This document shows, one piece after another, positions 1 through 64,000 of a stretch of 64,000 bases of DNA (within the stretch, counting starts at the first letter, position 1; each line of letters opens with the position of its first letter). This stretch comes from Anaerolineales bacterium. GTDB lineage: Bacteria > Chloroflexota > Anaerolineae > Anaerolineales > Villigracilaceae. The notes under the pieces were generated by a model. That model had not been told where the DNA came from, did no database searches, and saw only the letters and a list, made by a program, of their open reading frames with translations. A program made the position numbers and the translations under genes. Location: NCBI GenBank assembly GCA_030583925.1, contig CP129482.1, forward strand, positions 868,001 to 932,000, given 5' to 3'.

Positions 1-753
1 ACGCTCTACGCCGATGGTTTTATGCAGGGCGTTTTTAAGAGGAGCGGGAAGGAAGAACTTGAATGCCACGTCGGGCAGATCGAAGAAGACCAATGTGGAA
101 AGGACCGCCTCCAACAACGCTTCAACCTGTCCGGCCGTCTGACGCGGAGTCCACCGTTCGAGTCCGTCAACCATCAACCACAGTCGCTCGTATTTTGCCG
201 CGCGCAAAACCGACATTAACAGACGCAACTGATCCTTTATGCTGCTTTGTTCTTTAACGACCGCTGGAAACGATTGTTCCAACAGTTTCAGATACCATTG
301 CAAATCATCCTGCGAGAGATGTTTTGTCTGATCTTGAATATAGAAAGCGGCTTCGAAGGGGAGATAGTTTTTCAGAAACCATTGCAAGGCAGAGGCAATA
401 TGTGCGACTGGCCCGCCCAACCGCCCGGGCAGGTCGCCCTCCAAAACTAAGATTTCTGTGCAGGCTTGCAAAGCCTGTTTGATGGCTTGTTGGGCGAGTG
501 GTGTGCCTGTGACTTGCGTTTCGAGAATGGGTTCCGGCTGCCAGAATGCGGTGAACGTTTTTTGTCCCGCTTGTTTCGTCAATTCGAGACGGACCGCCGT
601 TTTGCCGCTTCCCGATTCACCATACAAGATGGTCGAATGTTCTTCCTGGAGACGCTCAAAGATAGGCAGTGAAACGAACACATCGCCCAACCAAGGCTCG
701 TTTTCTGCCTTGAGCGTATAGAATAGGGAGTCGACAGATGGGATGTTTTTCAT
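1..753 (-). CDS. P-loop NTPase, partial (runs off the left edge)
   Basis: An open frame of 251 codons starts at the ATG at 753-751 and runs without a stop through base 1, so the C-terminus lies outside the window. Residues 45-52 read GESGSGKT, a clear Walker A motif; LWLMVDG at 191-197 is a good Walker B candidate. The remainder is helical and I recognise no specific family. It resembles STAND/AAA-type ATPases in spacing, which is inference. Its ATG overlaps the TGA of the upstream membrane-protein gene (ATGA, 4 bp), so the two are almost certainly translated together and probably work together, the NTPase on the cytoplasmic side. The pair lies inside a probable integrated element (see the tRNA-Met fragment at 3515-3556). 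Confidence 0.8.
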   Translation of the reverse strand, partial: MKNIPSVDSLFYTLKAENEPWLGDVFVSLPIFERLQEEHSTILYGESGSGKTAVRLELTKQAGQKTFTAFWQPEPILETQVTGTPLAQQAIKQALQACTEILVLEGDLPGRLGGPVAHIASALQWFLKNYLPFEAAFYIQDQTKHLSQDDLQWYLKLLEQSFPAVVKEQSSIKDQLRLLMSVLRAAKYERLWLMVDGLERWTPRQTAGQVEALLEAVLSTLVFFDLPDVAFKFFLPAPLKNALHKTIGVER

Positions 754-3128
754 TCGAGGGCGATCAGGTCTTCGATATGCAATGGTTCATCAGGTGGATA
801 CTTTTCGACATGTTGGAGAAGTAATTTTTGACCTAATCTTACCATTTTGCCTGGGGAGCCGGCTGCTTTTTCTGCCAAGAGATCCTGCGCAGGTTTTTCA
901 TTATGTGGAATAAATAACTCATCAAACCCTTGAAGATGATTTTTAGAACACCATTGCACTCGGATATTGCATTGATTAACCAAACTTGAATTGGGAACAG
1001 TTTGCCTGTTCTGCGTGCCAATTGAAAAACAGACAAACCCGCAGTTGTGGGAACTTAGCCAATCGGATTGTTCCGTGAATGCTTCGAGCACGTCTGAGGA
1101 TGTTTTCTTTTTCACACGGGGATCCAGGTCAGCGGCGGAGATCAGGAACAGGGTCCTTTGTTTGGAGGATGGTCGCAGTTCTATCAGGGCGTTAACCTCC
1201 TCCGCCCGGAGGTCAGCTGCGTCATTGTTGGTTAACCACTCTGTAATTTTCGATAATAAGACAGCTTGATTTTTCTTCTCTTCTTCAGATAAAGGGTTGG
1301 AAAAATGCGCGATCTTGTAAGCCGTGACGGAAGGAGAAAAATCGTGCCAGCGCAACAGCCGCCCGATCAAGTCGCGTTGTTGACCCCTCAAAGAATAAAA
1401 CAAGGTCAGTGTTTCTGCCAGCGACCAGATCCATTGTTCTGCTAGCGCGTGGAGTAATAATTTACGGGAGTGGTCCGCCCCATAATCCTCGATCAAGTTT
1501 GGCGCGAGGCTCGCGAAAAACGCTTCATCCTTGATTTTCACTTCAGATTTTAGAGATTGGCAATAGGCGAACAGCGCCGCGCCAGCATCCCATGAGTTTG
1601 CAAATTCAAAGGTCAGATTTTGATGAGAAGGCGTTGGAAATGTGAATCCAGGCGGCGCTAATTCTATCGGCAGTTGACCGTTCAAAACGGAATAAAACGG
1701 ACTTTCCGCGTCTGCGAATGAAGAGAAGTCCATTTCACGGGTTTTCAGCCACGCGGTTAATCGATCTTCAGGGGTATGGGCTTTTGCAAAATAAGCGAAC
1801 TGCCTTTGCAGTGGGAAACTCTCAATATCAGGAAAATCCAACTCAATCCTGAGGTCACGGATTTGACCTGGGAACTTGTGAGCATATTCGTTAATCGTTT
1901 TCTTCTTAAGTTCAGGTGAAAAAGCGACGGCGATTTGCTTAGCGATGTCAATGCAGGCGGGATAATCCTTAAACATGCGGAGTAAAGCAAGCGGAGCGGC
2001 TTCATCCTGTTGAAAGGCGGATTGTAGTTGATTCAACGTAGAAATCGATTTTCCATTTTCATCCTCGAACATTCTCTCACATAGTTGGATACACTGATCA
2101 ACACCGCTTTTTAAGTCCGTAATTGATTGTATTGAGAGCACGTCCCACAAATTGTTTTCGATGAACTGTAAGTATTGTTTTCGGAAATTATCTTGCAAAC
2201 CTTCGTCCCACTCCTTCCAGTCTGCAGTCAGTTTCAGATGATTTTGTAATGTTCTCGAAAAGTCGTTTTTTATCTCGGCGTCGAAAGTGTCTTTGGCTTG
2301 TTTAATACGCTCTCCCCTCTGGCGCTTTTTCTCTTCTTCTAACTGCTTGACTCCAGCGAATACAGCAGTAATCAGTGAAACGACTATGCCGCTTATATCC
2401 AAAAAATTCTTTTTCCAATTACGGACTTGTGAATCGCGTTTGCTTTCGACGATTACAAGCCAATCTGCTGTTTCCAAACTCTTGCCATTGGAATCCAACT
2501 TCAGTTGAATGGATCGAGAATCGAATTCAGGTGATTTGGAAGGCTGTATTAGCAGGGTTGTTGCGTTTGTTTCTTTTTCAAAGCGGATATCGAGTGTGTC
2601 GTTCCACTGGATTGACGTATCGTCAGATGACGGCTTGATGGCGAAAAGAAGTCCTTGTCCAGAAATTGTTAGATCCGTGCAGTTTGATGAGTCTGTTGTC
2701 CATAAATGGATTTCATATAGCTCGGTATCGTCAAACAGGATTTGAGATGGATATTCTGCATGAAATTGAAGCGAGTCTAACGATGTTGCTTTAAAGACAC
2801 TCTTTTTCAGGCTCGATGTGGTAAGCGTTGACTGCGCCCATGAAGTATTGAATAAAAACAATAAAATGAGAATTGCAGGAGCAATGATCCAGCGATAGTT
2901 CCTCCATACTTCCCCATGCGGAAGGCGAAGAAACGCGAAAATGACCAATACAAGCCAAACTGCCAGAATCCCCGCGTTTGTCAAGAGCAAGTTTACATCG
3001 TAGCCGAAGAGCCAGAAGAAAATACAAAGCAATATCCCCGCCAGGAGCGGAGTCACCAATACCTGCCCGCCATATCCCGCGAAAAGATGCTCTCTTTCTC
3101 TGGGTTTATCGTTTATGCTCTTAGTCAT
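750..3128 (-). CDS. Large membrane-anchored protein of unknown function, partner of the NTPase
   Basis: 792 residues. Three hydrophobic segments lie near residues 22-43, 47-68 and 80-98. Residues about 100-235 are rich in beta-type sequence and should face the outside. A fourth membrane segment lies near 242-260 and is followed by a charged helix (EEEKKRQRGERIK). Roughly 500 helical residues follow on the cytoplasmic side. I do not recognise the family. The start has a GAGGG ribosome site 9 nt upstream. The 3' end overlaps the NTPase start by 4 bp. Two-gene layouts of a membrane sensor plus NTPase are common in mobile-element cargo and defence systems, but no catalytic effector domain is visible, so a defence role is only a hypothesis. 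Confidence 0.75.
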   Translation of the reverse strand: MTKSINDKPREREHLFAGYGGQVLVTPLLAGILLCIFFWLFGYDVNLLLTNAGILAVWLVLVIFAFLRLPHGEVWRNYRWIIAPAILILLFLFNTSWAQSTLTTSSLKKSVFKATSLDSLQFHAEYPSQILFDDTELYEIHLWTTDSSNCTDLTISGQGLLFAIKPSSDDTSIQWNDTLDIRFEKETNATTLLIQPSKSPEFDSRSIQLKLDSNGKSLETADWLVIVESKRDSQVRNWKKNFLDISGIVVSLITAVFAGVKQLEEEKKRQRGERIKQAKDTFDAEIKNDFSRTLQNHLKLTADWKEWDEGLQDNFRKQYLQFIENNLWDVLSIQSITDLKSGVDQCIQLCERMFEDENGKSISTLNQLQSAFQQDEAAPLALLRMFKDYPACIDIAKQIAVAFSPELKKKTINEYAHKFPGQIRDLRIELDFPDIESFPLQRQFAYFAKAHTPEDRLTAWLKTREMDFSSFADAESPFYSVLNGQLPIELAPPGFTFPTPSHQNLTFEFANSWDAGAALFAYCQSLKSEVKIKDEAFFASLAPNLIEDYGADHSRKLLLHALAEQWIWSLAETLTLFYSLRGQQRDLIGRLLRWHDFSPSVTAYKIAHFSNPLSEEEKKNQAVLLSKITEWLTNNDAADLRAEEVNALIELRPSSKQRTLFLISAADLDPRVKKKTSSDVLEAFTEQSDWLSSHNCGFVCFSIGTQNRQTVPNSSLVNQCNIRVQWCSKNHLQGFDELFIPHNEKPAQDLLAEKAAGSPGKMVRLGQKLLLQHVEKYPPDEPLHIEDLIALE

Positions 3129-3514
3129 GGCGCAGACCCTCGCTTTGTATTCTGTGCACGCGGAACGATGTGGGCATTATACAACAAGGCAGCAGTCCGT
3201 TTATTGGAATACATAACTACACTATATCAGCGAATATAGATTGCCCTACTTTCGTTATTATGGTTATTTTCTCACGATTTTCTTGTGGAACATCAGGTGC
3301 AGGGGACAAATACTTTCCTAAAAACAAATTCACGCCTGAATCTTGACGAAAATTGAACCTTGTTTTAACATCAACTTACCTGTACATTTGATGTGCAGAG
3401 GATTATCAAATTGATAATCAATCCAAAATACCGCCATATATAGGCAAGAGCGTTGAAAAAAGTAGAGTTTCACGCACATTTGCAGGCAAAAATTATTGCC
3501 CATTGTGAGTCTAA
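3129..3514. other. AT-rich gap between element cargo and the attachment site
   Basis: No protein-coding gene can be supported here. It is much richer in A+T than the flanking chromosome, as expected for the end of an integrated element. It contains the promoter region of the minus-strand gene ending at 3128 (a TATAAT on the minus strand lies near 3176-3181, without a convincing -35) and a 19-bp palindrome at 3401-3419. Confidence 0.5.
3401..3419. repeat. 19-bp perfect palindrome beside the attachment site
   Basis: GATTATCAA-A-TTGATAATC: two 9-bp arms around one base, about 95 bp from the tRNA-Met fragment. The arms are too AT-rich and lack a T-tract for a terminator. A protein-binding site (repressor, or a recombination accessory factor of the element) is the likelier reading; this is inference. 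Confidence 0.6.
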
Positions 3515-3556
3515 CTCATAAGCCCTTGGTCGGGAGTTCAAATCTCCCCCTCGGCA
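3515..3556 (+). other. 3' fragment of a tRNA-Met(CAU) gene: probable attachment site (attR-like)
   Basis: From 3515 the sequence reads as the second half of a tRNA: anticodon loop CTCATAA (3515-3521, anticodon CAU), 3' anticodon-stem strand GCCCT, variable loop TGGTC, T-arm GGGAG-TTCAAAT-CTCCC (3532-3548), acceptor strand CCTCGGC (3549-3555) and discriminator A. The expected 5' partner strands (AGGGC before the loop, GCCGAGG for the acceptor) are absent; TCTAA precedes the loop. Tyrosine integrases typically recombine from the anticodon loop to the tRNA 3' end, leaving such a fragment at the far end of the element. Because the fragment is on the + strand, the intact tRNA and the bulk of the element should lie to the left, outside the window. 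Confidence 0.75.
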
Positions 3557-3563
3557 CAACAAG

Positions 3564-3588
3564 AGACCGCGTGATGCGGTCTTTTTAT
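3564..3588 (+). terminator. Terminator after the tRNA-Met fragment
   Basis: AGACCGC (3564-3570) pairs with GCGGTCT (3576-3582) over a 5-nt loop and runs into a T-rich tract. It is probably the original terminator of the tRNA-Met gene that the element interrupted. Confidence 0.75.
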
Positions 3589-3663
3589 TTTTCGGATGAA
3601 AAAAAGAGCCGCTTCTTTTCGGACTGTGGAGCGGATTCTGTTTCAACCGGCTTTATCCACGCC

Positions 3664-4959
3664 TCAGCCGTCCCTCGTGAGCAAATCCTCCACCGTTTCT
3701 CTCCTCAAAATCACCTCGACCTTTCCCTCCTCCACCATCAACGCTTCCGGTTTCCGCGCGCCGTTGTAATTGGACGACATACTCAGGTGATACGCGCCCG
3801 CCACAGGGATGGCGATCAGTTCGCCCTCTTTCAACTCCGGCATCGGCAAATCTTCGATAACGATGTCGCCCGATTCGCAGTATGGACCGGCAATCGAAAC
3901 TTTTCCGCTGATCTCCCGATTGAGTCCTTCCACCGGCAAACAAGAATATCTCGCTCCATACAACGCGAAGCGTGGATTATCCGCCATGCCGCCGTCGGTG
4001 AGGATCCAAGTTTTGTCGCCGCGTCGTTTGATCGCGCCGACGCGATAGATCGCCACTCCCGCCCGCGCCACGAGACTTCTCCCAGGTTCGAGATGTAAAA
4101 CGGGGAGGTTGAGTCCCCGCCTTTTGCATCCTTCAACCACCGCCTCGGCAACTCCGCGCACATAATTTTCAATAGATGGGTTTGGCAATTCGTCTTCGTG
4201 GTATGCCACGCCCCATCCGCCGCCGGGGCAGAAATGCCATTCGACTCTGAAACCAATTTCCTTTGCTAGGTCCAAAGCCATGTCAATCGCAGGGAGTAAT
4301 GGCTCAGGGTCGCGGAAGTTCGAGCCTTGATGGAAGTGAATCCCATTCAGCGGAAGATGATTCTCTCTGCAAAAATTCACCGCTTCGATGAATTCCTCGC
4401 GCGTCATCCCGAATTTGCTGTCGTGTTGACCGGTCTGCGTGTGCGCGTGGTGAGTGGTCACAGCGATGCCGGGGAGGAGGCGGAGCCAGAGATTGGAGAC
4501 TGGGGATTGGTGATTGGAAATAAGTAATTGGATATTCCGTAATTCGGAAAGATTGTCAACGACAATGGCTCCAGTATGTTCAAACGCAGACTTCAAGTCG
4601 GCTTTTGATTTATTCACCCCATGGACGAGAATCTTTTCACGCGGAACGCCTCCCGCAACCGCGATGCCGATCTCGCCTTCGCCGGTGCAATCTATCATCA
4701 GGTTGTGTTGTTGAGTCCATGCGGCGATGGATTTGCAAAGGAAGGCTTTGCCCGCGTAGGTGATGTGCGCCTCGCTCGGATAATGCGCCTGCAAAGCAGA
4801 TTGATATTCCGCTACGGCAAGGTCGAGGGTGGCGCGGTCATATACGTAAAGTGGAGTCCCGTACCCGTCCGCGAGAGAAGCGAGAGAATGTCCCGCGATA
4901 AAAAGCGAATCGCCGCGCGCGCGAGTCGATTCGGGGAAGAGGGAGAGTCGGTTTGTCAT
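3664..4959 (-). CDS. lysA: Diaminopimelate decarboxylase (PLP-dependent, LysA family)
   Basis: 431 residues from the ATG at 4959. Upstream in-frame codons are the CACAGAG-type repeat at 4986-5044, so a longer start is unlikely. The fold-III decarboxylase pattern is clear: TYAGKAFLCK near the N-terminus carries the PLP lysine; HFHQGSNF, FCPGGGWG (glycine-rich phosphate loop) and EPGRSLV follow; AGPYCESGD and the terminal AGAYHLSMSSNYN form the active site. It catalyses the last step of lysine synthesis, meso-diaminopimelate to L-lysine. Odd: residues about 143-155 (LLISNHQSPVSN) come from a repeat tract inserted in frame after the LSELRNIQ helix. Downstream only a weak hairpin with a T-run is seen on the minus strand near 3600-3636. 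Confidence 0.93.
   Translation of the reverse strand: MTNRLSLFPESTRARGDSLFIAGHSLASLADGYGTPLYVYDRATLDLAVAEYQSALQAHYPSEAHITYAGKAFLCKSIAAWTQQHNLMIDCTGEGEIGIAVAGGVPREKILVHGVNKSKADLKSAFEHTGAIVVDNLSELRNIQLLISNHQSPVSNLWLRLLPGIAVTTHHAHTQTGQHDSKFGMTREEFIEAVNFCRENHLPLNGIHFHQGSNFRDPEPLLPAIDMALDLAKEIGFRVEWHFCPGGGWGVAYHEDELPNPSIENYVRGVAEAVVEGCKRRGLNLPVLHLEPGRSLVARAGVAIYRVGAIKRRGDKTWILTDGGMADNPRFALYGARYSCLPVEGLNREISGKVSIAGPYCESGDIVIEDLPMPELKEGELIAIPVAGAYHLSMSSNYNGARKPEALMVEEGKVEVILRRETVEDLLTRDG
4494..4532. repeat. In-frame repeat inside lysA
   Basis: A low-complexity tract made of GATTGG/GACTGG/GATTGGTGATTGG-like units lies within lysA and is translated as LLISNHQSPVSN. It resembles the AGTCGG/GACTACGAGACTAA repeat between rplK and rplA. 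Its length keeps the frame. Confidence 0.55.
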
Positions 4960-4985
4960 CCAAAAATGATTTACAGACATCGTAA

Positions 4986-5044
4986 GCCACTGAGTCCACT
5001 GAGATCGTTGAGAAAAAACCCATTTTCTCTGTGTTCTCTGTGGC
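4986..5044. repeat. CACAGAG/CTCTGTGGC palindromic repeat, copy 1
   Basis: The left arm GCCACTGAGTCCACTGAGA and right arm TTTTCTCTGTGTTCTCTGTGGC form an imperfect hairpin between lysA and the ftsB-like gene. Other copies lie at 5520-5579, 9061-9081, 31845-31896 and, as a half unit, 55560-55591. Confidence 0.7.
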
Positions 5045-5065
5045 GAAGAGATGCTTGTGAGAAGG

Positions 5066-5446
5066 CTAATGCTCACCGAAAAACAAGTCCCACCAGATTT
5101 GCACGTTCGTCATTGGGGTTGGGGTTGGCGCGGGCGTGCTCAACTCGACGGGCGCGACGCCGGGTTGACCGAGCGGCACGATCGGCAGATCGCCCTCTTT
5201 GATGTAGTGACCGTCGGTGCGCGCCCACTCGTCCACTGCCGCGTCCGAACCGGCGTATGCAACTTGGGTTTGCAACGCGGTTTGCGTTTGCATGGCTTGC
5301 GTGGCTTGCGCTTGCACGAGTTCGTATTGCTTGTCCAGCAGTTTGAGTTCCTCGAGGCGGCGGTTGAACTCGAGCACGATGAACACCAGCGCGACGATGC
5401 CGACGATCACAACCACGCGGCGCAAGTTGAAAGGAAGGGCAGGCAT
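5066..5446 (-). CDS. FtsB/DivIC-like septum formation initiator protein
   Basis: 126 residues: a short basic N-terminus, one membrane helix (VVVIVGIVALVFIVLEF, about residues 11-27), then a coiled coil (RRLEELKLLDKQYELVQAQATQ), a segment WARTDGHYIKEGDLPIVPL and a proline/threonine-rich tail. This matches bitopic FtsB/DivIC-type division proteins, which bridge FtsL and FtsQ at the division site. The C-terminal WxRTxGHYxxEGD block is typical of Chloroflexota members. The gene is transcribed toward lysA across one repeat. Confidence 0.75.
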   Translation of the reverse strand: MPALPFNLRRVVVIVGIVALVFIVLEFNRRLEELKLLDKQYELVQAQATQAMQTQTALQTQVAYAGSDAAVDEWARTDGHYIKEGDLPIVPLGQPGVAPVELSTPAPTPTPMTNVQIWWDLFFGEH

Positions 5447-5519
5447 GCCTCTATCTTAATCGTTCTCTGATTCTCTGGCAAGCGGATATAATCACAAGTA
5501 TGGTTTGCGAATATTCCTA

Positions 5520-5579
5520 GCCACAGAGATCACAGAGAAAAGATGAGATTTTCTCAGAGGTCTCTGAGTGCTCTGTGGC
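5520..5579. repeat. CACAGAG/CTCTGTGGC palindromic repeat, copy 2
   Basis: GCCACAGAG (5520-5528) and CTCTGTGGC (5571-5579) are perfect 9-bp ends of an imperfect hairpin. It fills most of the gap between the divergent ftsB-like gene and the epimerase gene, ending 17 bp before the epimerase start. Confidence 0.8.
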
Positions 5580-5596
5580 TAAGCAAAGGACTGACG

Positions 5597-6001
5597 ATGC
5601 CTCACGTCAAACAGATCAATCACGTCGCGGTGGTGGTGGACGATATGGACAAAGCCCTGTCGTTCTGGCGTGACGCGCTGGGGATGGAACTGCACGAACT
5701 ACGCGACGTTCCCGCCGAGAAATCGCAGGTTGCCTTCCTTCCGCTTCAAGGCTCGGAAGTGGAACTGGTTCGCCCCACCTCAGCCGACTCGGGCATTGCG
5801 AAATTTCTCGCCAAGCGCGGACCCGGTATGCACCACATCTGTCTCGAAGTGGACGATATCGAAGGCATGATGTCGCAGTTGAAATCGAAAGGTGTGCGCC
5901 TCATCAACGACGAGCCGCGCACGGCATCCGACGGAAAGAAGTACGCCTTTATTCATCCCGAAAGTACATCTGGCGTGTTGGTTGAACTGTATCAACTTTA
6001 A
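5597..6001 (+). CDS. mce: Methylmalonyl-CoA epimerase
   Basis: 134 residues from the ATG at 5597, preceded by AAAGGA. In-frame codons further upstream are the 5520-5579 repeat, so they are not used as a start. It is a vicinal-oxygen-chelate protein with two beta-alpha-beta-beta-beta units. Metal ligands are visible: His9 in NHVAVVVDDM, the glutamate in VELVRP, the His in GMHHICLEVDD and the terminal glutamate in VLVELYQL. It interconverts (2R)- and (2S)-methylmalonyl-CoA in propionate, odd-chain fatty acid and branched amino acid breakdown. The mutase is not in this window. Confidence 0.9.
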   Translation: MPHVKQINHVAVVVDDMDKALSFWRDALGMELHELRDVPAEKSQVAFLPLQGSEVELVRPTSADSGIAKFLAKRGPGMHHICLEVDDIEGMMSQLKSKGVRLINDEPRTASDGKKYAFIHPESTSGVLVELYQL

Positions 6002-6002
6002 A

Positions 6003-6130
6003 TGTCATTGCGAGTGGCCGAGCCTTAAATGGCGAGTGCGCTCGAAGCAATCTCGACTCACTTTTGTACAAATGATTGAATGCAAAGAAAAGATTGCCAC
6101 GACCCGGCGAGGCGGGGTCTCGCAATGACA
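6003..6130. repeat. MITE-like element with 12-bp terminal inverted repeats, copy A1
   Basis: TGTCATTGCGAG (6003-6014) is repeated perfectly in inverse as CTCGCAATGACA (6119-6130). The 128-bp body contains CGAAGCAATCTCGACTC and AGATTGCC sub-repeats. It starts one base after the mce stop codon and ends 11 bp before the tilS start. It has no coding capacity. It shares its ends with the element at 7574-7683. Confidence 0.85.
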
Positions 6131-6141
6131 CTGTGAACAAT

Positions 6142-7572
6142 ATGCTCGATCAAATCGAATCTACCCTCCGCGAACAATGCGGACTGAATAAAGACCAACC
6201 CATCATCGCGGGCGTCTCCGGCGGACCCGATAGTTTGTGCTTAATGAATGCCCTCCGTATAACGGGCTTTCGAGTCATCGTCGCGCACTTCAATCACAAA
6301 CTGCGTCCCGACTCGGACGCGGACGCCAACACGGTGGAGCAAACCGCCGGGCGGATGAACCTCAAGTGGGTGATCGAAAAAGGCGACGTGCGCGAGTTCG
6401 CCGATGAGCAAAAACTTTCCATCGAAGAAGCGGCGCGTATGATGCGTTATCGCTTCCTCATGACGCAAGCGCGCAAGTTCAAAGCGCAAGCGGTGGCGGT
6501 CGGTCACACAGCAGACGATCAAGTCGAAACCGTGTTGATGCACTTCATTCGCGGCGCGGGGCTTTCTGGTCTCAAAGGTATGACACATCGCACGATCATC
6601 CGCATGTTCGATCCTGAAATTCCGGTTGTCCGTCCGTTGCTCGACGTGTGGCGCGAGGAAACCATCATTTATTGCGCGGCGAACGGACTCCGCCCGCGGC
6701 ACGATCCAAGCAACGCCTCGCTCGATTTCTTCCGCAACCGTTTGCGTCACCTGCTCATCCCCGCGCTCGAATCGTACAATCCGCGTTTCCGTGAAGCGCT
6801 CTGGCGCACGTCGCGTTCGTTGGCGGGCGATCATGAAATTGTCTCGCACGTTTTGGATGACGCGTGGAAGGATGTCGTCGCGCAAGAGACGCGGGATTTC
6901 GTCGCCTTCGACTCTTCCGCGCTGACTAACCGCCGCATCGGACTCCAAAGGAACCTGATTCGCCGAGCCATGGAACGACTCCACCCCGACAGTTTGGACG
7001 CGGGCTTCGCTACGCTCGAACGCGCTACAAATTTTGTTGCCGATCCCGAACAGCCCACGCGCATGGATTTGACCAAGGGATTGCATTTACTGCGCGAAGG
7101 CGGATTAATCTACGTTGTCGCGGGGAGCGTCACCTTGCCTGTCGAGCGTTGGCCCCAACTGCCTGAAGAAAAATTAACGATTCCCTTGAGCATTCCCGAT
7201 CAAGTGGAGTTATCGGGTGGGTGGAAATTAAATTGCGAGCGTTGGAATATCCCCTCGCTGGCAATGGAAGAGTCAAGCGCTAACGACGATCCGTTTCAAG
7301 TTTGGTTAGACGCGGGCGAACTCTCCGACGATCTCGCATTGCGGACGCGGCAAGAGGGTGACCGCTTCGAGCCGCTCGGCATGGACGGACACGAAACGAA
7401 ATTATCCGATTTCTTTATCAACGTGAAATTGCCTCAGCGCGCCCGCGACCGCTGGCCCCTCTTGTGCATGGGGAAAAAAGTGGTGTGGGTGCCCGGCTAT
7501 CGCCCCGCGCATCCGTTCCGCTTGACCGAGTCCACGCGGCAGGCGTTGTATTTTTCGTTGACACGCGGTTAA
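6142..7572 (+). CDS. tilS: tRNA(Ile)-lysidine synthase
   Basis: 476 residues from the ATG at 6142; the frame is open further upstream but that part is the A1 repeat. The PP-loop SGGPDS is at residues 26-31, followed by the family motifs VAHFNHKLRPDSDAD, RYRFL, VGHTADDQVET and RHDPSNASLDFFRNRLRHLLIP. The C-terminal half holds the extra substrate-binding domains, ending in LRTRQEGDRFEPLGM and LSDFF.NVKLPQRARDRWPLL. The enzyme changes C34 of tRNA-Ile(CAU) to lysidine using ATP and lysine, and is essential for AUA decoding. Repeat elements A1 and A2 occupy the gaps on both sides of the gene. Confidence 0.95.
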   Translation: MLDQIESTLREQCGLNKDQPIIAGVSGGPDSLCLMNALRITGFRVIVAHFNHKLRPDSDADANTVEQTAGRMNLKWVIEKGDVREFADEQKLSIEEAARMMRYRFLMTQARKFKAQAVAVGHTADDQVETVLMHFIRGAGLSGLKGMTHRTIIRMFDPEIPVVRPLLDVWREETIIYCAANGLRPRHDPSNASLDFFRNRLRHLLIPALESYNPRFREALWRTSRSLAGDHEIVSHVLDDAWKDVVAQETRDFVAFDSSALTNRRIGLQRNLIRRAMERLHPDSLDAGFATLERATNFVADPEQPTRMDLTKGLHLLREGGLIYVVAGSVTLPVERWPQLPEEKLTIPLSIPDQVELSGGWKLNCERWNIPSLAMEESSANDDPFQVWLDAGELSDDLALRTRQEGDRFEPLGMDGHETKLSDFFINVKLPQRARDRWPLLCMGKKVVWVPGYRPAHPFRLTESTRQALYFSLTRG

Positions 7573-7573
7573 T

Positions 7574-7683
7574 GTCATTGCGAGGAAGCCCGAAGGGCTG
7601 ACGAAGCAATCTTCTTGGTTACATTCCAACAATTGGTCGGCGGTTCGAGGAGATTGCTTCGTCGCTTCGCTCCTCGCAATGAC
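7574..7683. repeat. MITE-like element with 13-bp terminal inverted repeats, copy A2
   Basis: GTCATTGCGAGGA (7574-7586) is inverted as TCCTCGCAATGAC (7671-7683). An inner pair, CGAAGCAATCT and AGATTGCTTCG, lies between them. The 110-bp element exactly fills the space between the tilS stop codon and the stop codon of the convergent recombinase-like gene. Confidence 0.88.
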
Positions 7684-7684
7684 G

Positions 7685-8578
7685 TTACTTATTCCCCGCC
7701 AACTTCTGCAACTTGATGAACAACTCGCGCCATTGGATCTTCGACACGCCAAGTTTTTGGCGGATCTTGTCCGGTTCTTCGCCGGCGCGGTAATCGTTGA
7801 GGGCGCATGTCCAGCGGCACATGTCGAAGGAGAGGTGTTTGGTGAGTCCCGTCTCGTTGCTGATGTCTTCGAGCAGATATTCCAATCGCCGCGGCGACCA
7901 CGGGAAGAGTTTATCTTTGGGTTGGTATTGGGCGGCGTATTCCTCGTAGGCGGGAATCCAATCGCTAGGGAGAACCAGCTTCCTTTCCTTGTAACGATTC
8001 GTCGGCGCCGCGTACTTGATGAAGACTTGGGGTCCGTTGGGCGAATCCAGTTCGAGATGCTCGAGTTTGATTCCGAGCGTCTCGCTCTTTTTGATTCCCG
8101 TTGATAGCAACAAGTAAACCAGCGCGTACGGACGCGCGTCCGCTTTGTCCGCGCGGCGGTGACGGTCCGCGGCGAGGAGGACTTCGTCGTATTCTTTGGG
8201 GGTCAACACAGTGGGGATGGGGCTGATAGCGGAGCGCTGCGCGACCTTTTCGGCGGGGTCAACGACGAGGGCGCCGAACTTGTGCAACCAGCGAAACAGC
8301 GACTTGGTGGCGGTGATGCGCCTCGCCAACGTTTTGGGACTGCACGGCACGTCACGCTCTTTTTCCATCCACTCGAAATAGCGGTTGAGGTCTTTGGTGG
8401 TGACTTTGCCGAGGGTCACATCTTCGGGCAGGAACGTAGTGAGCAGGCGCACGTCCGAGAGGAAGGCTTTGACCGTGTTCGGCGAGCGTCCCTGGTCGGC
8501 GAGATACCTCTCCCACGATTGGATCGCCGAAGCAAGCCGCGTGTTTTGGTTCAAATGTGAAGTGAGTTTCTCAGGCAT
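7685..8578 (-). CDS. Tyrosine-recombinase-like protein lacking catalytic residues
   Basis: 297 residues with an excellent ribosome site (AGAGGAGATGTC before ATG). The N-terminal half is a SAM-like core-binding domain (WERYLADQGRSPNTVKAFLSDV; LARRITATKSLFRWL). The C-terminal half has the shape of the XerC/XerD catalytic domain, but key positions differ. The first Arg (usual TGLRxSE) is Lys in TGIKKSE. The HxLRH box reads DMCRW, keeping only the Arg. The LGH box reads LGVS. The nucleophilic Tyr position is Phe (RELFIKL). It should bind DNA but is not expected to cut it; a structural or regulatory role is inferred. It is unlikely to be the integrase of the element at 1-3500. Confidence 0.8.
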   Translation of the reverse strand: MPEKLTSHLNQNTRLASAIQSWERYLADQGRSPNTVKAFLSDVRLLTTFLPEDVTLGKVTTKDLNRYFEWMEKERDVPCSPKTLARRITATKSLFRWLHKFGALVVDPAEKVAQRSAISPIPTVLTPKEYDEVLLAADRHRRADKADARPYALVYLLLSTGIKKSETLGIKLEHLELDSPNGPQVFIKYAAPTNRYKERKLVLPSDWIPAYEEYAAQYQPKDKLFPWSPRRLEYLLEDISNETGLTKHLSFDMCRWTCALNDYRAGEEPDKIRQKLGVSKIQWRELFIKLQKLAGNK

Positions 8579-8635
8579 GACATCTCCTCTTCTTCGTGTA
8601 GTTTAGCCGGAATGGGAGGAGGTGTCAACGGGAGT

Positions 8636-8664
8636 TTGATAATTCATTGGGCTTGCTATAAAAT
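8636..8664 (+). promoter_or_regulatory. Candidate promoter for yciH
   Basis: TTGATA (8636-8641) and TAAAAT (8659-8664) are 17 bp apart, 12 bp upstream of the yciH start. The short leader implies a near-leaderless or very short 5' UTR transcript; no strong ribosome site is seen. Confidence 0.5.
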
Positions 8665-8675
8665 CAGAATCAATT

Positions 8676-9020
8676 ATGTCAAACAATAAAACCGTCTGGT
8701 CTTCCGAGCAAGGCGATTTGAGGAAAACTCCCTCAGCCCAACCCTCTCCGACACGGAGAGGGGAGTCAGTGTCACCTCACCAGCAAACCGTCTACCTCCA
8801 TCGTGAGTCGGCGGGGAGGGGCGGCAAGGCAGTGACGCTGGTGAAGAACCTCTCGCTTTCGGCGGAGGATATGAAATTATTGGCGAAGAAGTTGAAGCAG
8901 GAATGCGGCACGGGCGGGACGATCAAGGATGGCGTGATCGAAATCCAAGGCAAGCATCGCGAGAAAATTGCGGCGTTGTTATCGAGGTTGGGGTACAAGG
9001 TTAAGATCGCGGGAGGGTAA
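8676..9020 (+). CDS. yciH: SUI1/eIF1-like translation factor (YciH family)
   Basis: 114 residues. The N-terminus (MSNNKTVWSSEQGDLRK) and the C-terminal SUI1 domain (RGGKAVTLV, CGTGGTIKDGVIEIQGKHREKIAALLSRLGYKVK) are typical of bacterial YciH proteins, relatives of eIF1 that can discriminate start sites. The linker between them carries SPTRRGES, translated from a CCCTCTCC/GGAGAGGG palindrome (8742-8763) inserted in frame. It is divergent from the recombinase-like gene and upstream of the tRNA/tuf block. Confidence 0.88.
   Translation: MSNNKTVWSSEQGDLRKTPSAQPSPTRRGESVSPHQQTVYLHRESAGRGGKAVTLVKNLSLSAEDMKLLAKKLKQECGTGGTIKDGVIEIQGKHREKIAALLSRLGYKVKIAGG
8742..8763. repeat. CCTCTCCC/GGGAGAGG repeat inside yciH
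   Basis: CCTCTCCG-ACA-CGGAGAGG forms an 8-bp stem inside the yciH linker, in frame. The same family occurs at 30801-30826, 42299-42331, 43228-43254, 48851-48883 and 61959-61979. Confidence 0.7.
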
Positions 9021-9060
9021 ACTGAACAAGTGACAAATTAAGTGCGTAAGCCGCAGATAA

Positions 9061-9081
9061 CACAGAGTTTTTCTCTGTGGC
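9061..9081. repeat. CACAGAG/CTCTGTGGC repeat, short copy
   Basis: CACAGAG (9061-9067) and CTCTGTG (9073-9079) form a compact hairpin downstream of yciH, and may weakly terminate it. It belongs to the family at 4986-5044 and 5520-5579. Confidence 0.6.
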
Positions 9082-9132
9082 TAAGAAGGTTGCTTATCCC
9101 CCTTTTCGACATTCCTTTTAACCGAATTTTTC

Positions 9133-9161
9133 TTGACGCGCTTCACAAACCCTGCTACACT
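9133..9161 (+). promoter_or_regulatory. Upstream promoter of the tRNA-tuf block
   Basis: TTGACG (9133-9138) and TACACT (9156-9161) with a 17-bp spacer, after an AT-rich stretch (UP-element-like). It is one of two tandem promoters ahead of tRNA-Thr. Confidence 0.65.
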
Positions 9162-9196
9162 TGCGTCCTGCTCCCTTTGTGCCGGGAGCAATTTAA

Positions 9197-9226
9197 TTGT
9201 CAGTTTTGGAGCGGCTTTGGTATAAT
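9197..9226 (+). promoter_or_regulatory. Proximal promoter of the tRNA-tuf block
   Basis: TTGTCA (9197-9202) and a perfect TATAAT (9221-9226) with an 18-bp spacer. The start of transcription would lie about 40 nt before tRNA-Thr. Confidence 0.7.
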
Positions 9227-9273
9227 CTTTGTGCTTAAATGCGCGAGGCGCCGCTTTATAGCGCGAAGTGTGT

Positions 9274-9346
9274 GCCGACGTAGCTCAATCGGCAGAGCAC
9301 CCGCCTTGTAAGCGGGCGGTTACGAGTTCAAGTCTCGTCGTCGGCT
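9274..9346 (+). tRNA. tRNA-Thr (anticodon TGT)
   Basis: A 73-nt cloverleaf: acceptor GCCGACG/CGTCGGC, anticodon arm CCCGC-CTTGTAA-GCGGG, T-arm ACGAG-TTCAAGT-CTCGT. The CCA end is not encoded. First of three tRNAs before tuf. Confidence 0.95.
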
Positions 9347-9400
9347 TAACAACTCCATCGTTGATTTCGTTGGACGCACGAGTCAACATATATTTTCTGC

Positions 9401-9483
9401 GGGCGGTTACCCAAGTGGCCAAAGGGGACTGACTGTAAATCAGTTGTCGAACGACTTCGGAGGTTCGAATCCTTCACCGCCCA
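9401..9483 (+). tRNA. tRNA-Tyr (anticodon GTA)
   Basis: An 83-nt class II cloverleaf: acceptor GGGCGGT/ACCGCCC, anticodon arm ACTGA-CTGTAAA-TCAGT, a long variable arm and T-arm GGAGG-TTCGAAT-CCTTC. The CCA end is not encoded. Confidence 0.95.
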
Positions 9484-9513
9484 CTCACCGAGGCGTTCTC
9501 GGCGGCAAGTTCC

Positions 9514-9586
9514 GCCCACATAGCTCAGTCGGTAGAGCACACCCTTGGTAAGGGTGAGGTCACGAGTTCAAGTCTCGTTGTGGGCT
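9514..9586 (+). tRNA. tRNA-Thr (anticodon GGT)
   Basis: A 73-nt cloverleaf: acceptor GCCCACA/TGTGGGC, anticodon arm CACCC-TTGGTAA-GGGTG, T-arm ACGAG-TTCAAGT-CTCGT. It ends 40 bp before tuf and is probably cut out of the tuf transcript. Confidence 0.95.
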
Positions 9587-9625
9587 CAATTGCTGATCAA
9601 GTTTTATTAATAGAAGGAGACTCAT

Positions 9626-10825
<1,200 letters not shown>

Positions 10826-10845
10826 GAGAAAGTTGGTACGGTAAC

Positions 10846-11016
10846 ATGGCTTCCAAGAAGAAAGATGTTCGCCCGGTGATCACGCTCCAATGCAGTGATT
10901 GCAAGGAGCGAAATTACACCACCGAGAAGAATCGCCGCAACGATCCGAATCGGCTCGAGTTCAGCAAGTTCTGCCCGCGCTGCAGGAAACACACTCTGCA
11001 CCGTGAAACGAAATAA
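10846..11016 (+). CDS. rpmG: 50S ribosomal protein L33
   Basis: A short 56-residue gene 20 bp after tuf. The sequence begins [20 protein letters not shown] and carries four zinc-ribbon cysteines at 16, 19, 43 and 46 (CSDC and CPRC), then KHTLHRETK at the end, all typical of L33 of the zinc-binding type. It lies within the large ribosomal subunit near the E site. Confidence 0.93.
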
Positions 11017-11019
11017 TCG

Positions 11020-11048
11020 GTAGGGGCGCGTCTCAGACCCGCCCCTAC
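11020..11048. repeat. GTAGGGGCG/CGCCCCTAC palindromic repeat
   Basis: GTAGGGGCG (11020-11028) and CGCCCCTAC (11040-11048) face each other over an 11-bp loop between rpmG and tRNA-Trp. Relatives: 29493-29539, 41489-41514, 41591-41619 (in fmt), 43978-44030 (in glpK) and 62159-62186 (in the helicase-associated gene). Confidence 0.85.
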
Positions 11049-11055
11049 AAACCGA

Positions 11056-11128
11056 AGGCCAGTAGCTCAATTGGTAGAGCACTCGTCTCCAAAACGAGCG
11101 GTTGTGGGTTCAAGTCCTGCCTGGCCTG
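11056..11128 (+). tRNA. tRNA-Trp (anticodon CCA)
   Basis: A 73-nt cloverleaf: acceptor AGGCCAG/CTGGCCT, anticodon arm CTCGT-CTCCAAA-ACGAG, T-arm GTGGG-TTCAAGT-CCTGC, discriminator G. It sits between rpmG and secE, the usual place. Confidence 0.95.
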
Positions 11129-11140
11129 CCTGAAACAAAG

Positions 11141-11170
11141 AACGCCGCTGTGAGTAGGGCGGCGTTTTAG
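11141..11170 (+). terminator. Hairpin terminator after tRNA-Trp
   Basis: AACGCCGC (11141-11148) pairs with GCGGCGTT (11159-11166), followed by TTTTAG. It may partly separate the tuf/tRNA transcript from secE-nusG. Confidence 0.6.
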
Positions 11171-11195
11171 CCGTAAACAATGAAGGAGCAATACC

Positions 11196-11414
11196 TTGGC
11201 AGACAGGAAAGCGAAAGCAAGTAAAGGAAACCCATTCACAGCGTTCTTCCGCGAAACCGCCGGAGAACTCCGCAAAGTTTCGTGGCCCACGTGGCCAGAA
11301 GTCTGGCAGTTGACGCTGATCGTTTTGGTTGTGATGGTCGTGATGGGCGTGATCCTCGGTCTCACCGACGGCGGCGCCCGCGAGTTGCTGAATCTAATTT
11401 TGGGTATTCAATAA
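11196..11414 (+). CDS. secE: Preprotein translocase subunit SecE
   Basis: 72 residues starting with TTG at 11196 (AAGGAG 8 nt upstream). The single-helix SecE pattern is clear: the amphipathic stretch FFRETAGELRKVSWPTWPEV, then one membrane helix (LTLIVLVVMVVMGVILGL). It clamps SecY in the protein-conducting channel. It is followed 19 bp later by nusG. Confidence 0.93.
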   Translation: MADRKAKASKGNPFTAFFRETAGELRKVSWPTWPEVWQLTLIVLVVMVVMGVILGLTDGGARELLNLILGIQ

Positions 11415-11433
11415 GAACGGAGTTTGAGGTCGA

Positions 11434-12204
11434 ATGTCGTTGCAGGAAGAATTCGAACGCGAGCCAGTGGAATCAACCGAAGAAATAACTTCGGAAGAAT
11501 CTCCATTGATGGTGTCGGACGCTCCGCAAGAAGTGAGCGACTCCGAACCGATTCGCGTACCTACCGACGAACCCTCAGCGGATGAATCTCAGGATTCGGA
11601 AGCGGAGGAACAAACCCCGCCTCCCGCGTCGGGTGAACCTGCCTCCCCCTCGGAAGAATCATCGCATCTTGGAGAGGTGGAAGGGCCGGCGTGGTATGTG
11701 ATCCATTGTTATTCGGGTTACGAGAACAAAGTGCGCCACAACCTCGAGCAACGCATCGAGACGATGGGCATGAAAGACAGGATCTTCGATGTGGTCATCC
11801 CGACACAAGAGGAGATCGAAGTCAAAGACGGCAAGCGCCGCACCGTGGAGCGACACATCTTCCCCGGCTACGTGCTGGTGAATTTGTTGTTGAGCGAAGA
11901 ATCGTGGTATGTGGTACGAAACACTCCGGGCGTGACCGGCTTCGTCGGCATGGGCAACAACCCAACGCCCCTGCGACCGGAAGAAGTTTCGCAGATCATC
12001 AAACGCATGGAAGCTGAAGCGCCGATGGTCAAAGTCTCGTTCAAGGTTGGCGAGCGCGTGCGTATCATTGACGGTCCGTTCAACGATTTCCGCGGTAACG
12101 TTTCCGAGATTGATGTGGAGCGTACCAAGGTCCGCGTGATGGTCAACTTCTTCGGGCGCGAAACGCCGGTGGAGTTGGACTTTTTGCAGGTCGAAAAGGC
12201 GTAG
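11434..12204 (+). CDS. nusG: Transcription termination/antitermination factor NusG with a long acidic N-terminal extension
   Basis: 256 residues. The NGN domain begins near residue 86 (AWYVIHCYSGYENKV) and includes HIFPGYVLV and VRNTPGVTGFVG; the KOW domain follows (FKVGERVRIIDGPFNDFRGNV). The protein links RNA polymerase to the ribosome or Rho. Odd: the first 85 residues are an acidic, Ser/Glu/Pro-rich disordered tail with almost no positive charge. The usual NusG of about 180 residues starts at the NGN domain. I keep the long start because ATG 11434 follows secE closely and the acidic bias shows the tail is translated. Confidence 0.93.
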   Translation: MSLQEEFEREPVESTEEITSEESPLMVSDAPQEVSDSEPIRVPTDEPSADESQDSEAEEQTPPPASGEPASPSEESSHLGEVEGPAWYVIHCYSGYENKVRHNLEQRIETMGMKDRIFDVVIPTQEEIEVKDGKRRTVERHIFPGYVLVNLLLSEESWYVVRNTPGVTGFVGMGNNPTPLRPEEVSQIIKRMEAEAPMVKVSFKVGERVRIIDGPFNDFRGNVSEIDVERTKVRVMVNFFGRETPVELDFLQVEKA

Positions 12205-12232
12205 GCTGAGAAAAAACTATCTAGGCAGAAAC

Positions 12233-12276
12233 AGGCTGACCGTCGGAAAAGAAACGTGCATCCCCGTCGTCAGCCT
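12233..12276 (+). promoter_or_regulatory. Hairpin in the rplK leader
   Basis: AGGCTGAC (12233-12240) pairs with GTCAGCCT (12269-12276) in the 131-bp gap between nusG and rplK. With no T-tract it is not a terminator. It could be part of an L1/L11 autoregulatory leader or an RNA-processing site; this is inference. Confidence 0.4.
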
Positions 12277-12335
12277 GATGCAGTGGGAGGGCGTCCCGCA
12301 CAAGAAATCGCCCGCTAAAACCACAAGGAGTAGAA

Positions 12336-12761
12336 ATGGCAAAGAAGTTTAAGGCAATCGTTCGTCTCCAGCTTGAGGCTGGAAAAGCCAACCCGGCGCC
12401 CCCGGTGGGTCCGGCGTTGGCGGGTCATGGCATCAACATCATGGCTTTTTGTAAGGAGTACAACGCGCGCACGTCGAACAAGCCGGGCGAAGTGCTTCCG
12501 GCGGAGATCACGGTGTATACCGATGGGTCGTTCACGTTCGTGTTGAAGACCTCGCCGGCGGCAGTGATGCTTCGCAAAGCCGCGAAGGTGGAAAAAGGCT
12601 CCGGCGTGCCGAACAAAGATAAGGTCGGCAAAGTGTCGCGTGCGCAGATCAAGGAAATCGCGGAAGCCAAGATGAAAGACTTGAACGCGATCGACCTCGA
12701 AGGCGCGATGAAACAGATCGAAGGCACCGCCCGTTCGATGGGCATTACGGTGACCGATTAA
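12336..12761 (+). CDS. rplK: 50S ribosomal protein L11
   Basis: 141 residues, ACAAGGAG before the ATG. Family landmarks: [35 protein letters not shown] at the N-terminus and GTARSMGI at the C-terminal RNA-binding end. It binds the GTPase-associated centre of 23S rRNA. Confidence 0.97.
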
Positions 12762-12781
12762 TTTTGTGGGAGAGTTGTTTT

Positions 12782-12878
12782 AGTCAATTGGTCGGATGGT
12801 CTGTTAGTCGGATAGTCGGCGGTCATGTGATGATCGGGAGACTAAGCGACTACGAGACTAAAAGACTACGAGACTAAC
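12782..12878. repeat. AGTCGG / GACTACGAGACTA repeat between rplK and rplA
   Basis: The left part repeats GGTCGGATGGTC and AGTCGGATAGTCGG; the right part has GACTACGAGACTA twice (12848-12860 and 12864-12876). The halves are roughly inverted copies. Similar units are inserted in lysA at 4494-4532. It separates rplK from rplA, which are normally adjacent. Confidence 0.65.
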
Positions 12879-12904
12879 AACCCGCTTGCACCACGGAGGA
12901 ACAC

Positions 12905-13627
12905 ATGGCTACAAAACACGGAAAGAAATATAAAGCCGCTTTGGCTAAGGTGGATTTGGACAAGGAATATTCCGTTCGCGACGCGGTTGCGCTTGCGAAG
13001 GAAACCACCATCACGAAGTTCGATTCGACCGTTGAAGTGCACATCCGCACCGGGCTCGATCCGCGTCAATCGGATCAGCAAGTGCGCGATGTGGTCGTTC
13101 TGCCGCATGGACTTGGCAAGACGGTGCGCGTGCTGGTCTTCGCTCAAGGCGAAGGCGCGGCATCGGCGCGTGCTTCAGGCGCGGATCTCGTCGCCGACGA
13201 TGATGAAACCTTGAAGAAGATCGAAGGCGGCATGTTGGATTTCGACGTCGCCATCGCGACGCCGGATGCAATGGGTAAGGTCGGTCGTCTCGGACGTGTG
13301 CTTGGTCCGCGCGGCTTGATGCCGAACCCCAAGGCTGGGACGGTCGTCAACGCCGACGATCTGCCTCGCGCGATCAAGGAAGCGAAGGCGGGGCGCGTCG
13401 AGTTCCGCCTCGACAAGACTTCCAACATTCATGTTTCAGTTGGCAAGGCGTCTTTTTCGGCTGATCAATTGTTCGAGAACTTTTCCGCGCTGATGGACGC
13501 GATCCATAAGGCTCGCCCGGCTGGCGCGAAAGGCGATTACATCAAGCGCATCACATTGACCACGACGATGGGTCCTGGCATTAAAGTCAACGCCGGCGAA
13601 ACCCAAAAACTCGAGGGAACCGGGTAA
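12905..13627 (+). CDS. rplA: 50S ribosomal protein L1
   Basis: 240 residues, GGAGGA before the ATG. It shows [21 protein letters not shown] at the N-terminus, [35 protein letters not shown] and the terminal [12 protein letters not shown]1 forms the mobile L1 stalk and can repress its own mRNA. Confidence 0.97.
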
Positions 13628-13843
13628 AATAGAGCCCGATAAACCTAATAAGCCACTTCGCCAATGACGGCGGGTGTGGCGCTCTGGTTTCGATACGCCC
13701 TTCGGGCCACTCAACCAGTAGGCGTCACTTAATTTCCTGCTCAGGTGAAGACGAAATGCAATCATCCCCGCCTCCATGGGGTTTGCTGAAGTCTTTGCCG
13801 TGCGTGTGGCAAAGACTTTTTATTGAAAGGAGGTGAGTATCTC
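13628..13843 (+). promoter_or_regulatory. Ribosomal protein L10-type leader
   Basis: The 216-nt non-coding leader of rplJ-rplL contains a CCTGCTCAGGTGAAGACGAAATGC segment and CCCCGCCTCC, like the L10-(L12) binding leader of bacteria, and ends in an attenuator hairpin at 13790-13824 directly before the rplJ ribosome site. A family F repeat (TTTCGATACGCCC...GGGCCACTCAACC, about 13687-13718) is inserted in its upstream part. A covariance-model search would settle the identity. Confidence 0.6.
13790..13824 (+). terminator. Attenuator hairpin before rplJ
   Basis: AGTCTTTGCC (13790-13799) pairs with GGCAAAGACT (13808-13817) over an 8-nt loop and is followed by a T-tract. It stands just upstream of AAAGGAGG, the place of the L10 leader terminator. 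Confidence 0.8.
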
Positions 13844-14383
13844 TTGGCAGTATCAAAAGAACGTAAACAGGAAGTGCTGGCGACCTATGATGAGTGGTTG
13901 AAGAAAAGCCAGTCCGTGATCCTTGTGGAATATACCGGCGCGAAGATGAAAGACCTCGACGGTATCCGCGCGAAAGTCCGCGAGTCGGGCGGCGAATTCC
14001 ATGTGTTGAAAAACACGCTGGCGCGGCGCGCGTTTGCCGCGAATGGTATGGATTTCCCCAAGGAATTCCTCTTGAAGAGCACGGCGGTATCGTTTGCCTT
14101 CAGCGACCCGGCATCCACGGCAAAAGCCCTGACCGACGCGATGAAAGGCAAAGATTTCATCAAGGTCAAAGGCGGATTCATGACCGGGCAGGTGTTGAAC
14201 GCCGCTCAAGTCAAAGCCCTGTCGGATATGCCGCCGTTGCCTGTTGTCCGCGCTCAATTGTTGGGTGTGTTGCAGGCTCCTGCCGGCAAACTGGTCCGCA
14301 CGATCGCCGAGCCCGCACGCGGGTTGGCGGCGGTGATCAAGGCTTTCTCTGAGAAGGCGAACACCGCGAACGCCGCGGCGTAA
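13844..14383 (+). CDS. rplJ: 50S ribosomal protein L10
   Basis: 179 residues from the TTG at 13844. A TTG seven codons earlier would place the AAAGGAGGTGAG ribosome site inside the gene, so 13844, 10 nt after GGAGG, is preferred. Family features: VILVEYTGAKMKDLDGIRAKVRESGGEFHVLKNTLARRA, then a C-terminal helix ending AVIKAFSEKANTANAAA that binds L7/L12 dimers. It builds the base of the L12 stalk. Confidence 0.95.
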   Translation: MAVSKERKQEVLATYDEWLKKSQSVILVEYTGAKMKDLDGIRAKVRESGGEFHVLKNTLARRAFAANGMDFPKEFLLKSTAVSFAFSDPASTAKALTDAMKGKDFIKVKGGFMTGQVLNAAQVKALSDMPPLPVVRAQLLGVLQAPAGKLVRTIAEPARGLAAVIKAFSEKANTANAAA

Positions 14384-14442
14384 TCGGCTCGAATATTACG
14401 CACTAAATCAAAAATCATTCTGCAAGTTAGGAGTATCAAACA

Positions 14443-14829
14443 ATGTCCGACAAGCTCGAAAAACTCGTGGAGGAACTCTCCACCCTGTCCGTCCTTGAGG
14501 CGGCTGATCTCGTGAAGAAATTGGAAGAGAAGTGGGGCGTCTCTGCCGCGGCTCCGGTGGCTGTAGCCGCTGTGGCTGGAGGCGGCGCTGCCGCGGCTGG
14601 CGAACCCGTCGAAGAGAAGACCGAATTCGATGTGGTGATCAAAGACGCTGGCGCGAAGAAGATCGACGTGATCAAAGTCATCCGTCAATTGACCAACCTC
14701 GGTCTCGGCGAAGCCAAGACCATGGCGGAAACCGCCGGTTCGAAAGTGCTTTCCGGCGTGGGCAAGGATGCCGCCAACGAAGCCAAGAAGAAACTCGAAG
14801 AAGCCGGCGCGTCCGTCGGGCTCGAATAG
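14443..14829 (+). CDS. rplL: 50S ribosomal protein L7/L12
   Basis: 128 residues. The N-terminal dimerisation domain ([29 protein letters not shown]), an Ala/Gly-rich hinge and the C-terminal factor-binding domain ([35 protein letters not shown]) are complete. Gap of 59 bp from rplJ with TTAGGAG before the ATG. Confidence 0.97.
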
Positions 14830-14844
14830 TTTTTTCGGAAATAA

Positions 14845-14874
14845 AAAAAGACGGCTCGTACGAGCCGTCTTTTT
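14845..14874. terminator. Bidirectional terminator between rplL and lexA
   Basis: A perfect 22-bp palindrome (14849-14870, AGACGGCTCGT/ACGAGCCGTCT) with A-tract on one side and T-tract on the other, so it serves both convergent genes. Confidence 0.92.
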
Positions 14875-14889
14875 GATTCGGTTTCGGTT

Positions 14890-15576
14890 TTACGCCGCCA
14901 GCGGTCTGTCCATTTTGCGGATGACCATGACAACCTTGCCTTTGATCTCCAGCGGTTCCGACTTTTTGACGAAGATGGGCTTCATCGTCGGGTTGGCGGG
15001 TTGAAGGCGGAAACGGTCCTTTTCTTTGAAGAAGTATTTCAGAGTCGCTTCGTTATCACGGGGAAGCCAGACCGCCACCATTTCGCCGTTGCGCGCCTCG
15101 GAGGCAGGTTTCATCACCACGATATCGCCGTTGTTGATCATGGCATCGATCATGGAATCTCCCTTCACTTCGAGGGCGAAGAGGTTATCGCCTTTTTCTT
15201 TGGAGGGGAGGAGACTGCGGGCGATGTCCACCGCGTTGGCTTCGTTGTCGCTCAGGTAGCTGACGTTTGGATCAAGCTCGGGGAGAGGGATACCAGCCGC
15301 AATCGGTCCAAGAATCGGAACCCGCAGGGTATCCGGTGAGGCGTTGGGTCCCGAGACGCGTACGCCGCGCGAAATCTTGCGGTCGCGTTCGATCTTTCCC
15401 ATTTTCTCGAGTTGGTCGAGATAGTAATTCACAACCGATGTGGATGTGATGCCCGTCTTTTCGCCGATCTCACGGATGGAAGGCGGGTAGCGGTTTTCAC
15501 GCTGATACATCGCAAGAAAATCGAGAATTTTCTGGTGGCGTTCGCCTAATCCTTTGCTTTTTCGTACCATCATCAT
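14890..15576 (-). CDS. lexA: SOS-response repressor LexA
   Basis: 228 residues from ATG 15576, chosen because GGAGG stands 5 nt upstream and the frame further upstream reads through the operator and into corA. The N-terminal winged-helix domain covers about residues 1-70 (YPPSIREIGEKTGITSTSVVNYYLDQL). The cleavage site is Ala94-Gly95 in PIAAGIPL, and the S24 protease dyad is Ser141 (VKGDSMID) and Lys180 (EATLKYFF). RecA-stimulated self-cleavage derepresses the SOS genes. A GAAC-N4-GTTC operator lies 59 bp upstream. Confidence 0.95.
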   Translation of the reverse strand: MMMVRKSKGLGERHQKILDFLAMYQRENRYPPSIREIGEKTGITSTSVVNYYLDQLEKMGKIERDRKISRGVRVSGPNASPDTLRVPILGPIAAGIPLPELDPNVSYLSDNEANAVDIARSLLPSKEKGDNLFALEVKGDSMIDAMINNGDIVVMKPASEARNGEMVAVWLPRDNEATLKYFFKEKDRFRLQPANPTMKPIFVKKSEPLEIKGKVVMVIRKMDRPLAA

Positions 15577-15634
15577 AGCAACCTCCAGCCCGAATGCGGG
15601 CATTCTTCGCTCATTTGTGCTATGAATGATAACC

Positions 15635-15646
15635 GAACGCCTGTTC
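15635..15646. promoter_or_regulatory. LexA operator (SOS box)
   Basis: GAAC-GCCT-GTTC, inside CGAACGCCTGTTCT. This is the Gram-positive/Chloroflexota type SOS box. It lies between lexA and corA and implies autoregulation of lexA. Confidence 0.85.
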
Positions 15647-15680
15647 TGTGTCAAGCCCTGTTTTGTCGCGAGGTTACAGA

Positions 15681-16667
15681 CTAAACCCAAGTGCGGCGGC
15701 GCATCCACAAATACATGAAGAAAGGAGCGAGTAGGATGAGAACCAGCGTCCCGTAGAAGATCAGGGGGCTGGTCCATTCCTCCCACGGCGGGTTGGCGGC
15801 AAAGAAGTTCATGCCGAAGAATCCGGTTACGAAAGTCAGCGGCATGAAGAGAGTTGTGATGATCGTCAGCGTTTTCATGATGTCGTTCATGCGGTTGTTT
15901 ACCACGGAGAGATACGAATCTAGCGCGCCGCCGACCAAGTCGCGTAGACTCTCGTTCAGATCATGGAGACGGACAAGATGGTCATAAATATCTCGGAAGA
16001 AGATGCGGTCTTTTGGGTCAACGACTCGATAGTCGTCGCGCGCCAACTTGTTCATCACCTCGCGTTGGGGGAGGAGTATCCGCCGCATAGCCTGCAAGAG
16101 CCGCTTAAGGGCGAACAGTTTTTCGAGCGTTCGAGGCGAGGGATGGTCGAATACCTCGTCTTCGATTTGGTCAATGGCGGCGTCTATTTTTTCCACGGTG
16201 GGCATGTAACTGGTTACGATATTGTCCGCGATCTTATAGAGGAGATGGTCGGCTCCATCTTGCAAGGTGCGCGGATCGCGGTCGCAAGCCGCCCAGGTTT
16301 CCTCGATGGCTGGAATGGGCGAATCGTGCAGGCTGACGATGTAATTCGGACCAAGGAAAATATCCAACTCTTCGGTTCGAGTTTCCCAATCCGTTCCGTT
16401 CTCCTTGATCACGAGATAATTTAGTACGATGTACAGGTAATTTCCCCAATCATCCAATTTGGGCACATGAGTTTCCTGAAGGGCATCGTCAATTGCAAGA
16501 GGATGAAAGCCAAATCCCTGCAAAATGGGGAGGCAGGTTTCAATGGATTCATTGATCAGACTTACCCAGAGCAGCCCTCTACGATCCCGAACAAGTTTTG
16601 GGAATTCCTGTGGGGGAATATCCTTGCGTATAGGTTTTCCGGGCGAAAAGTATAGCGTTCGAAGCAT
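15681..16667 (-). CDS. corA: CorA-family magnesium/cobalt transporter
   Basis: 328 residues. The long cytoplasmic N-terminal domain (VSLINESIETCLPILQGF, DDWGNYLYIVLNYL) leads to two C-terminal membrane helices; the pore signature GMN is at 285-287 in TGFFGMNFF. The last residues RRRTW follow the positive-inside rule. The protein forms a pentameric Mg2+ channel. It lies upstream of lexA on the same strand, 104 bp from it, but lexA has its own operator. Confidence 0.93.
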   Translation of the reverse strand: MLRTLYFSPGKPIRKDIPPQEFPKLVRDRRGLLWVSLINESIETCLPILQGFGFHPLAIDDALQETHVPKLDDWGNYLYIVLNYLVIKENGTDWETRTEELDIFLGPNYIVSLHDSPIPAIEETWAACDRDPRTLQDGADHLLYKIADNIVTSYMPTVEKIDAAIDQIEDEVFDHPSPRTLEKLFALKRLLQAMRRILLPQREVMNKLARDDYRVVDPKDRIFFRDIYDHLVRLHDLNESLRDLVGGALDSYLSVVNNRMNDIMKTLTIITTLFMPLTFVTGFFGMNFFAANPPWEEWTSPLIFYGTLVLILLAPFFMYLWMRRRTWV

Positions 16668-17013
16668 GTGACCTCCAAGGTCAAAAAAGTTGCTTATTTT
16701 TATTGTTTTATAAATTATATTGAAACTATATTTGAGATTATTTATCTAGCCTTGACAATACTTAAATATTGACTATAATACACTCAACAATACGAAACTT
16801 CCTTAATTTTTCATTGCCGGGTTGGTCTTTACCTGCCCTTCCGTTGGCAATATTGGAAAATTGCATGGCAGCGCGTGGTGGAAGATTTCAAGCATACTAC
16901 GCTGAGTCCATGAAAACGAATCAACATGATGCGCTCAAAACCGAAAAAAGCGCGACACAACATATACTACATAATATAACCGATAAAGTTCCTGCGCCAA
17001 AGGAGAAACCGCC
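16668..17013. other. AT-rich leader region of the DUF2089 operon
   Basis: There is no supportable gene in this stretch. It has a strong + strand promoter (16752-16779) and then about 230 nt of leader that contains a weak hairpin (TTGCC ... GGCAA, about 16812-16853), ending in the AAAGGAG ribosome site of the DUF2089 gene. Confidence 0.6.
16752..16779 (+). promoter_or_regulatory. Promoter with operator-like palindrome in its spacer
   Basis: TTGACA (16752-16757) and TATAAT (16774-16779) with a 16-bp spacer. The sequence CAATA-CTTAAA-TATTG (16756-16771) is an imperfect palindrome lying almost entirely between the two boxes, where a bound repressor would block RNA polymerase. Confidence 0.75.
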
Positions 17014-17397
17014 ATGCGATCAGCGCCCACACTCTGCCCGATCTGTCAGTCTGAACTTGAAGTTGTTCGGCTCCATTGCCCTTCCTGTGATACCTCGCTG
17101 GAGGGACATTTTGCAATGGGGCAGTTTTCCAACCTCTCTCCGCAACAAATGGAGTTCGTCTTCACCTTTGTCCGATGCGAGGGCAAGATCAATCGCATGG
17201 AACAAGAACTCGGATTATCCTATCCAACCATTCGCAACCGGCTTCACGAAGTGATTCGCGCGCTCGGTTACGAGCCGGGCAAGGATGAGCCAATTGAAAT
17301 CGGCGCGGATAAGAGAAGCGAGATCCTTGCAGACTTGGATGCCGGAAAAATCTCAGCTGAGGATGCCATGCGCATTCTGCGCGGCGAGGAGGAGTAA
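17014..17397 (+). CDS. DUF2089-family protein (zinc ribbon plus helix-turn-helix)
   Basis: 127 residues, AAAGGAG before the ATG. A zinc ribbon at the N-terminus has Cys8, Cys11, Cys22 and Cys25. A helix-turn-helix follows (CEGKINRMEQELGLSYPTIRNRLHEVI), and the C-terminus is the short module RSEILADLDAGKISAEDAMRIL. DUF2089 proteins are presumed transcription regulators. The promoter upstream has an operator-like palindrome, so autoregulation is plausible. The C-terminal module recurs in the next two genes and in the gene at 20575. Confidence 0.88.
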   Translation: MRSAPTLCPICQSELEVVRLHCPSCDTSLEGHFAMGQFSNLSPQQMEFVFTFVRCEGKINRMEQELGLSYPTIRNRLHEVIRALGYEPGKDEPIEIGADKRSEILADLDAGKISAEDAMRILRGEEE

Positions 17398-17400
17398 GCC

Positions 17401-18618
17401 ATGTCTAAATCTATTCCTGTAGGCGACAAGCCAAAAATACGGATTGACTCAGTGGGCGGCGATCTCAGCGTTGTCGGCTGGGACGGCGCTGACTTGTTGA
17501 TCAAAGGCGACGAGAACGAAATCCGTTTCGAACAGACGGGGGAGGCTGTTTCAGTTTCCTCAGGCGATGACCTCTCCTTACGCGTCCCGCGCGGCGCCTC
17601 ACTCGAATTCGTCAGCGTCGGCGGCGATGTCTCCATACGCGGCGTTCTCGGCGGATGTGAAATCAAAGAAGTGAGCGGCGACCTTTCCATCCGTGATGTG
17701 AGCGCGGTGACGATCGGCACGGTTCAGAGCGATCTTTCGCTTGGTAACGCTAAAGGAAATGTCTATCTCAAAGATATTCAAGGCGATGCCTCCATCCGCG
17801 ATGTGGAGGGAAACCTCGAAATCGAAATGATCGCCGAAGACTTATCTCTGCGCGGAGTGAAAGGCAACGTACGCGTCAAGAACGCGCACAGCGATGTTTC
17901 GATCCATGGCGTGGACGGCGACACAACGCTCGATTCGGTCGCGGATGATCTTGCCCTGCGCGGCGCGCGCGGGGACATCAACGTCAATGTGGGCGAGGAT
18001 GTGGTTGTCTATCTCGAACCCAAAGCCGACGCGGTCTACTCCATTGACGCGGGCGACGATATTCTCCTCGTCCTGCCGAAAAACGCGAATGCCACCCTCT
18101 CCATGCGCGGCGATGAAATCTTCATGGATTGGCAAGGCATGGAAAACGATGACGCCACTGAACGCGTCGTCACCCTCGGCGACGGTTCTGCGCAGATCAA
18201 GTTGAACGCCGGCGGCGAAGTGCGCGTGTCCAACCGTTCGGACGCGGGCGATTCGGCTGACGAGTGGGGCAACTTCGCCGGTTTGAATTTCGATTGGTCC
18301 GGTTTCGGCGAGCGGATCTCACGTCAAGTGGAGCAGGCAACCGCACGCGCGGCGAAACGCGCCGAAGAAGCCGCCCGCCGTGCGGAACGTCACGCCGCGC
18401 GTCATGCGCGTCATGCCGGTCACCCCAAGAGCGGTCTTGTGGTTGGGCGTTGGAATTGGGATTTCAAAGGCGCTCCGAAACCGCCAACGACGCCTGAACC
18501 TCCCGTTGAACCGGTTTCGGAAGAAGAACGCATGGCGATCTTGAAAATGCTTGCGGAGAAAAAGATCACCGCCCAGCAAGCGGAAGAATTATTGAACGCG
18601 CTCGATGGAGGTAAATGA
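17401..18618 (+). CDS. DUF4097-type beta-repeat protein with C-terminal SHOCT-like module
   Basis: 405 residues beginning 3 bp after the DUF2089 stop, with GGAGGAG across the junction. Residues about 15-260 are repeats of about 18-20 residues with the pattern GDLSIRDV/GDVSIRGV, expected to fold as a beta-solenoid. A Lys/Arg/Ala/Glu-rich helix (about 305-340) and a proline-rich linker follow. The last 30 residues are EERMAILKMLAEKKITAQQAEELLNAL. There is no signal peptide or membrane helix, so it is probably cytoplasmic. DUF4097 proteins are often envelope-stress related; the exact role is unknown. Confidence 0.85.
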   Translation: MSKSIPVGDKPKIRIDSVGGDLSVVGWDGADLLIKGDENEIRFEQTGEAVSVSSGDDLSLRVPRGASLEFVSVGGDVSIRGVLGGCEIKEVSGDLSIRDVSAVTIGTVQSDLSLGNAKGNVYLKDIQGDASIRDVEGNLEIEMIAEDLSLRGVKGNVRVKNAHSDVSIHGVDGDTTLDSVADDLALRGARGDINVNVGEDVVVYLEPKADAVYSIDAGDDILLVLPKNANATLSMRGDEIFMDWQGMENDDATERVVTLGDGSAQIKLNAGGEVRVSNRSDAGDSADEWGNFAGLNFDWSGFGERISRQVEQATARAAKRAEEAARRAERHAARHARHAGHPKSGLVVGRWNWDFKGAPKPPTTPEPPVEPVSEEERMAILKMLAEKKITAQQAEELLNALDGGK

Positions 18619-19274
18619 TGTCTTCCGAAGAACGCAAGAAGATATTGCAATTGGTAGAAGAAGGAAAGATTTCGGCAGACGATGCCGCGAGCCTCATGCG
18701 CGCGCTCGATGATGACGTGGATGATGCCGAGGCGGAAGTAGAAGTCATCCACCCTGAAGCAGGCTCAGGCTTCGAACGAAGCGATGCGTCGAGCTGGTTG
18801 GGACGAAGCAATGCGCCGGAATTCGATCAGGTCAAAGCGCGGGCGCGTCGTTTTGCGTTAATCCCGCTGTGGGTGGGAGTTATCATCACCGTGTTTAGCG
18901 CGTGGATCATTTACGCCATCCAGCAAAGCGCTGGAGCGAATTTTTGGTTTTATTGCATGATCCTGCCGTTGATGCTGGGTGTGTTGTTGATCGCGTTGGG
19001 TTCGGGCGGGCGTGCCTCGCGCTGGATTTATGTGGATGTGGATCGCCGCAACGCAAAACCCGGCGATGGACCGCGTCACATCACGCTCGGTTTTCCCGCG
19101 CCGTTGGGTTTCATGGGTTGGTTTTTCAGTACGTTTGGGCAGAACATCCAAGGCATGGGCGCTGGCAAAGGACGCGCGATCGCCGAAATGATGGAAGCCG
19201 CGCGGAATTCGGACGAACCGTTGATGGTCAACGTGGATGACGATGACGCGCAGGTACAGGTCTATATTGGTTAG
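18615..19274 (+). CDS. Membrane protein with N-terminal SHOCT-like module
   Basis: 219 residues; its ATG overlaps the stop of the previous gene (ATGA). The module SSEERKKILQLVEEGKISAD is at the N-terminus. An acidic stretch follows, then two membrane helices (about residues 80-100 and 105-125: PLWVGVIITVFSAWIIYAI; FWFYCMILPLMLGVLLIAL), and a cytoplasmic tail ending in an acidic VNVDDDDAQVQVYI. Family not recognised beyond the module. Translational coupling suggests it acts with the DUF4097 protein, possibly anchoring it at the membrane. Confidence 0.78.
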   Translation: MMSSEERKKILQLVEEGKISADDAASLMRALDDDVDDAEAEVEVIHPEAGSGFERSDASSWLGRSNAPEFDQVKARARRFALIPLWVGVIITVFSAWIIYAIQQSAGANFWFYCMILPLMLGVLLIALGSGGRASRWIYVDVDRRNAKPGDGPRHITLGFPAPLGFMGWFFSTFGQNIQGMGAGKGRAIAEMMEAARNSDEPLMVNVDDDDAQVQVYIG

Positions 19275-19282
19275 GCGCTGAA

Positions 19283-20563
19283 ATGACTGACGTAAAGAAA
19301 CAACCCTTGTTGAGCGGATTGCTGATTCTGTTCCTGGTCGCGATGATCTTCGCGAATATCGGCGGGAACATGTACGATGGATTACTTCCGCTTTATCTCA
19401 AGGATTTGAACGCTTCGATTCCTCAGATCGGTCTGTTCTTCACCCTTGCGCAGATCGCGCCCCTGCTGTTGCAGATCCTCGGCGGATGGATTTCAGATTC
19501 GCTTGGACGCTTGCGCGCGATTGCGATTGGCAGTGTGTTCGGGGTGATCGGCTTTATCCCATTAGTGCTTGCAGACACATGGCGCTGGCTTTTGCTTGCG
19601 ATAGCGGTCGGCTCGGTAGCGCGTGCTTTGGTAGGACCTAGTTTCGACGCCTTTATCGCTGAACATTCCAGCGAAGAGAATCGCGGCAAAGTCTACGGCG
19701 TGTCACAAGCCATCTTTATGATTGTGACGGTGGTTGGTCCGCCGGTGGGGGCATGGCTGGCTGGATCGTACGGGTTCAAGTTCATGTTACTGATCGCCGG
19801 TATCTTCTACTTCATTGCCGCGGTAATGCGCATCGGCATGGCACGCGAAGCCGCGAAAGGACAGAGCGCCCAGCCTACGCTTTCCTTCGCGGGGTTGAAG
19901 TCGAACCTCGGCTCGATGTTCGGCTTGATGTTCTCCGGCGGGATCATCACATGGATTCTCATCACCGACGGCTTCCGCGACGTATCGTTCCAACTTTCGG
20001 GGAACCTGTTTCCCGTTTACATGCAGGAATTCGGCAGGCTTACGATCCAACAGATCGGCTGGGTGAATTCCTTGTTCGGTTTGTGCATGATGTTGACCAC
20101 CATCCCTGGCGGCTGGCTGTCGGACAAAGTGGGCGAGCGCGTGGGGATCGCTTCGGGCATGGTATTGATGGCGGGCGCGTTGTTCCTTTTGGTTAATATC
20201 CCCCAGGGCAACACATGGCTGTACTTCATAGGCTGGGGAATGGCTGGTACAGGCGTTGGCATCATGATGCCGGCGTATCAATCGCTCATCAGCAAAGCTG
20301 TGCCTCAGCATTTGCGCGGCACAGCCTTTGGTTTGTTCAGCACCAGTCTCGGTGTGATCTCGCTCCCTGCGCCCTGGATCGGCGCGCAGTTGTGGGACCG
20401 GTTCAGCCCGCAATTCCCATTCATCATCACTGCAATTGCCCTGTTACTCTCGATCGTTCCAATTTGGATGAAATTCAAACTTCCCAAAAACGATGAATCG
20501 CCAAGGTCGGTTGAACCGGGCATCGAAGACTCAAAAATCCTTACACCCGAATTGGGATCCTAA
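19283..20563 (+). CDS. MFS transporter
   Basis: 426 residues, about 12 membrane helices. The loop 2-3 motif is GGWISDSLGRLRAIAIG, and its second-half counterpart is GGWLSDKVGERVGIASG, typical of major facilitator drug/sugar exporters. Substrate unknown. It starts 8 bp after the preceding gene and is followed by another SHOCT-like gene, so it belongs to the same operon. Confidence 0.88.
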   Translation: MTDVKKQPLLSGLLILFLVAMIFANIGGNMYDGLLPLYLKDLNASIPQIGLFFTLAQIAPLLLQILGGWISDSLGRLRAIAIGSVFGVIGFIPLVLADTWRWLLLAIAVGSVARALVGPSFDAFIAEHSSEENRGKVYGVSQAIFMIVTVVGPPVGAWLAGSYGFKFMLLIAGIFYFIAAVMRIGMAREAAKGQSAQPTLSFAGLKSNLGSMFGLMFSGGIITWILITDGFRDVSFQLSGNLFPVYMQEFGRLTIQQIGWVNSLFGLCMMLTTIPGGWLSDKVGERVGIASGMVLMAGALFLLVNIPQGNTWLYFIGWGMAGTGVGIMMPAYQSLISKAVPQHLRGTAFGLFSTSLGVISLPAPWIGAQLWDRFSPQFPFIITAIALLLSIVPIWMKFKLPKNDESPRSVEPGIEDSKILTPELGS

Positions 20564-20574
20564 CGGAGGTCGTT

Positions 20575-20952
20575 ATGGCATCAACAGAAGAACGAATGAA
20601 GATCTTGAAGATGATCGAAGAAGGCAAACTCAGCGCGGAGGAAGGGACAAAACTCCTTGCCGCCCTGAGCAAAAGTCGTCCGCCTGCGCCTCGCGCGCCG
20701 GGGATGCCTGGCGGCGCCAAGTGGTTGCGGATTCGCGTCACCGACATGCGTTCGGGCCGCTCGAAAGCCGCGGTACAGATTCCACTCGCCCTCGTGGACG
20801 CGGGTTTGAAGATCGGCGCGCACTTCGCGCCCGAAGTTGAAGGCGTGGATATGTCCAACGTGATGGAAGCCCTCCGCTCTGGCGTGACCGGCAAGATCAT
20901 TGACGTGACCGACGATGAAGACGGCGAGCACGTTGAGATCTATATCGAGTAA
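20575..20952 (+). CDS. Small protein with N-terminal SHOCT-like module
   Basis: 125 residues; GGAGG overlaps the stop of the MFS gene. STEERMKILKMIEEGKLSAE at the N-terminus is the same module as in the three upstream genes. The proline-rich linker leads to a compact domain (WLRIRVTDMRSGRSKAAVQIPLALVDAGLKIGAHFAPE) ending in DEDGEHVEIYIE, which resembles the acidic ending of the 18615 protein. It has no membrane segment. Confidence 0.8.
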   Translation: MASTEERMKILKMIEEGKLSAEEGTKLLAALSKSRPPAPRAPGMPGGAKWLRIRVTDMRSGRSKAAVQIPLALVDAGLKIGAHFAPEVEGVDMSNVMEALRSGVTGKIIDVTDDEDGEHVEIYIE

Positions 20953-21073
20953 GTTCAGCCATCCGTAGACCTTGTTAAAGCAGAAAGAGAGAATGCTATG
21001 TGGCTATTCTATTTATATCCGTACCGCATGATGCTGTAACAATGAATCTGTGAATCCTGAACGAGGAAGGTCC

Positions 21074-22420
21074 ATGGAACAGACAAATCTACACCGCCTA
21101 TCGGGGATGCTCGGCTTTACGATTGTATGGATCGGGCAGATCGTCTCTGTGTTTGCCAGTTCGATGAGTCAGTTTGCTCTGACCATCTTCATGTTCAACG
21201 AGACCGGCAGCGCGCTGGCGATGGGGACCATGCAGGTGTTTTTCATCACGCCGTTCTTGTTGATCTCGCCGCTTGCCGGGGTGTGGGTGGATCGTCACAA
21301 CCGCAAAATGATGATGATGGTCAGCGACATTGGCGCGGGAGTCGCCACGCTTGGCATCCTGGGTTTGCAAGCGATGGGGATTCTTGAATATTGGCATTTG
21401 TATGGCGCGTCCATAATTTATGGGTTGGCAATGGCGTTTCAATGGCCCGCCTACTCAGCCGCGATCGCCACCATGGTGCCGAAGGAGCAACTGGTCCGCG
21501 CGAACGGCATGATGTCGCTGATCGAAGCGGGTCCGCAAGTGATCGCCCCAATACTGGCTGGCGCGTTGCTTCCGGTGATTCAACTCACGGGCATTCTGCT
21601 CCTTGATGTGATCACCTTCCTCTTTGCCGTCGGCGCGTTGATGCTCGTTCATATCCCTCAGCCGGTCCGTACCGAAGAAGGCGTGAAATCGCAAAGCGGA
21701 GGAATTTGGAAAGAGGCGGCATACGGTTTCAAATATATTTTTGCGCGTCCTAGTTTGCTGGGCTTGCAGATAGTTTTCTTTTTTGGGAATCTTTTCAGCG
21801 GCATCGGCTTTACCGTCCTCGCGCCAATGATCCTGACGCGTTCGGGCGGAGATAGCTTGGCGTTTGGAACCGTTCAATCGGCTGGAGCAATCGCCGCCGT
21901 GGTCGGAGGCGTTGCCATGAGCGCGTGGGGAGGATTCAAACGCCGCGTGAACGGAGTCATGCTGGGCTGGCTGATCAGTGGAATTGGTATGGCGATCCTT
22001 GGTTTCTCGGGAGGGCTTACCGTTTGGATCATCGGCGGCGTGATCACCGCTGGGGTAGTTCCTCTCGTCAACGGTTCGAATCAGGCGATCTGGCAATCGA
22101 AGGTTGCGCCGGATATTCAAGGGCGGGTCTTCTCCGCCCGACGCCTGATCGCGTGGCTGACGAATCCGATCTCGCCCTTGATCGGCGGCGCGCTTGCAGA
22201 TTTTGTTCTTGAACCCGCCGCAATTGCAGGAACTGGCTTGCCTCACGCGTTATCATGGCTTGTGGGATCGGGTCCCGGCTCTGGTATGCGGGTGTTGATC
22301 GTCCTGTGTGGTTTTTGCGCCACGTTGGTTGGAGTTGCCGGGTATTTTGTGTCTTACATCCGCAATGCAGAATCGATCCTGCCGGATCACGACACGTTGG
22401 CGAGAGCCGAATCTGTCTGA
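21074..22420 (+). CDS. MFS exporter (EntS-like, MFS_3 family)
   Basis: 448 residues from the ATG at 21074, chosen because GAGGAAGG stands just upstream; an earlier in-frame start at 21050 has none. About 12 membrane helices with the family motif DRHNRKMMMMVSDI in loop 2-3. It shares FFFGNLFSGI and the PDIQGRVFSARR signature with the next gene, so the two are tandem paralogues. Substrate unknown. It has its own terminator at 22456-22482. Confidence 0.87.
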   Translation: MEQTNLHRLSGMLGFTIVWIGQIVSVFASSMSQFALTIFMFNETGSALAMGTMQVFFITPFLLISPLAGVWVDRHNRKMMMMVSDIGAGVATLGILGLQAMGILEYWHLYGASIIYGLAMAFQWPAYSAAIATMVPKEQLVRANGMMSLIEAGPQVIAPILAGALLPVIQLTGILLLDVITFLFAVGALMLVHIPQPVRTEEGVKSQSGGIWKEAAYGFKYIFARPSLLGLQIVFFFGNLFSGIGFTVLAPMILTRSGGDSLAFGTVQSAGAIAAVVGGVAMSAWGGFKRRVNGVMLGWLISGIGMAILGFSGGLTVWIIGGVITAGVVPLVNGSNQAIWQSKVAPDIQGRVFSARRLIAWLTNPISPLIGGALADFVLEPAAIAGTGLPHALSWLVGSGPGSGMRVLIVLCGFCATLVGVAGYFVSYIRNAESILPDHDTLARAESV

Positions 22421-22455
22421 CAACTTACTGGATGTTAGAATCTTTTTACAGGAAG

Positions 22456-22482
22456 ACAACCCTGCAAGGGTTGTTTTCTTTT
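22456..22482 (+). terminator. Terminator after the first MFS_3 gene
   Basis: ACAACCCT (22456-22463), loop GCA, AGGGTTGT (22467-22474), then TTTCTTTTTT. Confidence 0.85.
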
Positions 22483-22516
22483 TTAGCCTGTGTTATTCTC
22501 CGCACGAGAAATCATT

Positions 22517-23932
22517 ATGAATTGGGCTATGCCGGTCCGCCGGCCGAGGGGATTGCAAGGACTCTTCATCATCTGGCTTGGTCAAATGGTATCGGGGACC
22601 GCCTCGAGCATTGCTTTTTTTGCTCTGCCAGCGTGGATCTTGAGCCGCACCGCGTCGAGTGGCAACGCGCTCGGCTCATGGGAATCTCTCTACTTCGGTT
22701 CATACCTGTTGGTGATCCTGTTCGCCGGCGTCTTCGTTGACCGATATCCGCGCAAAGCGATGATGTTGGTCTACGATATCCTGTCGCTGGTCGCGGCATT
22801 GCTCCTGTTCGCGTTAGCGCAGGCAGATATGCTGGCGGTTTGGCATTTGTACCTCGCCGCGATCTTTCAAGGCATTGGGTATGCGTTCCAATCGCCGTCC
22901 TACTCCGCCGCCATCACCACGATGGTCTCCAAAAAACATTTCGTGCGCGCCAATGGGTTCATCGCCCTTTTAGACAGTGCGCCGGGTATCCTCGGACCCC
23001 TGCTGGCAATTGCATTATTCCGCGGGGTTGGCTTGGAAGGTATTCTCCTCATCAATGTACTATCCTACACGGTTTCGATTTCCGCCTTGCTCCTCGTAGA
23101 CGTACCAATGACACCTCACACCGCAGAAGGCGAAAGCGCGCGTAGTGAATTTTTCAAGGAAGCAATGTATGGGATACGCTACATTCTTAAACGCCCCGGT
23201 TTGCTCGGCTTGCAACTCATTTTCTTTTTCGGAAATTTCTTCTCCGGCGTCGCGCTTTCGGTCACTTCGCTATTCACCATGGTTTCGCTCCGCACTGGGG
23301 GCGATCCCAGCAACGCTGGCACAGCCCAATCGGCGGCGGCGTTTGCCGCGCTAGCCGCGGGGATTTTCCTCACCGCCGTGGGGGGCATCCGCCGGCCCGT
23401 CCGCGCGATTCTGCTCGGCTGGATTCTTTCCAGCATGTTCGGTCTCACTCTGCTTGGTATCGGCAACTTCTTGCTCGTTTGGGTGATCGCTGCGGTAGTA
23501 GACGCGCTCTTCGAGCCGGTCGTCAACGTTTCAATGGATACCTTTTTGCAGACGAAGATTCCGCCCGACGTGCAGGGACGCGTCTTTGCCGCCAGTGACT
23601 TTTTGGCTCAAGCCATGATACCTCTCACGCCCCTTGTGGCTGGGTTTTTAGGCGAGGGAATATTCGAACCAGCGATGCGCGAGGGTGGACAGCTCGTCCG
23701 CTATTTCGGCTGGATCGTCGGCGCCGGACCTGGCTCTGGCTTCGGCTTGATGATCTTTCTCTGCGGCGTGGCTGGCACACTGGTGGGACTCTCCGGCTAT
23801 CTCGTCCGCGCCATCCGCGATGTGGATGTGATTCTGCCCGACTTCGATACACTGCCAAAGATCGAAAATCCAATTCAGCCGGCAAGTTCACGCAAAAAAT
23901 CGCGTCCAAAAAAATCCGAAATTGAAAAATAA
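22517..23932 (+). CDS. MFS exporter (EntS-like, MFS_3 family), paralogue
   Basis: 471 residues from ATG 22517; a GTG at 22490 is also in frame but lies next to the terminator T-tract and lacks a ribosome site. The start is uncertain. Motifs DRYPRKAMMLVYDI, FFFGNFFSGV and PPDVQGRVFAAS match the preceding transporter. The C-terminus is basic (SSRKKSRPKKSEIEK). It has its own strong terminator. Confidence 0.85.
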   Translation: MNWAMPVRRPRGLQGLFIIWLGQMVSGTASSIAFFALPAWILSRTASSGNALGSWESLYFGSYLLVILFAGVFVDRYPRKAMMLVYDILSLVAALLLFALAQADMLAVWHLYLAAIFQGIGYAFQSPSYSAAITTMVSKKHFVRANGFIALLDSAPGILGPLLAIALFRGVGLEGILLINVLSYTVSISALLLVDVPMTPHTAEGESARSEFFKEAMYGIRYILKRPGLLGLQLIFFFGNFFSGVALSVTSLFTMVSLRTGGDPSNAGTAQSAAAFAALAAGIFLTAVGGIRRPVRAILLGWILSSMFGLTLLGIGNFLLVWVIAAVVDALFEPVVNVSMDTFLQTKIPPDVQGRVFAASDFLAQAMIPLTPLVAGFLGEGIFEPAMREGGQLVRYFGWIVGAGPGSGFGLMIFLCGVAGTLVGLSGYLVRAIRDVDVILPDFDTLPKIENPIQPASSRKKSRPKKSEIEK

Positions 23933-23968
23933 CAGGCTGAGGACTCTAGAATCCTCAGCCTGTTTTCA
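23931..23968 (+). terminator. Strong terminator after the MFS cluster
   Basis: AACAGGCTGAGGA (23931-23943) pairs perfectly with TCCTCAGCCTGTT (23952-23964), followed by TTC. It overlaps the stop codon of the MFS gene and lies 13 bp before the micropeptide stop on the other strand. Confidence 0.9.
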
Positions 23969-23980
23969 TTCACGCATTGG

Positions 23981-24049
23981 TTAGCAACAACCTCCGCCAC
24001 AGCCGCCGCCGCAACAGGATTCGTCGCACAGAACATCAAGTTCTTCCAT
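23981..24049 (-). CDS. 22-residue Cys/Gly-rich micropeptide
   Basis: A tiny open frame with an ideal ribosome site: AAAGGAGGTG, with GGAGG 8 nt before the ATG. The peptide starts MEELDVLCDESCC and continues with Gly-rich Cys repeats; Cys occupies positions 8, 12, 13, 17, 21 and 22 (six of 22) and Gly six positions. It looks like a metal- or metalloid-binding peptide, comparable with very short metallothioneins. It lies directly downstream of a Cys-rich ArsR repressor on the same strand, with a 14-bp palindrome (24081-24094) between them. No family is known to me. Confidence 0.75.
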   Translation of the reverse strand: MEELDVLCDESCCGGGCGGGCC

Positions 24050-24080
24050 GAGGTTCACCTCCTTTCGTTTATGAATAGAT

Positions 24081-24094
24081 ACATATCGATATGT
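24081..24094. promoter_or_regulatory. Operator-like palindrome between arsR and the micropeptide gene
   Basis: ACATATCGATATGT is a perfect 14-bp palindrome, 32 bp upstream of the micropeptide ATG. ArsR/SmtB regulators bind AT-rich imperfect dyads of about this size, so this is a likely binding site of the neighbouring regulator. Confidence 0.6.
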
Positions 24095-24115
24095 TCTCGT
24101 AAAAAAAATTTCCCC

Positions 24116-24424
24116 TCAGGAAATGGCTTTCAACAAGATCTGCGTGGATTTATCCTCCGGCGCAAACTTGACCATCAACTGCCCGCAACAATACGCGACC
24201 CGATCCTGATTCAGCGAATAGAACGTCTGTTTTCCCTCCTCGCGCACGTTGACCAGCCCCGCGTCACGCAAAATGGCAAGGTGATGCGAGATCGTCGGCT
24301 GTGAAAAACCGACCTTCTCCACAATTTCGCTCACCGAACGCCAACAGCAACAACACTCGCTCATGATCTTCTGGCGCGTATCGTCTGAGATGGCTTTGGC
24401 AAACTGAACAGGATCAAATTTCAT
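24116..24424 (-). CDS. ArsR/SmtB-family metalloregulatory repressor
   Basis: 102 residues with a winged helix: SVSEIVEKVGFSQPTISHHLAILRDAGLVNVREEGKQTFYSL. Cysteines cluster just before the DNA-binding domain (ECCCCW, residues 24-28) and after the wing (YCCGQ), giving a soft-metal or arsenite-type site. It represses its target until metal binds. The promoter at 24438-24465 carries a dyad in the spacer. The micropeptide gene follows it. Confidence 0.9.
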   Translation of the reverse strand: MKFDPVQFAKAISDDTRQKIMSECCCCWRSVSEIVEKVGFSQPTISHHLAILRDAGLVNVREEGKQTFYSLNQDRVAYCCGQLMVKFAPEDKSTQILLKAIS

Positions 24425-24437
24425 AGTAGTCGTTTTG

Positions 24438-24465
24438 ATTATATAGATATTCGTCTATTTGTCAA
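24438..24465 (-). promoter_or_regulatory. Promoter of arsR with operator-like dyad
   Basis: On the minus strand: TTGACA (24465-24460), 16-bp spacer, TATAAT (24443-24438). The spacer holds ATAGA-CGAATA-TCTAT, a dyad placed for repression by the ArsR protein. Confidence 0.8.
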
Positions 24466-24470
24466 TGCAA

Positions 24471-24505
24471 AAAATCTCCGAGTTCTCGAAAAACTCGGAG
24501 ATTTT
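24471..24505. terminator. Hairpin terminator between the LysM gene and arsR
   Basis: AAAATCTCCGAGTT (24471-24484) pairs with AACTCGGAGATTTT (24492-24505). It has A/T tracts on both sides; its functional use is as terminator of the minus-strand LysM gene ending at 24560. Confidence 0.85.
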
Positions 24506-24559
24506 GGTTATTTGCCTGTCAACACGCCCAGCTTATCCACATATTCATCCAGCCGATTG

Positions 24560-25297
24560 TCAATCAATCCTCGGCGAGGTGAAGTAATTGCCCAAGCCGT
24601 CTCTGACCAGCATCCAGCCTCGCCAATAGCCGTTGATCTGCTCGCCGAGTTTCACCTCCACCCACACGGAACCGTCTCCAAGCCGTTGGATATTGCCGGT
24701 ATTGTAATACCAGTAGGTCTTCAATACGGCGGACGAAAGGATGTTCGTTCCACCGGCGCAATCACGAATGTACAAACCTCCCTTGTAGGTGATCTTGACA
24801 AGCCGGAACGATTCTTTGGATGGAGCCTGAGTTGGATACGCAGGCGGTTGCGTCGGGTAACTCGGCGGCGGAGCGCTCACTCCCGACGGCAAATAGATCA
24901 CCTGACCCGCATAGATGAGGCTCGGATTCGTGATTTGCGGGTTGACTGCCAAAAGCGCGGCTACGCTTGCCCCGGTCTTTTTGGAGATAATGCCGAGGGT
25001 GTCGCCCCATTGTACGGTGTAGGTTCTGCCGTACGTCGGTTGCGGAGGCGCTGGAGTATATCCAGTTGGGATGTAGAGGACTTGCCCGGCGTATAGCCAC
25101 CATCCCAGCCCGGGGTTTGCCGCGCGGATGGCGTCTACGGTGGTATCACACATCAAGGCGATCCCGCCGAGGGTGTCGCCCCATTGCACCGTGATGTACG
25201 TCGGACACTGCGCCCAAGCCCGCGCGCCGCCCGCGGAGGCAAACGAGGTAACCAGCAGGGCAAGAACAAGGATGAGTTGAAAACTTCGCTTTTGCAT
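24560..25297 (-). CDS. Secreted LysM/SH3-like cell-wall-binding protein
   Basis: 245 residues, AAAAGGAG before the ATG. A signal peptide (KRSFQLILVLALLVTSFASA) is followed by two LysM repeats (ITVQWGDTLGGIALMCDTT..., YTVQWGDTLGIISKKTGAS...) separated by a proline-rich linker, a second Pro/Tyr/Gln linker, and a C-terminal bacterial SH3-like domain (YIRDCAGGTNILSSAVLKTYWYYNTGNIQ...). It probably binds peptidoglycan or related glycans at the cell surface. No hydrolase domain is seen. Confidence 0.88.
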   Translation of the reverse strand: MQKRSFQLILVLALLVTSFASAGGARAWAQCPTYITVQWGDTLGGIALMCDTTVDAIRAANPGLGWWLYAGQVLYIPTGYTPAPPQPTYGRTYTVQWGDTLGIISKKTGASVAALLAVNPQITNPSLIYAGQVIYLPSGVSAPPPSYPTQPPAYPTQAPSKESFRLVKITYKGGLYIRDCAGGTNILSSAVLKTYWYYNTGNIQRLGDGSVWVEVKLGEQINGYWRGWMLVRDGLGNYFTSPRID

Positions 25298-25650
25298 AGC
25301 ATTCTCCTTTTACATGATCAAGCCTTAATATTAAACCCCATCGTTTTGGGCGAGTTTCTTGAAAAATCAGTGTAACTCGCGGGTCACTTCACCTAGAATT
25401 CGCCGAACGCTTCTTCTCCTACCAAGAATTTGACACGAGGAGTTGCACGGATATATCCATGAGCGCCAACAGCCAACCCGGCCTGCCAGCGCGTAACGTA
25501 TGCCGATCCGCTCCAATTGTGCGGCGGTGTTGACCGCGGCGTTTCGCACCTGCTAGGAAACGAATCGAAACACATCCTTGAGATCTAAAAGGCTTACCTG
25601 CCGACGGGGACTTTGAGCGTAGGACAAATGTTGCATCGGGGTCGAATCTG
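25298..25650. other. Gap holding only a gene remnant
   Basis: There is no intact gene in these 353 bp. It contains the promoter region of the LysM gene on the right-hand (high-coordinate) side and the decayed nucleotidyltransferase fragment at 25393-25549. Confidence 0.6.
25393..25549 (-). pseudogene. Remnant of an AbiEii/MNT-like nucleotidyltransferase, frameshifted
   Basis: In one minus frame the sequence reads AAQLERIGIRYALAG; one base later, in the next frame, it reads GLAVGAHGYIRA followed by VKFLVGEEAFGEF and a stop at 25395-25393. Removing one C near 25480 would restore ALAGGLAVGAHGYIRAT, the usual N-terminal signature of nucleotidyltransferase-fold proteins of the AbiEii/antitoxin type. 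The catalytic acidic residues are not recognisable and the rest of the gene is missing, so it is a decayed copy. Confidence 0.5.
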
Positions 25651-26964
25651 TCACAAAGTGGTCGAATTGTTTTTCAACACTCGCCGCATGGCATCCAGCG
25701 TGGCGGACGCCATCTTTTCGGAGGAAAATTTTTCGAAGATGCCCTGCCGTCCCTGTTGACCCAACTGTTTGCGTAACTTCGCATCGCGCAAAAGGATCGC
25801 GAGTTTTTCGGCGAGGTCGGCGCTATCGTGCGGGCGGTGCAGGATGCCGCCTTCGGTAGCGTTCACCCATTCGGGATACGCTCCATGCTCGGGTTGGACG
25901 ACTGGCACGCCAGCGGCGAGCGCTTCAAGAATGGAGATGCCTTTCGGCTCGCGATACGGCGCGGGGACAGAGAAAACATCCAATTGCCTGAAAAAGTTCA
26001 ATTTGTCGGCGCGTTCCAATGTGCCTAACAATTTGACCCGGTCTTCGAGTTGGTTGTCCCTGATCGTTTTTTGGATTTCGTCGAGGTAGGTTTTGTAGGC
26101 GCGGCTGACGTATCCGCCTGCGCGCAATTGCAGGTTTGGGAATTCGCCGGAGCGGACGAGGCGTAGGAACGCGTCCACGAGCAGATGCAGCCCCTTTTCC
26201 GGAACGAAGCGGGCGAAGAATCCGATCGTCAGCGGGCGCGGGGATGAGTCGGGAGTCAAATTGCGGTAATCGTCCAGCGCGATGCCGGGCCAAACCACGT
26301 CAATTTTTGAGGCGTCCAATCCCACCCATTTCGAAAACATGTCGCCGTAGTAACCGCTGATCGCGAGGAAGCGATCCACGTCTTGCGCGCGTTCGCGGAT
26401 CAACGTCAGCGCCTCGTTCTGATACGGCTGGGGCAGTCCCTCGAGGAAAATATCTTCGCCGTGCAAGCCGCAGGTGATCGGGACTTGAAGCGAACGTTTG
26501 AACTGGCGCGCGACGCCTATCATCAGCGCGTTGGTGATGTGGATCACGTCCGGCTGATAATGCGTTTTGACCCAACTAACGAATTCTTCTAAAAGTTCGC
26601 GCTGGTTGCCGCTCTCGCCTTTCAACATGGAGACGGTCATCTCGGCGTTTGCGACCGGGTCCACCGCGCTGCCGATGTCGAAGCGCGGCATCAGACGCAG
26701 GAGGGCTTGCGCGCCGGCGATCTGTAGGAGGAGGTCGCGCCCCAAAAACGGACGCGGGTATTTTTGCAGTAAATAGGCTTTGATGCCGCCAAAGAAAATT
26801 TTTCGTTCGCCGACGTTCTCTTCATCCAAACGCATGGGCGTATACAGCGGGAACATGGTGACATCTTCCCCGGCGGCTTTCATCCCCGCGGCGAGGGCGT
26901 TGTCGTGCATGCAACTGCCGCAATACATGTTTGCGGCGCCTGTGGCAATGTAGATGATCTTCAT
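25651..26964 (-). CDS. Glycosyltransferase family 4 (GT-B fold)
   Basis: 437 residues from the ATG at 26964, which overlaps the stop of the upstream methyltransferase (ATGA). The N-terminal domain begins MKIIYIATGAANMYCGSCMHDNAL; the C-terminal domain has GFFARFVPEKGLHLLVDAF and the nucleotide-sugar-binding stretch YREPKGISILEALAAGVPVVQPEHGAYPEW. The conserved CGSC motif near residue 15 is typical of a subfamily common in Chloroflexota and Planctomycetes. Acceptor unknown. Paired with a methyltransferase, it may make a modified glycolipid or glycan. Confidence 0.85.
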   Translation of the reverse strand: MKIIYIATGAANMYCGSCMHDNALAAGMKAAGEDVTMFPLYTPMRLDEENVGERKIFFGGIKAYLLQKYPRPFLGRDLLLQIAGAQALLRLMPRFDIGSAVDPVANAEMTVSMLKGESGNQRELLEEFVSWVKTHYQPDVIHITNALMIGVARQFKRSLQVPITCGLHGEDIFLEGLPQPYQNEALTLIRERAQDVDRFLAISGYYGDMFSKWVGLDASKIDVVWPGIALDDYRNLTPDSSPRPLTIGFFARFVPEKGLHLLVDAFLRLVRSGEFPNLQLRAGGYVSRAYKTYLDEIQKTIRDNQLEDRVKLLGTLERADKLNFFRQLDVFSVPAPYREPKGISILEALAAGVPVVQPEHGAYPEWVNATEGGILHRPHDSADLAEKLAILLRDAKLRKQLGQQGRQGIFEKFSSEKMASATLDAMRRVLKNNSTTL

Positions 26965-27632
26965 GCTTCCTTTCCTAAAACGATCTCTACCGGCAAGCCC
27001 CACATGGACGAACCATCCACATCTTGAATTGCAAATCCGCTTTGTTCAATGGCTTGCCGCGCAAAGATGGGACGGCAATCGGCGTAGTTCGGCATGTGGT
27101 CATGAAACCATTCGTACATGCGGACTGCCAGACCCGGCGGATTTGTCTTGGTCATCGAAACGACTGCCAGCCTGCCGCCGTTCCGCAACATGCGCTGACA
27201 TTCCTGCAAGACGCGTGGGATTTCGGGATTGTCGAAGAGTTCGAGCGTGAAACTCATGAAGACTCCGTCGAGGCTCCCCGCTTCGATAAAGTTGAGGTTT
27301 GCCGCGTCGCCCAAATGCAGTTCGACGCGTTCGCTCAGTTCCTCCTTTTGCAGACGCTCACGCGCGATCGCCAGCATCCCATCCGAAATATCCACGCCGA
27401 GGACGCGCCCCTCCGAACCGACGGCTTTCGCGAGCGCGACGAGGCAATGTCCCGTTCCGAAGCCGATCTCCAAAATCCGTTCGCCGGGCTGAGCGGATAA
27501 TTTTTGCAATCCCCAATCGCGATATTTCTTTTCGGTACTTCCCGCAATTACATCGTACCAGCGGCTGAGACGGTTGTAACTGGCGCGAGCGTCTTCTTTG
27601 GAGCGGTTCACACGGCGGATGGTTGTGTCCAT
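26961..27632 (-). CDS. Class I SAM-dependent methyltransferase (UbiE/MenG-like)
   Basis: 223 residues from ATG 27632; a TTG seven codons earlier (27653) is possible and neither has a strong ribosome site. SAM motif I is ILEIGFGTGHCL, motif II LGVDISDGML, and a post-motif LDGVFMSFTLELF. UbiE-like methyltransferases act on quinones or small molecules; substrate not determinable. Translationally coupled to the glycosyltransferase. Confidence 0.85.
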   Translation of the reverse strand: MDTTIRRVNRSKEDARASYNRLSRWYDVIAGSTEKKYRDWGLQKLSAQPGERILEIGFGTGHCLVALAKAVGSEGRVLGVDISDGMLAIARERLQKEELSERVELHLGDAANLNFIEAGSLDGVFMSFTLELFDNPEIPRVLQECQRMLRNGGRLAVVSMTKTNPPGLAVRMYEWFHDHMPNYADCRPIFARQAIEQSGFAIQDVDGSSMWGLPVEIVLGKEA

Positions 27633-27692
27633 GGATTGGGGTTCACTCTGCAATACTGGGTTGTTTGATTTGAAAAATTATAATCCACTGTC

Positions 27693-29480
27693 CTAATCCA
27701 CCGTCAGCGTCTTCGACAAATTCCTCGGGAAATCAGGATCGAACCCGCGCATCACGGACATGTGATACGACAGCAACTGCAACGGCAGAACGCCAAGCAA
27801 CGCAGAAATTTGCGGGTTGGATTTGGGCAAAGCGATCACATTGTCCGCGTTGGCGCGCAGGCGCGGGTCTTCTTCGGCGATGACAATCGTCCGCGCGCCG
27901 CGTACTTTCACTTCGTTGATTCCGCTGATGATGAGCGGCACATCGTTCGGTCCCGCTACGAAAATGATCGGGAAGCCCTTGCTCACCGCGGAGAGCGGTC
28001 CGTGTTTGAACTCGGTCGAGAGCATACCTTCGCAGTGGGCGTAGGTGATCTCTTTCAACTTCAACGCGCCTTCGAGCGCGATGGCGTATGTCGCGCCGTA
28101 ACCGAGACAGTACAAGTCATTCCACTCGTTGATGCTTTTTGCGATCTCTTTGATCTGCGGCTCGACCATCTCAAGAGTCTTGTCCATCAAATCTGGAATT
28201 GCATCCAACTCGCGCACATCTTTATTAGCCATCTTGTACGCCAGATACAAAAACGTCACAACCTGATTGGTAAACGTCTTCGTGGCGGGGACGCTGATCT
28301 CGTAGCCACAGCACAAAGGGAGAGAGAACGAAGCCGCTTTTGTCAATGTCGAGCCGACCACGTTCGCTAATCCAAAACATGCCATGCCGCGCGCCTCCGC
28401 AACCTCCAACGCGTTCAATACGTCTTTCGTCTCGCCCGATTGACTGACGAAAATTCCCACATCATCGTGAGTCGCCGTCGGCGCGTATTGCGCGATGAAC
28501 TGCGGCGCCAACACGGGTATCGTGGCGCGCCCCGCCAATTGGGCAAAGTACACTGCTCCAACTGATGCCGCATGGAAACTTGTTCCACACCCGATGAAAT
28601 ACAGATGACGCGCATGCTTCATCTTCTCGACCAGCGACTCGACTTCGCGGTTTCCGTTCAACACATGGGATAACTCACGGGCGACTTGACTCTGCTCGTG
28701 GATCTCCTTCAACATAAAATGCGGATACCCGCCCTTCTGCACCGCGTCCATCGTTTCGGTAACTGTTTCAGGCATTCGGACGATTTCTCTGCCATCTTTG
28801 ACCGACCGCACCTCGACCTTGTCCGCCCACAACGTGACGATCTCTCCATCCTGCGGACGGATGATCTCGCGCGTTAACGGCAAAATCGAAGGCAGGTCAG
28901 ACGAAACGCACGTGAAGCCTTCGCCGATTCCCACCACCATACCCGAGCCTTTTTTGAACGCGTAAAGTTTATCGTCATTTGCGCGCCCGATGACAAAGGC
29001 ATAATCGCCTTCGAGATCGCCATAAGCGAGTCGTATCGCATCAATGAATTCATATCCACGATTGATATATCTTTCAACAGCGTGAACGCACGTCTCGCCG
29101 TCGTTCTGCGAACGGACGGTCATGCCCTCCGCCATGAACTGTTCGCGCAGTTCGACATTGTTCACCACGTTGCCATTGTGCGCGCCAACCATGTCGCCGT
29201 CTGAGTCAATGTGCGGTTGCGCGTTGATCTGTGAAGGCTCGCCAAACGTCGCCCAGCGCAACTGCGTGATTCCCCGCGAGCCGCGCATCTCGGCGATGTT
29301 GTATTTCGCCGCGACCGAATCCACCTTGCCCACATCCTTCCGCAGATCGATCTTCCCGTTGTTCAACGTCGCCGCGCCGACCGAGTCATAGCCGCGATAG
29401 GTGAGCCGCTCCGCCGCTTCGATCAGGATCGGTCCGAGAGATTCTTCTTTATTGGTTACATATCCGAAAATTCCGCACAT
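27693..29480 (-). CDS. glmS: Glutamine-fructose-6-phosphate aminotransferase (isomerising)
   Basis: 595 residues. The catalytic Cys2 (MCGIFGYV) of the glutaminase domain, with RGYDSVG, HNGNVVNN and GDLEGDYAF, leads to two SIS isomerase domains (FIGCGTSFHAASVG, FVSQSGETKDVLNAL, LKEITYAHCEGMLSTEFKHGPLS), and the C-terminal NLSKTLTVD is the usual -KSVTVE end. It makes glucosamine-6-phosphate for peptidoglycan and glycans. No glmS ribozyme was recognised upstream; a GTAGGGG repeat (29493-29539) is there instead. Confidence 0.95.
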   Translation of the reverse strand: MCGIFGYVTNKEESLGPILIEAAERLTYRGYDSVGAATLNNGKIDLRKDVGKVDSVAAKYNIAEMRGSRGITQLRWATFGEPSQINAQPHIDSDGDMVGAHNGNVVNNVELREQFMAEGMTVRSQNDGETCVHAVERYINRGYEFIDAIRLAYGDLEGDYAFVIGRANDDKLYAFKKGSGMVVGIGEGFTCVSSDLPSILPLTREIIRPQDGEIVTLWADKVEVRSVKDGREIVRMPETVTETMDAVQKGGYPHFMLKEIHEQSQVARELSHVLNGNREVESLVEKMKHARHLYFIGCGTSFHAASVGAVYFAQLAGRATIPVLAPQFIAQYAPTATHDDVGIFVSQSGETKDVLNALEVAEARGMACFGLANVVGSTLTKAASFSLPLCCGYEISVPATKTFTNQVVTFLYLAYKMANKDVRELDAIPDLMDKTLEMVEPQIKEIAKSINEWNDLYCLGYGATYAIALEGALKLKEITYAHCEGMLSTEFKHGPLSAVSKGFPIIFVAGPNDVPLIISGINEVKVRGARTIVIAEEDPRLRANADNVIALPKSNPQISALLGVLPLQLLSYHMSVMRGFDPDFPRNLSKTLTVD

Positions 29481-29492
29481 TTATTTTCTCCT

Positions 29493-29539
29493 GTAGGGGT
29501 GGGGTCTCCCCGCCCTGGGCGACGGAACATCGCCCCTAC
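29493..29539. repeat. GTAGGGG/CCCCTAC repeat upstream of glmS
   Basis: GTAGGGG (29493-29499) and CCCCTAC (29533-29539) bound an element with GGGTCTCCCCGCCCTGGGCGA inside. It lies between glmS and the DUF1786 gene. Confidence 0.75.
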
Positions 29540-29543
29540 AAAT

Positions 29544-30794
29544 TTATTGCACATTATCCCACGGCGCGACTCCGCGCCCGCCCTCGCTTCGCAACGACCT
29601 TTGAATTGATTCGCCCAACTCCGGCAGAATCTCCCCCGTCGCCGCCAACAGACCGAAACAGCCCGCGATCATCATGTCACCGAACGGAGTGGCAAAGTAT
29701 GGTCGGAGTTGACCATGGACAATAGACAATGGACGATGATCAACGGTCTGTTGTCCATGGTCTATCGCCCGAAACATTGACCTCCTCGGTCCCGTTACCA
29801 CCACGTCAAAATCATCTCGCCCAAACTCAAACACTTCATCGGTGTACATCAACGCGCCGTGACCCATATCGTCAAACACATCTTGATGCTTCAACGTTCC
29901 ATCCGCCAGTTTGCGGATTAACGCTTCGAGCTTCAACAGATCAATCTCGCCCGTGTGATGTTCAAAGACACCCTCGATTCCCTTTTCTCCCAAACGGAAT
30001 GCCAGCGTGTGAAAATTGCCGACGTTACACACGATCATCTCCATGCGCGTAGGCATATCGGGAGTTTGGTTTGCAATGGCAATCTTGTTTGCAACATGGA
30101 AATTGAGGTTCGAGTCAAACATTGCTCCTAACACCGCCGCCGGAGCCGTATCCATTATCACCAGCGGACAGGGCAACTCTCCTGCCGAATCCACGACCGA
30201 TTGCAAACGCGTCATTATTTTGGGAACATCATTCGATAAATAAGCAAAAGCCGACAATGAATTCTTCGCACGAATCCGTTCATCGAGATAATCAAATCGA
30301 AACTGTCTGTCGGAAACTCCCGCTGGCGCATTGCCATGATCGAATACCGCAACCGCAACAGCCGATAGATCATCCAACGAGACGCCGTAATCTCTGAACG
30401 TTTTGGAGATCAACTCAAAATCAAAATCCTTTAACTCTAAACTTTCAACCTTCGACCTGAGACCTTCAACCTCATCGTCAAAGACAATCCGAATCCCCAA
30501 CGCTTCCACCTTCTCCAACTCATCGTTGATCGTCGTCGCGGCGGAGGGTGTCATGTACACGGGAATGCCCGCCCGCGCGTATTCCTCGATCGCCCACGCC
30601 GAAGGTCCGCCGCCCATTTGATGTCCGCTGAGCAGGATCGGGGTCCGCGAAAGAAGCGTTTTTTTGAGGCGGCGATGAACCATCATAGTGGGCGAAGGCA
30701 GGACGAGTTTGAATCCGTTCTCGATGTCAAGATTCGAATCGTAGAGGAAAATATCTTGTGTGCCGGTGCCGATATCAACAGTCAGAATTTTCAT
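29544..30794 (-). CDS. DUF1786 family protein (ASKHA-like ATPase fold, function unknown)
   Basis: 416 residues from ATG 30794, with GAGGAGAGA upstream. MKILTVDIGTGTQDIFLYD is a phosphate-1-like loop of the actin/hexokinase fold; VIMDTAPAAVLGAMFD, VCNVGNFHTLAFRL and the C-terminal TPFGDMMIAGCFGLLAA are other conserved points. The family is annotated in some databases as related to pyruvate formate-lyase activation but has no proven function. Odd: two repeat tracts are inserted in frame, at residues about 108-128 (GLRSKVESLELKDF) and 345-362 (DHGQQTVDHRPLSIVHG). Confidence 0.82.
   Translation of the reverse strand: MKILTVDIGTGTQDIFLYDSNLDIENGFKLVLPSPTMMVHRRLKKTLLSRTPILLSGHQMGGGPSAWAIEEYARAGIPVYMTPSAATTINDELEKVEALGIRIVFDDEVEGLRSKVESLELKDFDFELISKTFRDYGVSLDDLSAVAVAVFDHGNAPAGVSDRQFRFDYLDERIRAKNSLSAFAYLSNDVPKIMTRLQSVVDSAGELPCPLVIMDTAPAAVLGAMFDSNLNFHVANKIAIANQTPDMPTRMEMIVCNVGNFHTLAFRLGEKGIEGVFEHHTGEIDLLKLEALIRKLADGTLKHQDVFDDMGHGALMYTDEVFEFGRDDFDVVVTGPRRSMFRAIDHGQQTVDHRPLSIVHGQLRPYFATPFGDMMIAGCFGLLAATGEILPELGESIQRSLRSEGGRGVAPWDNVQ
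29711..29762. repeat. 17-bp inverted repeat inside the DUF1786 gene
   Basis: GACCATGGACAATAGAC (29711-29727) and GTCTGTTGTCCATGGTC (29746-29762) pair with one mismatch. The tract is in frame and translated. Confidence 0.8.
30410..30472. repeat. Low-complexity repeat inside the DUF1786 gene
   Basis: Repeats of TTTAACTCTAAACTTTCAACC / GACCTGAGACCTTCAACC type, in frame, coding for residues about 108-128. This composition is unlike the rest of the gene and matches noncoding repeats of the AACTTTGAACCT class. Confidence 0.5.
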
Positions 30795-30800
30795 AGCGAA

Positions 30801-30861
30801 TCTCTCCTCTTCCAATGGGAGAGGGGCGGGGGGATGGGTTGCGGCAGTTCAACTGCCGCAA
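30801..30861. repeat. Repeat pair supplying the DUF1786 ribosome site
   Basis: CTCTCCTCTTCCAATGGGAGAGG (30801-30823) belongs to the CCTCTCCC family, and read on the minus strand gives GAGGAGAG, the ribosome site of the DUF1786 gene. Next to it, TTGCGGCAGTTCAACTGCCGCAA (30839-30861) is a palindrome around AGTTCAACT, like 36906-36932, and ends 4 bp before the stop of the VIT1 gene. Confidence 0.7.
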
Positions 30862-30864
30862 TAA

Positions 30865-31737
30865 CTATATCTCGATCCCCAGCCATTGCCGGATGAAATA
30901 GCCGATCACGAACGAGAACAGCGCTACGCTGAGACTCAACCCCGCCATCTCAAGGAATCGTTCACGGAAAGGCTCGTCTTTTGCCACAGAGATATAGTAG
31001 TTGAATACCGCGATGATGATCACGGCTGTAGCCAAAGCCCACGCCAGATCGAGAAAATAATTTTGAAACAAGAGATACGGCAGGATCAATAATGCCACCG
31101 TGACGATGTACGCCAGTCCGGTATACACCGCCGCGCGGATAGGATTCTTCGTCGTGTTTTCAGAACGCGTGGAGAGATATTCGCTCGCCGCCATAGACAT
31201 CGCCGCGGCGATACCGGTGATCAAACCCGAAAGGGCGATCAACTTCACATTTTGCAGAGCAAGCGTAAGTCCGGCAAGAGCGCCGGTTAACTCCACCAGT
31301 GCGTCGTTGAGTCCCAGCACCACCGAGCCGGCGTATTCGAGTCGTTCTTCGTTGAGCATCCCGATCAATTTTTCCTCGTGCACGTCTTCTTCGTGTTGCA
31401 AACGCGCCGCGTCGGGAATCACCGAAGCGAGTTGCGAGTAGTTTTTCTGTGCGCCCTCCTCGCCCCGCTCCATCAGTTTGATGCCGAAGGTGTAGCCGAA
31501 CACGCGGCTGATAAAGGTGTACCACCAGACCCGCCGCCAGAGAGGTTTCACATCCTTACCGCTGTGTCGTTTCCATTCGTTGTAATGGCGGAGTTCGTCG
31601 TCGGCGATCTGTTCTATGATTTTTGCGTTTTGATCGGAACCCAACGCTCGAGCAAGCCGCTTGTAAATATGATATTCGGTGATCTCGGTTTGTTGGAACC
31701 CAAGTATTTTTTGTAATACGTCTGCAGAAAGTTGCAT
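30865..31737 (-). CDS. Ferritin-like/VIT1 fusion membrane protein (MbfA-like)
   Basis: 290 residues, AGGAG before the ATG. Residues 1-130 form a rubrerythrin-like four-helix domain: FQQTEITEYHIY, DDELRHYNEW and EEDVHEEKLIG carry the expected Glu/His ligands. The C-terminal part is a VIT1/CCC1 transporter (VVLGLNDALVELTGALAGL, MSMAASEYLSTRSE, then three more helices). Such proteins export or sequester Fe2+/Mn2+ across the membrane. The fusion is complete and in frame. Confidence 0.88.
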   Translation of the reverse strand: MQLSADVLQKILGFQQTEITEYHIYKRLARALGSDQNAKIIEQIADDELRHYNEWKRHSGKDVKPLWRRVWWYTFISRVFGYTFGIKLMERGEEGAQKNYSQLASVIPDAARLQHEEDVHEEKLIGMLNEERLEYAGSVVLGLNDALVELTGALAGLTLALQNVKLIALSGLITGIAAAMSMAASEYLSTRSENTTKNPIRAAVYTGLAYIVTVALLILPYLLFQNYFLDLAWALATAVIIIAVFNYYISVAKDEPFRERFLEMAGLSLSVALFSFVIGYFIRQWLGIEI

Positions 31738-31802
31738 GATGGTCTCCTGCCTGTATTGTAAGCGAGTTTATCGAAGGGAGTGGCTAATTGAGTGTGTTAA
31801 GC

Positions 31803-31837
31803 CACACCGTTCGTGCCGCGAGCACGACGGTGCGAGA
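31803..31837. repeat. Palindrome CACCGTTCGTGC/GCACGACGGTG
   Basis: CACACCGTTCGTGC-CGCGA-GCACGACGGTGCG lies next to the CACAGAG repeat in the gap between divergent genes. No T-tract follows. Confidence 0.55.
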
Positions 31838-31844
31838 CGGCAGA

Positions 31845-31896
31845 GCCCACAGAGATTTTGAGTTTTTCTCTCAAAGAACTCTGTGATCTCTGTGGC
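31845..31896. repeat. CACAGAG/CTCTGTGGC repeat, copy 4
   Basis: GCCCACAGAGATTTTGAG ... CTCTGTGATCTCTGTGGC. With the palindrome at 31803-31837 it fills most of the 275-bp gap between the VIT1 gene and the cyclase gene; no further gene is seen in that gap. Confidence 0.75.
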
Positions 31897-32012
31897 AGAG
31901 AAAGTTTTTACTCACCCTTTTCATCACTCCCTTTATCGAAACCTAGCTTGACCTGTGCAAATGGTACTTGAAGGGGTATCATCTTACGCATCTGAAATTA
32001 CCCGGAGCGCCA

Positions 32013-35000
32013 ATGTCCAACCCTGCGCTGGCGGAAGTGCTTGCCAGTTACGTCCCAAAACTGATTCAAAAAAGAGTCGTCGCCGACCCTGTCCCTATCG
32101 AATCGCCGCTGGCGGAGGAGTTCCAAGCGGCGGTTTTATTCGCCGATATTTCAGGCTTCACCCTGCTGACCGAGCGCCTCGCCGAACGCGGACCCTCCGG
32201 CGTCGAAGCCCTCGCCCGCATCCTCAACGAATACTTCGGGCAGTTGATAGACATCATCAACGAATACGGCGGGGATGTGGTGAAGTTTGCCGGCGACGCG
32301 GTCATCGCGGTGTGGACTATCGCCTCAGACGACGGGAAGGCTGATTCAGTCACCCGCGCGGACCAGTGGCAGTGGACAATGCGCGCCGCCGAGTGTGCGC
32401 TCCGAGTCCGCGAGAAACTCACTAACTACAAAGCCGAAGATCAAAACCTTTACCTCAAACTCGCGGTCAGCATGGGCAACATCACCTCCGCGCATGTAGG
32501 CGGCGTATTCAACCGTTGGGAATTTTTGCTCACCGGCAATCCGCTCGTGGAAGTGGGTATTGCCAACAACCTCGCCAAAGCCGGAGAGATTCTCGTCACG
32601 CCTTCCGCGTGGAAACTCATCCGCAACGACAGCCTTGCCGAGCCGATCGAGTTTGAATTGAAAGAGAACATTGCCCAAGGCGGGCGTCTGAACGGACTCA
32701 ACAAACCTTCCTCCATTTTCAAGACGCCCGAAGCGCCGGTTATTTCAGGCGGCGTGGAAAATTCACTGCGCCCCTACATCCCCGGCGCGATCATCAATCG
32801 CCTTACCGCCGGTCAAACCGCGTGGATTGCCGAATTGCGGCGCGTGACCGTGCTTTTCATCAACCTGCCTGATCTCGACCAAACCACAAATCTTGAATTG
32901 TCTCAGCAGATCGCTAAATTGCTCCAGCGTTCGGTGTATCGCTATGAAGGGAGCATCAACAAGATCAACGTGGACGATAAAGGCATTACGCTCGTTGCCG
33001 CGTTAGGTCTGCCGCCGTTTTCGCATGAAGACGATCCGGCGCGCGGCGTGTTAGCCGCGCTTACGATTCGGCGGGAACTCAAAGCCCTCAACGTCCGCAG
33101 TTTCATCGGGGTTGCCACCGGGCGGATCTTCTGCGGGTCGGTGGGCAACGAGACGCGACGCGAATACACCACCATCGGCAATGCAGTCAACCTTTCGGCG
33201 CGGTTGATGGCGGCGGCAGGTTCGCAGGATGAATTGACAGCGAAATACGGCATCCCGATTCTGTGCGACCGCGCGACCTACGACAGCGCCAAAGAGGCGA
33301 TCGAATTCCAAACGCTTCCGCCTCAACAGGTAAAAGGTCGGAATGAACCGGTCGAGGCGTTCCATCCGCTGGACGCGAAGAAAAGCGTTATCCGCCCGAA
33401 AGCGGAACTGATCGGGCGTCACGAAGAAAAGATCACGCTGGGAGACGCGTTGCAAGAGTTATCGCGCGGCGCGCCAAACCAGACGATCATATTTCAAGGT
33501 GAGACGGGTATCGGCAAATCGCGTTTGTTCGAGGACTTGATTCGTCAAGCGGAGACCTTGCGCGTGAAGACGTTTCGCGGCGAAGGCGATGCCATCGAGA
33601 AAGCCAGCCCCTATCATGCGTGGCGTGGAATTTTTCATCATATCCTTGGGTTAGATGAACTTCTTGCCAAGCCGGAGTTGAGCGAGGGGGACCGCCTCGA
33701 AGTTCAATCCAGGATCGAAGCGCGGCTCGATGAGGTTGAACCAGATCTGGCGCGTTATGCTCCATTGCTGGGCGTGCTTTTACCGGCTCCGATCCCCGAT
33801 AATGATTTGACTTCCGCCATGACAGGCGAGATTCGCGCGGGCAACACGCGTGAAGTGTTGGCGCGTCTGTTAAGCCATCTCGCGCAGGAAGAGCCGCTGT
33901 TGGTCGTGATGGAGGATTTGCACTGGTTCGATTCGGCTTCGTGGGCGCTGCTTGCCGATGTACAGCAAAAAGTGAGACCCATCCTGCTTGCGCTCAATAC
34001 GCGCCCGTTGACAGAGCCTGTCCCACAGATCTTCAGGCAGATCCTTGAAACGCCGGAGACGCGACTCCTTCTTCTTGAAGCCATGTCGTTGGATGATGTC
34101 GAATCGCTGGTTTGTCAGCGGTTGGGTGTGAGATCCATCCCCTCCGCCATTAGTAGTTTGATTCGCGAAAAATCGGAGGGACATCCCTTCTTTGCGGAGG
34201 AACTTGCCTACGCGTTGCGCGACGCCGGGTTGGTGATCGTAGAGGGCGATGAAGCGAGAATCAACGACCGCTTCACGAGTTTCGATGACCTTGCGTTGCC
34301 GGATACGCTTCAAGCCGCGATCACGAACCGTATTGATAGCCTCGCTCCATCTCAACAACTGACGTTGAAAGTTGCCAGCGTGATCGGGCGTATCTTCACC
34401 TTCCGCGTGCTTCAAGCGATCTACCCCATTGATTCGGATAAACCAGCCTTGCGCCAATATATGGAAGCGCTTACGCAATTAAGTCTCACGATGATCGAAT
34501 CGGATGCGCCGGATCTGTCGTACATTTTCAAACACGCCGTCACACAGGAAGTGGCATATAACCTAATGCTGTTCTCTCAGCGCCGGCAGTTACATCAATC
34601 GGTGGCGGAATGGATCGAGAAAAGCAACGAAGGTAACATCGAATCCTATTTCAACTTGCTTGCTTATCACTGGTCGCAAGCCGCAGAATTGACCGATGTA
34701 TCGCGCAACCAACATGCCATTCAGAAAGCCGTAGAGTACCTTGAAAAAGCTGGCGATCAGGCAGTGCAAAATTACGCCAACCGAGAAGCGATTCAATACT
34801 TTACTCAGGCGTTGAATTGGGAGGAAAAACTCACCCAGCCGAAAGACAGGCTGGCGGCGCGCGACCGGCGCGTGCGCCGTGCGCGCTGGCACGGCAAGAT
34901 CGGCTTGGCGTATTACGGTTTGGGAGTATTGCCCGATTGCAATACGCACATCCGCAAAGCCTTGCGAGAACTTGGGCATCGCCTCCCAGAATCCAGCGCG

Positions 35001-36263
35001 ATGTTTGCGTTGGGGCTTCTTCCTCCGCTTGTGCGCCAGATATTCCATTGGATCGTCCCCTCCCGTATCGGCTCCGCGCACGGACGCGAGCGAGAGATCG
35101 CGCTTGAAACTGCGCGGCTCTATGAATTTCTGGGACGGATGTATTTCTACTCCAACGAATCCCTGCCGATCATGTATTGCATCCTGCACTTCTTGAATTA
35201 TGCCGAGAAAGCCGGTATCTCGCCCGAGCTTGCCGATGCAAACTCCGGCATGGCGGTCTTGGCGGGCTTTGCCCAATTGCACCGCCTCGCAGAAACGTAC
35301 GTAGACCGCGCTATTTCCATTGCAAAGATCGTAAACCGTCCATCCAATCTCATCACTGTCAATGTGGTCACAAGTTTATTCGATATTTCGGTCGGAAAAT
35401 GGGACAACGTACGCCGCAAAACAGAAAGCGCCAAGGAGATCTGCGAAGAACTGGGCGACTCGCGTCAATGGGGAGATTCTACCGTGCTGTTGGCTGAGAG
35501 CGCGTTCATCTCCGGGGATATTCCGTACGCGATGCACATGCAGGAAATTTTGCTGGAGGACGCGCGCCGCAGGAAGAGTCCGCTTCACATTGGGTGGGGG
35601 CTATCCGGGCTGGCGTGGAACAAACTCCGCATGGGGGATGAAGCGGCAACCATCCCCATGCTCACAGAAGCGCTGCAAATCCTAGAAGAGATTCCCAACC
35701 GCGCGTCTTCCATTAACACGAACGCGCAAATGGGCCTCGCTTATCTTCGTCTGGAAGAAAACGACAAGGCGCTTCACTATGCCGACAACGTGTTGGGATT
35801 CGCCGAAGGGATTTCGCCGACCGTCTACGCGTTGGTGATGGGATTCGCCGCCGTAGCGGAGGTGTACTTCACGCTGTGGAACGCTTCGCTCGACGCGACG
35901 GGCGGGCTGGATCCTCAGCGGTTGAAGGTTTCCTCCGGGAAAGCGTTGACGCTCCTGCGCGCGTTCAAAAAAGTTTTCCCCATCGGCGGACCTCCTCTTG
36001 CTTATTATCAGGGCTGGCAAGAAGCGCTGACCGGTAAACCTCGCAAGGCGATGAAAACGTGGCAAAAGGGATTGGAATCCGCGTTGAAATTCAACCTGCC
36101 CTATGAAGAGGGATTGATTCGACTCCAACTTGGGCGCTGGCGCGAAGACTCAGTCGAAAAAGGCGAACACATCGCGCGCGCGATCCAGATCTTCGAGAAA
36201 ATGGGCGCGGCGCGCGAGTTGGAATCCGCGTTGAAGATGAAGGAAGCGTTGAGCCGCCCCTGA
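32013..36263 (+). CDS. Soluble-adenylyl-cyclase-like protein: two class III cyclase domains, P-loop ATPase, TPR region
   Basis: 1416 residues from ATG 32013 (GGAG upstream); a TTG at 31968 is also in frame. Cyclase domain 1 spans about residues 38-200 with metal Asp45 (FADISGFT) and Asp95 (FAGDAVIAVW). Cyclase domain 2 spans about 275-420; its first metal position reads LFINLPDLD (Asn), so it is probably a non-catalytic partner. LIGRHEEK and the Walker A GETGIGKS (496-503) open a STAND/AAA-type ATPase, with VVMEDLHWFD as Walker B. From about 840 the protein is alpha-helical TPR-like repeats. The layout is the same as mammalian bicarbonate-activated sAC (ADCY10). The product is likely cAMP; the activating signal is unknown. 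Confidence 0.88.
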   Translation: MSNPALAEVLASYVPKLIQKRVVADPVPIESPLAEEFQAAVLFADISGFTLLTERLAERGPSGVEALARILNEYFGQLIDIINEYGGDVVKFAGDAVIAVWTIASDDGKADSVTRADQWQWTMRAAECALRVREKLTNYKAEDQNLYLKLAVSMGNITSAHVGGVFNRWEFLLTGNPLVEVGIANNLAKAGEILVTPSAWKLIRNDSLAEPIEFELKENIAQGGRLNGLNKPSSIFKTPEAPVISGGVENSLRPYIPGAIINRLTAGQTAWIAELRRVTVLFINLPDLDQTTNLELSQQIAKLLQRSVYRYEGSINKINVDDKGITLVAALGLPPFSHEDDPARGVLAALTIRRELKALNVRSFIGVATGRIFCGSVGNETRREYTTIGNAVNLSARLMAAAGSQDELTAKYGIPILCDRATYDSAKEAIEFQTLPPQQVKGRNEPVEAFHPLDAKKSVIRPKAELIGRHEEKITLGDALQELSRGAPNQTIIFQGETGIGKSRLFEDLIRQAETLRVKTFRGEGDAIEKASPYHAWRGIFHHILGLDELLAKPELSEGDRLEVQSRIEARLDEVEPDLARYAPLLGVLLPAPIPDNDLTSAMTGEIRAGNTREVLARLLSHLAQEEPLLVVMEDLHWFDSASWALLADVQQKVRPILLALNTRPLTEPVPQIFRQILETPETRLLLLEAMSLDDVESLVCQRLGVRSIPSAISSLIREKSEGHPFFAEELAYALRDAGLVIVEGDEARINDRFTSFDDLALPDTLQAAITNRIDSLAPSQQLTLKVASVIGRIFTFRVLQAIYPIDSDKPALRQYMEALTQLSLTMIESDAPDLSYIFKHAVTQEVAYNLMLFSQRRQLHQSVAEWIEKSNEGNIESYFNLLAYHWSQAAELTDVSRNQHAIQKAVEYLEKAGDQAVQNYANREAIQYFTQALNWEEKLTQPKDRLAARDRRVRRARWHGKIGLAYYGLGVLPDCNTHIRKALRELGHRLPESSAMFALGLLPPLVRQIFHWIVPSRIGSAHGREREIALETARLYEFLGRMYFYSNESLPIMYCILHFLNYAEKAGISPELADANSGMAVLAGFAQLHRLAETYVDRAISIAKIVNRPSNLITVNVVTSLFDISVGKWDNVRRKTESAKEICEELGDSRQWGDSTVLLAESAFISGDIPYAMHMQEILLEDARRRKSPLHIGWGLSGLAWNKLRMGDEAATIPMLTEALQILEEIPNRASSINTNAQMGLAYLRLEENDKALHYADNVLGFAEGISPTVYALVMGFAAVAEVYFTLWNASLDATGGLDPQRLKVSSGKALTLLRAFKKVFPIGGPPLAYYQGWQEALTGKPRKAMKTWQKGLESALKFNLPYEEGLIRLQLGRWREDSVEKGEHIARAIQIFEKMGAARELESALKMKEALSRP

Positions 36264-36265
36264 CA

Positions 36266-36901
36266 ATGACTGCACAGCGCGGCGAGGGAGCCTACCGGGA
36301 ATACGTTCTCCGTTATTACAATCGTTTTTCTAATTTATATGATCTGGGCGAGTTCATGCGCCATCGAACGCGCCGCAAAGCGTTTGAGTTAAGCGGCTGG
36401 CAACCCGGCGAAAGCGTGCTTGATCTTTGCACCGGCACCGGTGGGCTCGCCCTCGCCTTTGCTTCACGCGGCGCGAACGTGGTCGGGGTTGATCTTGCGC
36501 GCGGTATGTTGAAGCGCGCTTCTACCAAAAAATACGCATCAAGTGTAAATTGGTTGGAGATGGATGCCACGCGGCTTGCTTTCCCCAAGGCGACATTCGA
36601 TGTATCCGTGTTGTCGCTGGCGTTGCATCACATGCCGGAAGCGGCGCAAATAAATGTGCTGAGCGAGTTACGCCGTGTTACTCGCCGCAGAATCGTCCTC
36701 ATTGAACCGGAAGTGCCGGTCAAGCCGAGTTGGTTCCGCGCCTGGGCGTTCGTCGCGTCGGTGATCGACGAATCGGAATACATGCACGAATGGGTGCGGC
36801 AGGATTTGGTCGGCACATGCGAAAAGGCGGGTTTGCGCGTGGAAGGCGTCGAAACATCTCGGTTTTGGATTCATCGTTTTCTACTTTGCAATCCAACTTA
36901 A
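36266..36901 (+). CDS. Class I SAM-dependent methyltransferase
   Basis: 211 residues starting 2 bp after the cyclase stop codon, so probably co-transcribed with it. Motif I VLDLCTGTGGLALAFA, motif II VVGVDLARGML, motif IV-like FDVSVLSLALHHMPE. Similar to UbiE/COQ5-type enzymes; substrate not clear. Confidence 0.85.
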   Translation: MTAQRGEGAYREYVLRYYNRFSNLYDLGEFMRHRTRRKAFELSGWQPGESVLDLCTGTGGLALAFASRGANVVGVDLARGMLKRASTKKYASSVNWLEMDATRLAFPKATFDVSVLSLALHHMPEAAQINVLSELRRVTRRRIVLIEPEVPVKPSWFRAWAFVASVIDESEYMHEWVRQDLVGTCEKAGLRVEGVETSRFWIHRFLLCNPT

Positions 36902-36905
36902 AAAC

Positions 36906-36932
36906 TTGTCCAGCAGTTCAACTGCTGGACAA
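36906..36932. repeat. Palindrome around AGTTCAACT
   Basis: TTGTCCAGCAGTT-C-AACTGCTGGACAA: 13-bp perfect arms around one base, between convergent genes, so probably acting as a terminator for one or both. The core GCAGTTCAACTGC is shared with 30839-30861. Confidence 0.8.
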
Positions 36933-36943
36933 ACGCTGTTTTT

Positions 36944-37972
36944 TCATGGCACGATCACTGCGCGCACATCGTCAGTGAAATTTTCCAAATCATCCAAACG
37001 TTGATTGATTTTCTCAGCATCCAGCGGAATGACTTGCGACACGACGCGCGAAGTATCTAAAACTTTGCGCCGAGCCCATTCCACGAGCAAAGGCAGTTCG
37101 CTCAACAAGTGATCGTTCGAGCCGATGATCTCCGCCTCTTTGCCGAGAATCTGCGCGTACGTGTTGATCGAAATGGGTTGTTGATTCAAGCCCACCATCA
37201 CCGCGCGACCGAGATTGCCAAGACTGTCAATCGCCTGCTCCATCGTTTTCCGCAAACCGATCATCTCCACTGCGACATTCACGCCGCGTCCCTTCGTCAA
37301 CTTGCGGATTTCCTCCACCGCGTCCACGCGGCTTGCGTCGATGGGGATGGCGTTGTATTCGGAGGCGAGTTCGAGCTTGTCGCGCTTGATGTCCACCGCG
37401 TAGACTTCCACCGCGCCCATCGCCCGCGCAATTTGAATGGCGGAAAGACCGAGTCCACCCACGCCGAAGATTGCCGCAGTTTCCCCGGCGTGAAGCCTGC
37501 TTTTGCGTAACGCGTGTAGAGCCGTCGCCGAGGCGCACATCAATGTCGCGCCCTGTTCAAAGGGAATCTCATCTGGAAGAAGAATTGCATTCCGCGCTGA
37601 GACAGCGATGAACTCCGCGTAGCCGCCGTCCATGTGATGACCGAGCATCTTCACTGCGCTGCAAAATTGCTCATTGCCCGTACTGCAATAATAACAATCG
37701 CCGCAGGTGAGGTTGTAATGCAAACAGACGCGATCGCCGCTTTTGACGTTCGTCACGTGCGCGCCCAACTTCTCCACCGTGCCGGCAACTTCATGTCCGA
37801 GCGTGATCGGCATGAATCCCATCGCCGAACGTCCGGCGCGGTAGTGCGCGTCCGAGTGACAGATGCCCGCCGCGCGCACGCGCACGAGGATGTCCTTTTC
37901 GCTGATGGCGGGAATCGGGATTTCCTGCATTTCCAGCGGTTTATTGAACTCGATCAGTCGAACGGTTTTCAT
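36944..37972 (-). CDS. Zinc-dependent alcohol dehydrogenase (MDR family)
   Basis: 342 residues from ATG 37972, which begins the MDR fold; earlier in-frame codons overlap the upstream PAP2 gene. Catalytic zinc ligands Cys38, His60 and Glu61 (AAGICHSDAHY, GHEVAG) and four structural zinc cysteines at 90, 93, 96 and 104 are present. The nucleotide-binding site is AAIFGVGGLGLSAIQIA, and VDIKR at the end of beta-2 suggests NAD preference. Substrate unknown. PAP2 lies 4 bp upstream on the same strand. Confidence 0.88.
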   Translation of the reverse strand: MKTVRLIEFNKPLEMQEIPIPAISEKDILVRVRAAGICHSDAHYRAGRSAMGFMPITLGHEVAGTVEKLGAHVTNVKSGDRVCLHYNLTCGDCYYCSTGNEQFCSAVKMLGHHMDGGYAEFIAVSARNAILLPDEIPFEQGATLMCASATALHALRKSRLHAGETAAIFGVGGLGLSAIQIARAMGAVEVYAVDIKRDKLELASEYNAIPIDASRVDAVEEIRKLTKGRGVNVAVEMIGLRKTMEQAIDSLGNLGRAVMVGLNQQPISINTYAQILGKEAEIIGSNDHLLSELPLLVEWARRKVLDTSRVVSQVIPLDAEKINQRLDDLENFTDDVRAVIVP

Positions 37973-37976
37973 TGGT

Positions 37977-38597
37977 TCATCCCGTGTGTTGAAGTGTGTT
38001 AAATCGAGCGCGCTCCACCCACCACAAGCCGAAGCGATATCCGATCCATGCGTAGACGGTGCCTCCGACCACATCGAGGATGTAATGCTGGTGTGTGAGC
38101 AAGGTGGAAAGCGAGATCATCACATAAATAAAGAACCACAGCCAGCGGAACTTTGGATACCACCGGCTGTAAAAGAGGGCAAAGATTGTGGTCACGTAGA
38201 CGTGCGCGCTGGGGAATGCCGCGTAATCCCCGTCAATGGATTGCAGGAAGAGCAGGGTCTTCGAGAAGAAGTCGGCGCCGGGCAATGGCGGGTCAATGAT
38301 GTAGGTTGGGAAAAAATAAAAGGTCAACACACCGAGGATGCAGGTTAATGTGAAGCCCGCGGCAAACGCCTTGAACAGGCGCGCGTCGCTTTTCAATAAC
38401 AGCCACGTGCCGCCGGCGTAGACGATCGGGTACCAAAGCGCGTACGGGATGACCCAGATCACCGAGAGCGGGAAGACATCTATCGGCAGTTTGGGGATGA
38501 TGCCGCCGGTCAGCACGCGCGTGGCGATCGAGTAATTGAATTGGATCAGTAACGCCAGAGAGACGATAAGTAAACGTTTTTTCAAAGGTGGCTGCAT
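37977..38597 (-). CDS. PAP2-superfamily membrane phosphatase
   Basis: 206 residues from ATG 38597 (GGAGAG upstream; a TTG two codons earlier is less likely). Six membrane helices; the PAP2 motifs are AAFPSAHVY and HQHYILDVVGG, with the catalytic His. It probably dephosphorylates a lipid phosphate, like inositol-phosphoceramide synthase or phosphatidylglycerophosphatase relatives. It lies 4 bp from the ADH gene and 13 bp from the methyltransferase gene. Confidence 0.83.
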   Translation of the reverse strand: MQPPLKKRLLIVSLALLIQFNYSIATRVLTGGIIPKLPIDVFPLSVIWVIPYALWYPIVYAGGTWLLLKSDARLFKAFAAGFTLTCILGVLTFYFFPTYIIDPPLPGADFFSKTLLFLQSIDGDYAAFPSAHVYVTTIFALFYSRWYPKFRWLWFFIYVMISLSTLLTHQHYILDVVGGTVYAWIGYRFGLWWVERARFNTLQHTG

Positions 38598-38610
38598 GTG
38601 CAACTCTCCG

Positions 38611-39561
38611 TTAGTTCGAGGCGGATAGGTCCCTTGCCCAGGATGCGATCACGCGGATATCTTCCGGCGAAGTGCGGCAACACCCGCCGATCAGCCGCGC
38701 GCCAGCCTGATACCAGAGTTTCGCTTCTTCGCCAAAGGATGCGGTCGCGGGCTTGCCGTCCCAGTCGTTTTTCTCGGCGTCGTAGCGCTCGCCGAGGTTG
38801 GGATACGTCAGAAGCGGTGTGTCCGTTTCCTGTTTTCCGATCTGCATCAACGCGGGAATATATTGCGGCGACGTGCAATTGATTCCAATGGCGGCGATTT
38901 GCGGATTGTTTTCTAACATGCGGACACAATCCGCGAATGGCTGACCTTCTGAAATATGTTTTTCATCCCGCGCCGAAAAACTGAACCATGCGCTGATGTT
39001 CGGAAACTCTTGCAATAGTTTGGAAAGCGCTTGCGCCTCGACCAACGAAGGGATTGTCTCACACGCCAAGAGGTCTGGCTTTGCCTCTAATAACGCGCTC
39101 ATGCGCGGACGGTGAAAATCCATCAACTCTTTTTCGGTTAGCCCGTAATCGCCGCGATATTCGGAGCCGTCCGCGAGGAACGCGCCGTAGGGTCCGATGG
39201 AGGCGGCGATGAACGGCTTGACGCGTCCGCGTCGATTCGCTTTGTCTGCCCAAAACTCATCCCGCGCTTCTGCCGCTAGCGCGACGGATTTTTGGATCAA
39301 AGCAATGGCTTCTCTTTCATTCAAGTCACGCTTTTTGAAGCCCTCGATAGTGGCTTGATAACTGGCAGTGATGGCGCAGTCTGCGCCCGCTTTGAAATAA
39401 TCGTAATGGAGTTGTCGAATCGCTTCGGGTTGTTCGAGCAAAATTTTCGCCGACCATAGATCGTCTTTGAGATCGTAGCCGCGGCGTTCGAGTTCGGTGG
39501 CGAGCGCGCCGTCTATGACGAGCGCGGAAGATTTGTCGAGGATGGAAGCGATGGGATTCAT
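38611..39561 (-). CDS. mmuM: Homocysteine S-methyltransferase
   Basis: 316 residues. Barrel with zinc-binding cysteines in GINCTSPQ and at 294-295 in IGGCCRTSPEDI. DGALATELERRG is the N-terminal family signature. It transfers a methyl group from S-methylmethionine (or SAM) to homocysteine to make methionine. First gene of a three-gene minus-strand run (mmuM, PAP2, ADH). Confidence 0.9.
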   Translation of the reverse strand: MNPIASILDKSSALVIDGALATELERRGYDLKDDLWSAKILLEQPEAIRQLHYDYFKAGADCAITASYQATIEGFKKRDLNEREAIALIQKSVALAAEARDEFWADKANRRGRVKPFIAASIGPYGAFLADGSEYRGDYGLTEKELMDFHRPRMSALLEAKPDLLACETIPSLVEAQALSKLLQEFPNISAWFSFSARDEKHISEGQPFADCVRMLENNPQIAAIGINCTSPQYIPALMQIGKQETDTPLLTYPNLGERYDAEKNDWDGKPATASFGEEAKLWYQAGARLIGGCCRTSPEDIRVIASWARDLSASN

Positions 39562-39579
39562 GGCAGGGAGGATACCATG

Positions 39580-39622
39580 AAATAAAATCAGGCTTCCGAA
39601 GTCTGCCTGACTTCGGAAGCCT
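39580..39622 (-). terminator. Terminator of the 39635 membrane-protein gene
   Basis: AGGCTTCCGAAGTC (39590-39603) pairs perfectly with GACTTCGGAAGCCT (39609-39622); on the minus strand it is followed by GATTTTATTT. Confidence 0.9.
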
Positions 39623-39634
39623 TCTCGGTCTTGT

Positions 39635-40150
39635 TTATTTCTTCGCTACTTTGCGCGGAGTCCGTTTGGGTTTGGCAGGCGACTCAACCGCCGGGGATTC
39701 CGCTGAAGAGGGAGGCAACGCTTCCACCGCCGGGGCAGGCTGAGGTTCCGGTAAGGAAGCGGGTGCGGGCGGGACGACGGTCACCGGTTCCGGCATCCCG
39801 TTCAAGCGGGCGAAGTAATCCTTCACATCGTTGTCATTGTAAAAGACGAGCGAGAGAATGCCGACCGCCATCGCAAAAAGGTTGCCTGTCAGCACGCACG
39901 CGATTTCCAGCACCGCGATGTTCGTGGATGGCTTGAGGGCTTGCGGCGGGTTGCTGAAAAGTTTTGCCGAATAGATGAGTTCGAAGACGCCGAGGACAGT
40001 CGGCAAAATGGTGAGCGGCACGCAGACAACGCCGACGAGGGTCGCGATAGCCGTAGCCGATGCGGCAAAACCCCAAAAGAGGTTGACGATTCCGCTGGCA
40101 AGCGTAGTCCACGCGATGATGTGGACGAGGGTGGGTTTGGTTGTGTTCAT
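39635..40150 (-). CDS. Small membrane protein with Pro/Ala-rich tail
   Basis: 171 residues, AGGAG before the ATG. Three hydrophobic helices in the first 105 residues (ASGIVNLFWGFAASATAIATLVGVVCVPL...; IACVLTGNLFAMAVGILSLVFY), then a disordered Pro/Ala/Glu tail ending KPKRTPRKVAKK. Family not recognised. It has its own terminator and is probably a single transcription unit. Confidence 0.75.
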   Translation of the reverse strand: MNTTKPTLVHIIAWTTLASGIVNLFWGFAASATAIATLVGVVCVPLTILPTVLGVFELIYSAKLFSNPPQALKPSTNIAVLEIACVLTGNLFAMAVGILSLVFYNDNDVKDYFARLNGMPEPVTVVPPAPASLPEPQPAPAVEALPPSSAESPAVESPAKPKRTPRKVAKK

Positions 40151-40206
40151 TCGATCTCCTGTTTTGTTTTCTATCTTTCATACGAGAGTTCGAGAGATTG
40201 GTTGCA

Positions 40207-40237
40207 ACAAAAAAGCCTGCGAATTTTCGCAGGCTTT
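40207..40237 (-). terminator. Terminator of the DUF4013 gene
   Basis: AAAAGCCTGCGAA (40210-40222) pairs with TTCGCAGGCTTTT (40225-40237); the T-run follows on the minus strand. Confidence 0.88.
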
Positions 40238-40257
40238 TCGGTTTATGGTCGAACTGT

Positions 40258-40989
40258 TTACGCCGTAGTCATGGATGTGTTTTGCCCGGCGGCGATATTC
40301 CCGAATTGACCGAATAAATGGGCGTAAACGGCTGTGGCATATACCACCATGCCAAACGTGACTATGACTGCCGCGATCTGTCCGAGGCAAGGGATGAGGT
40401 TCAAAACAGTTTGGGCGATACCAACTACAAAACTGAGGGCAAAACTCAGCCCAATGTTGACCGCCCACGCGGTGATGAACGGGGATGAGTTTTGGCTGAT
40501 CAGGCTAAACACATCGCGGAATTTGAAGCACGAGGCGATCGTTCCTTCGCGGGCGAAGATGACGAGGATGGCAGGGTAAATGACCGATAGCGCCAGCGCG
40601 TAGACAATGAACACGCACAACAGACAAACGAACAGCGCGGTTCCCAGCCCGGCAATGGCGCTGGCTATATTTTGCATATCGCTGTTGCCGGAGAGGATGG
40701 CTGGCACGATCATGAAACTGAGCGGCAGGCAGAACACGACGATGATCGGTAAGGCATACACAAGACTTGCCACGGTCAACAACAACCCGTCCATGAATTT
40801 TTTGCCAAGATCGTCCCAAGTGGGAAGCGGCTCAGGGTCGCCGTTCATCACGTTGCGGATGATGCCCACCATATACCCGGTCCAGGAGAGGTTCAAGATG
40901 GGAATGAGCGTGATCAACGCTCCCAGCCCTAATTTGCTGACCCACTTCGGGTCGTCGAATACAAATGAAAACGATTTGCCGACGTTCAT
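40258..40989 (-). CDS. DUF4013 family membrane protein
   Basis: 243 residues from ATG 40989; the open frame extends further but overlaps a terminator and the next gene out of phase. FVFDDPKWVSKLGLGALITLIPI at the N-terminus and GYMVGIIRNVMNGDPEPLPTWDDLGKKFMDGL are the DUF4013 hallmarks. About six membrane helices. Function unknown; common in Anaerolineae and archaea. Confidence 0.83.
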   Translation of the reverse strand: MNVGKSFSFVFDDPKWVSKLGLGALITLIPILNLSWTGYMVGIIRNVMNGDPEPLPTWDDLGKKFMDGLLLTVASLVYALPIIVVFCLPLSFMIVPAILSGNSDMQNIASAIAGLGTALFVCLLCVFIVYALALSVIYPAILVIFAREGTIASCFKFRDVFSLISQNSSPFITAWAVNIGLSFALSFVVGIAQTVLNLIPCLGQIAAVIVTFGMVVYATAVYAHLFGQFGNIAAGQNTSMTTA

Positions 40990-41034
40990 TTTTTTCTCCA
41001 GTTGACGAAATGACTCGATCCGTTTTGCGCAATC

Positions 41035-41068
41035 AAAAAGGCTCACTGTTTTGACGCAGTGAGCCTTT
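41035..41068 (-). terminator. Terminator of the DUF4870 gene
   Basis: AAGGCTCACTG (41038-41048) pairs with CAGTGAGCCTT (41057-41067), with A-run/T-run on the minus-strand exit. Confidence 0.88.
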
Positions 41069-41084
41069 CGATACTCGAAGAAAC

Positions 41085-41402
41085 TTACGCCCAGCCTTGT
41101 TTCTTGATGAAATCGGTAACGAGCGGAATGTTGACCGATTGACCCTGATACGCTTGATACGCCCAGTACAGGAACACCAGCCACAGGATCGGCACGCACA
41201 AACCGCCGAAGCCGATGGTCACAGTGGTGATGATGGTCGCGACGATCCAAAAAGCGATGCTCGCCACAATGGATTGCACGGCGTTGAACTTAACGAAGGG
41301 GCGGGCTTTCTTATCCTCCATTAGCAAGACGATGATGCCGACGAGTGGCGCAAAGACGTAACTCAATGCAGCCCAAAGTTTGTCGTCACTTGTTGTTTCC
41401 AT
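41085..41402 (-). CDS. DUF4870 family membrane protein
   Basis: 105 residues. ALSYVFAPLVGIIVLLMEDKKARPFVKFNAVQSI is the DUF4870 (Tic20-like) signature, with three membrane helices. Function unknown. It stands alone between terminators, upstream of the DUF4013 gene. Confidence 0.88.
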   Translation of the reverse strand: METTSDDKLWAALSYVFAPLVGIIVLLMEDKKARPFVKFNAVQSIVASIAFWIVATIITTVTIGFGGLCVPILWLVFLYWAYQAYQGQSVNIPLVTDFIKKQGWA

Positions 41403-41488
41403 GGTTTACTCCTCTGAAAATTTCTAAGTTTGGATTTCGATTATTGTACAACCAAACAAGGCAAAGCGCAACCAGCGTTTCTAGGAAA

Positions 41489-41514
41489 GTAGGGGGAGGA
41501 AGCCCTGCCCCTAC
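41489..41514. repeat. GTAGGGG/CCCCTAC repeat just upstream of fmt
   Basis: GTAGGGG (41489-41495) and CCCCTAC (41508-41514), ending 15 bp before the fmt start. A second member of this family lies within fmt 100 bp further on. Confidence 0.75.
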
Positions 41515-41529
41515 TGGTACAATCTTTGT

Positions 41530-42477
41530 ATGACCAAAATTGTCTTCATGGGATCGCCGGAGTTTGCCTTGCCGAGTTTGCGCGCGCTTAGTAGGGGCGA
41601 GCCTCAGACTCACCTCTACCACGTGATGGGTGTTATCACCCAACCCGACCGCGCCTCTGGGCGCGGGCGCGAGATCAAAATGCCCCCTGTGAAAACGCTC
41701 GCGCTCGAATTGGGCATCCCTGTGATGCAACCCGAAAAACTGCGCGCGCCCGAAGCGATGGATCAACTCCGCGCGTGGAAGCCCGACCTCATCGTCGTCG
41801 CGGCGTTCGGGCAGATTCTCAAACCAGATGTGCTGGACTTGCCGCGTTACGGATGCCTCAACGTCCACGCCTCGCTGCTTCCGCGTTGGCGCGGCGCGGC
41901 GCCGATCCAAGCCGCGATCTTGCACGGGGATGAAGAGACCGGCGTCACGATCATGAAAATGGATGTTGGACTCGACACCGGAGCGATGCTGGCGAAACGT
42001 TCCCTGCGCGTCCCTCCCGACGGGACGGCTGGTTCAGTCACCGACGCGTTATCTCACCTTGGAGCAGACTTGCTGATTGAAACTCTTCCGCGCTGGCTCG
42101 CCGGTGAAATTACACCGGAGCCGCAGGACGAGTCGCTTTCAACCTACGCGCCGATGCTCAAAAAGGAAGAGGGACGCCTCGACTTCACACGCGATGCAAC
42201 CGAATTGGAGCGACAAGTGCGCGCGTTCAATCCGTGGCCGGGCGCGTTCATGGATTTTGACGGCGCGACTCTAAAAATCCATCGCGCGCACGTTGCATCT
42301 CTCCCGCTGGGAGAGGGGGCAGGGGTGAGGGCGCCGGGAGTGGGGCAGAGGCTGACGCTGGCGAACCAGCCCGCCGTCGGCGCGAGAAGCGGGGTTCTCG
42401 TCCTCGATGAAGTGCAGCCTGCCGGGAAAAAATCCATGAGCGGGAAGTCGTTTTTAGTCGGCGCGCGGAATTGGTAG
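41530..42477 (+). CDS. fmt: Methionyl-tRNA formyltransferase with two in-frame repeat insertions
   Basis: 315 residues. The formyl-folate domain begins KIVFMGSPEFALPSL; GVITQPDRASGRG, FGQILKPDVLD and NVHASLLPRWRGAAPIQ carry the catalytic Asn/His, and a Fmt-C domain follows. It formylates Met-tRNA-fMet for initiation. Odd: residues 21-31 (SRGEPQTHLYH) replace the usual short turn, and come from a GTAGGGGCGAG...CACCTCTAC repeat. Residues 257-268 (SLPLGEGAGVRA) come from a CTCTCCC/GGGAGAG repeat inserted in the C-terminal domain. No deformylase gene is next to it. Confidence 0.93.
   Translation: MTKIVFMGSPEFALPSLRALSRGEPQTHLYHVMGVITQPDRASGRGREIKMPPVKTLALELGIPVMQPEKLRAPEAMDQLRAWKPDLIVVAAFGQILKPDVLDLPRYGCLNVHASLLPRWRGAAPIQAAILHGDEETGVTIMKMDVGLDTGAMLAKRSLRVPPDGTAGSVTDALSHLGADLLIETLPRWLAGEITPEPQDESLSTYAPMLKKEEGRLDFTRDATELERQVRAFNPWPGAFMDFDGATLKIHRAHVASLPLGEGAGVRAPGVGQRLTLANQPAVGARSGVLVLDEVQPAGKKSMSGKSFLVGARNW
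41591..41619. repeat. GTAGGGG-family repeat inside fmt
   Basis: GTAGGGGCGAGCCTCAGACT followed by CACCTCTAC resembles the intergenic copy at 11020-11048 (GTAGGGGCGCGTCTCAGACC...), including the shared TCAGAC loop. In frame, in the loop after the first helix. Confidence 0.8.
42299..42331. repeat. CCTCTCCC/GGGAGAGG repeat inside fmt
   Basis: CTCTCCC (42299-42305), GCT, GGGAGAG (42309-42315), then GGGGCAGGGGTGAGGG. Copy of the intergenic 48851-48883 type, in frame in the fmt C-terminal domain. Confidence 0.85.
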
Positions 42478-42513
42478 AATAGGCTTGCTAGGTCTTAATT
42501 TTTTGGAGGAAAC

Positions 42514-43212
42514 ATGTTCAACTCAAAAGTGTTCGTCGCCGAATTGATCGGCACGTTTGCGCTGGTGTTCATCGGCGCGGGCGCAGTAGTGACTGGTATT
42601 GGAGGCTTGGTTGGCGCGGCGTTTGCTCACGGTTTGGTGGCGGCGGTGTTTGTGTATGTGTTCGGCCACATTTCGGGCGCGCATATCAATCCCGCAGTGA
42701 CGTTCGGGCTGGCGCTGAACGGAACGGTGAAATGGGGGCAGGCGGTTTATTATTGGATTGCGCAATTCCTGGGCGCAACGCTTGCCGCGTTCGTTTTGGA
42801 TTTTGTGGCTGGCTCGGTGACGGGTATGCAGGGCGCGGCGACGATCGGCACGCTTACAGAATCTGTGCCGCTTGCCGCGTTTGTCGTTGAATTGATCCTA
42901 ACCTTTTTCCTCGTCAACACGATCTTGCATGCGGCAGTGGCAGGCAGGGCTGGTCCCTTTGCCGGGCTGGCGATCGGCTTTACGCTCATTTTTGCCATCC
43001 TCACTGGCGGACCAATGACCGGGGCTTCGCTCAATCCTGCGCGTACGTTCGGTCCCGCGTTGGTTCTCGGCACGCTTGCAAACCCCATGACGTATGCGAT
43101 CTACTTTGCGGGTCCGTTGATCGGCTCGGCGCTGGCGGTCGGTTTGTTCAAGTTTTTGAACAGCGCGGATGCTTTGCCTGAAGGCGCCAAGAAGCCGCCA
43201 AAGAAGAAATAA
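42514..43212 (+). CDS. Aquaporin / glycerol facilitator (MIP family)
   Basis: 232 residues, GGAGG before the ATG. Six membrane helices and two NPA loops: HINPAVTFG and SLNPARTFGPA. MIP proteins pass water or glycerol. The neighbourhood (glpK, glpD) argues for glycerol, while the sequence looks more like the aquaporin-Z branch; both are possible. Confidence 0.88.
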   Translation: MFNSKVFVAELIGTFALVFIGAGAVVTGIGGLVGAAFAHGLVAAVFVYVFGHISGAHINPAVTFGLALNGTVKWGQAVYYWIAQFLGATLAAFVLDFVAGSVTGMQGAATIGTLTESVPLAAFVVELILTFFLVNTILHAAVAGRAGPFAGLAIGFTLIFAILTGGPMTGASLNPARTFGPALVLGTLANPMTYAIYFAGPLIGSALAVGLFKFLNSADALPEGAKKPPKKK

Positions 43213-43227
43213 TTTTTCCTCACCTTT

Positions 43228-43254
43228 GCCTCTCCCATTGGGAGAGGCTTTTTT
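43228..43254 (+). terminator. Terminator built from a CCTCTCCC repeat
   Basis: GCCTCTCCC (43228-43236), ATT, GGGAGAGGC (43240-43248), then TTTTTT: a family C repeat forming a good intrinsic terminator for the aquaporin gene. Confidence 0.85.
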
Positions 43255-43308
43255 AAACTGGCGCAGTCAGTCCTATTTTGATTTAGAATCGCGGGGAGAG
43301 GTATTTCC

Positions 43309-44826
43309 ATGGCAAAGTATGTCGCGGCAATTGATCAGGGCACAACAAGCACGCGAGCGATCGTTTTCGATCATGGCGGAACTGTGGTGGCTGTTGACCA
43401 GAAGGAGAGCCGACAGATATATCCCAAACCCGGCTGGGTGGAGCATGATCCGCTGGAGATCTGGAATAATACGCTTGAGGTGATGCAGGGCGCATTCCGC
43501 GGAGTGAACCCCGTAGACATTGCCGCAGTGGGAATCACGAATCAACGCGAGACAACCGTGGTGTGGGATAAGAATACCGGTAAACCTGTTTATAACGCGA
43601 TTGTCTGGCAGGACACGCGTACGGATGCGATCTGTTCAAAATTGGCAAAATCTGGCGGGCAAGATCGCTTCAGAAAAAAGACAGGCTTGCCGCTTGCCAC
43701 GTATTTCTCCGGTCCGAAGATCAAATGGATCTTGGACAATGTGGACGACGCGCGCGCTAAAGCCAAGCGCGGCGAATTATTGTTTGGGAATATTGACACG
43801 TGGCTGATCTGGAATCTCACGGGCCGCGAAGCGCACGTCACTGATGTGACGAATGCCTCGCGCACGATGCTGATGAATTTGAAATCTCTGCAATGGGACG
43901 AGGAAATTTTGAAGGTGATGGGCATTCCCCGCGCGATGCTGCCGGAGATTAAATCATCGTCGGAGGTTTATGGATTCGTAGGGGCAGGAGCGGCTTCCCC
44001 AAATTGGGGCGGGATTCCCTCGTCCCTGCGCGGCATCCCAGTTTCCGGCGATCTTGGCGACCAGCAAGCCGCGTTGTTCGGTCAAACATGTTTCAAACCC
44101 GGCGAGGCAAAGAACACCTACGGCACTGGCTGTTTCATGTTGATGAACACCGGCGAAAAGCCGGTGCAAAGCAAGGCGGGATTGCTCACCACACTGGGTT
44201 ATAAACTTGGGAAGCAAAAAGCCGTTTACGCGCTGGAAGGTTCGATCGCGATCACCGGCGCGCTTGTCCAGTGGTTGAGGGATAACCTAGGGTTGATTCA
44301 GTCGTCCCTGGAGGTCGAGGCGTTAGCGGGATCTGTGGAGGATAGCGGCGGGATTTATTTCGTCCCCGCGTTCAGCGGATTGTACGCGCCGTATTGGAAG
44401 TCTGATGCGCGCGGCGTAATCGTTGGGATGACGCGCTACATCAACAAGGGGCACTTGGCGCGCGCCGCGCTCGAAGCGACCGCGTATCAGACGCGCGAAG
44501 TTCTCGATGCCATGCAAAAAGATTCGGGCGTGAAATTATCCGCGCTGAAAGTGGACGGCGGAATGGTGTCCAACGAGTTGCTGATGCAGTTCCAATCTGA
44601 TGTGTTGAACGTGCCAGTTGTGCGGCCTAAGGTGGCAGAGACCACATCGCTGGGCGCGGCATACGCGGCGGGGCTTGCCGTCGGTTTTTGGAAGGACTTC
44701 GATGAGTTGAGGAACAATTGGGCGCGTGACAAGACGTGGCAGCCTTCGATGGACTCGAAAACCCGAAAGAAGTTATACTCAGGATGGAAGAAGGCTGTAA
44801 CGCGCTCCTTCGATTGGGTTGAATGA
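43309..44826 (+). CDS. glpK: Glycerol kinase with an in-frame repeat insertion
   Basis: 505 residues, GGGGAGAGG before the ATG. FGGY kinase: [16 protein letters not shown] and [12 protein letters not shown] at the N-terminus, [27 protein letters not shown] and [16 protein letters not shown] in the ATPase lobes. It makes glycerol-3-phosphate. Odd: between SSEVYG and [16 protein letters not shown], where other GlpKs have about 11 residues, this protein has 20 (residues 224-243); their DNA (43978-44030) starts GTAGGGGCAGGAGC and matches the GTAGGGG repeat family. Confidence 0.95.
43978..44030. repeat. GTAGGGG-family repeat inside glpK
   Basis: GTAGGGGCAGGAGCGGCTTC, then CCCAAATTGGGG and GGGATTCCCTCGTCCCTGCG, lies in frame in the loop before [13 protein letters not shown]. 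Confidence 0.7.
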
Positions 44827-44831
44827 ATGGA

Positions 44832-44860
44832 CCTCACAGGTTCCAACGACCTGTAGGATT
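44832..44860. repeat. CACAGGT/ACCTGT hairpin between glpK and glpD
   Basis: ACAGGT-TCCAACG-ACCTGT forms a 6-bp stem in the 43-bp gap. The AGGA at its 3' flank is the only ribosome-site-like sequence before glpD. Confidence 0.5.
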
Positions 44861-44869
44861 TCTGATATT

Positions 44870-46579
44870 ATGAACCGCGCTGAAATTCTCTCTTCTCTTA
44901 AAACAACTCCAAATATCTCTGTGTTGATCGTCGGCGGGGGCATCAATGGCATCGGCACGTTCCGCGACCTTGCGATCAATGGCGTGGACGTCTTGCTCGT
45001 CGAACGCGGCGATTTTATGTCCGGCGCGTCGTCCGCGTCCTCGCACATGGCGCACGGCGGGATCCGCTATCTGGAGAACGGCGAGTTTCGCCTCGTGCGT
45101 GAAGCGGTACGGGAACGCAACCTCATGTTGCAGAACGCGCCGCACTTGGTCAAGCCGCTGCCAACCGCGATTCCCATTTTCAAACGGTTCTCCGGTCTGC
45201 TCAATGCGCCGCTCAAATTTTTCGGCATGTTAGATAAACCCACCGAACGCGGCGCGCTGATCATCAAGATCGGTTTGATGTTCTACGACGCGTTCACCGG
45301 CAAACAGCGCGTCGTCCCGCGCCACAAATTTTTTTCACGCGCAAAATCGCTTGCTAAATGGAAACTTCTCAACCCGCAGATCGTCAATACGGCGGTGTAT
45401 TACGACGGCGCGATCTTAAACCCGGAGCGTCTCGGAATTGAATTGATCCTCGACGCGGAATCTGAAAACCCGAACGCGCGCGCGCTCAATTACGTCAGCA
45501 TGGTGGGCGGCAGTGAAGATACGATCATCCTGCGCGACGAACTCACCGACGAAGCGTACGATGTGCATCCGAAACTCGTCATCAATGCGGCGGGTCCGTG
45601 GATCGATTCAACGAACAAGAAACTCGGCTTGTCGTCGCATTTCATCGGCGGTACGAAAGGTTCGCACATCGTGGTGGATCATCCCGAACTCCGCGCGGCG
45701 ATCGGCGACTGCGAGTTTTTCTTCGAGAACCAAGATGGACGCATCGTGTTGATCTTTCCGCTCTTCGACCGCGTCCTCATCGGCGCTTCGGATATTCCAG
45801 TGGATCACGCGGACGACGCGCATTGCACGGATGAAGAAGTGGATTATTTTCTCGCGCTGACGCGCCGCATCTTCCCGGACATTCAGTTGACTCGCGAGCG
45901 CATCGTTTTTCGCTTCTCCGGCGTGCGCCCGCTCCCGCGCTCCACAGCGAAGACCGTCAGCCAGATCTCACGCGATCACAGCATCGAAGTCCTCGGCGGC
46001 GATTGGACCAACCTCACCTTCCCGGTCTACTCCCTCGTCGGCGGCAAGTGGACATCGTTCCGCGCTTTTTCCGAACAGGTCGCCGACAAAGCGCTTGCTT
46101 ATCTTGGCATAGCGCGCAAAAAAGACACGCGTTCGCTATCCATCGGCGGCGGGCGCGGCTATGTGCGCGATATGGAAGAACCGAATCGCCAACTTGGAAG
46201 TCTCTTTGCATGGACAGGCGTTTCGCAAGAGCGGCTGAAACTTTTATTCGAGCGATATGGCACGCGCGCCGAAGCCGTTGCTACTTACATTAACGGCGGC
46301 GCGGATTTTACGCTCAAATCCCTGCCCGATTATTCGTATCGCGAAATTACCTTCATTGCCCAGCACGAAAAGGTCAAACGCCTCGATGATTTTCTCCTGC
46401 GGCGATCTATGCTTGCCATGCTGGGACGCGTTACACGCGAGTCGGTGAACGAACTCGCGGATGTGTTGGGCGACGTCCTCGGTTGGGACGCGGAACAGAA
46501 AAAAGCCGAAGCGGCGCGTACGCTGTCCATTTTGGCAGACAGACATGGGGTCCTCCTGAGCGGGGCCGAAGGATCATGA
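44870..46579 (+). CDS. glpD: Aerobic glycerol-3-phosphate dehydrogenase
   Basis: 569 residues from ATG 44870; an earlier start at 44819 would overlap glpK. FAD Rossmann motif VLIVGGGINGIGTFRDLA; family motifs SGASSASSHMAHGGIRYLENGEFRLVREA and VINAAGPWID; the DAO-C domain ends the protein (FIAQHEKVKRLDDFLLRRSMLAM). It oxidises glycerol-3-phosphate to dihydroxyacetone phosphate at the membrane and feeds quinones. The aquaporin, glpK and glpD form a glycerol-use unit. Confidence 0.93.
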   Translation: MNRAEILSSLKTTPNISVLIVGGGINGIGTFRDLAINGVDVLLVERGDFMSGASSASSHMAHGGIRYLENGEFRLVREAVRERNLMLQNAPHLVKPLPTAIPIFKRFSGLLNAPLKFFGMLDKPTERGALIIKIGLMFYDAFTGKQRVVPRHKFFSRAKSLAKWKLLNPQIVNTAVYYDGAILNPERLGIELILDAESENPNARALNYVSMVGGSEDTIILRDELTDEAYDVHPKLVINAAGPWIDSTNKKLGLSSHFIGGTKGSHIVVDHPELRAAIGDCEFFFENQDGRIVLIFPLFDRVLIGASDIPVDHADDAHCTDEEVDYFLALTRRIFPDIQLTRERIVFRFSGVRPLPRSTAKTVSQISRDHSIEVLGGDWTNLTFPVYSLVGGKWTSFRAFSEQVADKALAYLGIARKKDTRSLSIGGGRGYVRDMEEPNRQLGSLFAWTGVSQERLKLLFERYGTRAEAVATYINGGADFTLKSLPDYSYREITFIAQHEKVKRLDDFLLRRSMLAMLGRVTRESVNELADVLGDVLGWDAEQKKAEAARTLSILADRHGVLLSGAEGS

Positions 46580-46603
46580 GGCGGATGGTAGAATAGCGTT
46601 CCG

Positions 46604-47518
46604 ATGAATATTTCAGTAATTGTCCCGGTCTATCGCGGCGCGACGTTGATCGAGTCGCTCGTCGAACGGCTTGCAAAATCACTGCCTAAATTTTCAAAAA
46701 AGTATGAAGTCTTGCTCGTTAATGACGGCAGTCCCGATGATAGTTGGGCTGTGATCCAGAATTTGGCGCGCAAATATAAATGGGTGAGGGGCATCCGTCT
46801 GATGCGGAATTACGGTCAGCATAACGCGACCCTTTGCGGTGTGCGCGCTGCGCAATATGAAGTGACTGTCACGATGGATCAGGACCTGCAACATCCGCCT
46901 GAGGAAATTCCGATTCTGTTGGCTGAATTGGAAAAGGGTTTTGATGTGGTCTATGGCGCGCCAAAAAAATTACCGCAGGGATTTTGGCGCAACGTATTGA
47001 CGGCAAATATCAAGCGCATTCTTGCGCGTGTGATGGGGATCCCCTCGGTGAAGAACATTTCGGCGTTTCGGGCGTTTCGCACCGAATTGCGGAATGCGTT
47101 TACAAATTTCCAAAGTCCCACGCTGATCATTGACGTACTGCTTTCGTGGGGTACCTCGAAGTTCACATCAGTGGAAGTGGAAATCGAAAAACCAGAAGAA
47201 CGCTCGAATTACAAATTTCCCGCGTTGGTCAAAGCCGCCTTGTTGATCCTGACTGGGTACAGCACGACTCCGTTACGACTGGCAAGCGTGATCGGTTTTG
47301 TGATGACGCTCTTCGGACTGGGCATCTTTCTCTATGTTTCCTATATTTATTTTGCGTTGGGCAGTTTGCCAGGTTTCCCATTCCTTGCCTCCATCATCGC
47401 GTTGTTTAGCGGCGCACAGTTGTTTGCGTTGGGCATCTTTGGGGAATATTTGGCGCGGATGTTCGACCGCAGTATGGATCGTCCCGCGTATATCATTCAT
47501 GAAACGGCGGGAAAATGA
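46604..47518 (+). CDS. Polyprenyl-phosphate glycosyltransferase (GT2, GtrB/DPM1-like)
   Basis: 304 residues. The GT-A domain starts ISVIVPVYRGA; VNDGSPDDSW, MDQDLQHPPEEIP (DxD-like) are present, and two C-terminal membrane helices (LASVIGFVMTLFGLGIFLYVSYIY; FLASIIALFSGAQLFALGIF). Such enzymes load a sugar onto undecaprenyl phosphate. First gene of a five-gene glycan cassette; its stop overlaps the next start (ATGA). Confidence 0.88.
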   Translation: MNISVIVPVYRGATLIESLVERLAKSLPKFSKKYEVLLVNDGSPDDSWAVIQNLARKYKWVRGIRLMRNYGQHNATLCGVRAAQYEVTVTMDQDLQHPPEEIPILLAELEKGFDVVYGAPKKLPQGFWRNVLTANIKRILARVMGIPSVKNISAFRAFRTELRNAFTNFQSPTLIIDVLLSWGTSKFTSVEVEIEKPEERSNYKFPALVKAALLILTGYSTTPLRLASVIGFVMTLFGLGIFLYVSYIYFALGSLPGFPFLASIIALFSGAQLFALGIFGEYLARMFDRSMDRPAYIIHETAGK

Positions 47519-48210
47519 AGGTCGGTATCATTCAATCCAATTTTCTGCCGTGGCGCGGTTACTTCGATTTCATCCGTGAAGTGGATTTGTTCATCCTCGA
47601 AGATGATGTGCAATACACTAAAGGCGATTGGCGTAACCGCAACCGTATCAAAACGCCGCGTGGCGCCGAGTGGATCACTGTGCCGGTCAGATATAAACAG
47701 ACTTCGCAGTTGATTCAAGACACGCCGATTGATTATTCCACATCATGGGCAAAGAAAACGCTCAATCGCATCCGCGAATCGTATCGGATGGCGCCGCATT
47801 TTGAGCCGTACTTTTCAGAACTGGACGAACTGTTGACTCAACCTGCCGCTTCCATCGCGGATTTGAACCTGTCCCTCATCCGCTGGGTTTGCCGCCACCT
47901 TGAGATTGATACGCCTCTCGGTTTCTCGCGCGACTATCGTCCCAGCGGCACAAAAACGGAACGCGTGGTCAGCATCTTGAAACAAGTCGGCGCGACGGCA
48001 TATCTTTCTGGTCCAACGGGCGCGAACTATCTTGTGCCGCATTTGTTCGACGAGGCGGGGATTTGTCTGGAATATAAGAAATATGATTTTCCCGAATACG
48101 AACAAATCTATCCACCGTTCGACCCGGGTGTGAGCGTTGTAGACTTGTTATTTATGAAGGGCGCAGAGGCGAAATTTTTTCTTGACCGGACCAAGGAGCA
48201 ACAGGCATGA
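47515..48210 (+). CDS. WbqC-family protein
   Basis: 231 residues. VGIIQSNFLPWRGYFDFI, FILEDDVQYTKGDWRNRN and the C-terminal YPPFDPGVSVVDLLFMKG are WbqC landmarks. WbqC proteins occur in O-antigen clusters and are proposed to modify nucleotide sugars (acyl/amide transfer to amino sugars). Overlaps both neighbours by 4 bp. Confidence 0.88.
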   Translation: MKVGIIQSNFLPWRGYFDFIREVDLFILEDDVQYTKGDWRNRNRIKTPRGAEWITVPVRYKQTSQLIQDTPIDYSTSWAKKTLNRIRESYRMAPHFEPYFSELDELLTQPAASIADLNLSLIRWVCRHLEIDTPLGFSRDYRPSGTKTERVVSILKQVGATAYLSGPTGANYLVPHLFDEAGICLEYKKYDFPEYEQIYPPFDPGVSVVDLLFMKGAEAKFFLDRTKEQQA

Positions 48211-48848
48211 CCAGTACCGTGAACGAAGTGCAGGCAAAACTCGGCGAATACTTTACCGAAAAACTCGAACAGTTCGGCGCGACCGCCAAAGGCGTGGACT
48301 ACAACGGGGAGGAGGCGCGCCTCATCCGCTTTGTGGAATTGGTCAGAATCATCGATCCTGCCGAAAAATTCTCGATCATTGATTATGGATGCGGGACCGG
48401 TGCCATGTTCGACTTCCTGCACGCGCGCGGCTGGAATTTTGATTACTATGGGGTTGACCTGATCAAGAAGATGGTTGATGTGGGGCGCGAAACCCACGCG
48501 GAGTTCTCCAACGCGCATTTCACTACCGACGAGAGGGAATTACCGCTTGCAGATTATCTCGTCGCCGCAGGCATCTTCAACATCAAAATGGACGCGGAGT
48601 ATGGCGAGTGGCATAATTTCACCTGCGAGACTCTCAAACGCATGGACTCACTCTGTTTAAAGGGATTTTCCTTCAACATGCTCACGAAATATTCCGACCC
48701 TGACCGCATGGCTCAACGCCCCGATCTGTTCTACGGTGATCCGCTGTTCTTTTTCGATTTCTGCAAGCGGAATTTCTCGCGTAATGTGGCGTTGCTCCAC
48801 GATTACGGGCTATACGATTTCACGATTCTTGTGAGGAAGGATAGATAG
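48207..48848 (+). CDS. Class I SAM-dependent methyltransferase in glycan cassette
   Basis: 213 residues. Motif I is SIIDYGCGTGAMFDFL and the GVDLIKKMVDVG motif follows. LPLADYLVAAGIFNIK is typical of methyltransferases in surface-glycan and legionaminic-type clusters. Overlaps the WbqC stop by 4 bp, so the genes are coupled; a sugar methylation role is inferred. Confidence 0.85.
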   Translation: MTSTVNEVQAKLGEYFTEKLEQFGATAKGVDYNGEEARLIRFVELVRIIDPAEKFSIIDYGCGTGAMFDFLHARGWNFDYYGVDLIKKMVDVGRETHAEFSNAHFTTDERELPLADYLVAAGIFNIKMDAEYGEWHNFTCETLKRMDSLCLKGFSFNMLTKYSDPDRMAQRPDLFYGDPLFFFDFCKRNFSRNVALLHDYGLYDFTILVRKDR

Positions 48849-48850
48849 TG

Positions 48851-48883
48851 CCCTCTCCCTTTGGGAGAGGGTTAGGGTGAGGG
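48851..48883. repeat. CCTCTCCC repeat providing a ribosome site
   Basis: CCTCTCCC (48852-48859), TTT, GGGAGAGG (48863-48870), then GTTAGGGTGAGGG. The GGTGAGGG tail stands directly before the ATG at 48886 and is the only ribosome-site-like sequence for the next gene. Confidence 0.85.
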
Positions 48884-48885
48884 AT

Positions 48886-49830
48886 ATGCAACCCATCCAA
48901 GCCCCGCGCGCTTCGGCGATTCTCTACAACCTATTGGTGAGCCAGAAACAGACAAAGCCGTGGCTTCTGCCCGCCAACATCTGCCCGATCGTGCCAATCA
49001 CGTTCATGAAAGCGCATATCCCGTTTGAGTTCGTGGATATTTCGCCGGAGTCCTTGCACATGGATTTGAATCAAGCAGAGGCGCGGATAAAGACGCGAGA
49101 GGTCGGCGGGTTATTGTATGCGCACACGTACGGGGATGAATCCACGCCGGGGGAATTTTTCGCTCAAGCGAAAGCGCTGAATCCTGAAATGTGGATCGTG
49201 GATGATCGTTGTCTATGCATCCCGAAATTTGAAATAACCTCATCCGCCGATGTTGTTTTATTTAGTACTGGTTATGCCAAGATCGTGGATTTGGGATTTG
49301 GCGGATATGCATTTGTAAAAGACGAAATTTTGTATCGGTCAACCTCTTTGCCCTTTCAACCCGCGCATCATGCCCAACTGGAAGAGCGCTACAAAATTGC
49401 CATCCGTGTGCGAAACCGATTTCACTATCAAGACAGCGACTGGTTGCAGTCTGACCTTGAATTGCCGGTGTGGGATGATTATCGCCGCGAGGCGGAAGCC
49501 AAGCTAAAAGAATCGTTATCGCATCGCAAAACGCTCAATGCAATTTATTCCTCGCGCCTGCCCAAAGAGATTCAACTGCCCGCGGAATTTCAGATGTGGC
49601 GTTTCAATATTCGAGTGAAGAATCAACCGCAAGTCATAAAAGAGATCTTCGCGGCGGAATTATTTGCCAGCGCGCATTACGCTTCGCTCGCGGGAATCAT
49701 GGCGGATGGTAAAGCGCCGGTCGCGGAATCGCTTGCCGATGAAGCGCTCAATCTATTCAATGACTGTCATTTCACAGCTGAAATGGCAGAGCGCGCGTGC
49801 GGAATCATCCTCAAAACGGCAAGGTGGTAG
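48886..49830 (+). CDS. DegT/DnrJ/EryC1-like aminotransferase, short form
   Basis: 314 residues from ATG 48886; a GTG three codons earlier lies within the repeat. WLLPANICPIVPITFMKAHIPFEFVDI is the DegT cofactor-binding start; WIVDDRC carries the Asp that pairs with the PLP nitrogen, and FSTGYAKIVDLGFGGYAF has the Lys expected to hold PLP. It is about 50-70 residues shorter than most family members in the C-terminal domain. Probably transfers an amino group to a sugar in the same pathway as WbqC and the two GT2s. Confidence 0.75.
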   Translation: MQPIQAPRASAILYNLLVSQKQTKPWLLPANICPIVPITFMKAHIPFEFVDISPESLHMDLNQAEARIKTREVGGLLYAHTYGDESTPGEFFAQAKALNPEMWIVDDRCLCIPKFEITSSADVVLFSTGYAKIVDLGFGGYAFVKDEILYRSTSLPFQPAHHAQLEERYKIAIRVRNRFHYQDSDWLQSDLELPVWDDYRREAEAKLKESLSHRKTLNAIYSSRLPKEIQLPAEFQMWRFNIRVKNQPQVIKEIFAAELFASAHYASLAGIMADGKAPVAESLADEALNLFNDCHFTAEMAERACGIILKTARW

Positions 49831-49839
49831 AATCGTTGC

Positions 49840-50787
49840 ATGCCCTCCAAAAAACGCAAGTATAAAGTTGACCTGGTGATTCCCGTGTACAACGAAGCGG
49901 GGGTGGTTGAGAAAATTCACGCGCAGATTCGCGCGGCGGTTGACAATCTCCCGCACGACTTCCGTTTCCTCTACGTGGACGACGGTTCGGACGACGGGAC
50001 GGCGGAGTCGCTTCAGTCGGTGAAGCAGGCTGACCGGCGCGTGACCGTCCTCACGTTCAGCACCAATTTTGGGCATCAGGCGGCGATCTCAGCAGGGATA
50101 GATCATTCCACAGGCGACATCGTCATTTCGATGGACGGCGATGGTCAGCATCCGCCCGAGATGATCATCCAAATGATTGATCTGATCGGTCAGGGCTACG
50201 ATATTGTGCAGGCACAGCGCGTGACTGAGGCGCGTGCGTCGTTTTTCAAAAAGTGGACCTCCGATATTTTTTATACATTTCTCAACACGATCAGCGGCAC
50301 GCATCTCGTTTCGGGCGCGGCGGATTTCCGCGCGCTCAATCGCCAAGCCGTGGACGCGCTCAAAGCCATGCCCGAATATCATCGTTTCCTGCGCGGTATG
50401 ATCTCGTGGATGGGCTATCGCAGCGCCATCCTGCCGTACCACCAACCGGCGCGCATGGCGGGCAGGTCGAAGTATTCGCTCGGTAAAATGTTCAGGCTCG
50501 CCTCCGACGCGATCTTTTCGTTTTCATTGATTCCCTTGTACATTGGGTTGAGTTCGGGACTGGTCTTCTTCGCGCTGGCGGCTGCCCAATTGAGTTGGGT
50601 ATTATGGCTTTCGTTTTCGGGGAATACGCAGCATGTGATCGCCCCGGGTTGGAGTTCGTTGATGGCGGTCCTGCTCATTGCCAGCGGAATCATTATGATC
50701 TTGCTGGGATTCATCGGCGTGTATGTCGGTTATATTTTTCAACAAGTGAAACAACGACCGGTATACCTGCTCAAGAAAGGGGAGTAG
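49840..50787 (+). CDS. Polyprenyl-phosphate glycosyltransferase (GT2)
   Basis: 315 residues. VDLVIPVYNEAGVVEKI, YVDDGSDDGT, MDGDGQHPPEMII and the FRALNRQ stretch are GT2/DPM1-like; two C-terminal membrane helices follow. It differs from the 46604 copy but belongs to the same GtrB-like group. 10 bp after the DegT-like gene. Confidence 0.88.
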   Translation: MPSKKRKYKVDLVIPVYNEAGVVEKIHAQIRAAVDNLPHDFRFLYVDDGSDDGTAESLQSVKQADRRVTVLTFSTNFGHQAAISAGIDHSTGDIVISMDGDGQHPPEMIIQMIDLIGQGYDIVQAQRVTEARASFFKKWTSDIFYTFLNTISGTHLVSGAADFRALNRQAVDALKAMPEYHRFLRGMISWMGYRSAILPYHQPARMAGRSKYSLGKMFRLASDAIFSFSLIPLYIGLSSGLVFFALAAAQLSWVLWLSFSGNTQHVIAPGWSSLMAVLLIASGIIMILLGFIGVYVGYIFQQVKQRPVYLLKKGE

Positions 50788-50788
50788 T

Positions 50789-51469
50789 TTGGGTACAACT
50801 CCAAAACCGACCTATCAATTTGTGTTCCTGCGCCACGGCGAATCGACCGGTAATGCCGAGTCGCGCTGGCAAGGACAGTCCGATTATCCGCTCACGGCAC
50901 GCGGGCGCGCGCAAGCGAACGCGCTCGCCGAACGTTGGAAAGAGGAGCAAGTGAAATTCGACCTTGCGATCTCCAGCACGTTACAGCGCGCCAGAGAAAC
51001 GGCGGAAATCGTTACCTCCGCTCTGGGCGTGAAACTTGAACTCGATGAGATCTGGCTCGAACGCGATATCGGCGAAATGGAAGGGCTGACCGCCGAAGAG
51101 GTCAGGCAGAAGCCGCGCCCACCGTACGTCACGCCGTATGATTCGGTCGGCGGTAACGGCGAAGGCGATTGGGAATTATTTTTACGCGCCGGGCAGGCAT
51201 TGCATGATCTGTTGAAGCGTCCCGCCGGCAGTTACCTTATCGTTTCGCACGGCGGCTTGTTGAATCAACTCATGCACGCCATCGTCGGCGTGGCGCATCA
51301 TGCCGACCCGTCCGGCGTGCGTTTCCGATTTGAGAACACCGCTTTTGCGCGCGTGATCTATCAGCCGCATTTGCATCGCTGGGCGATCGACGCGGTCAAT
51401 GACCGCGCGCACGTGCACGCGTTGAATCGCTCAAAGGTTCAGATAGGAAAAGACCGTGACCCTGAATGA
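50789..51469 (+). CDS. Histidine phosphatase family protein
   Basis: 226 residues starting TTG at 50789, one base after the GT2 stop, with AAAGGGGAG upstream. VFLRHGESTGNAE is the RHG motif; ISSTLQRARETAEIV and LIVSHGGLLNQL give the second catalytic Arg and His. A phosphomonoesterase or phosphoglycerate-mutase-like enzyme; substrate unclear. Confidence 0.88.
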   Translation: MGTTPKPTYQFVFLRHGESTGNAESRWQGQSDYPLTARGRAQANALAERWKEEQVKFDLAISSTLQRARETAEIVTSALGVKLELDEIWLERDIGEMEGLTAEEVRQKPRPPYVTPYDSVGGNGEGDWELFLRAGQALHDLLKRPAGSYLIVSHGGLLNQLMHAIVGVAHHADPSGVRFRFENTAFARVIYQPHLHRWAIDAVNDRAHVHALNRSKVQIGKDRDPE

Positions 51470-51494
51470 CACGGCGAGTCACGTCAACGCCTCG

Positions 51495-52559
51495 ATGAAG
51501 ATTCTGTGCTTGGGAGCTGGCGCCATTGGCACGTATGTGGGCGGCAGTCTCGCGCTGGCGGGGAGTCACGTTGTCTTTCTCGAACGCGGCGACAAAGTGA
51601 ATGAACTGCGCGAACGCGGGTTGCGACTCGATTTGACGTTGGATGAAAGACGCAAGACGAAAGAAATCTCGCTCGTGCGCCCCGCCTCCTTTGTGGCTGT
51701 TTCCTCCTTGGACGATGCGCTTCGTTACGGACCGTTCGACTTGGTCCTCTTTGCTTTGAAATCCTACGACACCCCAGCCGCGCTCGCAACCCTCAAACCC
51801 TTCGCGGACAAACTTCCGCCGGTGTTGTGCCTCTCCAACGGACTTGCGAACGAAGCGTTGATCGCGGACGCGTTCGGCAAGGAAAAAGTCATCCCCGGCA
51901 CAGTGACTACGGCTGTCGGTCGGCGCGGCGCAGGCGATATCGTGCTTGAACGTTTGCGCGGCATCGGCATTGCCAAAGGACATCCGCTGGTCCCCAATTT
52001 ACTCGTCGCGTTCGAGAATGCGTTGCTCAACCCGCGTCTATACGACGACGCGGCGGCGATGAAATGGTCGAAACTACTGACCAACTTGATCGCCAACCCA
52101 ACCTCTGCCATTCTGAATATGTCGGCGGCGGAGGTTCTCTCGAACAGAAAGTTGTACAAACTCGAAGTGGAAATGTTGCGAGAGTGTCTTGCGGTGATGA
52201 AGGCGCAGAACATCGGACCGGTTGACCTGCCCGGCACGCCGGTTCGCGCGCTGGCGTTTGCGACACGATTGCCGTTGTGGTTATCTAAACCGTTTCTCAG
52301 CCGGGCGGCTGGCGCGGGACGCGGGAATAAGATGCCCTCCTTCCACATTGACTTGCACTCCGGCAAAGGCAAAAGCGAAGTGGATTATTTGCATGGCGAG
52401 GTCGTACGCGCGGGTAAAAAATTCAATGTGCCGACGCCGGTCAACAAAATGCTGACCGAGACTCTGCTGGCGTTGGTGAATAAAGAACTTCCGTTGGATG
52501 TTTTTGCGAAGAAGCCGGAAAAACTATGGTCAAAAGTCAAAAGTCGCACGTCGCCGTGA
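51495..52559 (+). CDS. 2-dehydropantoate 2-reductase family (ketopantoate reductase-like)
   Basis: 354 residues from ATG 51495 that opens the Rossmann fold (MKILCLGAGAIGTYVGGSLA). A GTG at 51456 with AGGA upstream would add 13 residues and overlap the phosphatase gene by 14 bp. LFALKSYDTPAALATL and KWSKLLTNLIANPTSAILN with the catalytic Lys and Asn are present. In pantothenate synthesis PanE reduces ketopantoate with NADPH, but many members have other substrates. The last residues (KVKSRTSP) are encoded in the repeat at 52528-52575. Confidence 0.8.
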   Translation: MKILCLGAGAIGTYVGGSLALAGSHVVFLERGDKVNELRERGLRLDLTLDERRKTKEISLVRPASFVAVSSLDDALRYGPFDLVLFALKSYDTPAALATLKPFADKLPPVLCLSNGLANEALIADAFGKEKVIPGTVTTAVGRRGAGDIVLERLRGIGIAKGHPLVPNLLVAFENALLNPRLYDDAAAMKWSKLLTNLIANPTSAILNMSAAEVLSNRKLYKLEVEMLRECLAVMKAQNIGPVDLPGTPVRALAFATRLPLWLSKPFLSRAAGAGRGNKMPSFHIDLHSGKGKSEVDYLHGEVVRAGKKFNVPTPVNKMLTETLLALVNKELPLDVFAKKPEKLWSKVKSRTSP

Positions 52560-52575
52560 CGTTTGACTTTTGACC
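52528..52575. repeat. 14-bp inverted repeat across a gene end
   Basis: GGTCAAAAGTCAAA (52528-52541) and TTTGACTTTTGACC (52562-52575) are perfect inverse copies. The reductase stop codon (52557-52559) lies in the loop, so the repeat sets that protein's C-terminus. Confidence 0.88.
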
Positions 52576-52598
52576 TTCAACCGTGTTGAAGGAAGAAA

Positions 52599-54299
52599 AT
52601 GACGGAATTCAAACTTGTTTCTCCCAGACCTACTGTCGAAATCCATCTCCCGGATGGACGGGTGTTATCCGGTCCGCGAGGGGCGGCGGTGGGCGATTTC
52701 CTCTCCCAGATCGAACACGATGCGCAATTGGTCGGGGCGGTGGTCAACGGCGAACTGCGTGAGTTAACTTTCCCCGTCGGAATGGACGCGAGAGTCACGC
52801 CGGTCACCATGACCACGCCGGACGGCACGCGCATCTATCGCCGTTCGCTGACCTTCCTCCTTGAAATGGTTTTTGCGGATATGTATCCGCATGCCACATT
52901 GTACATTGATCACTCGGTTGCCTCCGGCGGCTATTACTGTCAGGTAAAGGGACGCCAGCCGCTGTCCGTATCTGAACTGGGCGTGTTGAAAGTGCTGATG
53001 CAAAAGATCGTCAAGGACGATCTCCCGTTCACGCGCAAAGAAGTCCCATTGAAAGAAGCGATGGAGTATTTTCTTTCGCGGGGCGAAGAGGATAAAGTCC
53101 AGCTGTTGAAGTATCGCAAGAAGCCGTACCTCACGTTATACAGCCTCAACGAACGTTCGGATTATCATCACGGCTACATGGTTCCGTCCACCGGTTATTT
53201 GCGCTGGTTCGATCTCGTGCCGACGGGCGATGGTTTTACGTTGTTGTACCCCAGCCGGAAAAACCCGAACGAATTGCTGCCGATGCCCGAATATCCGAAA
53301 CTGCTTGCCACATTTTTACAATACGGCGGCTGGCTCGAAAAACTCGGCATCTCGAACATCGGCGCATTGAACCATGCCATCGAAAGCGGACGCGGCGACG
53401 AAATTGTTTTGGTGTCTGAGGCGTTCCACGAACAGCGGTTGGCGCAGATCGCACGCCAAGTGGCGGAGCAGATCGAGCGCGCGCATTTGATCCTCGTCTC
53501 GGGTCCGTCCTCGGCGGGCAAGACCACGTTTTCAAAACGGCTGACAGTGCAGTTGCTTACGTTCGGCATTTCGCCGTTCCCGCTTGAACTCGACAATTAT
53601 TTTTTGTCGCGCGCTGATACTCCGCACGGCGAAGACGGCAAACCCGATTTCGAGGCGCTCGAAGCGCTCGACCTCCCATTGCTTGCCGACCATCTACAAA
53701 AGCTGGTGCGCGGCGAGGAAGTGCAACTGCCGCGCTACAACTTCAAAACAGGATTGCGCGAGGCGGGCGAAGTCATCCGCTTGACGCGCGGACAGCCGAT
53801 CATCCTCGAAGGGATTCATGGACTTGAGCCGCGGCTGATCCCGCAAAGTTTGAGCGGCGAGGCGTTTCGGATCTACATCTCGGCTCTCACCCAATTGAAT
53901 CTGGATCGCCATAATCGAGTCTCTACCACCGACACGCGTCTCCTGCGCCGCATCGTGCGCGACGCGCGCGAGCGCGGCTACACCGCCGGGCAGACCATCT
54001 CACGCTGGGAATCGGTGCGACGCGGGGAGGCGAAATACATCTTCCCCAATCAGGAAAACGCCGATGTGATGTTCAACTCTGCGCTAGTATATGAAGTGGC
54101 GGCGCTGAAACCCCTCGCCGAGCCGTTGATCCGCCAAGTGCAACACGGCACGCCGGAATATATCGAAGCGAAACGCCTGCTCGCGTTCTTGGAGTGGTTC
54201 GTGCCGCTCGATATCAACCTCGTCCCCGAAACATCGCTGATGCGCGAGTTCCTCGGCGGTTCGATTTTGAAGGATTTTACGGTGTGGAAGAATAAGTAA
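52599..54299 (+). CDS. Nucleoside (uridine) kinase-like protein: TGS + tRNA-synthetase editing-like domain + PRK kinase
   Basis: 566 residues, AAGGAAG upstream. Residues about 10-70 are a TGS-like domain; about 80-230 resembles the second additional domain of threonyl/alanyl-tRNA synthetases (HATLYIDHSVASGGYYCQV); the C-terminal kinase domain has the P-loop GPSSAGKT at 302-309, LDNYFLSR and DTRLLRRIVRD. Proteins with this layout are known as nucleoside kinases in Thermotogales and Chloroflexota. The tRNA-synthetase-derived domains lack an obvious zinc-binding editing motif. Confidence 0.87.
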   Translation: MTEFKLVSPRPTVEIHLPDGRVLSGPRGAAVGDFLSQIEHDAQLVGAVVNGELRELTFPVGMDARVTPVTMTTPDGTRIYRRSLTFLLEMVFADMYPHATLYIDHSVASGGYYCQVKGRQPLSVSELGVLKVLMQKIVKDDLPFTRKEVPLKEAMEYFLSRGEEDKVQLLKYRKKPYLTLYSLNERSDYHHGYMVPSTGYLRWFDLVPTGDGFTLLYPSRKNPNELLPMPEYPKLLATFLQYGGWLEKLGISNIGALNHAIESGRGDEIVLVSEAFHEQRLAQIARQVAEQIERAHLILVSGPSSAGKTTFSKRLTVQLLTFGISPFPLELDNYFLSRADTPHGEDGKPDFEALEALDLPLLADHLQKLVRGEEVQLPRYNFKTGLREAGEVIRLTRGQPIILEGIHGLEPRLIPQSLSGEAFRIYISALTQLNLDRHNRVSTTDTRLLRRIVRDARERGYTAGQTISRWESVRRGEAKYIFPNQENADVMFNSALVYEVAALKPLAEPLIRQVQHGTPEYIEAKRLLAFLEWFVPLDINLVPETSLMREFLGGSILKDFTVWKNK

Positions 54300-54300
54300 G

Positions 54301-54375
54301 ACAGGCGGCATTTTGAGCGAAGCGAAGAATCTTCTTCACGTTGAATGAGATCCTTCGGTCGCGACGAACACTCCC
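54301..54375. repeat. GAGCGAAGCGAAGAATCT-type repeat
   Basis: GAGCGAAGCGAAGAATCTTC ... GAGATCCTTCGGTCGCGACG is an imperfect inverted pair between the kinase gene and the convergent acyltransferase gene. Confidence 0.55.
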
Positions 54376-55542
54376 TCAGGGAGACACCTCTCCGCTTTTG
54401 ACGCTGGTGTAATTGGATTTGAAATTCAGGAAGTACGACTCGAAGTGTTTGTAGGACAGCCCCGCACAGAGAATCGTCAACGCGAGGGTGAGGGGGTAGA
54501 GAAACACGTCCGCTGGCGCGCCCAGACGAACCGTCGTCTGAAGCGCAAGCACGATGGCGATGGGATGGTACATGTAGAGTCCGTATGAAATCTTGCCAAG
54601 GTAGCGAATCGGTTTTTGTTCCAAAGAGATGAAGTTGTCTTTATTCGCCGCAAAGTTGAGGATGATGACGCCAAACCAGAGCGAGTAAAACTCTTTGTAC
54701 AAATAGGGGAAGGGCATGTCGTTGACCGTGATGTGCGGAAAGTAGACGCCGCGATAGAGCATGATGCACGTGAAGGCGAGGGCGAAATAAAAAAGATAGT
54801 TGTTGAGGAAAAATTTGAGCGCCTTGTGTTTGGAGTGCAACAGCAGGGCGAAGAAGCCGCCGATCGCCATGCTGGGAATGTTGAACGCTTGCCAGAACGC
54901 GTTGAGCTCGTATTTGAACGGGATGAAATCGGTGCGACTCGAAAACAGCGCGCGGGCGAACAGCAGATACCCGACGACGATGACGAACATCAACGCCATG
55001 CGATACTTTTTGAAGAATTTCAAAATGGGGGGCCAGAGGAGATAAAACTGTTCCTCCGTACCGATGGACCACGTGAGCGACGCGTACGGCACAACGCCAA
55101 GCAAAGGCGAGACAAGATTCGGAAGAAAGAAAACATACAGCAAAATTTTTGTGGACAGGTCTTCGTAGATGGTCGCTTTGTCGTATTCGGGCAGGACGAA
55201 CAACGGAATGTTCGGCAGGATCGCAAGCGCAAGAAAGACGATGAAAAAATACAGGGGCCAGATGCGCAGGATTCTTCTGATGTAAAAATTCTTGATGGCA
55301 ATGGTGTTGGTTCTTTGTTCTTCTTCAAGTAGTAAATAGGTGATGAGGAATCCGCTCAGCACGAAGAAGAGTATCACGCCGAGTTCGCCGATGATCTGGA
55401 TGAAGGTTGAAGAAAAGTCATTCGGCAGACCGTAGATGTATTTGATCTGTTCGATGTGATGTACGATCACCAACAACGCGGCGACGAAGCGAAGTCCGTT
55501 GAGGTTAGGGAAGTACACGCGGTCTGCTAGGGGGGTGGACAT
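54376..55542 (-). CDS. Acyltransferase family 3 membrane protein (OafA/YrhL-like)
   Basis: 388 residues. FPNLNGLRFVAALLVIVHHIEQ carries the catalytic His, and FFVLSGFLITYLLLEEEQ, FYIRRILRIWPLYFF and ASLTWSIGTEEQFYLLWP are the family hallmarks, with about ten membrane helices. It O-acylates (often acetylates) a surface glycan or lipid. The nearest glycan genes are 4 kb away. Confidence 0.9.
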   Translation of the reverse strand: MSTPLADRVYFPNLNGLRFVAALLVIVHHIEQIKYIYGLPNDFSSTFIQIIGELGVILFFVLSGFLITYLLLEEEQRTNTIAIKNFYIRRILRIWPLYFFIVFLALAILPNIPLFVLPEYDKATIYEDLSTKILLYVFFLPNLVSPLLGVVPYASLTWSIGTEEQFYLLWPPILKFFKKYRMALMFVIVVGYLLFARALFSSRTDFIPFKYELNAFWQAFNIPSMAIGGFFALLLHSKHKALKFFLNNYLFYFALAFTCIMLYRGVYFPHITVNDMPFPYLYKEFYSLWFGVIILNFAANKDNFISLEQKPIRYLGKISYGLYMYHPIAIVLALQTTVRLGAPADVFLYPLTLALTILCAGLSYKHFESYFLNFKSNYTSVKSGEVSP

Positions 55543-55559
55543 TGGTTTGTTTTTTAAAA

Positions 55560-55591
55560 CTCAATGCTCTCTGTGCGCTCTGTGGCTAAGT
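55560..55591. repeat. CTCTGTGGC repeat, half copy
   Basis: CTCAATGCTCTCTGTGCGCTCTGTGGCTAAG matches the right arm of the CACAGAG family, without a left arm. It lies in the 59-bp gap between the acyltransferase and ZIP genes. Confidence 0.6.
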
Positions 55592-55601
55592 TTCTTTTCA
55601 C

Positions 55602-56372
55602 TTACAACAACACCTGCACGAGAATCATCGCGCAAAAGCCGATGGAAAACGCCCACGCCACCTTGATCGGGGTGGAGTTGTGCAACGCTTCGGGGATCAG
55701 TTCAAGGATCACGAGGAAGATCATCGCGCCTGCGGCGAAGCCCATCAGAATCGGCATGAGAGGTTGGAACAACCACGAAACATACGCGGCAGGGACGGCG
55801 GCGATCGGTTGCGGCAGGCTGGTGAAGAACGCCGCCCAAAAACATTTCCAGATCGAAGCGCCCGCGGCGCGCATCGGAATCGCAACCGCCAATCCTTCTG
55901 GAATGTTGTGGAGCGCGATGGCGAGCGCGATGTAATCGCCGAGGTGATTTTCGTACACCGCCGACGAAGCGTACCCAACTCCCACCGCCACGCCCTCGGG
56001 GATGCTATGCACAGCCATGGCGATAAAGATCAAGATTTGCGCCTTGTTGCCCCAGCGTTTCCAATTTCCCTGCTCGAAGCGTTCAGGCGAAAAATATTTG
56101 TCCACCTGAGAGAGGAACAACGCGCCCAAAAGGATTCCAAGCACAACCGGCATCGCATCGGCAAGTTGGATCGCGGCGGAATGAATGGTCAACCCCGGCA
56201 AAATCAAATTATAAACCGACGCGGCGAACATCAACCCGCCTGCGGCGGAGTAGGCAAGCCCGGTATGTTTACGCAGGTCAAAGGCTTTGATCGCCAGCGG
56301 CAGCGCGCCGAGTCCGCACGCGAAACTTGCGAGTACCCCGGCGACAAGGCTTTGTACGACGAATGGCAGCAT
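55602..56372 (-). CDS. ZIP-family divalent metal transporter
   Basis: 256 residues from ATG 56372 (an earlier in-frame start overlaps the CDF gene's end). Eight membrane helices; the metal path motifs are HSIPEGVAVGVGY and HNIPEGLAVAIP in helices 4 and 5. Imports Zn2+ or related metals. Next to a CDF exporter on the same strand, 26 bp apart, so uptake and efflux genes are adjacent. Confidence 0.9.
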   Translation of the reverse strand: MLPFVVQSLVAGVLASFACGLGALPLAIKAFDLRKHTGLAYSAAGGLMFAASVYNLILPGLTIHSAAIQLADAMPVVLGILLGALFLSQVDKYFSPERFEQGNWKRWGNKAQILIFIAMAVHSIPEGVAVGVGYASSAVYENHLGDYIALAIALHNIPEGLAVAIPMRAAGASIWKCFWAAFFTSLPQPIAAVPAAYVSWLFQPLMPILMGFAAGAMIFLVILELIPEALHNSTPIKVAWAFSIGFCAMILVQVLL

Positions 56373-56397
56373 GATGTTTTGTCTTGAGAGAATTGTA

Positions 56398-57336
56398 TCA
56401 ACGATCCAAGTGTATATCTTCCATCGAGAGTTCATCTTCCACAGGTTCGAGATGCGTAAACACTGTCACCGCGCCGCCGAGCGCGCTGCGAATATCGGAC
56501 TCGAAATCTTCCGCGAGGTGATGCGCGTCGTGCACAGTCATTGCGCCAGGCACGAGCATGTGCACCGACACAAATTGCCGCGCCGCGGCTTGGCGCGTGA
56601 GCAACGCGTGAAACGAGACGCGCTGAGCGCGATATTTTTCCATCACGCCTTCGATCAAACCGAGTTCTTTCGTAGGCAGCGACGCGTCCATCAAACCCGA
56701 AACCGAACGGCTCATCAATTGATAACCCGTCCAAACGATATTCAACGCGACGATGATTGCGATGATCGGATCGAGAATCGTCCAGCCTGTGAGCGCCACG
56801 ATTCCCACCGCGAGGATGACTCCAGCGGATGTCCACACGTCGGTCATCAGATGTTGCCCGTCCGCTTCGAGCGTGATGGAATTCCGCTTCTTTCCCTCCG
56901 ACGTCAACCTGCGCGCCACTAGGAAGTTGACCGCGCCCGCCAAAACGGACACGCCCAACCCCAGCCCCAACTGTTCCAGCGCCTGCGGATTCACCAATCG
57001 CTGAATCGCCGCACCGACGATTCCCGCCGCCGCGCCGAGGATGAGCAATCCCTCCGTCGCGCTGGCGAAATATTCCGCCTTGCTGTGTCCATACATGTGA
57101 CTCTCGTCCGCAGGACGCGCGGCAATCGTCAACATGCCCAGCGCCATCATCGCGCCGAGAAGATTCACCAGCGACTCGATCGCATCCGAGAGCAAACCCA
57201 CTGATCCCGTCAAATAGTAAGCGATGGTTTTCAACGTAATCGTGGTAAGCGCCGCGCCGATGGATAACCACGCGAAGCGCGTCAATGACGCGCGGTTTTG
57301 CATCAAGTCGCTGTGTTCGGCGTGTTTGTGCGGCAT
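56398..57336 (-). CDS. CDF-family cation efflux transporter
   Basis: 312 residues. GSVGLLSDAIESLVNLLGA is helix 2 (Asp and Glu/Asn metal ligands), ADGQHLMTDVWTS is helix 5 (HxxxD), and a C-terminal cytoplasmic domain follows (HALLTRQAAARQFVSVHMLV). Helix 2 has D-x3-N with Glu instead of the usual second Asp, a variant that shifts metal preference, possibly to Mn/Fe. The N-terminus is His-rich (MPHKHAEHSD). Confidence 0.9.
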   Translation of the reverse strand: MPHKHAEHSDLMQNRASLTRFAWLSIGAALTTITLKTIAYYLTGSVGLLSDAIESLVNLLGAMMALGMLTIAARPADESHMYGHSKAEYFASATEGLLILGAAAGIVGAAIQRLVNPQALEQLGLGLGVSVLAGAVNFLVARRLTSEGKKRNSITLEADGQHLMTDVWTSAGVILAVGIVALTGWTILDPIIAIIVALNIVWTGYQLMSRSVSGLMDASLPTKELGLIEGVMEKYRAQRVSFHALLTRQAAARQFVSVHMLVPGAMTVHDAHHLAEDFESDIRSALGGAVTVFTHLEPVEDELSMEDIHLDR

Positions 57337-57399
57337 GGAGGGAATGATACTTCATCAAGAAGAATTTAGATGGCGCTAATTTTCCATCATTGAGCGAGG

Positions 57400-57453
57400 G
57401 TGCGTCGCACCTGACAGATTGGGGCTAACTCCGTGAAGCAAGGTGCGACGCAC
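57400..57453. repeat. 13-bp inverted repeat GTGCGTCGCACCT
   Basis: GTGCGTCGCACCT (57400-57412) and AGGTGCGACGCAC (57441-57453) are perfect inverse copies around a 28-bp loop, in the gap between the CDF gene and the DUF2214 gene. The left arm is itself nearly palindromic. Confidence 0.85.
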
Positions 57454-57464
57454 TATCGTTAACG

Positions 57465-57490
57465 AAAAAGGGACGGGTATCAGCCGTCCC
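57465..57490 (-). terminator. Terminator of the DUF2214 gene
   Basis: On the minus strand GGGACGG (57490-57484), a 7-nt loop, CCGTCCC (57476-57470) and TTTTT. Confidence 0.9.
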
Positions 57491-57511
57491 TGAGAAAGAA
57501 GCGGGCTTGGG

Positions 57512-57964
57512 TCAACTCAACCCGATGCCGCGCGCCATGAACGCCGCCGCGAGCATGATGATGGCAAGTCCGATCACCTCCAGCCAGAGGATGAGGCGAG
57601 TCCGCTTGAATTCCGTATCGGAGATTTCAGGCGTTTGGTTCGCTTGGACAACTTTATTCCAGCGGATATAACGAATCGTCGGGTCAATGGAGAGCAAGCC
57701 GACGATGAGGAACGCGCCCATCTTCACCCAAAAGAACGGGCTTTGACCGTAAAACGCCGCGCCTTTTTCAAAAAAGAACACGCGCAATAAGCCGATGATC
57801 AATAACAATCCCGCCGAAATTCCGTAGAACAAATCTGCGCGCTGGATACGACGCGCTTCTTCGGTGGTGAGTCCTTTGCGGAAGGCGATGAATTCGAAGA
57901 CCACGCATGCCACCAACGTGAACGCGAACAGGTGATGTAAAAATGCCATGAATGCAGATGCCAT
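57512..57964 (-). CDS. DUF2214 family membrane protein
   Basis: 150 residues, AGGAG upstream. Four membrane helices; LHHLFAFTLVACVVFEFIAFRKGLT and ADLFYGISAGLLLIIGLLRVFFFEKG are DUF2214 landmarks, with conserved His10/His11 that could bind haem. Function unknown. Confidence 0.85.
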   Translation of the reverse strand: MASAFMAFLHHLFAFTLVACVVFEFIAFRKGLTTEEARRIQRADLFYGISAGLLLIIGLLRVFFFEKGAAFYGQSPFFWVKMGAFLIVGLLSIDPTIRYIRWNKVVQANQTPEISDTEFKRTRLILWLEVIGLAIIMLAAAFMARGIGLS

Positions 57965-58046
57965 TGTATTTTCTCCTGATGAAATTATGCCTCATTGACG
58001 AAGTGTTGACAATCCCTGCATCTTCGATGCACTATAATTCCTCGCA

Positions 58047-59558
58047 ATGGATAATCATCACGATGCCATCATCATCGGCGGGGGAGTGGCTGGACTCACC
58101 GCCGCCCTCCACCTCGCCGAGCGCGGACTCAAACCGTTGATCCTCGAAGCGGGTGAACGCGTGGGAGGCAGGCTTTCGGGGAAAGATGAAATCAATATCA
58201 ACGGGTGGATATTTCCAAACGAACACGGCGTGCATGGCGTCTGGTCTTCGTATGTGAATTTCAAATCCATGTTGCGACGGCATGGCGTCATTGATAAGTT
58301 GATTCCCGCAAACGACGAACAGTGGATTTATCGCAGCGGTAACTTCGTCGGGCGAGTGGGCATCGGCTCGATGATTCGCAACAGCCTGTTGCCCGCTCCG
58401 CTTCATTACCTGCCCTTGTTGTTTCACCCAAAATTTATGTGGATGCTCAGCCTCAGCGATTGGGCGTCGCTGTTCCATGTGTGGGGGACGATCCTCATGT
58501 CCATCGGCATTGATCCGTTTGTGGAAGACCAGCCGCTTGAAGGGCTGACGTTTGGAAAATCGCTCACGCCCTGGGGTCCCGCGTTCCGTGCGTTGTTTTT
58601 CGGTCTCACGCGCAACGGCTTGTCCACGAATCCCGACAATGTGCCGCTTGCGGGCTTCCTGGCATTCCTCCGTTTTTACACGGTCATGCGGCGCGACGCG
58701 TGGGCGTTCGAGTATCTTCCCAACGGCGGCGGCGACGTGTGCGAAAAATTGTCGGCGAAGATAACGCAATTCGGAGGCGCGATCAGGTTGAAGTCGCGCG
58801 TGAAGCGGATTGAAAAGGAGGGGGATTGGGTCGTGCAGTTTGAGTCGGATGGAATCCCCGCTTCGATTTGGTCCCGCTTCGTCATCCTCGCTTCAGACTC
58901 ACCTTCGGCTGAATCTATCATCCGCAACAGTTTCCCCGCCGACGGTTTGTTCTTCCCGCATGGGCTTGGTCACGCGGTGATTCGTTTGTGGTTCGGCAAA
59001 CAACCGCGCAAACATCCCGAGGCGGGGATTTTCAGCGGCGATTTTGTGATGCACAATTTTTTCTGGCTCGATAAAATTTATGACGCGTATCGCAAGTGGA
59101 GCGACGAGACTGGCGGCGCGTGCATTGAAGTGCATGTGTACGGACCTGAAAAAGCGTTGAATCAATTGGACGCCGTACTGCTGACCAATGTGTTGACTGA
59201 TTTTTATCGCGCCTTCCCCGAATTGAAGGGACATCTCATCAAGCCGCACGTGCAACGCAACGCCGCGACTCACACTCTGCCCGCGCTGGGCGCGCGCGGC
59301 ACGCATTTGGGAATCGAAACGCCGTGGGAAAATTTTTTCTGCGCGGGCGATTGGGTGAGGCATGAAACTCCCGCTTTCTTTTTGGAGCGCGCCTGCGTAA
59401 CAGGTCTCGAAGCTGCGAACCGCGTGTTATCTTTGCGCGGGAAAGAATCGTTCGACGTTCAACCGTATCCGCCCCCCGAACCGCTCGCGGCATGGATCGA
59501 AGCCGCGATGATGAGGGGTAGGAGAAAGAGGAGGCGGAGTTTAAAGAGTAATCAGTGA
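58047..59558 (+). CDS. FAD-dependent oxidoreductase (phytoene desaturase/carotenoid isomerase-like)
   Basis: 503 residues. The dinucleotide-binding site is AIIIGGGVAGLTAALHLAERGLKPLILEA, followed by ERVGGRL and, near the C-terminus, FFCAGDWV. Flavin amine oxidase/carotenoid desaturase family; substrate not determinable. No other carotenoid genes are near. The last residues SNQ and the stop come from the repeat at 59547-59596. Confidence 0.82.
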   Translation: MDNHHDAIIIGGGVAGLTAALHLAERGLKPLILEAGERVGGRLSGKDEININGWIFPNEHGVHGVWSSYVNFKSMLRRHGVIDKLIPANDEQWIYRSGNFVGRVGIGSMIRNSLLPAPLHYLPLLFHPKFMWMLSLSDWASLFHVWGTILMSIGIDPFVEDQPLEGLTFGKSLTPWGPAFRALFFGLTRNGLSTNPDNVPLAGFLAFLRFYTVMRRDAWAFEYLPNGGGDVCEKLSAKITQFGGAIRLKSRVKRIEKEGDWVVQFESDGIPASIWSRFVILASDSPSAESIIRNSFPADGLFFPHGLGHAVIRLWFGKQPRKHPEAGIFSGDFVMHNFFWLDKIYDAYRKWSDETGGACIEVHVYGPEKALNQLDAVLLTNVLTDFYRAFPELKGHLIKPHVQRNAATHTLPALGARGTHLGIETPWENFFCAGDWVRHETPAFFLERACVTGLEAANRVLSLRGKESFDVQPYPPPEPLAAWIEAAMMRGRRKRRRSLKSNQ

Positions 59559-59596
59559 ACAGTAATCAGTTTTACGGTGACTGATCACTGATTACT
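59547..59596. repeat. AGTAATCAGTGA inverted repeat closing two convergent genes
   Basis: AGTAATCAGTGA (59547-59558) and TCACTGATTACT (59585-59596), with an extra AGTAATCAGT inside. The TGA of the oxidoreductase gene is the end of the left arm. The TAA of kbl on the other strand lies in the right arm. Confidence 0.88.
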
Positions 59597-60773
59597 GAAT
59601 CACTCCGAGCTTCTTCCCAACCTTCGCGAACGCCTCCAATCCCTGACCCAAATCATCGCGGTCATGCGAGGCGGAGATCATCACGCGGATGCGCGCCTTG
59701 CCTTTCGCCACGGTGGGGAATCCGATGGACATGGCGAAGACTCCCTCCTCGAACAGTTCGCGGCTGAACTGTTGGGCGAGCGGCGCTTCGCCGAGCATCA
59801 CAGGCGTGATGGGAGTTTCGCTGACGCCCGTATCGAACCCGAGTTTCTTCATTTCCTCTTTGAAGTAACGCGCGTTGTCCCATAGTTTATCCACGAGTTC
59901 GGTTGATTCTTCGAGCAAGTCAACCGCCGCGAGACATGCCGCCGCGTCTGGCGCGGTGACAGCAGACGAGAACAAAAATGGGCGTCCGCGCTGACGCAGC
60001 CACTCGATGATCGTCTTGTTCCCCGCGACAATGCCACCCACCACGCCAAACGCCTTCGACATCGTGCCGACTTCGATGTCAATTTTTCCGTGCAAGCCGA
60101 AGTGATCCACGATGCCGCGCCCGCCTTTTCCCAAAACGCCTTCGCCGTGCGCGTCGTCCACCATCAACAAAATATCGTATTTCTGCGCGACCTCATACAA
60201 GGCGGGCAGTGGGGCGATGTCGCCGTCCATGCTGAAAACACCGTCGGTGATGATCAGGCTTCGGCGGTAGGATGAAGCGTGCTCTTTGATCGCGTCTTCC
60301 AATGCCCCCGCGTCGTTATGTTCGTACGCGACGATCTTTGCGCCCGAGAGTCGGCATCCGTCAATGATCGAAGCGTGATTCAATCGGTCAGAAAAGATCA
60401 CATCCTCTTTGCCGACCAACGCCGAGATCGCGCCGAGATTGGCGGTGAAGCCCGATTGAAACGTGATGACATCCTCCGCGCCTTTGAATTTTGCGAGCCG
60501 CTGTTCGAGTTGCACGTGCAGGTCGGTCGTGCCTGCGATCGTCCGCACGGCAGCGGGACCCACGCCGAATTTTTTCGTCGCCTCTTTCGCCGCCTCGACC
60601 AACTTCGGATGGTTCGCCAAACCCAAATAATTGTTCGAGCAAAAATTCAACACGTCCTTACCATCCACCACGAGCCGCGCGCCCTGCGCCGACCCGATCG
60701 TGCGGATGCGGTTGTACAATCCCTGCTCTTTCAATCCCTCAATTTCCTGCGTGAGCCAATCAATTTTTGACAT
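59592..60773 (-). CDS. kbl: Glycine C-acetyltransferase (2-amino-3-ketobutyrate CoA ligase)
   Basis: 393 residues of the alpha-oxoamine synthase family. PLP Lys240 in [38 protein letters not shown] and [11 protein letters not shown] are conserved. It splits 2-amino-3-ketobutyrate with CoA into glycine and acetyl-CoA in threonine breakdown; BioF and SPT-like homologues are related but Kbl fits best. The usual partner, threonine dehydrogenase, is not adjacent; the MDR dehydrogenase at 36944 is a possible but unproven candidate. Confidence 0.9.
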
Positions 60774-60797
60774 GGAGACTCCTTTATCATTTCATCG

Positions 60798-60938
60798 GTG
60801 GTCGAGTAGCCCTGAGCGAAGCGCAGCGGAGACGAAGGGCGTATCGAGACCACCAGTGTTCATGAAAATTTTTATTTGATTCTTGCGCGCTGGTCTCGAT
60901 ACGTCCCGCGAAGATCAGCGGGACTACTCGACCAGCGT
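60798..60938. repeat. Two inverted family F repeats (TGGTCTCGATACG/ACTACTCGACCA)
   Basis: Copy 1 (about 60798-60856) runs TGGTCGAGTAGCCC ... GGGCGTATCGAGACCACCA. Copy 2 (about 60886-60938) runs GCTGGTCTCGATACGTCCCGC ... GCGGGACTACTCGACCAGC. The stop codon of the next gene is the TAG in CTGGTCGAGTAG of copy 2. Related copies: 61291-61334 (inside the gene) and about 13687-13718 (L10 leader). Confidence 0.85.
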
Positions 60939-62609
60939 TTCAATCTCTGCAAACAACCCCAACTCGATCATCGCTTCCATCACTTTTTGGATGGCTCCGC
61001 TTTTGACGATGACCGCTGTGGGACTTAATACCTCGCCCAAAAATTTTCCCGCCCGTGACTTACGCATCTCTTCCAACACTTCGGGCTGACTCACCCGTAG
61101 GACGGTTTGAGTCTCCACCCGCGCCTCCGTGCCTTTGGCTTCCCAACGCTTCAGCGCTTTCACCAGCGGCGGCGGGACTTTGCCGTTCGTGTGCTTGACC
61201 AACAGCGAAAGCAGTTGCTCGGCTTTCAATCCCTGCTCTTTGGCATGCTTCAACGATTGCGCGGTGATTTGATATTTGTAATTATTACCTTTGGTCTCGA
61301 TACGTGGCGCGCTTTGCGCCACTACTCGACCAACGTGTTCCTCCCACTTACAAAATCTAGCAATCTGATAACGAACGACGCGCGGCGCATCGCGTGGAAT
61401 AATTATCTTCCCATTCGAGCCTATCCCAATCTTTCCTCTTTCCTCTTTCCTCGCCTCGAAAGAAGAAAGACGGAAAGCAGTCGGTTCTGTCGAGCCTTCC
61501 GCAAACGACAAATCCACTTGCCCCAGCCAATGAAGAACATTCACGAAGAATCGAATCAACGCGCCGTCCACTTCGCTCCACGAATCGAATCCGCGCAGAT
61601 ATTGCCCATCGGCGGCGCGTTTGATGAACCATGAGTCATAATCCCCCGCGGAGCGTTGAAAGTCGGCGTATTTCTGTTTGATGTCGCGGACGAGGGCATT
61701 GAGGCTCCACCATTTCCCTTCGGGGATTGCGTCGAGCAGGTTCAACAAAAATTCACGCGTCTCTTGCGGCTGGTTCGTCCATTCCCCTTCGCAGACGAGG
61801 CTCGGCATGAGTTTGAGTTCGTTGAATGAGTCGCTTTCCATCCATGCGGCGTGGAGCATCGTCAACGCGTCGGAGCGGGAGGCTTCGAGGAAATTTTTGA
61901 CTGCTTCGGTGTGGATTTCTCCCTCACCCGCTTCGACCAACTCAGCGCGGCGCCTAAACCCTCTGCCAGCGGGAGAGGGGGACAGTAGGCGCGCTGAGGA
62001 AAGTAATGCAACAAGTCGTTGGTCAAATTGCCAATTTGACTTACCCATTCGCAACGCGGCAAGCATCGTTGTGGCATCGTCGAGGATGGAATCGTCCGCG
62101 AGAATCTCTTTTCCCTTTTCGGCAGGAGAGGCGGGGCGACCAAGAGGTTCATTTTTTTGTAGGGACGACGCATGCGTCGTCCCTACAATTAATGGCAATA
62201 AATCATCAGGGATGTAAGCAAATTCCTGCGAGCCTTTATCCGTGTCGAAGAACGCCCGCGCCAATAAGCCGCGATAGAACAAAATCTCTGAGGTTGAAAT
62301 CGGATTGAGATGTGGCTTCTCTCGGTCGCGTTTGCCTGCTCCCATCTCGCGGATGTCGCCGAATTGACGCGTGAAAGTCGCCCAGGGGATGCGTCCGTTT
62401 GAGGCGCTGAGGGCGGCGAGAGCCGAGTCCGCTTTGGGGGGGAGAGAATCTAAAAGTTCGGCGAGCAGGTTGACGTCGAGGAGAGAAGCGGTTAGTTCAT
62501 CCCGCGCGGAATCGGCATCCGTAGAGTCCAATTCGAGTCCCCAAAAATCCGCAATGATGCGGAGGTGTCCGAGATCTTGTTTGGCGAGGGAATGTATTAA
62601 GTCGGGCAT
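60924..62609 (-). CDS. Helicase-associated (XPB/Ssl2 N-terminal-like) domain protein with three in-frame repeats
   Basis: 561 residues from ATG 62609 (a GTG two codons earlier is possible). The N-terminal part (HLRIIADFWGLELD, SALAALSASNGRIPWATFTRQFGDIREMGAGKRDREKP, FAYIPDDLLPLI) and the C-terminal KVMEAMIELGLFAEI match proteins annotated with a helicase-C-3/XPB N-terminal-like domain; no helicase motor motifs are present. Three repeats are translated within it: residues 142-150 (GTTHASSLQ), 211-217 (SPSPAGRG) and 426-440 (GRVVAQSAPRIETK). The stop codon is also in a repeat. Function unknown. Confidence 0.8.
   Translation of the reverse strand: MPDLIHSLAKQDLGHLRIIADFWGLELDSTDADSARDELTASLLDVNLLAELLDSLPPKADSALAALSASNGRIPWATFTRQFGDIREMGAGKRDREKPHLNPISTSEILFYRGLLARAFFDTDKGSQEFAYIPDDLLPLIVGTTHASSLQKNEPLGRPASPAEKGKEILADDSILDDATTMLAALRMGKSNWQFDQRLVALLSSARLLSPSPAGRGFRRRAELVEAGEGEIHTEAVKNFLEASRSDALTMLHAAWMESDSFNELKLMPSLVCEGEWTNQPQETREFLLNLLDAIPEGKWWSLNALVRDIKQKYADFQRSAGDYDSWFIKRAADGQYLRGFDSWSEVDGALIRFFVNVLHWLGQVDLSFAEGSTEPTAFRLSSFEARKEERGKIGIGSNGKIIIPRDAPRVVRYQIARFCKWEEHVGRVVAQSAPRIETKGNNYKYQITAQSLKHAKEQGLKAEQLLSLLVKHTNGKVPPPLVKALKRWEAKGTEARVETQTVLRVSQPEVLEEMRKSRAGKFLGEVLSPTAVIVKSGAIQKVMEAMIELGLFAEIETLVE
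61291..61334. repeat. Family F repeat inside the helicase-associated gene
   Basis: TTGGTCTCGATACGTGGCGC-GCTTT-GCGCCACTACTCGACCAACG, with the same ends as 60886-60938. In frame. Confidence 0.9.
61959..61979. repeat. CCTCTCCC-family repeat inside the helicase-associated gene
   Basis: CCCTCTGCC-AGC-GGGAGAGGG; one mismatch in the stem. In frame, translated as SPSPAGRG on the minus strand. Confidence 0.8.
62159..62186. repeat. 28-bp perfect palindrome inside the helicase-associated gene
   Basis: GTAGGGACGACGCA followed by its exact inverse TGCGTCGTCCCTAC. It belongs to the GTAGGGG family and is translated as VGTTHASSL in frame. Confidence 0.93.
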
Positions 62610-62611
62610 AT

Positions 62612-62655
62612 CCACTTTCCACTTTCTATATTCTACGGTAGAAAGTGGAAAGTGG
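62612..62655. repeat. 17-bp inverted repeat over the start region of the helicase-associated gene
   Basis: CCACTTTCCACTTTCTA (62612-62628) and TAGAAAGTGGAAAGTGG (62639-62655) pair perfectly around 10 bp. It supplies GGAAAGTGG, the only ribosome-site-like sequence before ATG 62609, and lies 8 bp from the stop of the lipid kinase gene. Confidence 0.88.
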
Positions 62656-62662
62656 GGAATGA

Positions 62663-63580
62663 TTAACCGCGCACGACCTTCAACGCGTTCGGCAAAATTT
62701 CAAAACTAACTTTACGAACGTCGGTGCCGGGACCTGAAAAAATTTCGCCGTCGGCATGGATGTATAACGGGCGGTCGGCGGTGAGTGAGAATTTTTTGCA
62801 CGTGCCCATGCGGACTTGTTTGAAGCGACCGTGTGTGCCTTTCATCACCTCAGGCAGGATGCGGAACATCATAAGGCGGCTTACGTCGGTGATCATCGCG
62901 AAGTTGAGCGTGCCGTCGTCAATTTTTGCTTCGGGCGCAATGAGGAATCCGCCGCCTTCACGTGGTCCATTGCACAGCACGAGGTAGATGACTTTTTGTT
63001 CCCATTTTTCTGCGTCGGTTTCAATTTGCATTTTGATTGGGTTGTGATCGATGATGATGGTTTGCACGACCGATGTGAGATACATGAGGAAACCGCGCAG
63101 AAGCGGGAGACGATGCGAGCGGATCGTGACCGTCGCGCCGAAGCCGATGCCAAGTGTGTTGTCGAAATATTCTTTGCGTCCGTTGCCGTCGGTCATCAAG
63201 CCGAGGTCAACGGTAGAGGCTTCGCCGTCGAGGGCGCGGCGCAGGGCTTGGTCCGATTTTTTCGTCGCGCCGATGCCGTGCGCGAAGTCGTTGCCCGAAC
63301 CGACGGGGACGACTCCGAGGATCGGACGCTTGTTTTCAGGGACTTGCATGATGCCATTGATCACTTCATGGACAGTTCCGTCGCCGCCCATGGCGATGAT
63401 TCGGTCGTATCCTTCCTCGCTGGCTTGTCGCGCCAATTCGATGGCGTGACCTGGGTAAACTGTCCCGCTCCATGTTACGTTGCCATGTTGCTCAGTGATA
63501 GATCGCAGGTCGCGTGCCACGCGCCAGGCGTTGCCCATGTCTGCCATGGGGTTGAGGATGATTTTGATTTTGGGAGCCAT
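62663..63580 (-). CDS. Diacylglycerol/lipid kinase family protein (YegS/DagK-like)
   Basis: 305 residues, AGGAAG before the ATG. KIKIILNPMA at the N-terminus, the nucleotide-binding GGDGTVHEV at 65-73, VPVGSGNDFAHGIG, and the C-terminal HADGEIFSGPG are family landmarks. It phosphorylates a diacylglycerol-type lipid or a sphingosine-like substrate. Confidence 0.92.
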   Translation of the reverse strand: MAPKIKIILNPMADMGNAWRVARDLRSITEQHGNVTWSGTVYPGHAIELARQASEEGYDRIIAMGGDGTVHEVINGIMQVPENKRPILGVVPVGSGNDFAHGIGATKKSDQALRRALDGEASTVDLGLMTDGNGRKEYFDNTLGIGFGATVTIRSHRLPLLRGFLMYLTSVVQTIIIDHNPIKMQIETDAEKWEQKVIYLVLCNGPREGGGFLIAPEAKIDDGTLNFAMITDVSRLMMFRILPEVMKGTHGRFKQVRMGTCKKFSLTADRPLYIHADGEIFSGPGTDVRKVSFEILPNALKVVRG

Positions 63581-63641
63581 GATGCTTCCTCCGTAATGCG
63601 GCTTGTGATATTGAACTTGCGGATTATAACCCCCCGGAAGG

Positions 63642-64000
63642 CTATTGTTCCTCGTTTCTCGAGTTTGCGGATAGAGGACCGGTCGTGCTCAATGCGATCT
63701 GAAAGGTTCCCTTTTGATATTTCTTGGCGTGATAGAGCGCCGCATCCGCCGCGCGCAGAAGGTTGGCGCCGATCTGCCCGTGGATGGGGTAGAGCGCGAT
63801 CCCGCCGGAGATTCCTAACGTTAGGCGTTTATCGTCAGGCAGCGTATATTTGATATTTTTCATCCCTTCGAGGATCTTGGCAGTGACGATCTGCGCGGAA
63901 GATAAGTCGGACTGGCTGAGGATCAGTGTCAATTCATCGCCGCCGTAGCGCGCCAGGAAATCCGTGTTGCGCACGCCGCGTGCCATCTGATTGAAGACCA
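63642..64000 (-). CDS. GGDEF-domain protein, C-terminal part (runs off the right edge)
   Basis: At least 118 codons; the frame stays open to base 64000, reading VFNQMARGVRNTDFLARYGGDELTLIL, so the N-terminus is outside. RYGGDEL is the diguanylate cyclase active site (variant GGDEL), followed by LGISGGIALYP and ADAALYHAKKYQKGTF. It probably makes cyclic di-GMP. There is no RxxD inhibitory site in the visible part before the motif. Confidence 0.88.
   Translation of the reverse strand, partial: VFNQMARGVRNTDFLARYGGDELTLILSQSDLSSAQIVTAKILEGMKNIKYTLPDDKRLTLGISGGIALYPIHGQIGANLLRAADAALYHAKKYQKGTFQIALSTTGPLSANSRNEEQ

Follow-up and report, generated by a model that had tools for sequence, protein, structure and literature searches.

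Variable linkers of a conserved helicase-associated gene in an Anaerolineales bacterium as probable tolerant slots for short dispersed repeats

Palindromic repeats inside genes have hitherto been treated as a curiosity of Rickettsia or as rare accidents of REP sequences. In the former case, the Rickettsia palindromic elements (RPE; Ogata 2000, 2002) are about 150 bp long according to a review (PMC10969869). For the GTAG-tagged REPs (Di Nocera 2013, PMC3733652), intragenic copies are known, the GTAG ends can supply TAG stop codons to open reading frames, REPs have been located inside repair genes, and different REPs have been found at about the same recB site in two Xanthomonas. A third point of reference is the intrastrand triplex motif TM/TMECO, which is reported to be always intergenic in E. 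coli MG1655 (Holder 2015, PMC4666352). Here we compare with these systems a gene lying in a window of 64,000 nucleotides (G000:C1:868001-932000) of an Anaerolineales genome that consists of a single 3.97 Mb contig.

The host gene (60924-62609, minus strand) encodes a protein of 561 aa with a PF13625 (Helicase_C_3) domain when read from its conserved ATG start, or of 563 aa from the upstream GTG start used in the ORF listing, and it is longer than the span assigned to it in the earlier note. An orthologue search detects homologues in 146 of the 152 genomes of the family, and this conservation rules out that the gene is a pseudogene, an outcome in relatives that the earlier note had named as adverse to its reading. 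A PDB sequence search with the protein gave no match. Foldseek, run on its AlphaFold model (pLDDT 80, pTM 0.56), matches TFIIH p52/Tfb2 chains (8ebu_D, 7zs9_2, 6trs) with E-values down to 1.6e-10 and low TM-scores (0.2-0.3). A bacterial p52/Tfb2-like partner of XPB is a possible identity for the modelled protein. Low pLDDT is concentrated at residues 147-152, 215-228 and 427-439, which correspond to three of the variable linkers described below (slots A, B and C), so that the model predicts these slots to be loops of low confidence.

DNA alignment with five relatives and protein alignment of 30 orthologues reveal four such variable linkers, slots A to D, and the three repeat families that had been claimed to sit in frame inside the gene are indeed all in place. 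Slot A contains a perfect palindrome of the GTAGGG family that reads VGTTHASSLQ (62157-62188, minus strand); its core (GTAGGGACGACGCATGCGTCGTCCCTAC, 62159-62186, the GTAGGGAC palindrome) is the perfect 28-bp palindrome first described, which extends to 32 bp with its flanks. A GTAGGG palindrome occupies the same slot in two species of genus g26, and G018, whose protein is 88% identical, carries a GAAAGAG heptamer repeat there instead. Slot B contains a CCCTCTCCC/GGGAGAGGG motif that reads SPSPAGRG (61959-61979, minus strand) and whose sequence, CCCTCTGCCAGCGGGAGAGGG, has one mismatch to the CCCTCTCCC family; the motif recurs in G020 and G013, and the slot is empty in G018, G019 and G008. The third strand of this triplex-type motif (CCCTCACCC, 61921-61929, minus strand, reading GEGE) is separated from the arms by a nested insert (61930-61957, minus strand) that is 24 nt longer than the version in G020 and that forms, with 61982-61999, an imperfect inverted repeat (CTCAGCGCG..CGCGCTGAG) nested around the CCCTCTCCC motif. 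Slot C holds an in-frame hairpin (GRVVAQSAPRIET) of a family here termed F, with the structure TTGGTCTCGATAC-GTGGCGCGCTTTGCGCCAC-TACTCGACCAA (61291-61333, minus strand). Its core measures 19 nt here and 7 nt in G018, and the element is inverted in G020 and G008; by pattern, nine of the 30 orthologues carry F in one or the other orientation, and the slot is empty in others, such as G019, where F is absent. Slot D contains a (CTTTCCT)n heptamer repeat that reads KEERGK (61430-61453, minus strand), and a 7-base periodicity is apparent in this linker in 13 of the 30 orthologues. Part of the slots could descend from old shared insertions that have since decayed. In their heptamer periodicity, the slot A and slot D arrays may be akin to the short tandem heptamer repeats (STRR) of cyanobacteria, a possible lead. 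A further heptamer repeat, of the CAGTAATCAGT/ACTGATTACTG type and of the same kind as those in the linkers of relatives, adjoins an amine oxidoreductase gene elsewhere in the window (59556-59600). A 19-bp near-palindrome in the host gene (GTCAAATTGCCAATTTGAC, 62022-62040) was excluded as an insert, as its peptide is largely conserved in the orthologues.

Repeats also shape both ends of the gene. The CTA at 60924-60926, inside an F copy at 60890-60935 (minus strand) that is common to G018 and G020, provides the TAG stop of the gene, bearing out the proposal that its stop codon is repeat-derived. With a second, intergenic F copy in the opposite orientation (60797-60854, plus strand), it forms a REP-type dimer; at this second copy G020 has a different core between conserved flanks and G018 a different hairpin. 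Just upstream of the ATG, an inverted repeat with 17-bp arms (62612-62655) contributes the purine-rich AGAAAGTGGAAAGTGG, and a different repeat is found at this position in G018. The repeat origin proposed for this segment thus stands, and we infer that AGAAAGTGGAAAGTGG may serve as the ribosome site.

Family F numbers 41 copies genome-wide when the ends must match exactly and 44 when they are relaxed, against none for the reversed-pattern control, and copy numbers range from 44 to 100 in this genome and several relatives. Among the matches listed, it is present in Chloroflexota and Actinomycetota (e.g. Rathayibacter, Agromyces, Nocardioides). No relevant mention of the F sequence turned up in the papers searched. 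Two invariant ends, TGGTCTCGATAC and TACTCGACCA, whose constancy is due in part to the search pattern, enclose a highly variable, self-complementary core: at the first four variable positions, stem pairs are complementary in 80-98% of the 44 copies, when 39-55% would be expected. Pairing of the outer arms over many positions beyond TGGTC was considered and abandoned, covariation being confined to the base that precedes TGG (0.70 vs 0.30 expected). F-like elements were also observed nested inside the loop of another F copy (L139, L056, L021).

Several of these traits recall the GTAG-tagged REPs, and it is conceivable, if somewhat doubtful, that F is a REP family mobilized by a RAYT, its coding copies being occasional by-products of ordinary REP transposition. 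Read on the other strand, all F copies found by pattern have the form GAGTAG-stem-loop-stem-CGTATC, with GTAG beside the hairpin at its end; they are numerous and mostly intergenic, often form dimers (opposite-orientation pairs are many in G018), have alternative complementary stems and supply TAG stops, as described for GTAG-REPs (PMC3733652). Y1 transposases are present too, and two of those in this genome are flanked by palindromes, although by palindromes other than F. The four Y1 genes encoded here all lack flanking F copies, and among 32 Y1 loci scanned in the genus, three have a single F-like match nearby and a RAYT flanked by F was not found. Moreover, F stems appear to differ between copies far more than in the described GTAG-REP families (PMC3733652), unrelated families replace each other in slots, and whole F cores differ at orthologous loci between constant ends, which plain transposition does not provide. 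The Y1 loci have features of their own. One gene (L004 1263-2076; G000:C1:2305850-2306663) has seven palindromes around it that share a conserved GCAGTTGCACTGC-like core, while their outer arms vary yet stay complementary. Another (L003 1204-1845; G000:C1:2292816-2293457) is flanked by palindromes with core GGTCTGAGACC, a core also seen in many GTAGGGGC..GCCCCTAC copies, and this Y1 may serve the GTAGGGGC..GCCCCTAC family. A degenerate Y1 homologue (L288 1615-1896) contains a GTAGGGGC palindrome and has another close by.

The families differ markedly in how often they enter genes. Counts were drawn from sequence stretches around repeat copies, with genes taken not from an annotation but from a home-made coding model of fifth order, for which long ORFs served as the training set. 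On this basis, of 304 distinct F copies (this genome, G018, G015 and G021, plus single copies of others), 37 lie in genes, 14 at gene 3' ends and 253 in intergenic DNA; three genes of this genome end within an F copy. GTAGGG palindromes lie in genes in 5 of 35 cases, so that both families are strongly depleted in genes (12-14%) with respect to a coding fraction of about 87% (0.87 in the window). The loose GTAGGG pattern alone is unspecific (38 related palindromes genome-wide, vs 26 per strand for the reversed-pattern control), the complementarity of the arms being the specific trait. The CCCTCTCCC family, on the other hand, has 54 exact copies in the genome and none in the control, and 25 of 35 copies (71%) are genic. 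By sequence it is the TM motif, a candidate triplex, with the arms (CCCTCTCCC-GGGAGAGGG) and G-rich third strand (GGGTGAGG) given in Table 1 of PMC4666352; of 46 copies scanned, 37 have this third strand. Unlike TMECO, it is mostly genic. The host-gene copy departs from TM in its mismatch and in the nested insert preceding the third strand.

Frames within genes are far from random, in line with the expectation that a genome-wide count of frames would reveal an excess of coding-compatible ones. With orthologous genes merged, in-gene F has a single entry frame in 23 of 30 site-frame classes, when 0.41 is expected given the open frames (p=6.7e-5); in this frame GGT is a codon, and the reading is GLDT.. 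in one orientation and GRV.. in the other. The absence of the stop frame follows from gene calling, which excludes it, but the bias among open frames does not. The five genic GTAGGG copies all read GTA-GGG; for one of the five, support for the gene itself is weak. The arms of the CCCTCTCCC family have no stop codon in any frame, and its frames are spread 12/5/8. Pfam domains were detected in all 20 host genes scanned, which include GuaA, PyrD, UvrD, Mfd, ABC-F, EutA, ValRS, adenine deaminase, xanthine dehydrogenase, CinA and kynureninase, and alignments to structures identify the inserts as extra residues relative to solved homologues in GuaA, PyrD and a zinc ADH. Much as in the RPE, several palindromic, repeated families lie in frame in many unrelated, Pfam-confirmed protein genes, whose products would remain functional. 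The likeness is one of general description (PMC10969869); the repeats analyzed here are shorter (about 20-60 bp) and belong to another phylum, and different families occupy orthologous slots in different species.

This turnover was assessed by anchoring each copy on its two flanks and comparing it across species. A kynureninase slot has the CCCTCTCCC triplex-type motif here and F in G015; in the L069 gene, one slot carries GTAGGG in this genome but F in G018, and a second site carries CCCTCTCCC here and another palindrome in G018. In PyrD, two loops carry differing repeats among this genome, G018, G015 and G021, and where this genome has a loop with the GTAGGG palindrome, the three relatives have heptamer-like arrays, of two kinds, and a triplex-type motif. 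The resulting length differences are multiples of three in 15 of 17 genic comparisons, all outside the helicase gene and from about ten genes, vs 19 of 70 intergenic ones; the comparisons include reciprocal pairs and shared ancestry, which makes p-values overstate independence, and Fisher p=5e-6 is a guide only. The genic exceptions are L070/L206, close to a gene end, and L162/L241, with uncertain boundaries.

The host gene is real and conserved, and we consider it probable that its surface linkers provide tolerant slots in which short dispersed repeats turn over. At least four unrelated families (F, GTAGGG, the CCCTCTCCC triplex-type motif and heptamer arrays) insert both within genes and between them. 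The filter would be purifying selection on the host protein, with most genic F and GTAGGG copies being purged. The survivors would be copies in loops that keep the frame, lack a stop and are read in a frame whose peptide is polar and turn-like, while slot contents turn over, other species being empty or having a different family at the same slot. The depletion in genes indicates that most coding insertions appear to be lost, leaving peptides that the protein tolerates. Frame safety is hence real, and selection acting on the host protein explains it better than any choice of genes by the repeats; nothing found here supports the earlier note's proposal that the repeats themselves select frame-safe copies. 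Its description of the repeats as active agrees with the different slot contents of species whose flanks are about 70-96% identical, and falls short in that no mobilizing enzyme was found.

The frame bias might instead stem from site-specific insertion into a codon-phased target, with no contribution from the protein. As this explanation anticipates, the bias in entry phase appears whichever way the element points, the exit phase depends on core length and comes out roughly even, and both F ends begin with TGGTC. Nonetheless, cores come in all three length classes and genic differences stay multiples of three, for which selection is needed; the disfavoured frames are those that yield Trp (TGG) or Val-Ser-Ile, and the sequence outside TGGTC..GACCA has no fixed target. 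We therefore regard site-specific insertion as unlikely. It is more improbable still that coding copies are kept because they work as signals at the RNA or DNA level (terminators, or sites for gyrase or condensation): F is mostly intergenic and at times lies at or forms gene 3' ends, but slots switch family or become empty between close species, unlike a conserved signal. Chance resemblance of GC-rich, low-complexity linkers to repeats has next to no likelihood, for even though the linkers are variable and some matches short, the controls for F (41 vs 0) and the CCCTCTCCC palindrome (54 vs 0) and the perfection of the host-gene GTAGGG palindrome over 32 bp speak against it.

Beyond tolerant slots, the F family presents a further peculiarity. 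Among 36 orthologous pairs, each spanning two genomes, 21 have cores that are at most 0.62 identical (random-pair median 0.45) between flanks that are 70-96% identical, although these pairs were chosen for exact ends and the constancy of the ends is partly an artefact of selection. Of ten swapped cores between this genome and G018, seven have a copy with core identity above 0.9 elsewhere in the same genome, and the inner hairpin of one GTAGGG locus (L125/L290) differs likewise. The pattern fits dispersed repeats that would copy into each other, guided by their ends. We put forward, tentatively, that F may be a hairpin cassette in which TGGTCTCGATAC..TACTCGACCA guide the replacement of the whole core by one from elsewhere in the genome, perhaps through ectopic gene conversion or template switching; a deletion and a later insertion at that position would leave an identical pattern. 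If the cassette reading is true, repeats and their protein loops are rewritten in place, the insertion site being unmoved.

Three features are unusual: one repeat taking the place of another in a single slot, a mostly genic triplex motif, and F cores that differ at orthologous loci between constant ends. In a single genome, several unrelated families reside inside housekeeping enzymes, and the same loops are empty, filled or refilled in relatives, implying that repetitive DNA is repeatedly written into essential proteins, seemingly without disrupting them. By comparing orthologues one can thus test directly the idea that new protein loops arise from inserted repeats. A triplex motif inside genes and swappable F cores are new to repeat biology, and the difference between families (12-14% vs 71% in genes) points to what makes repeats tolerable in coding DNA.
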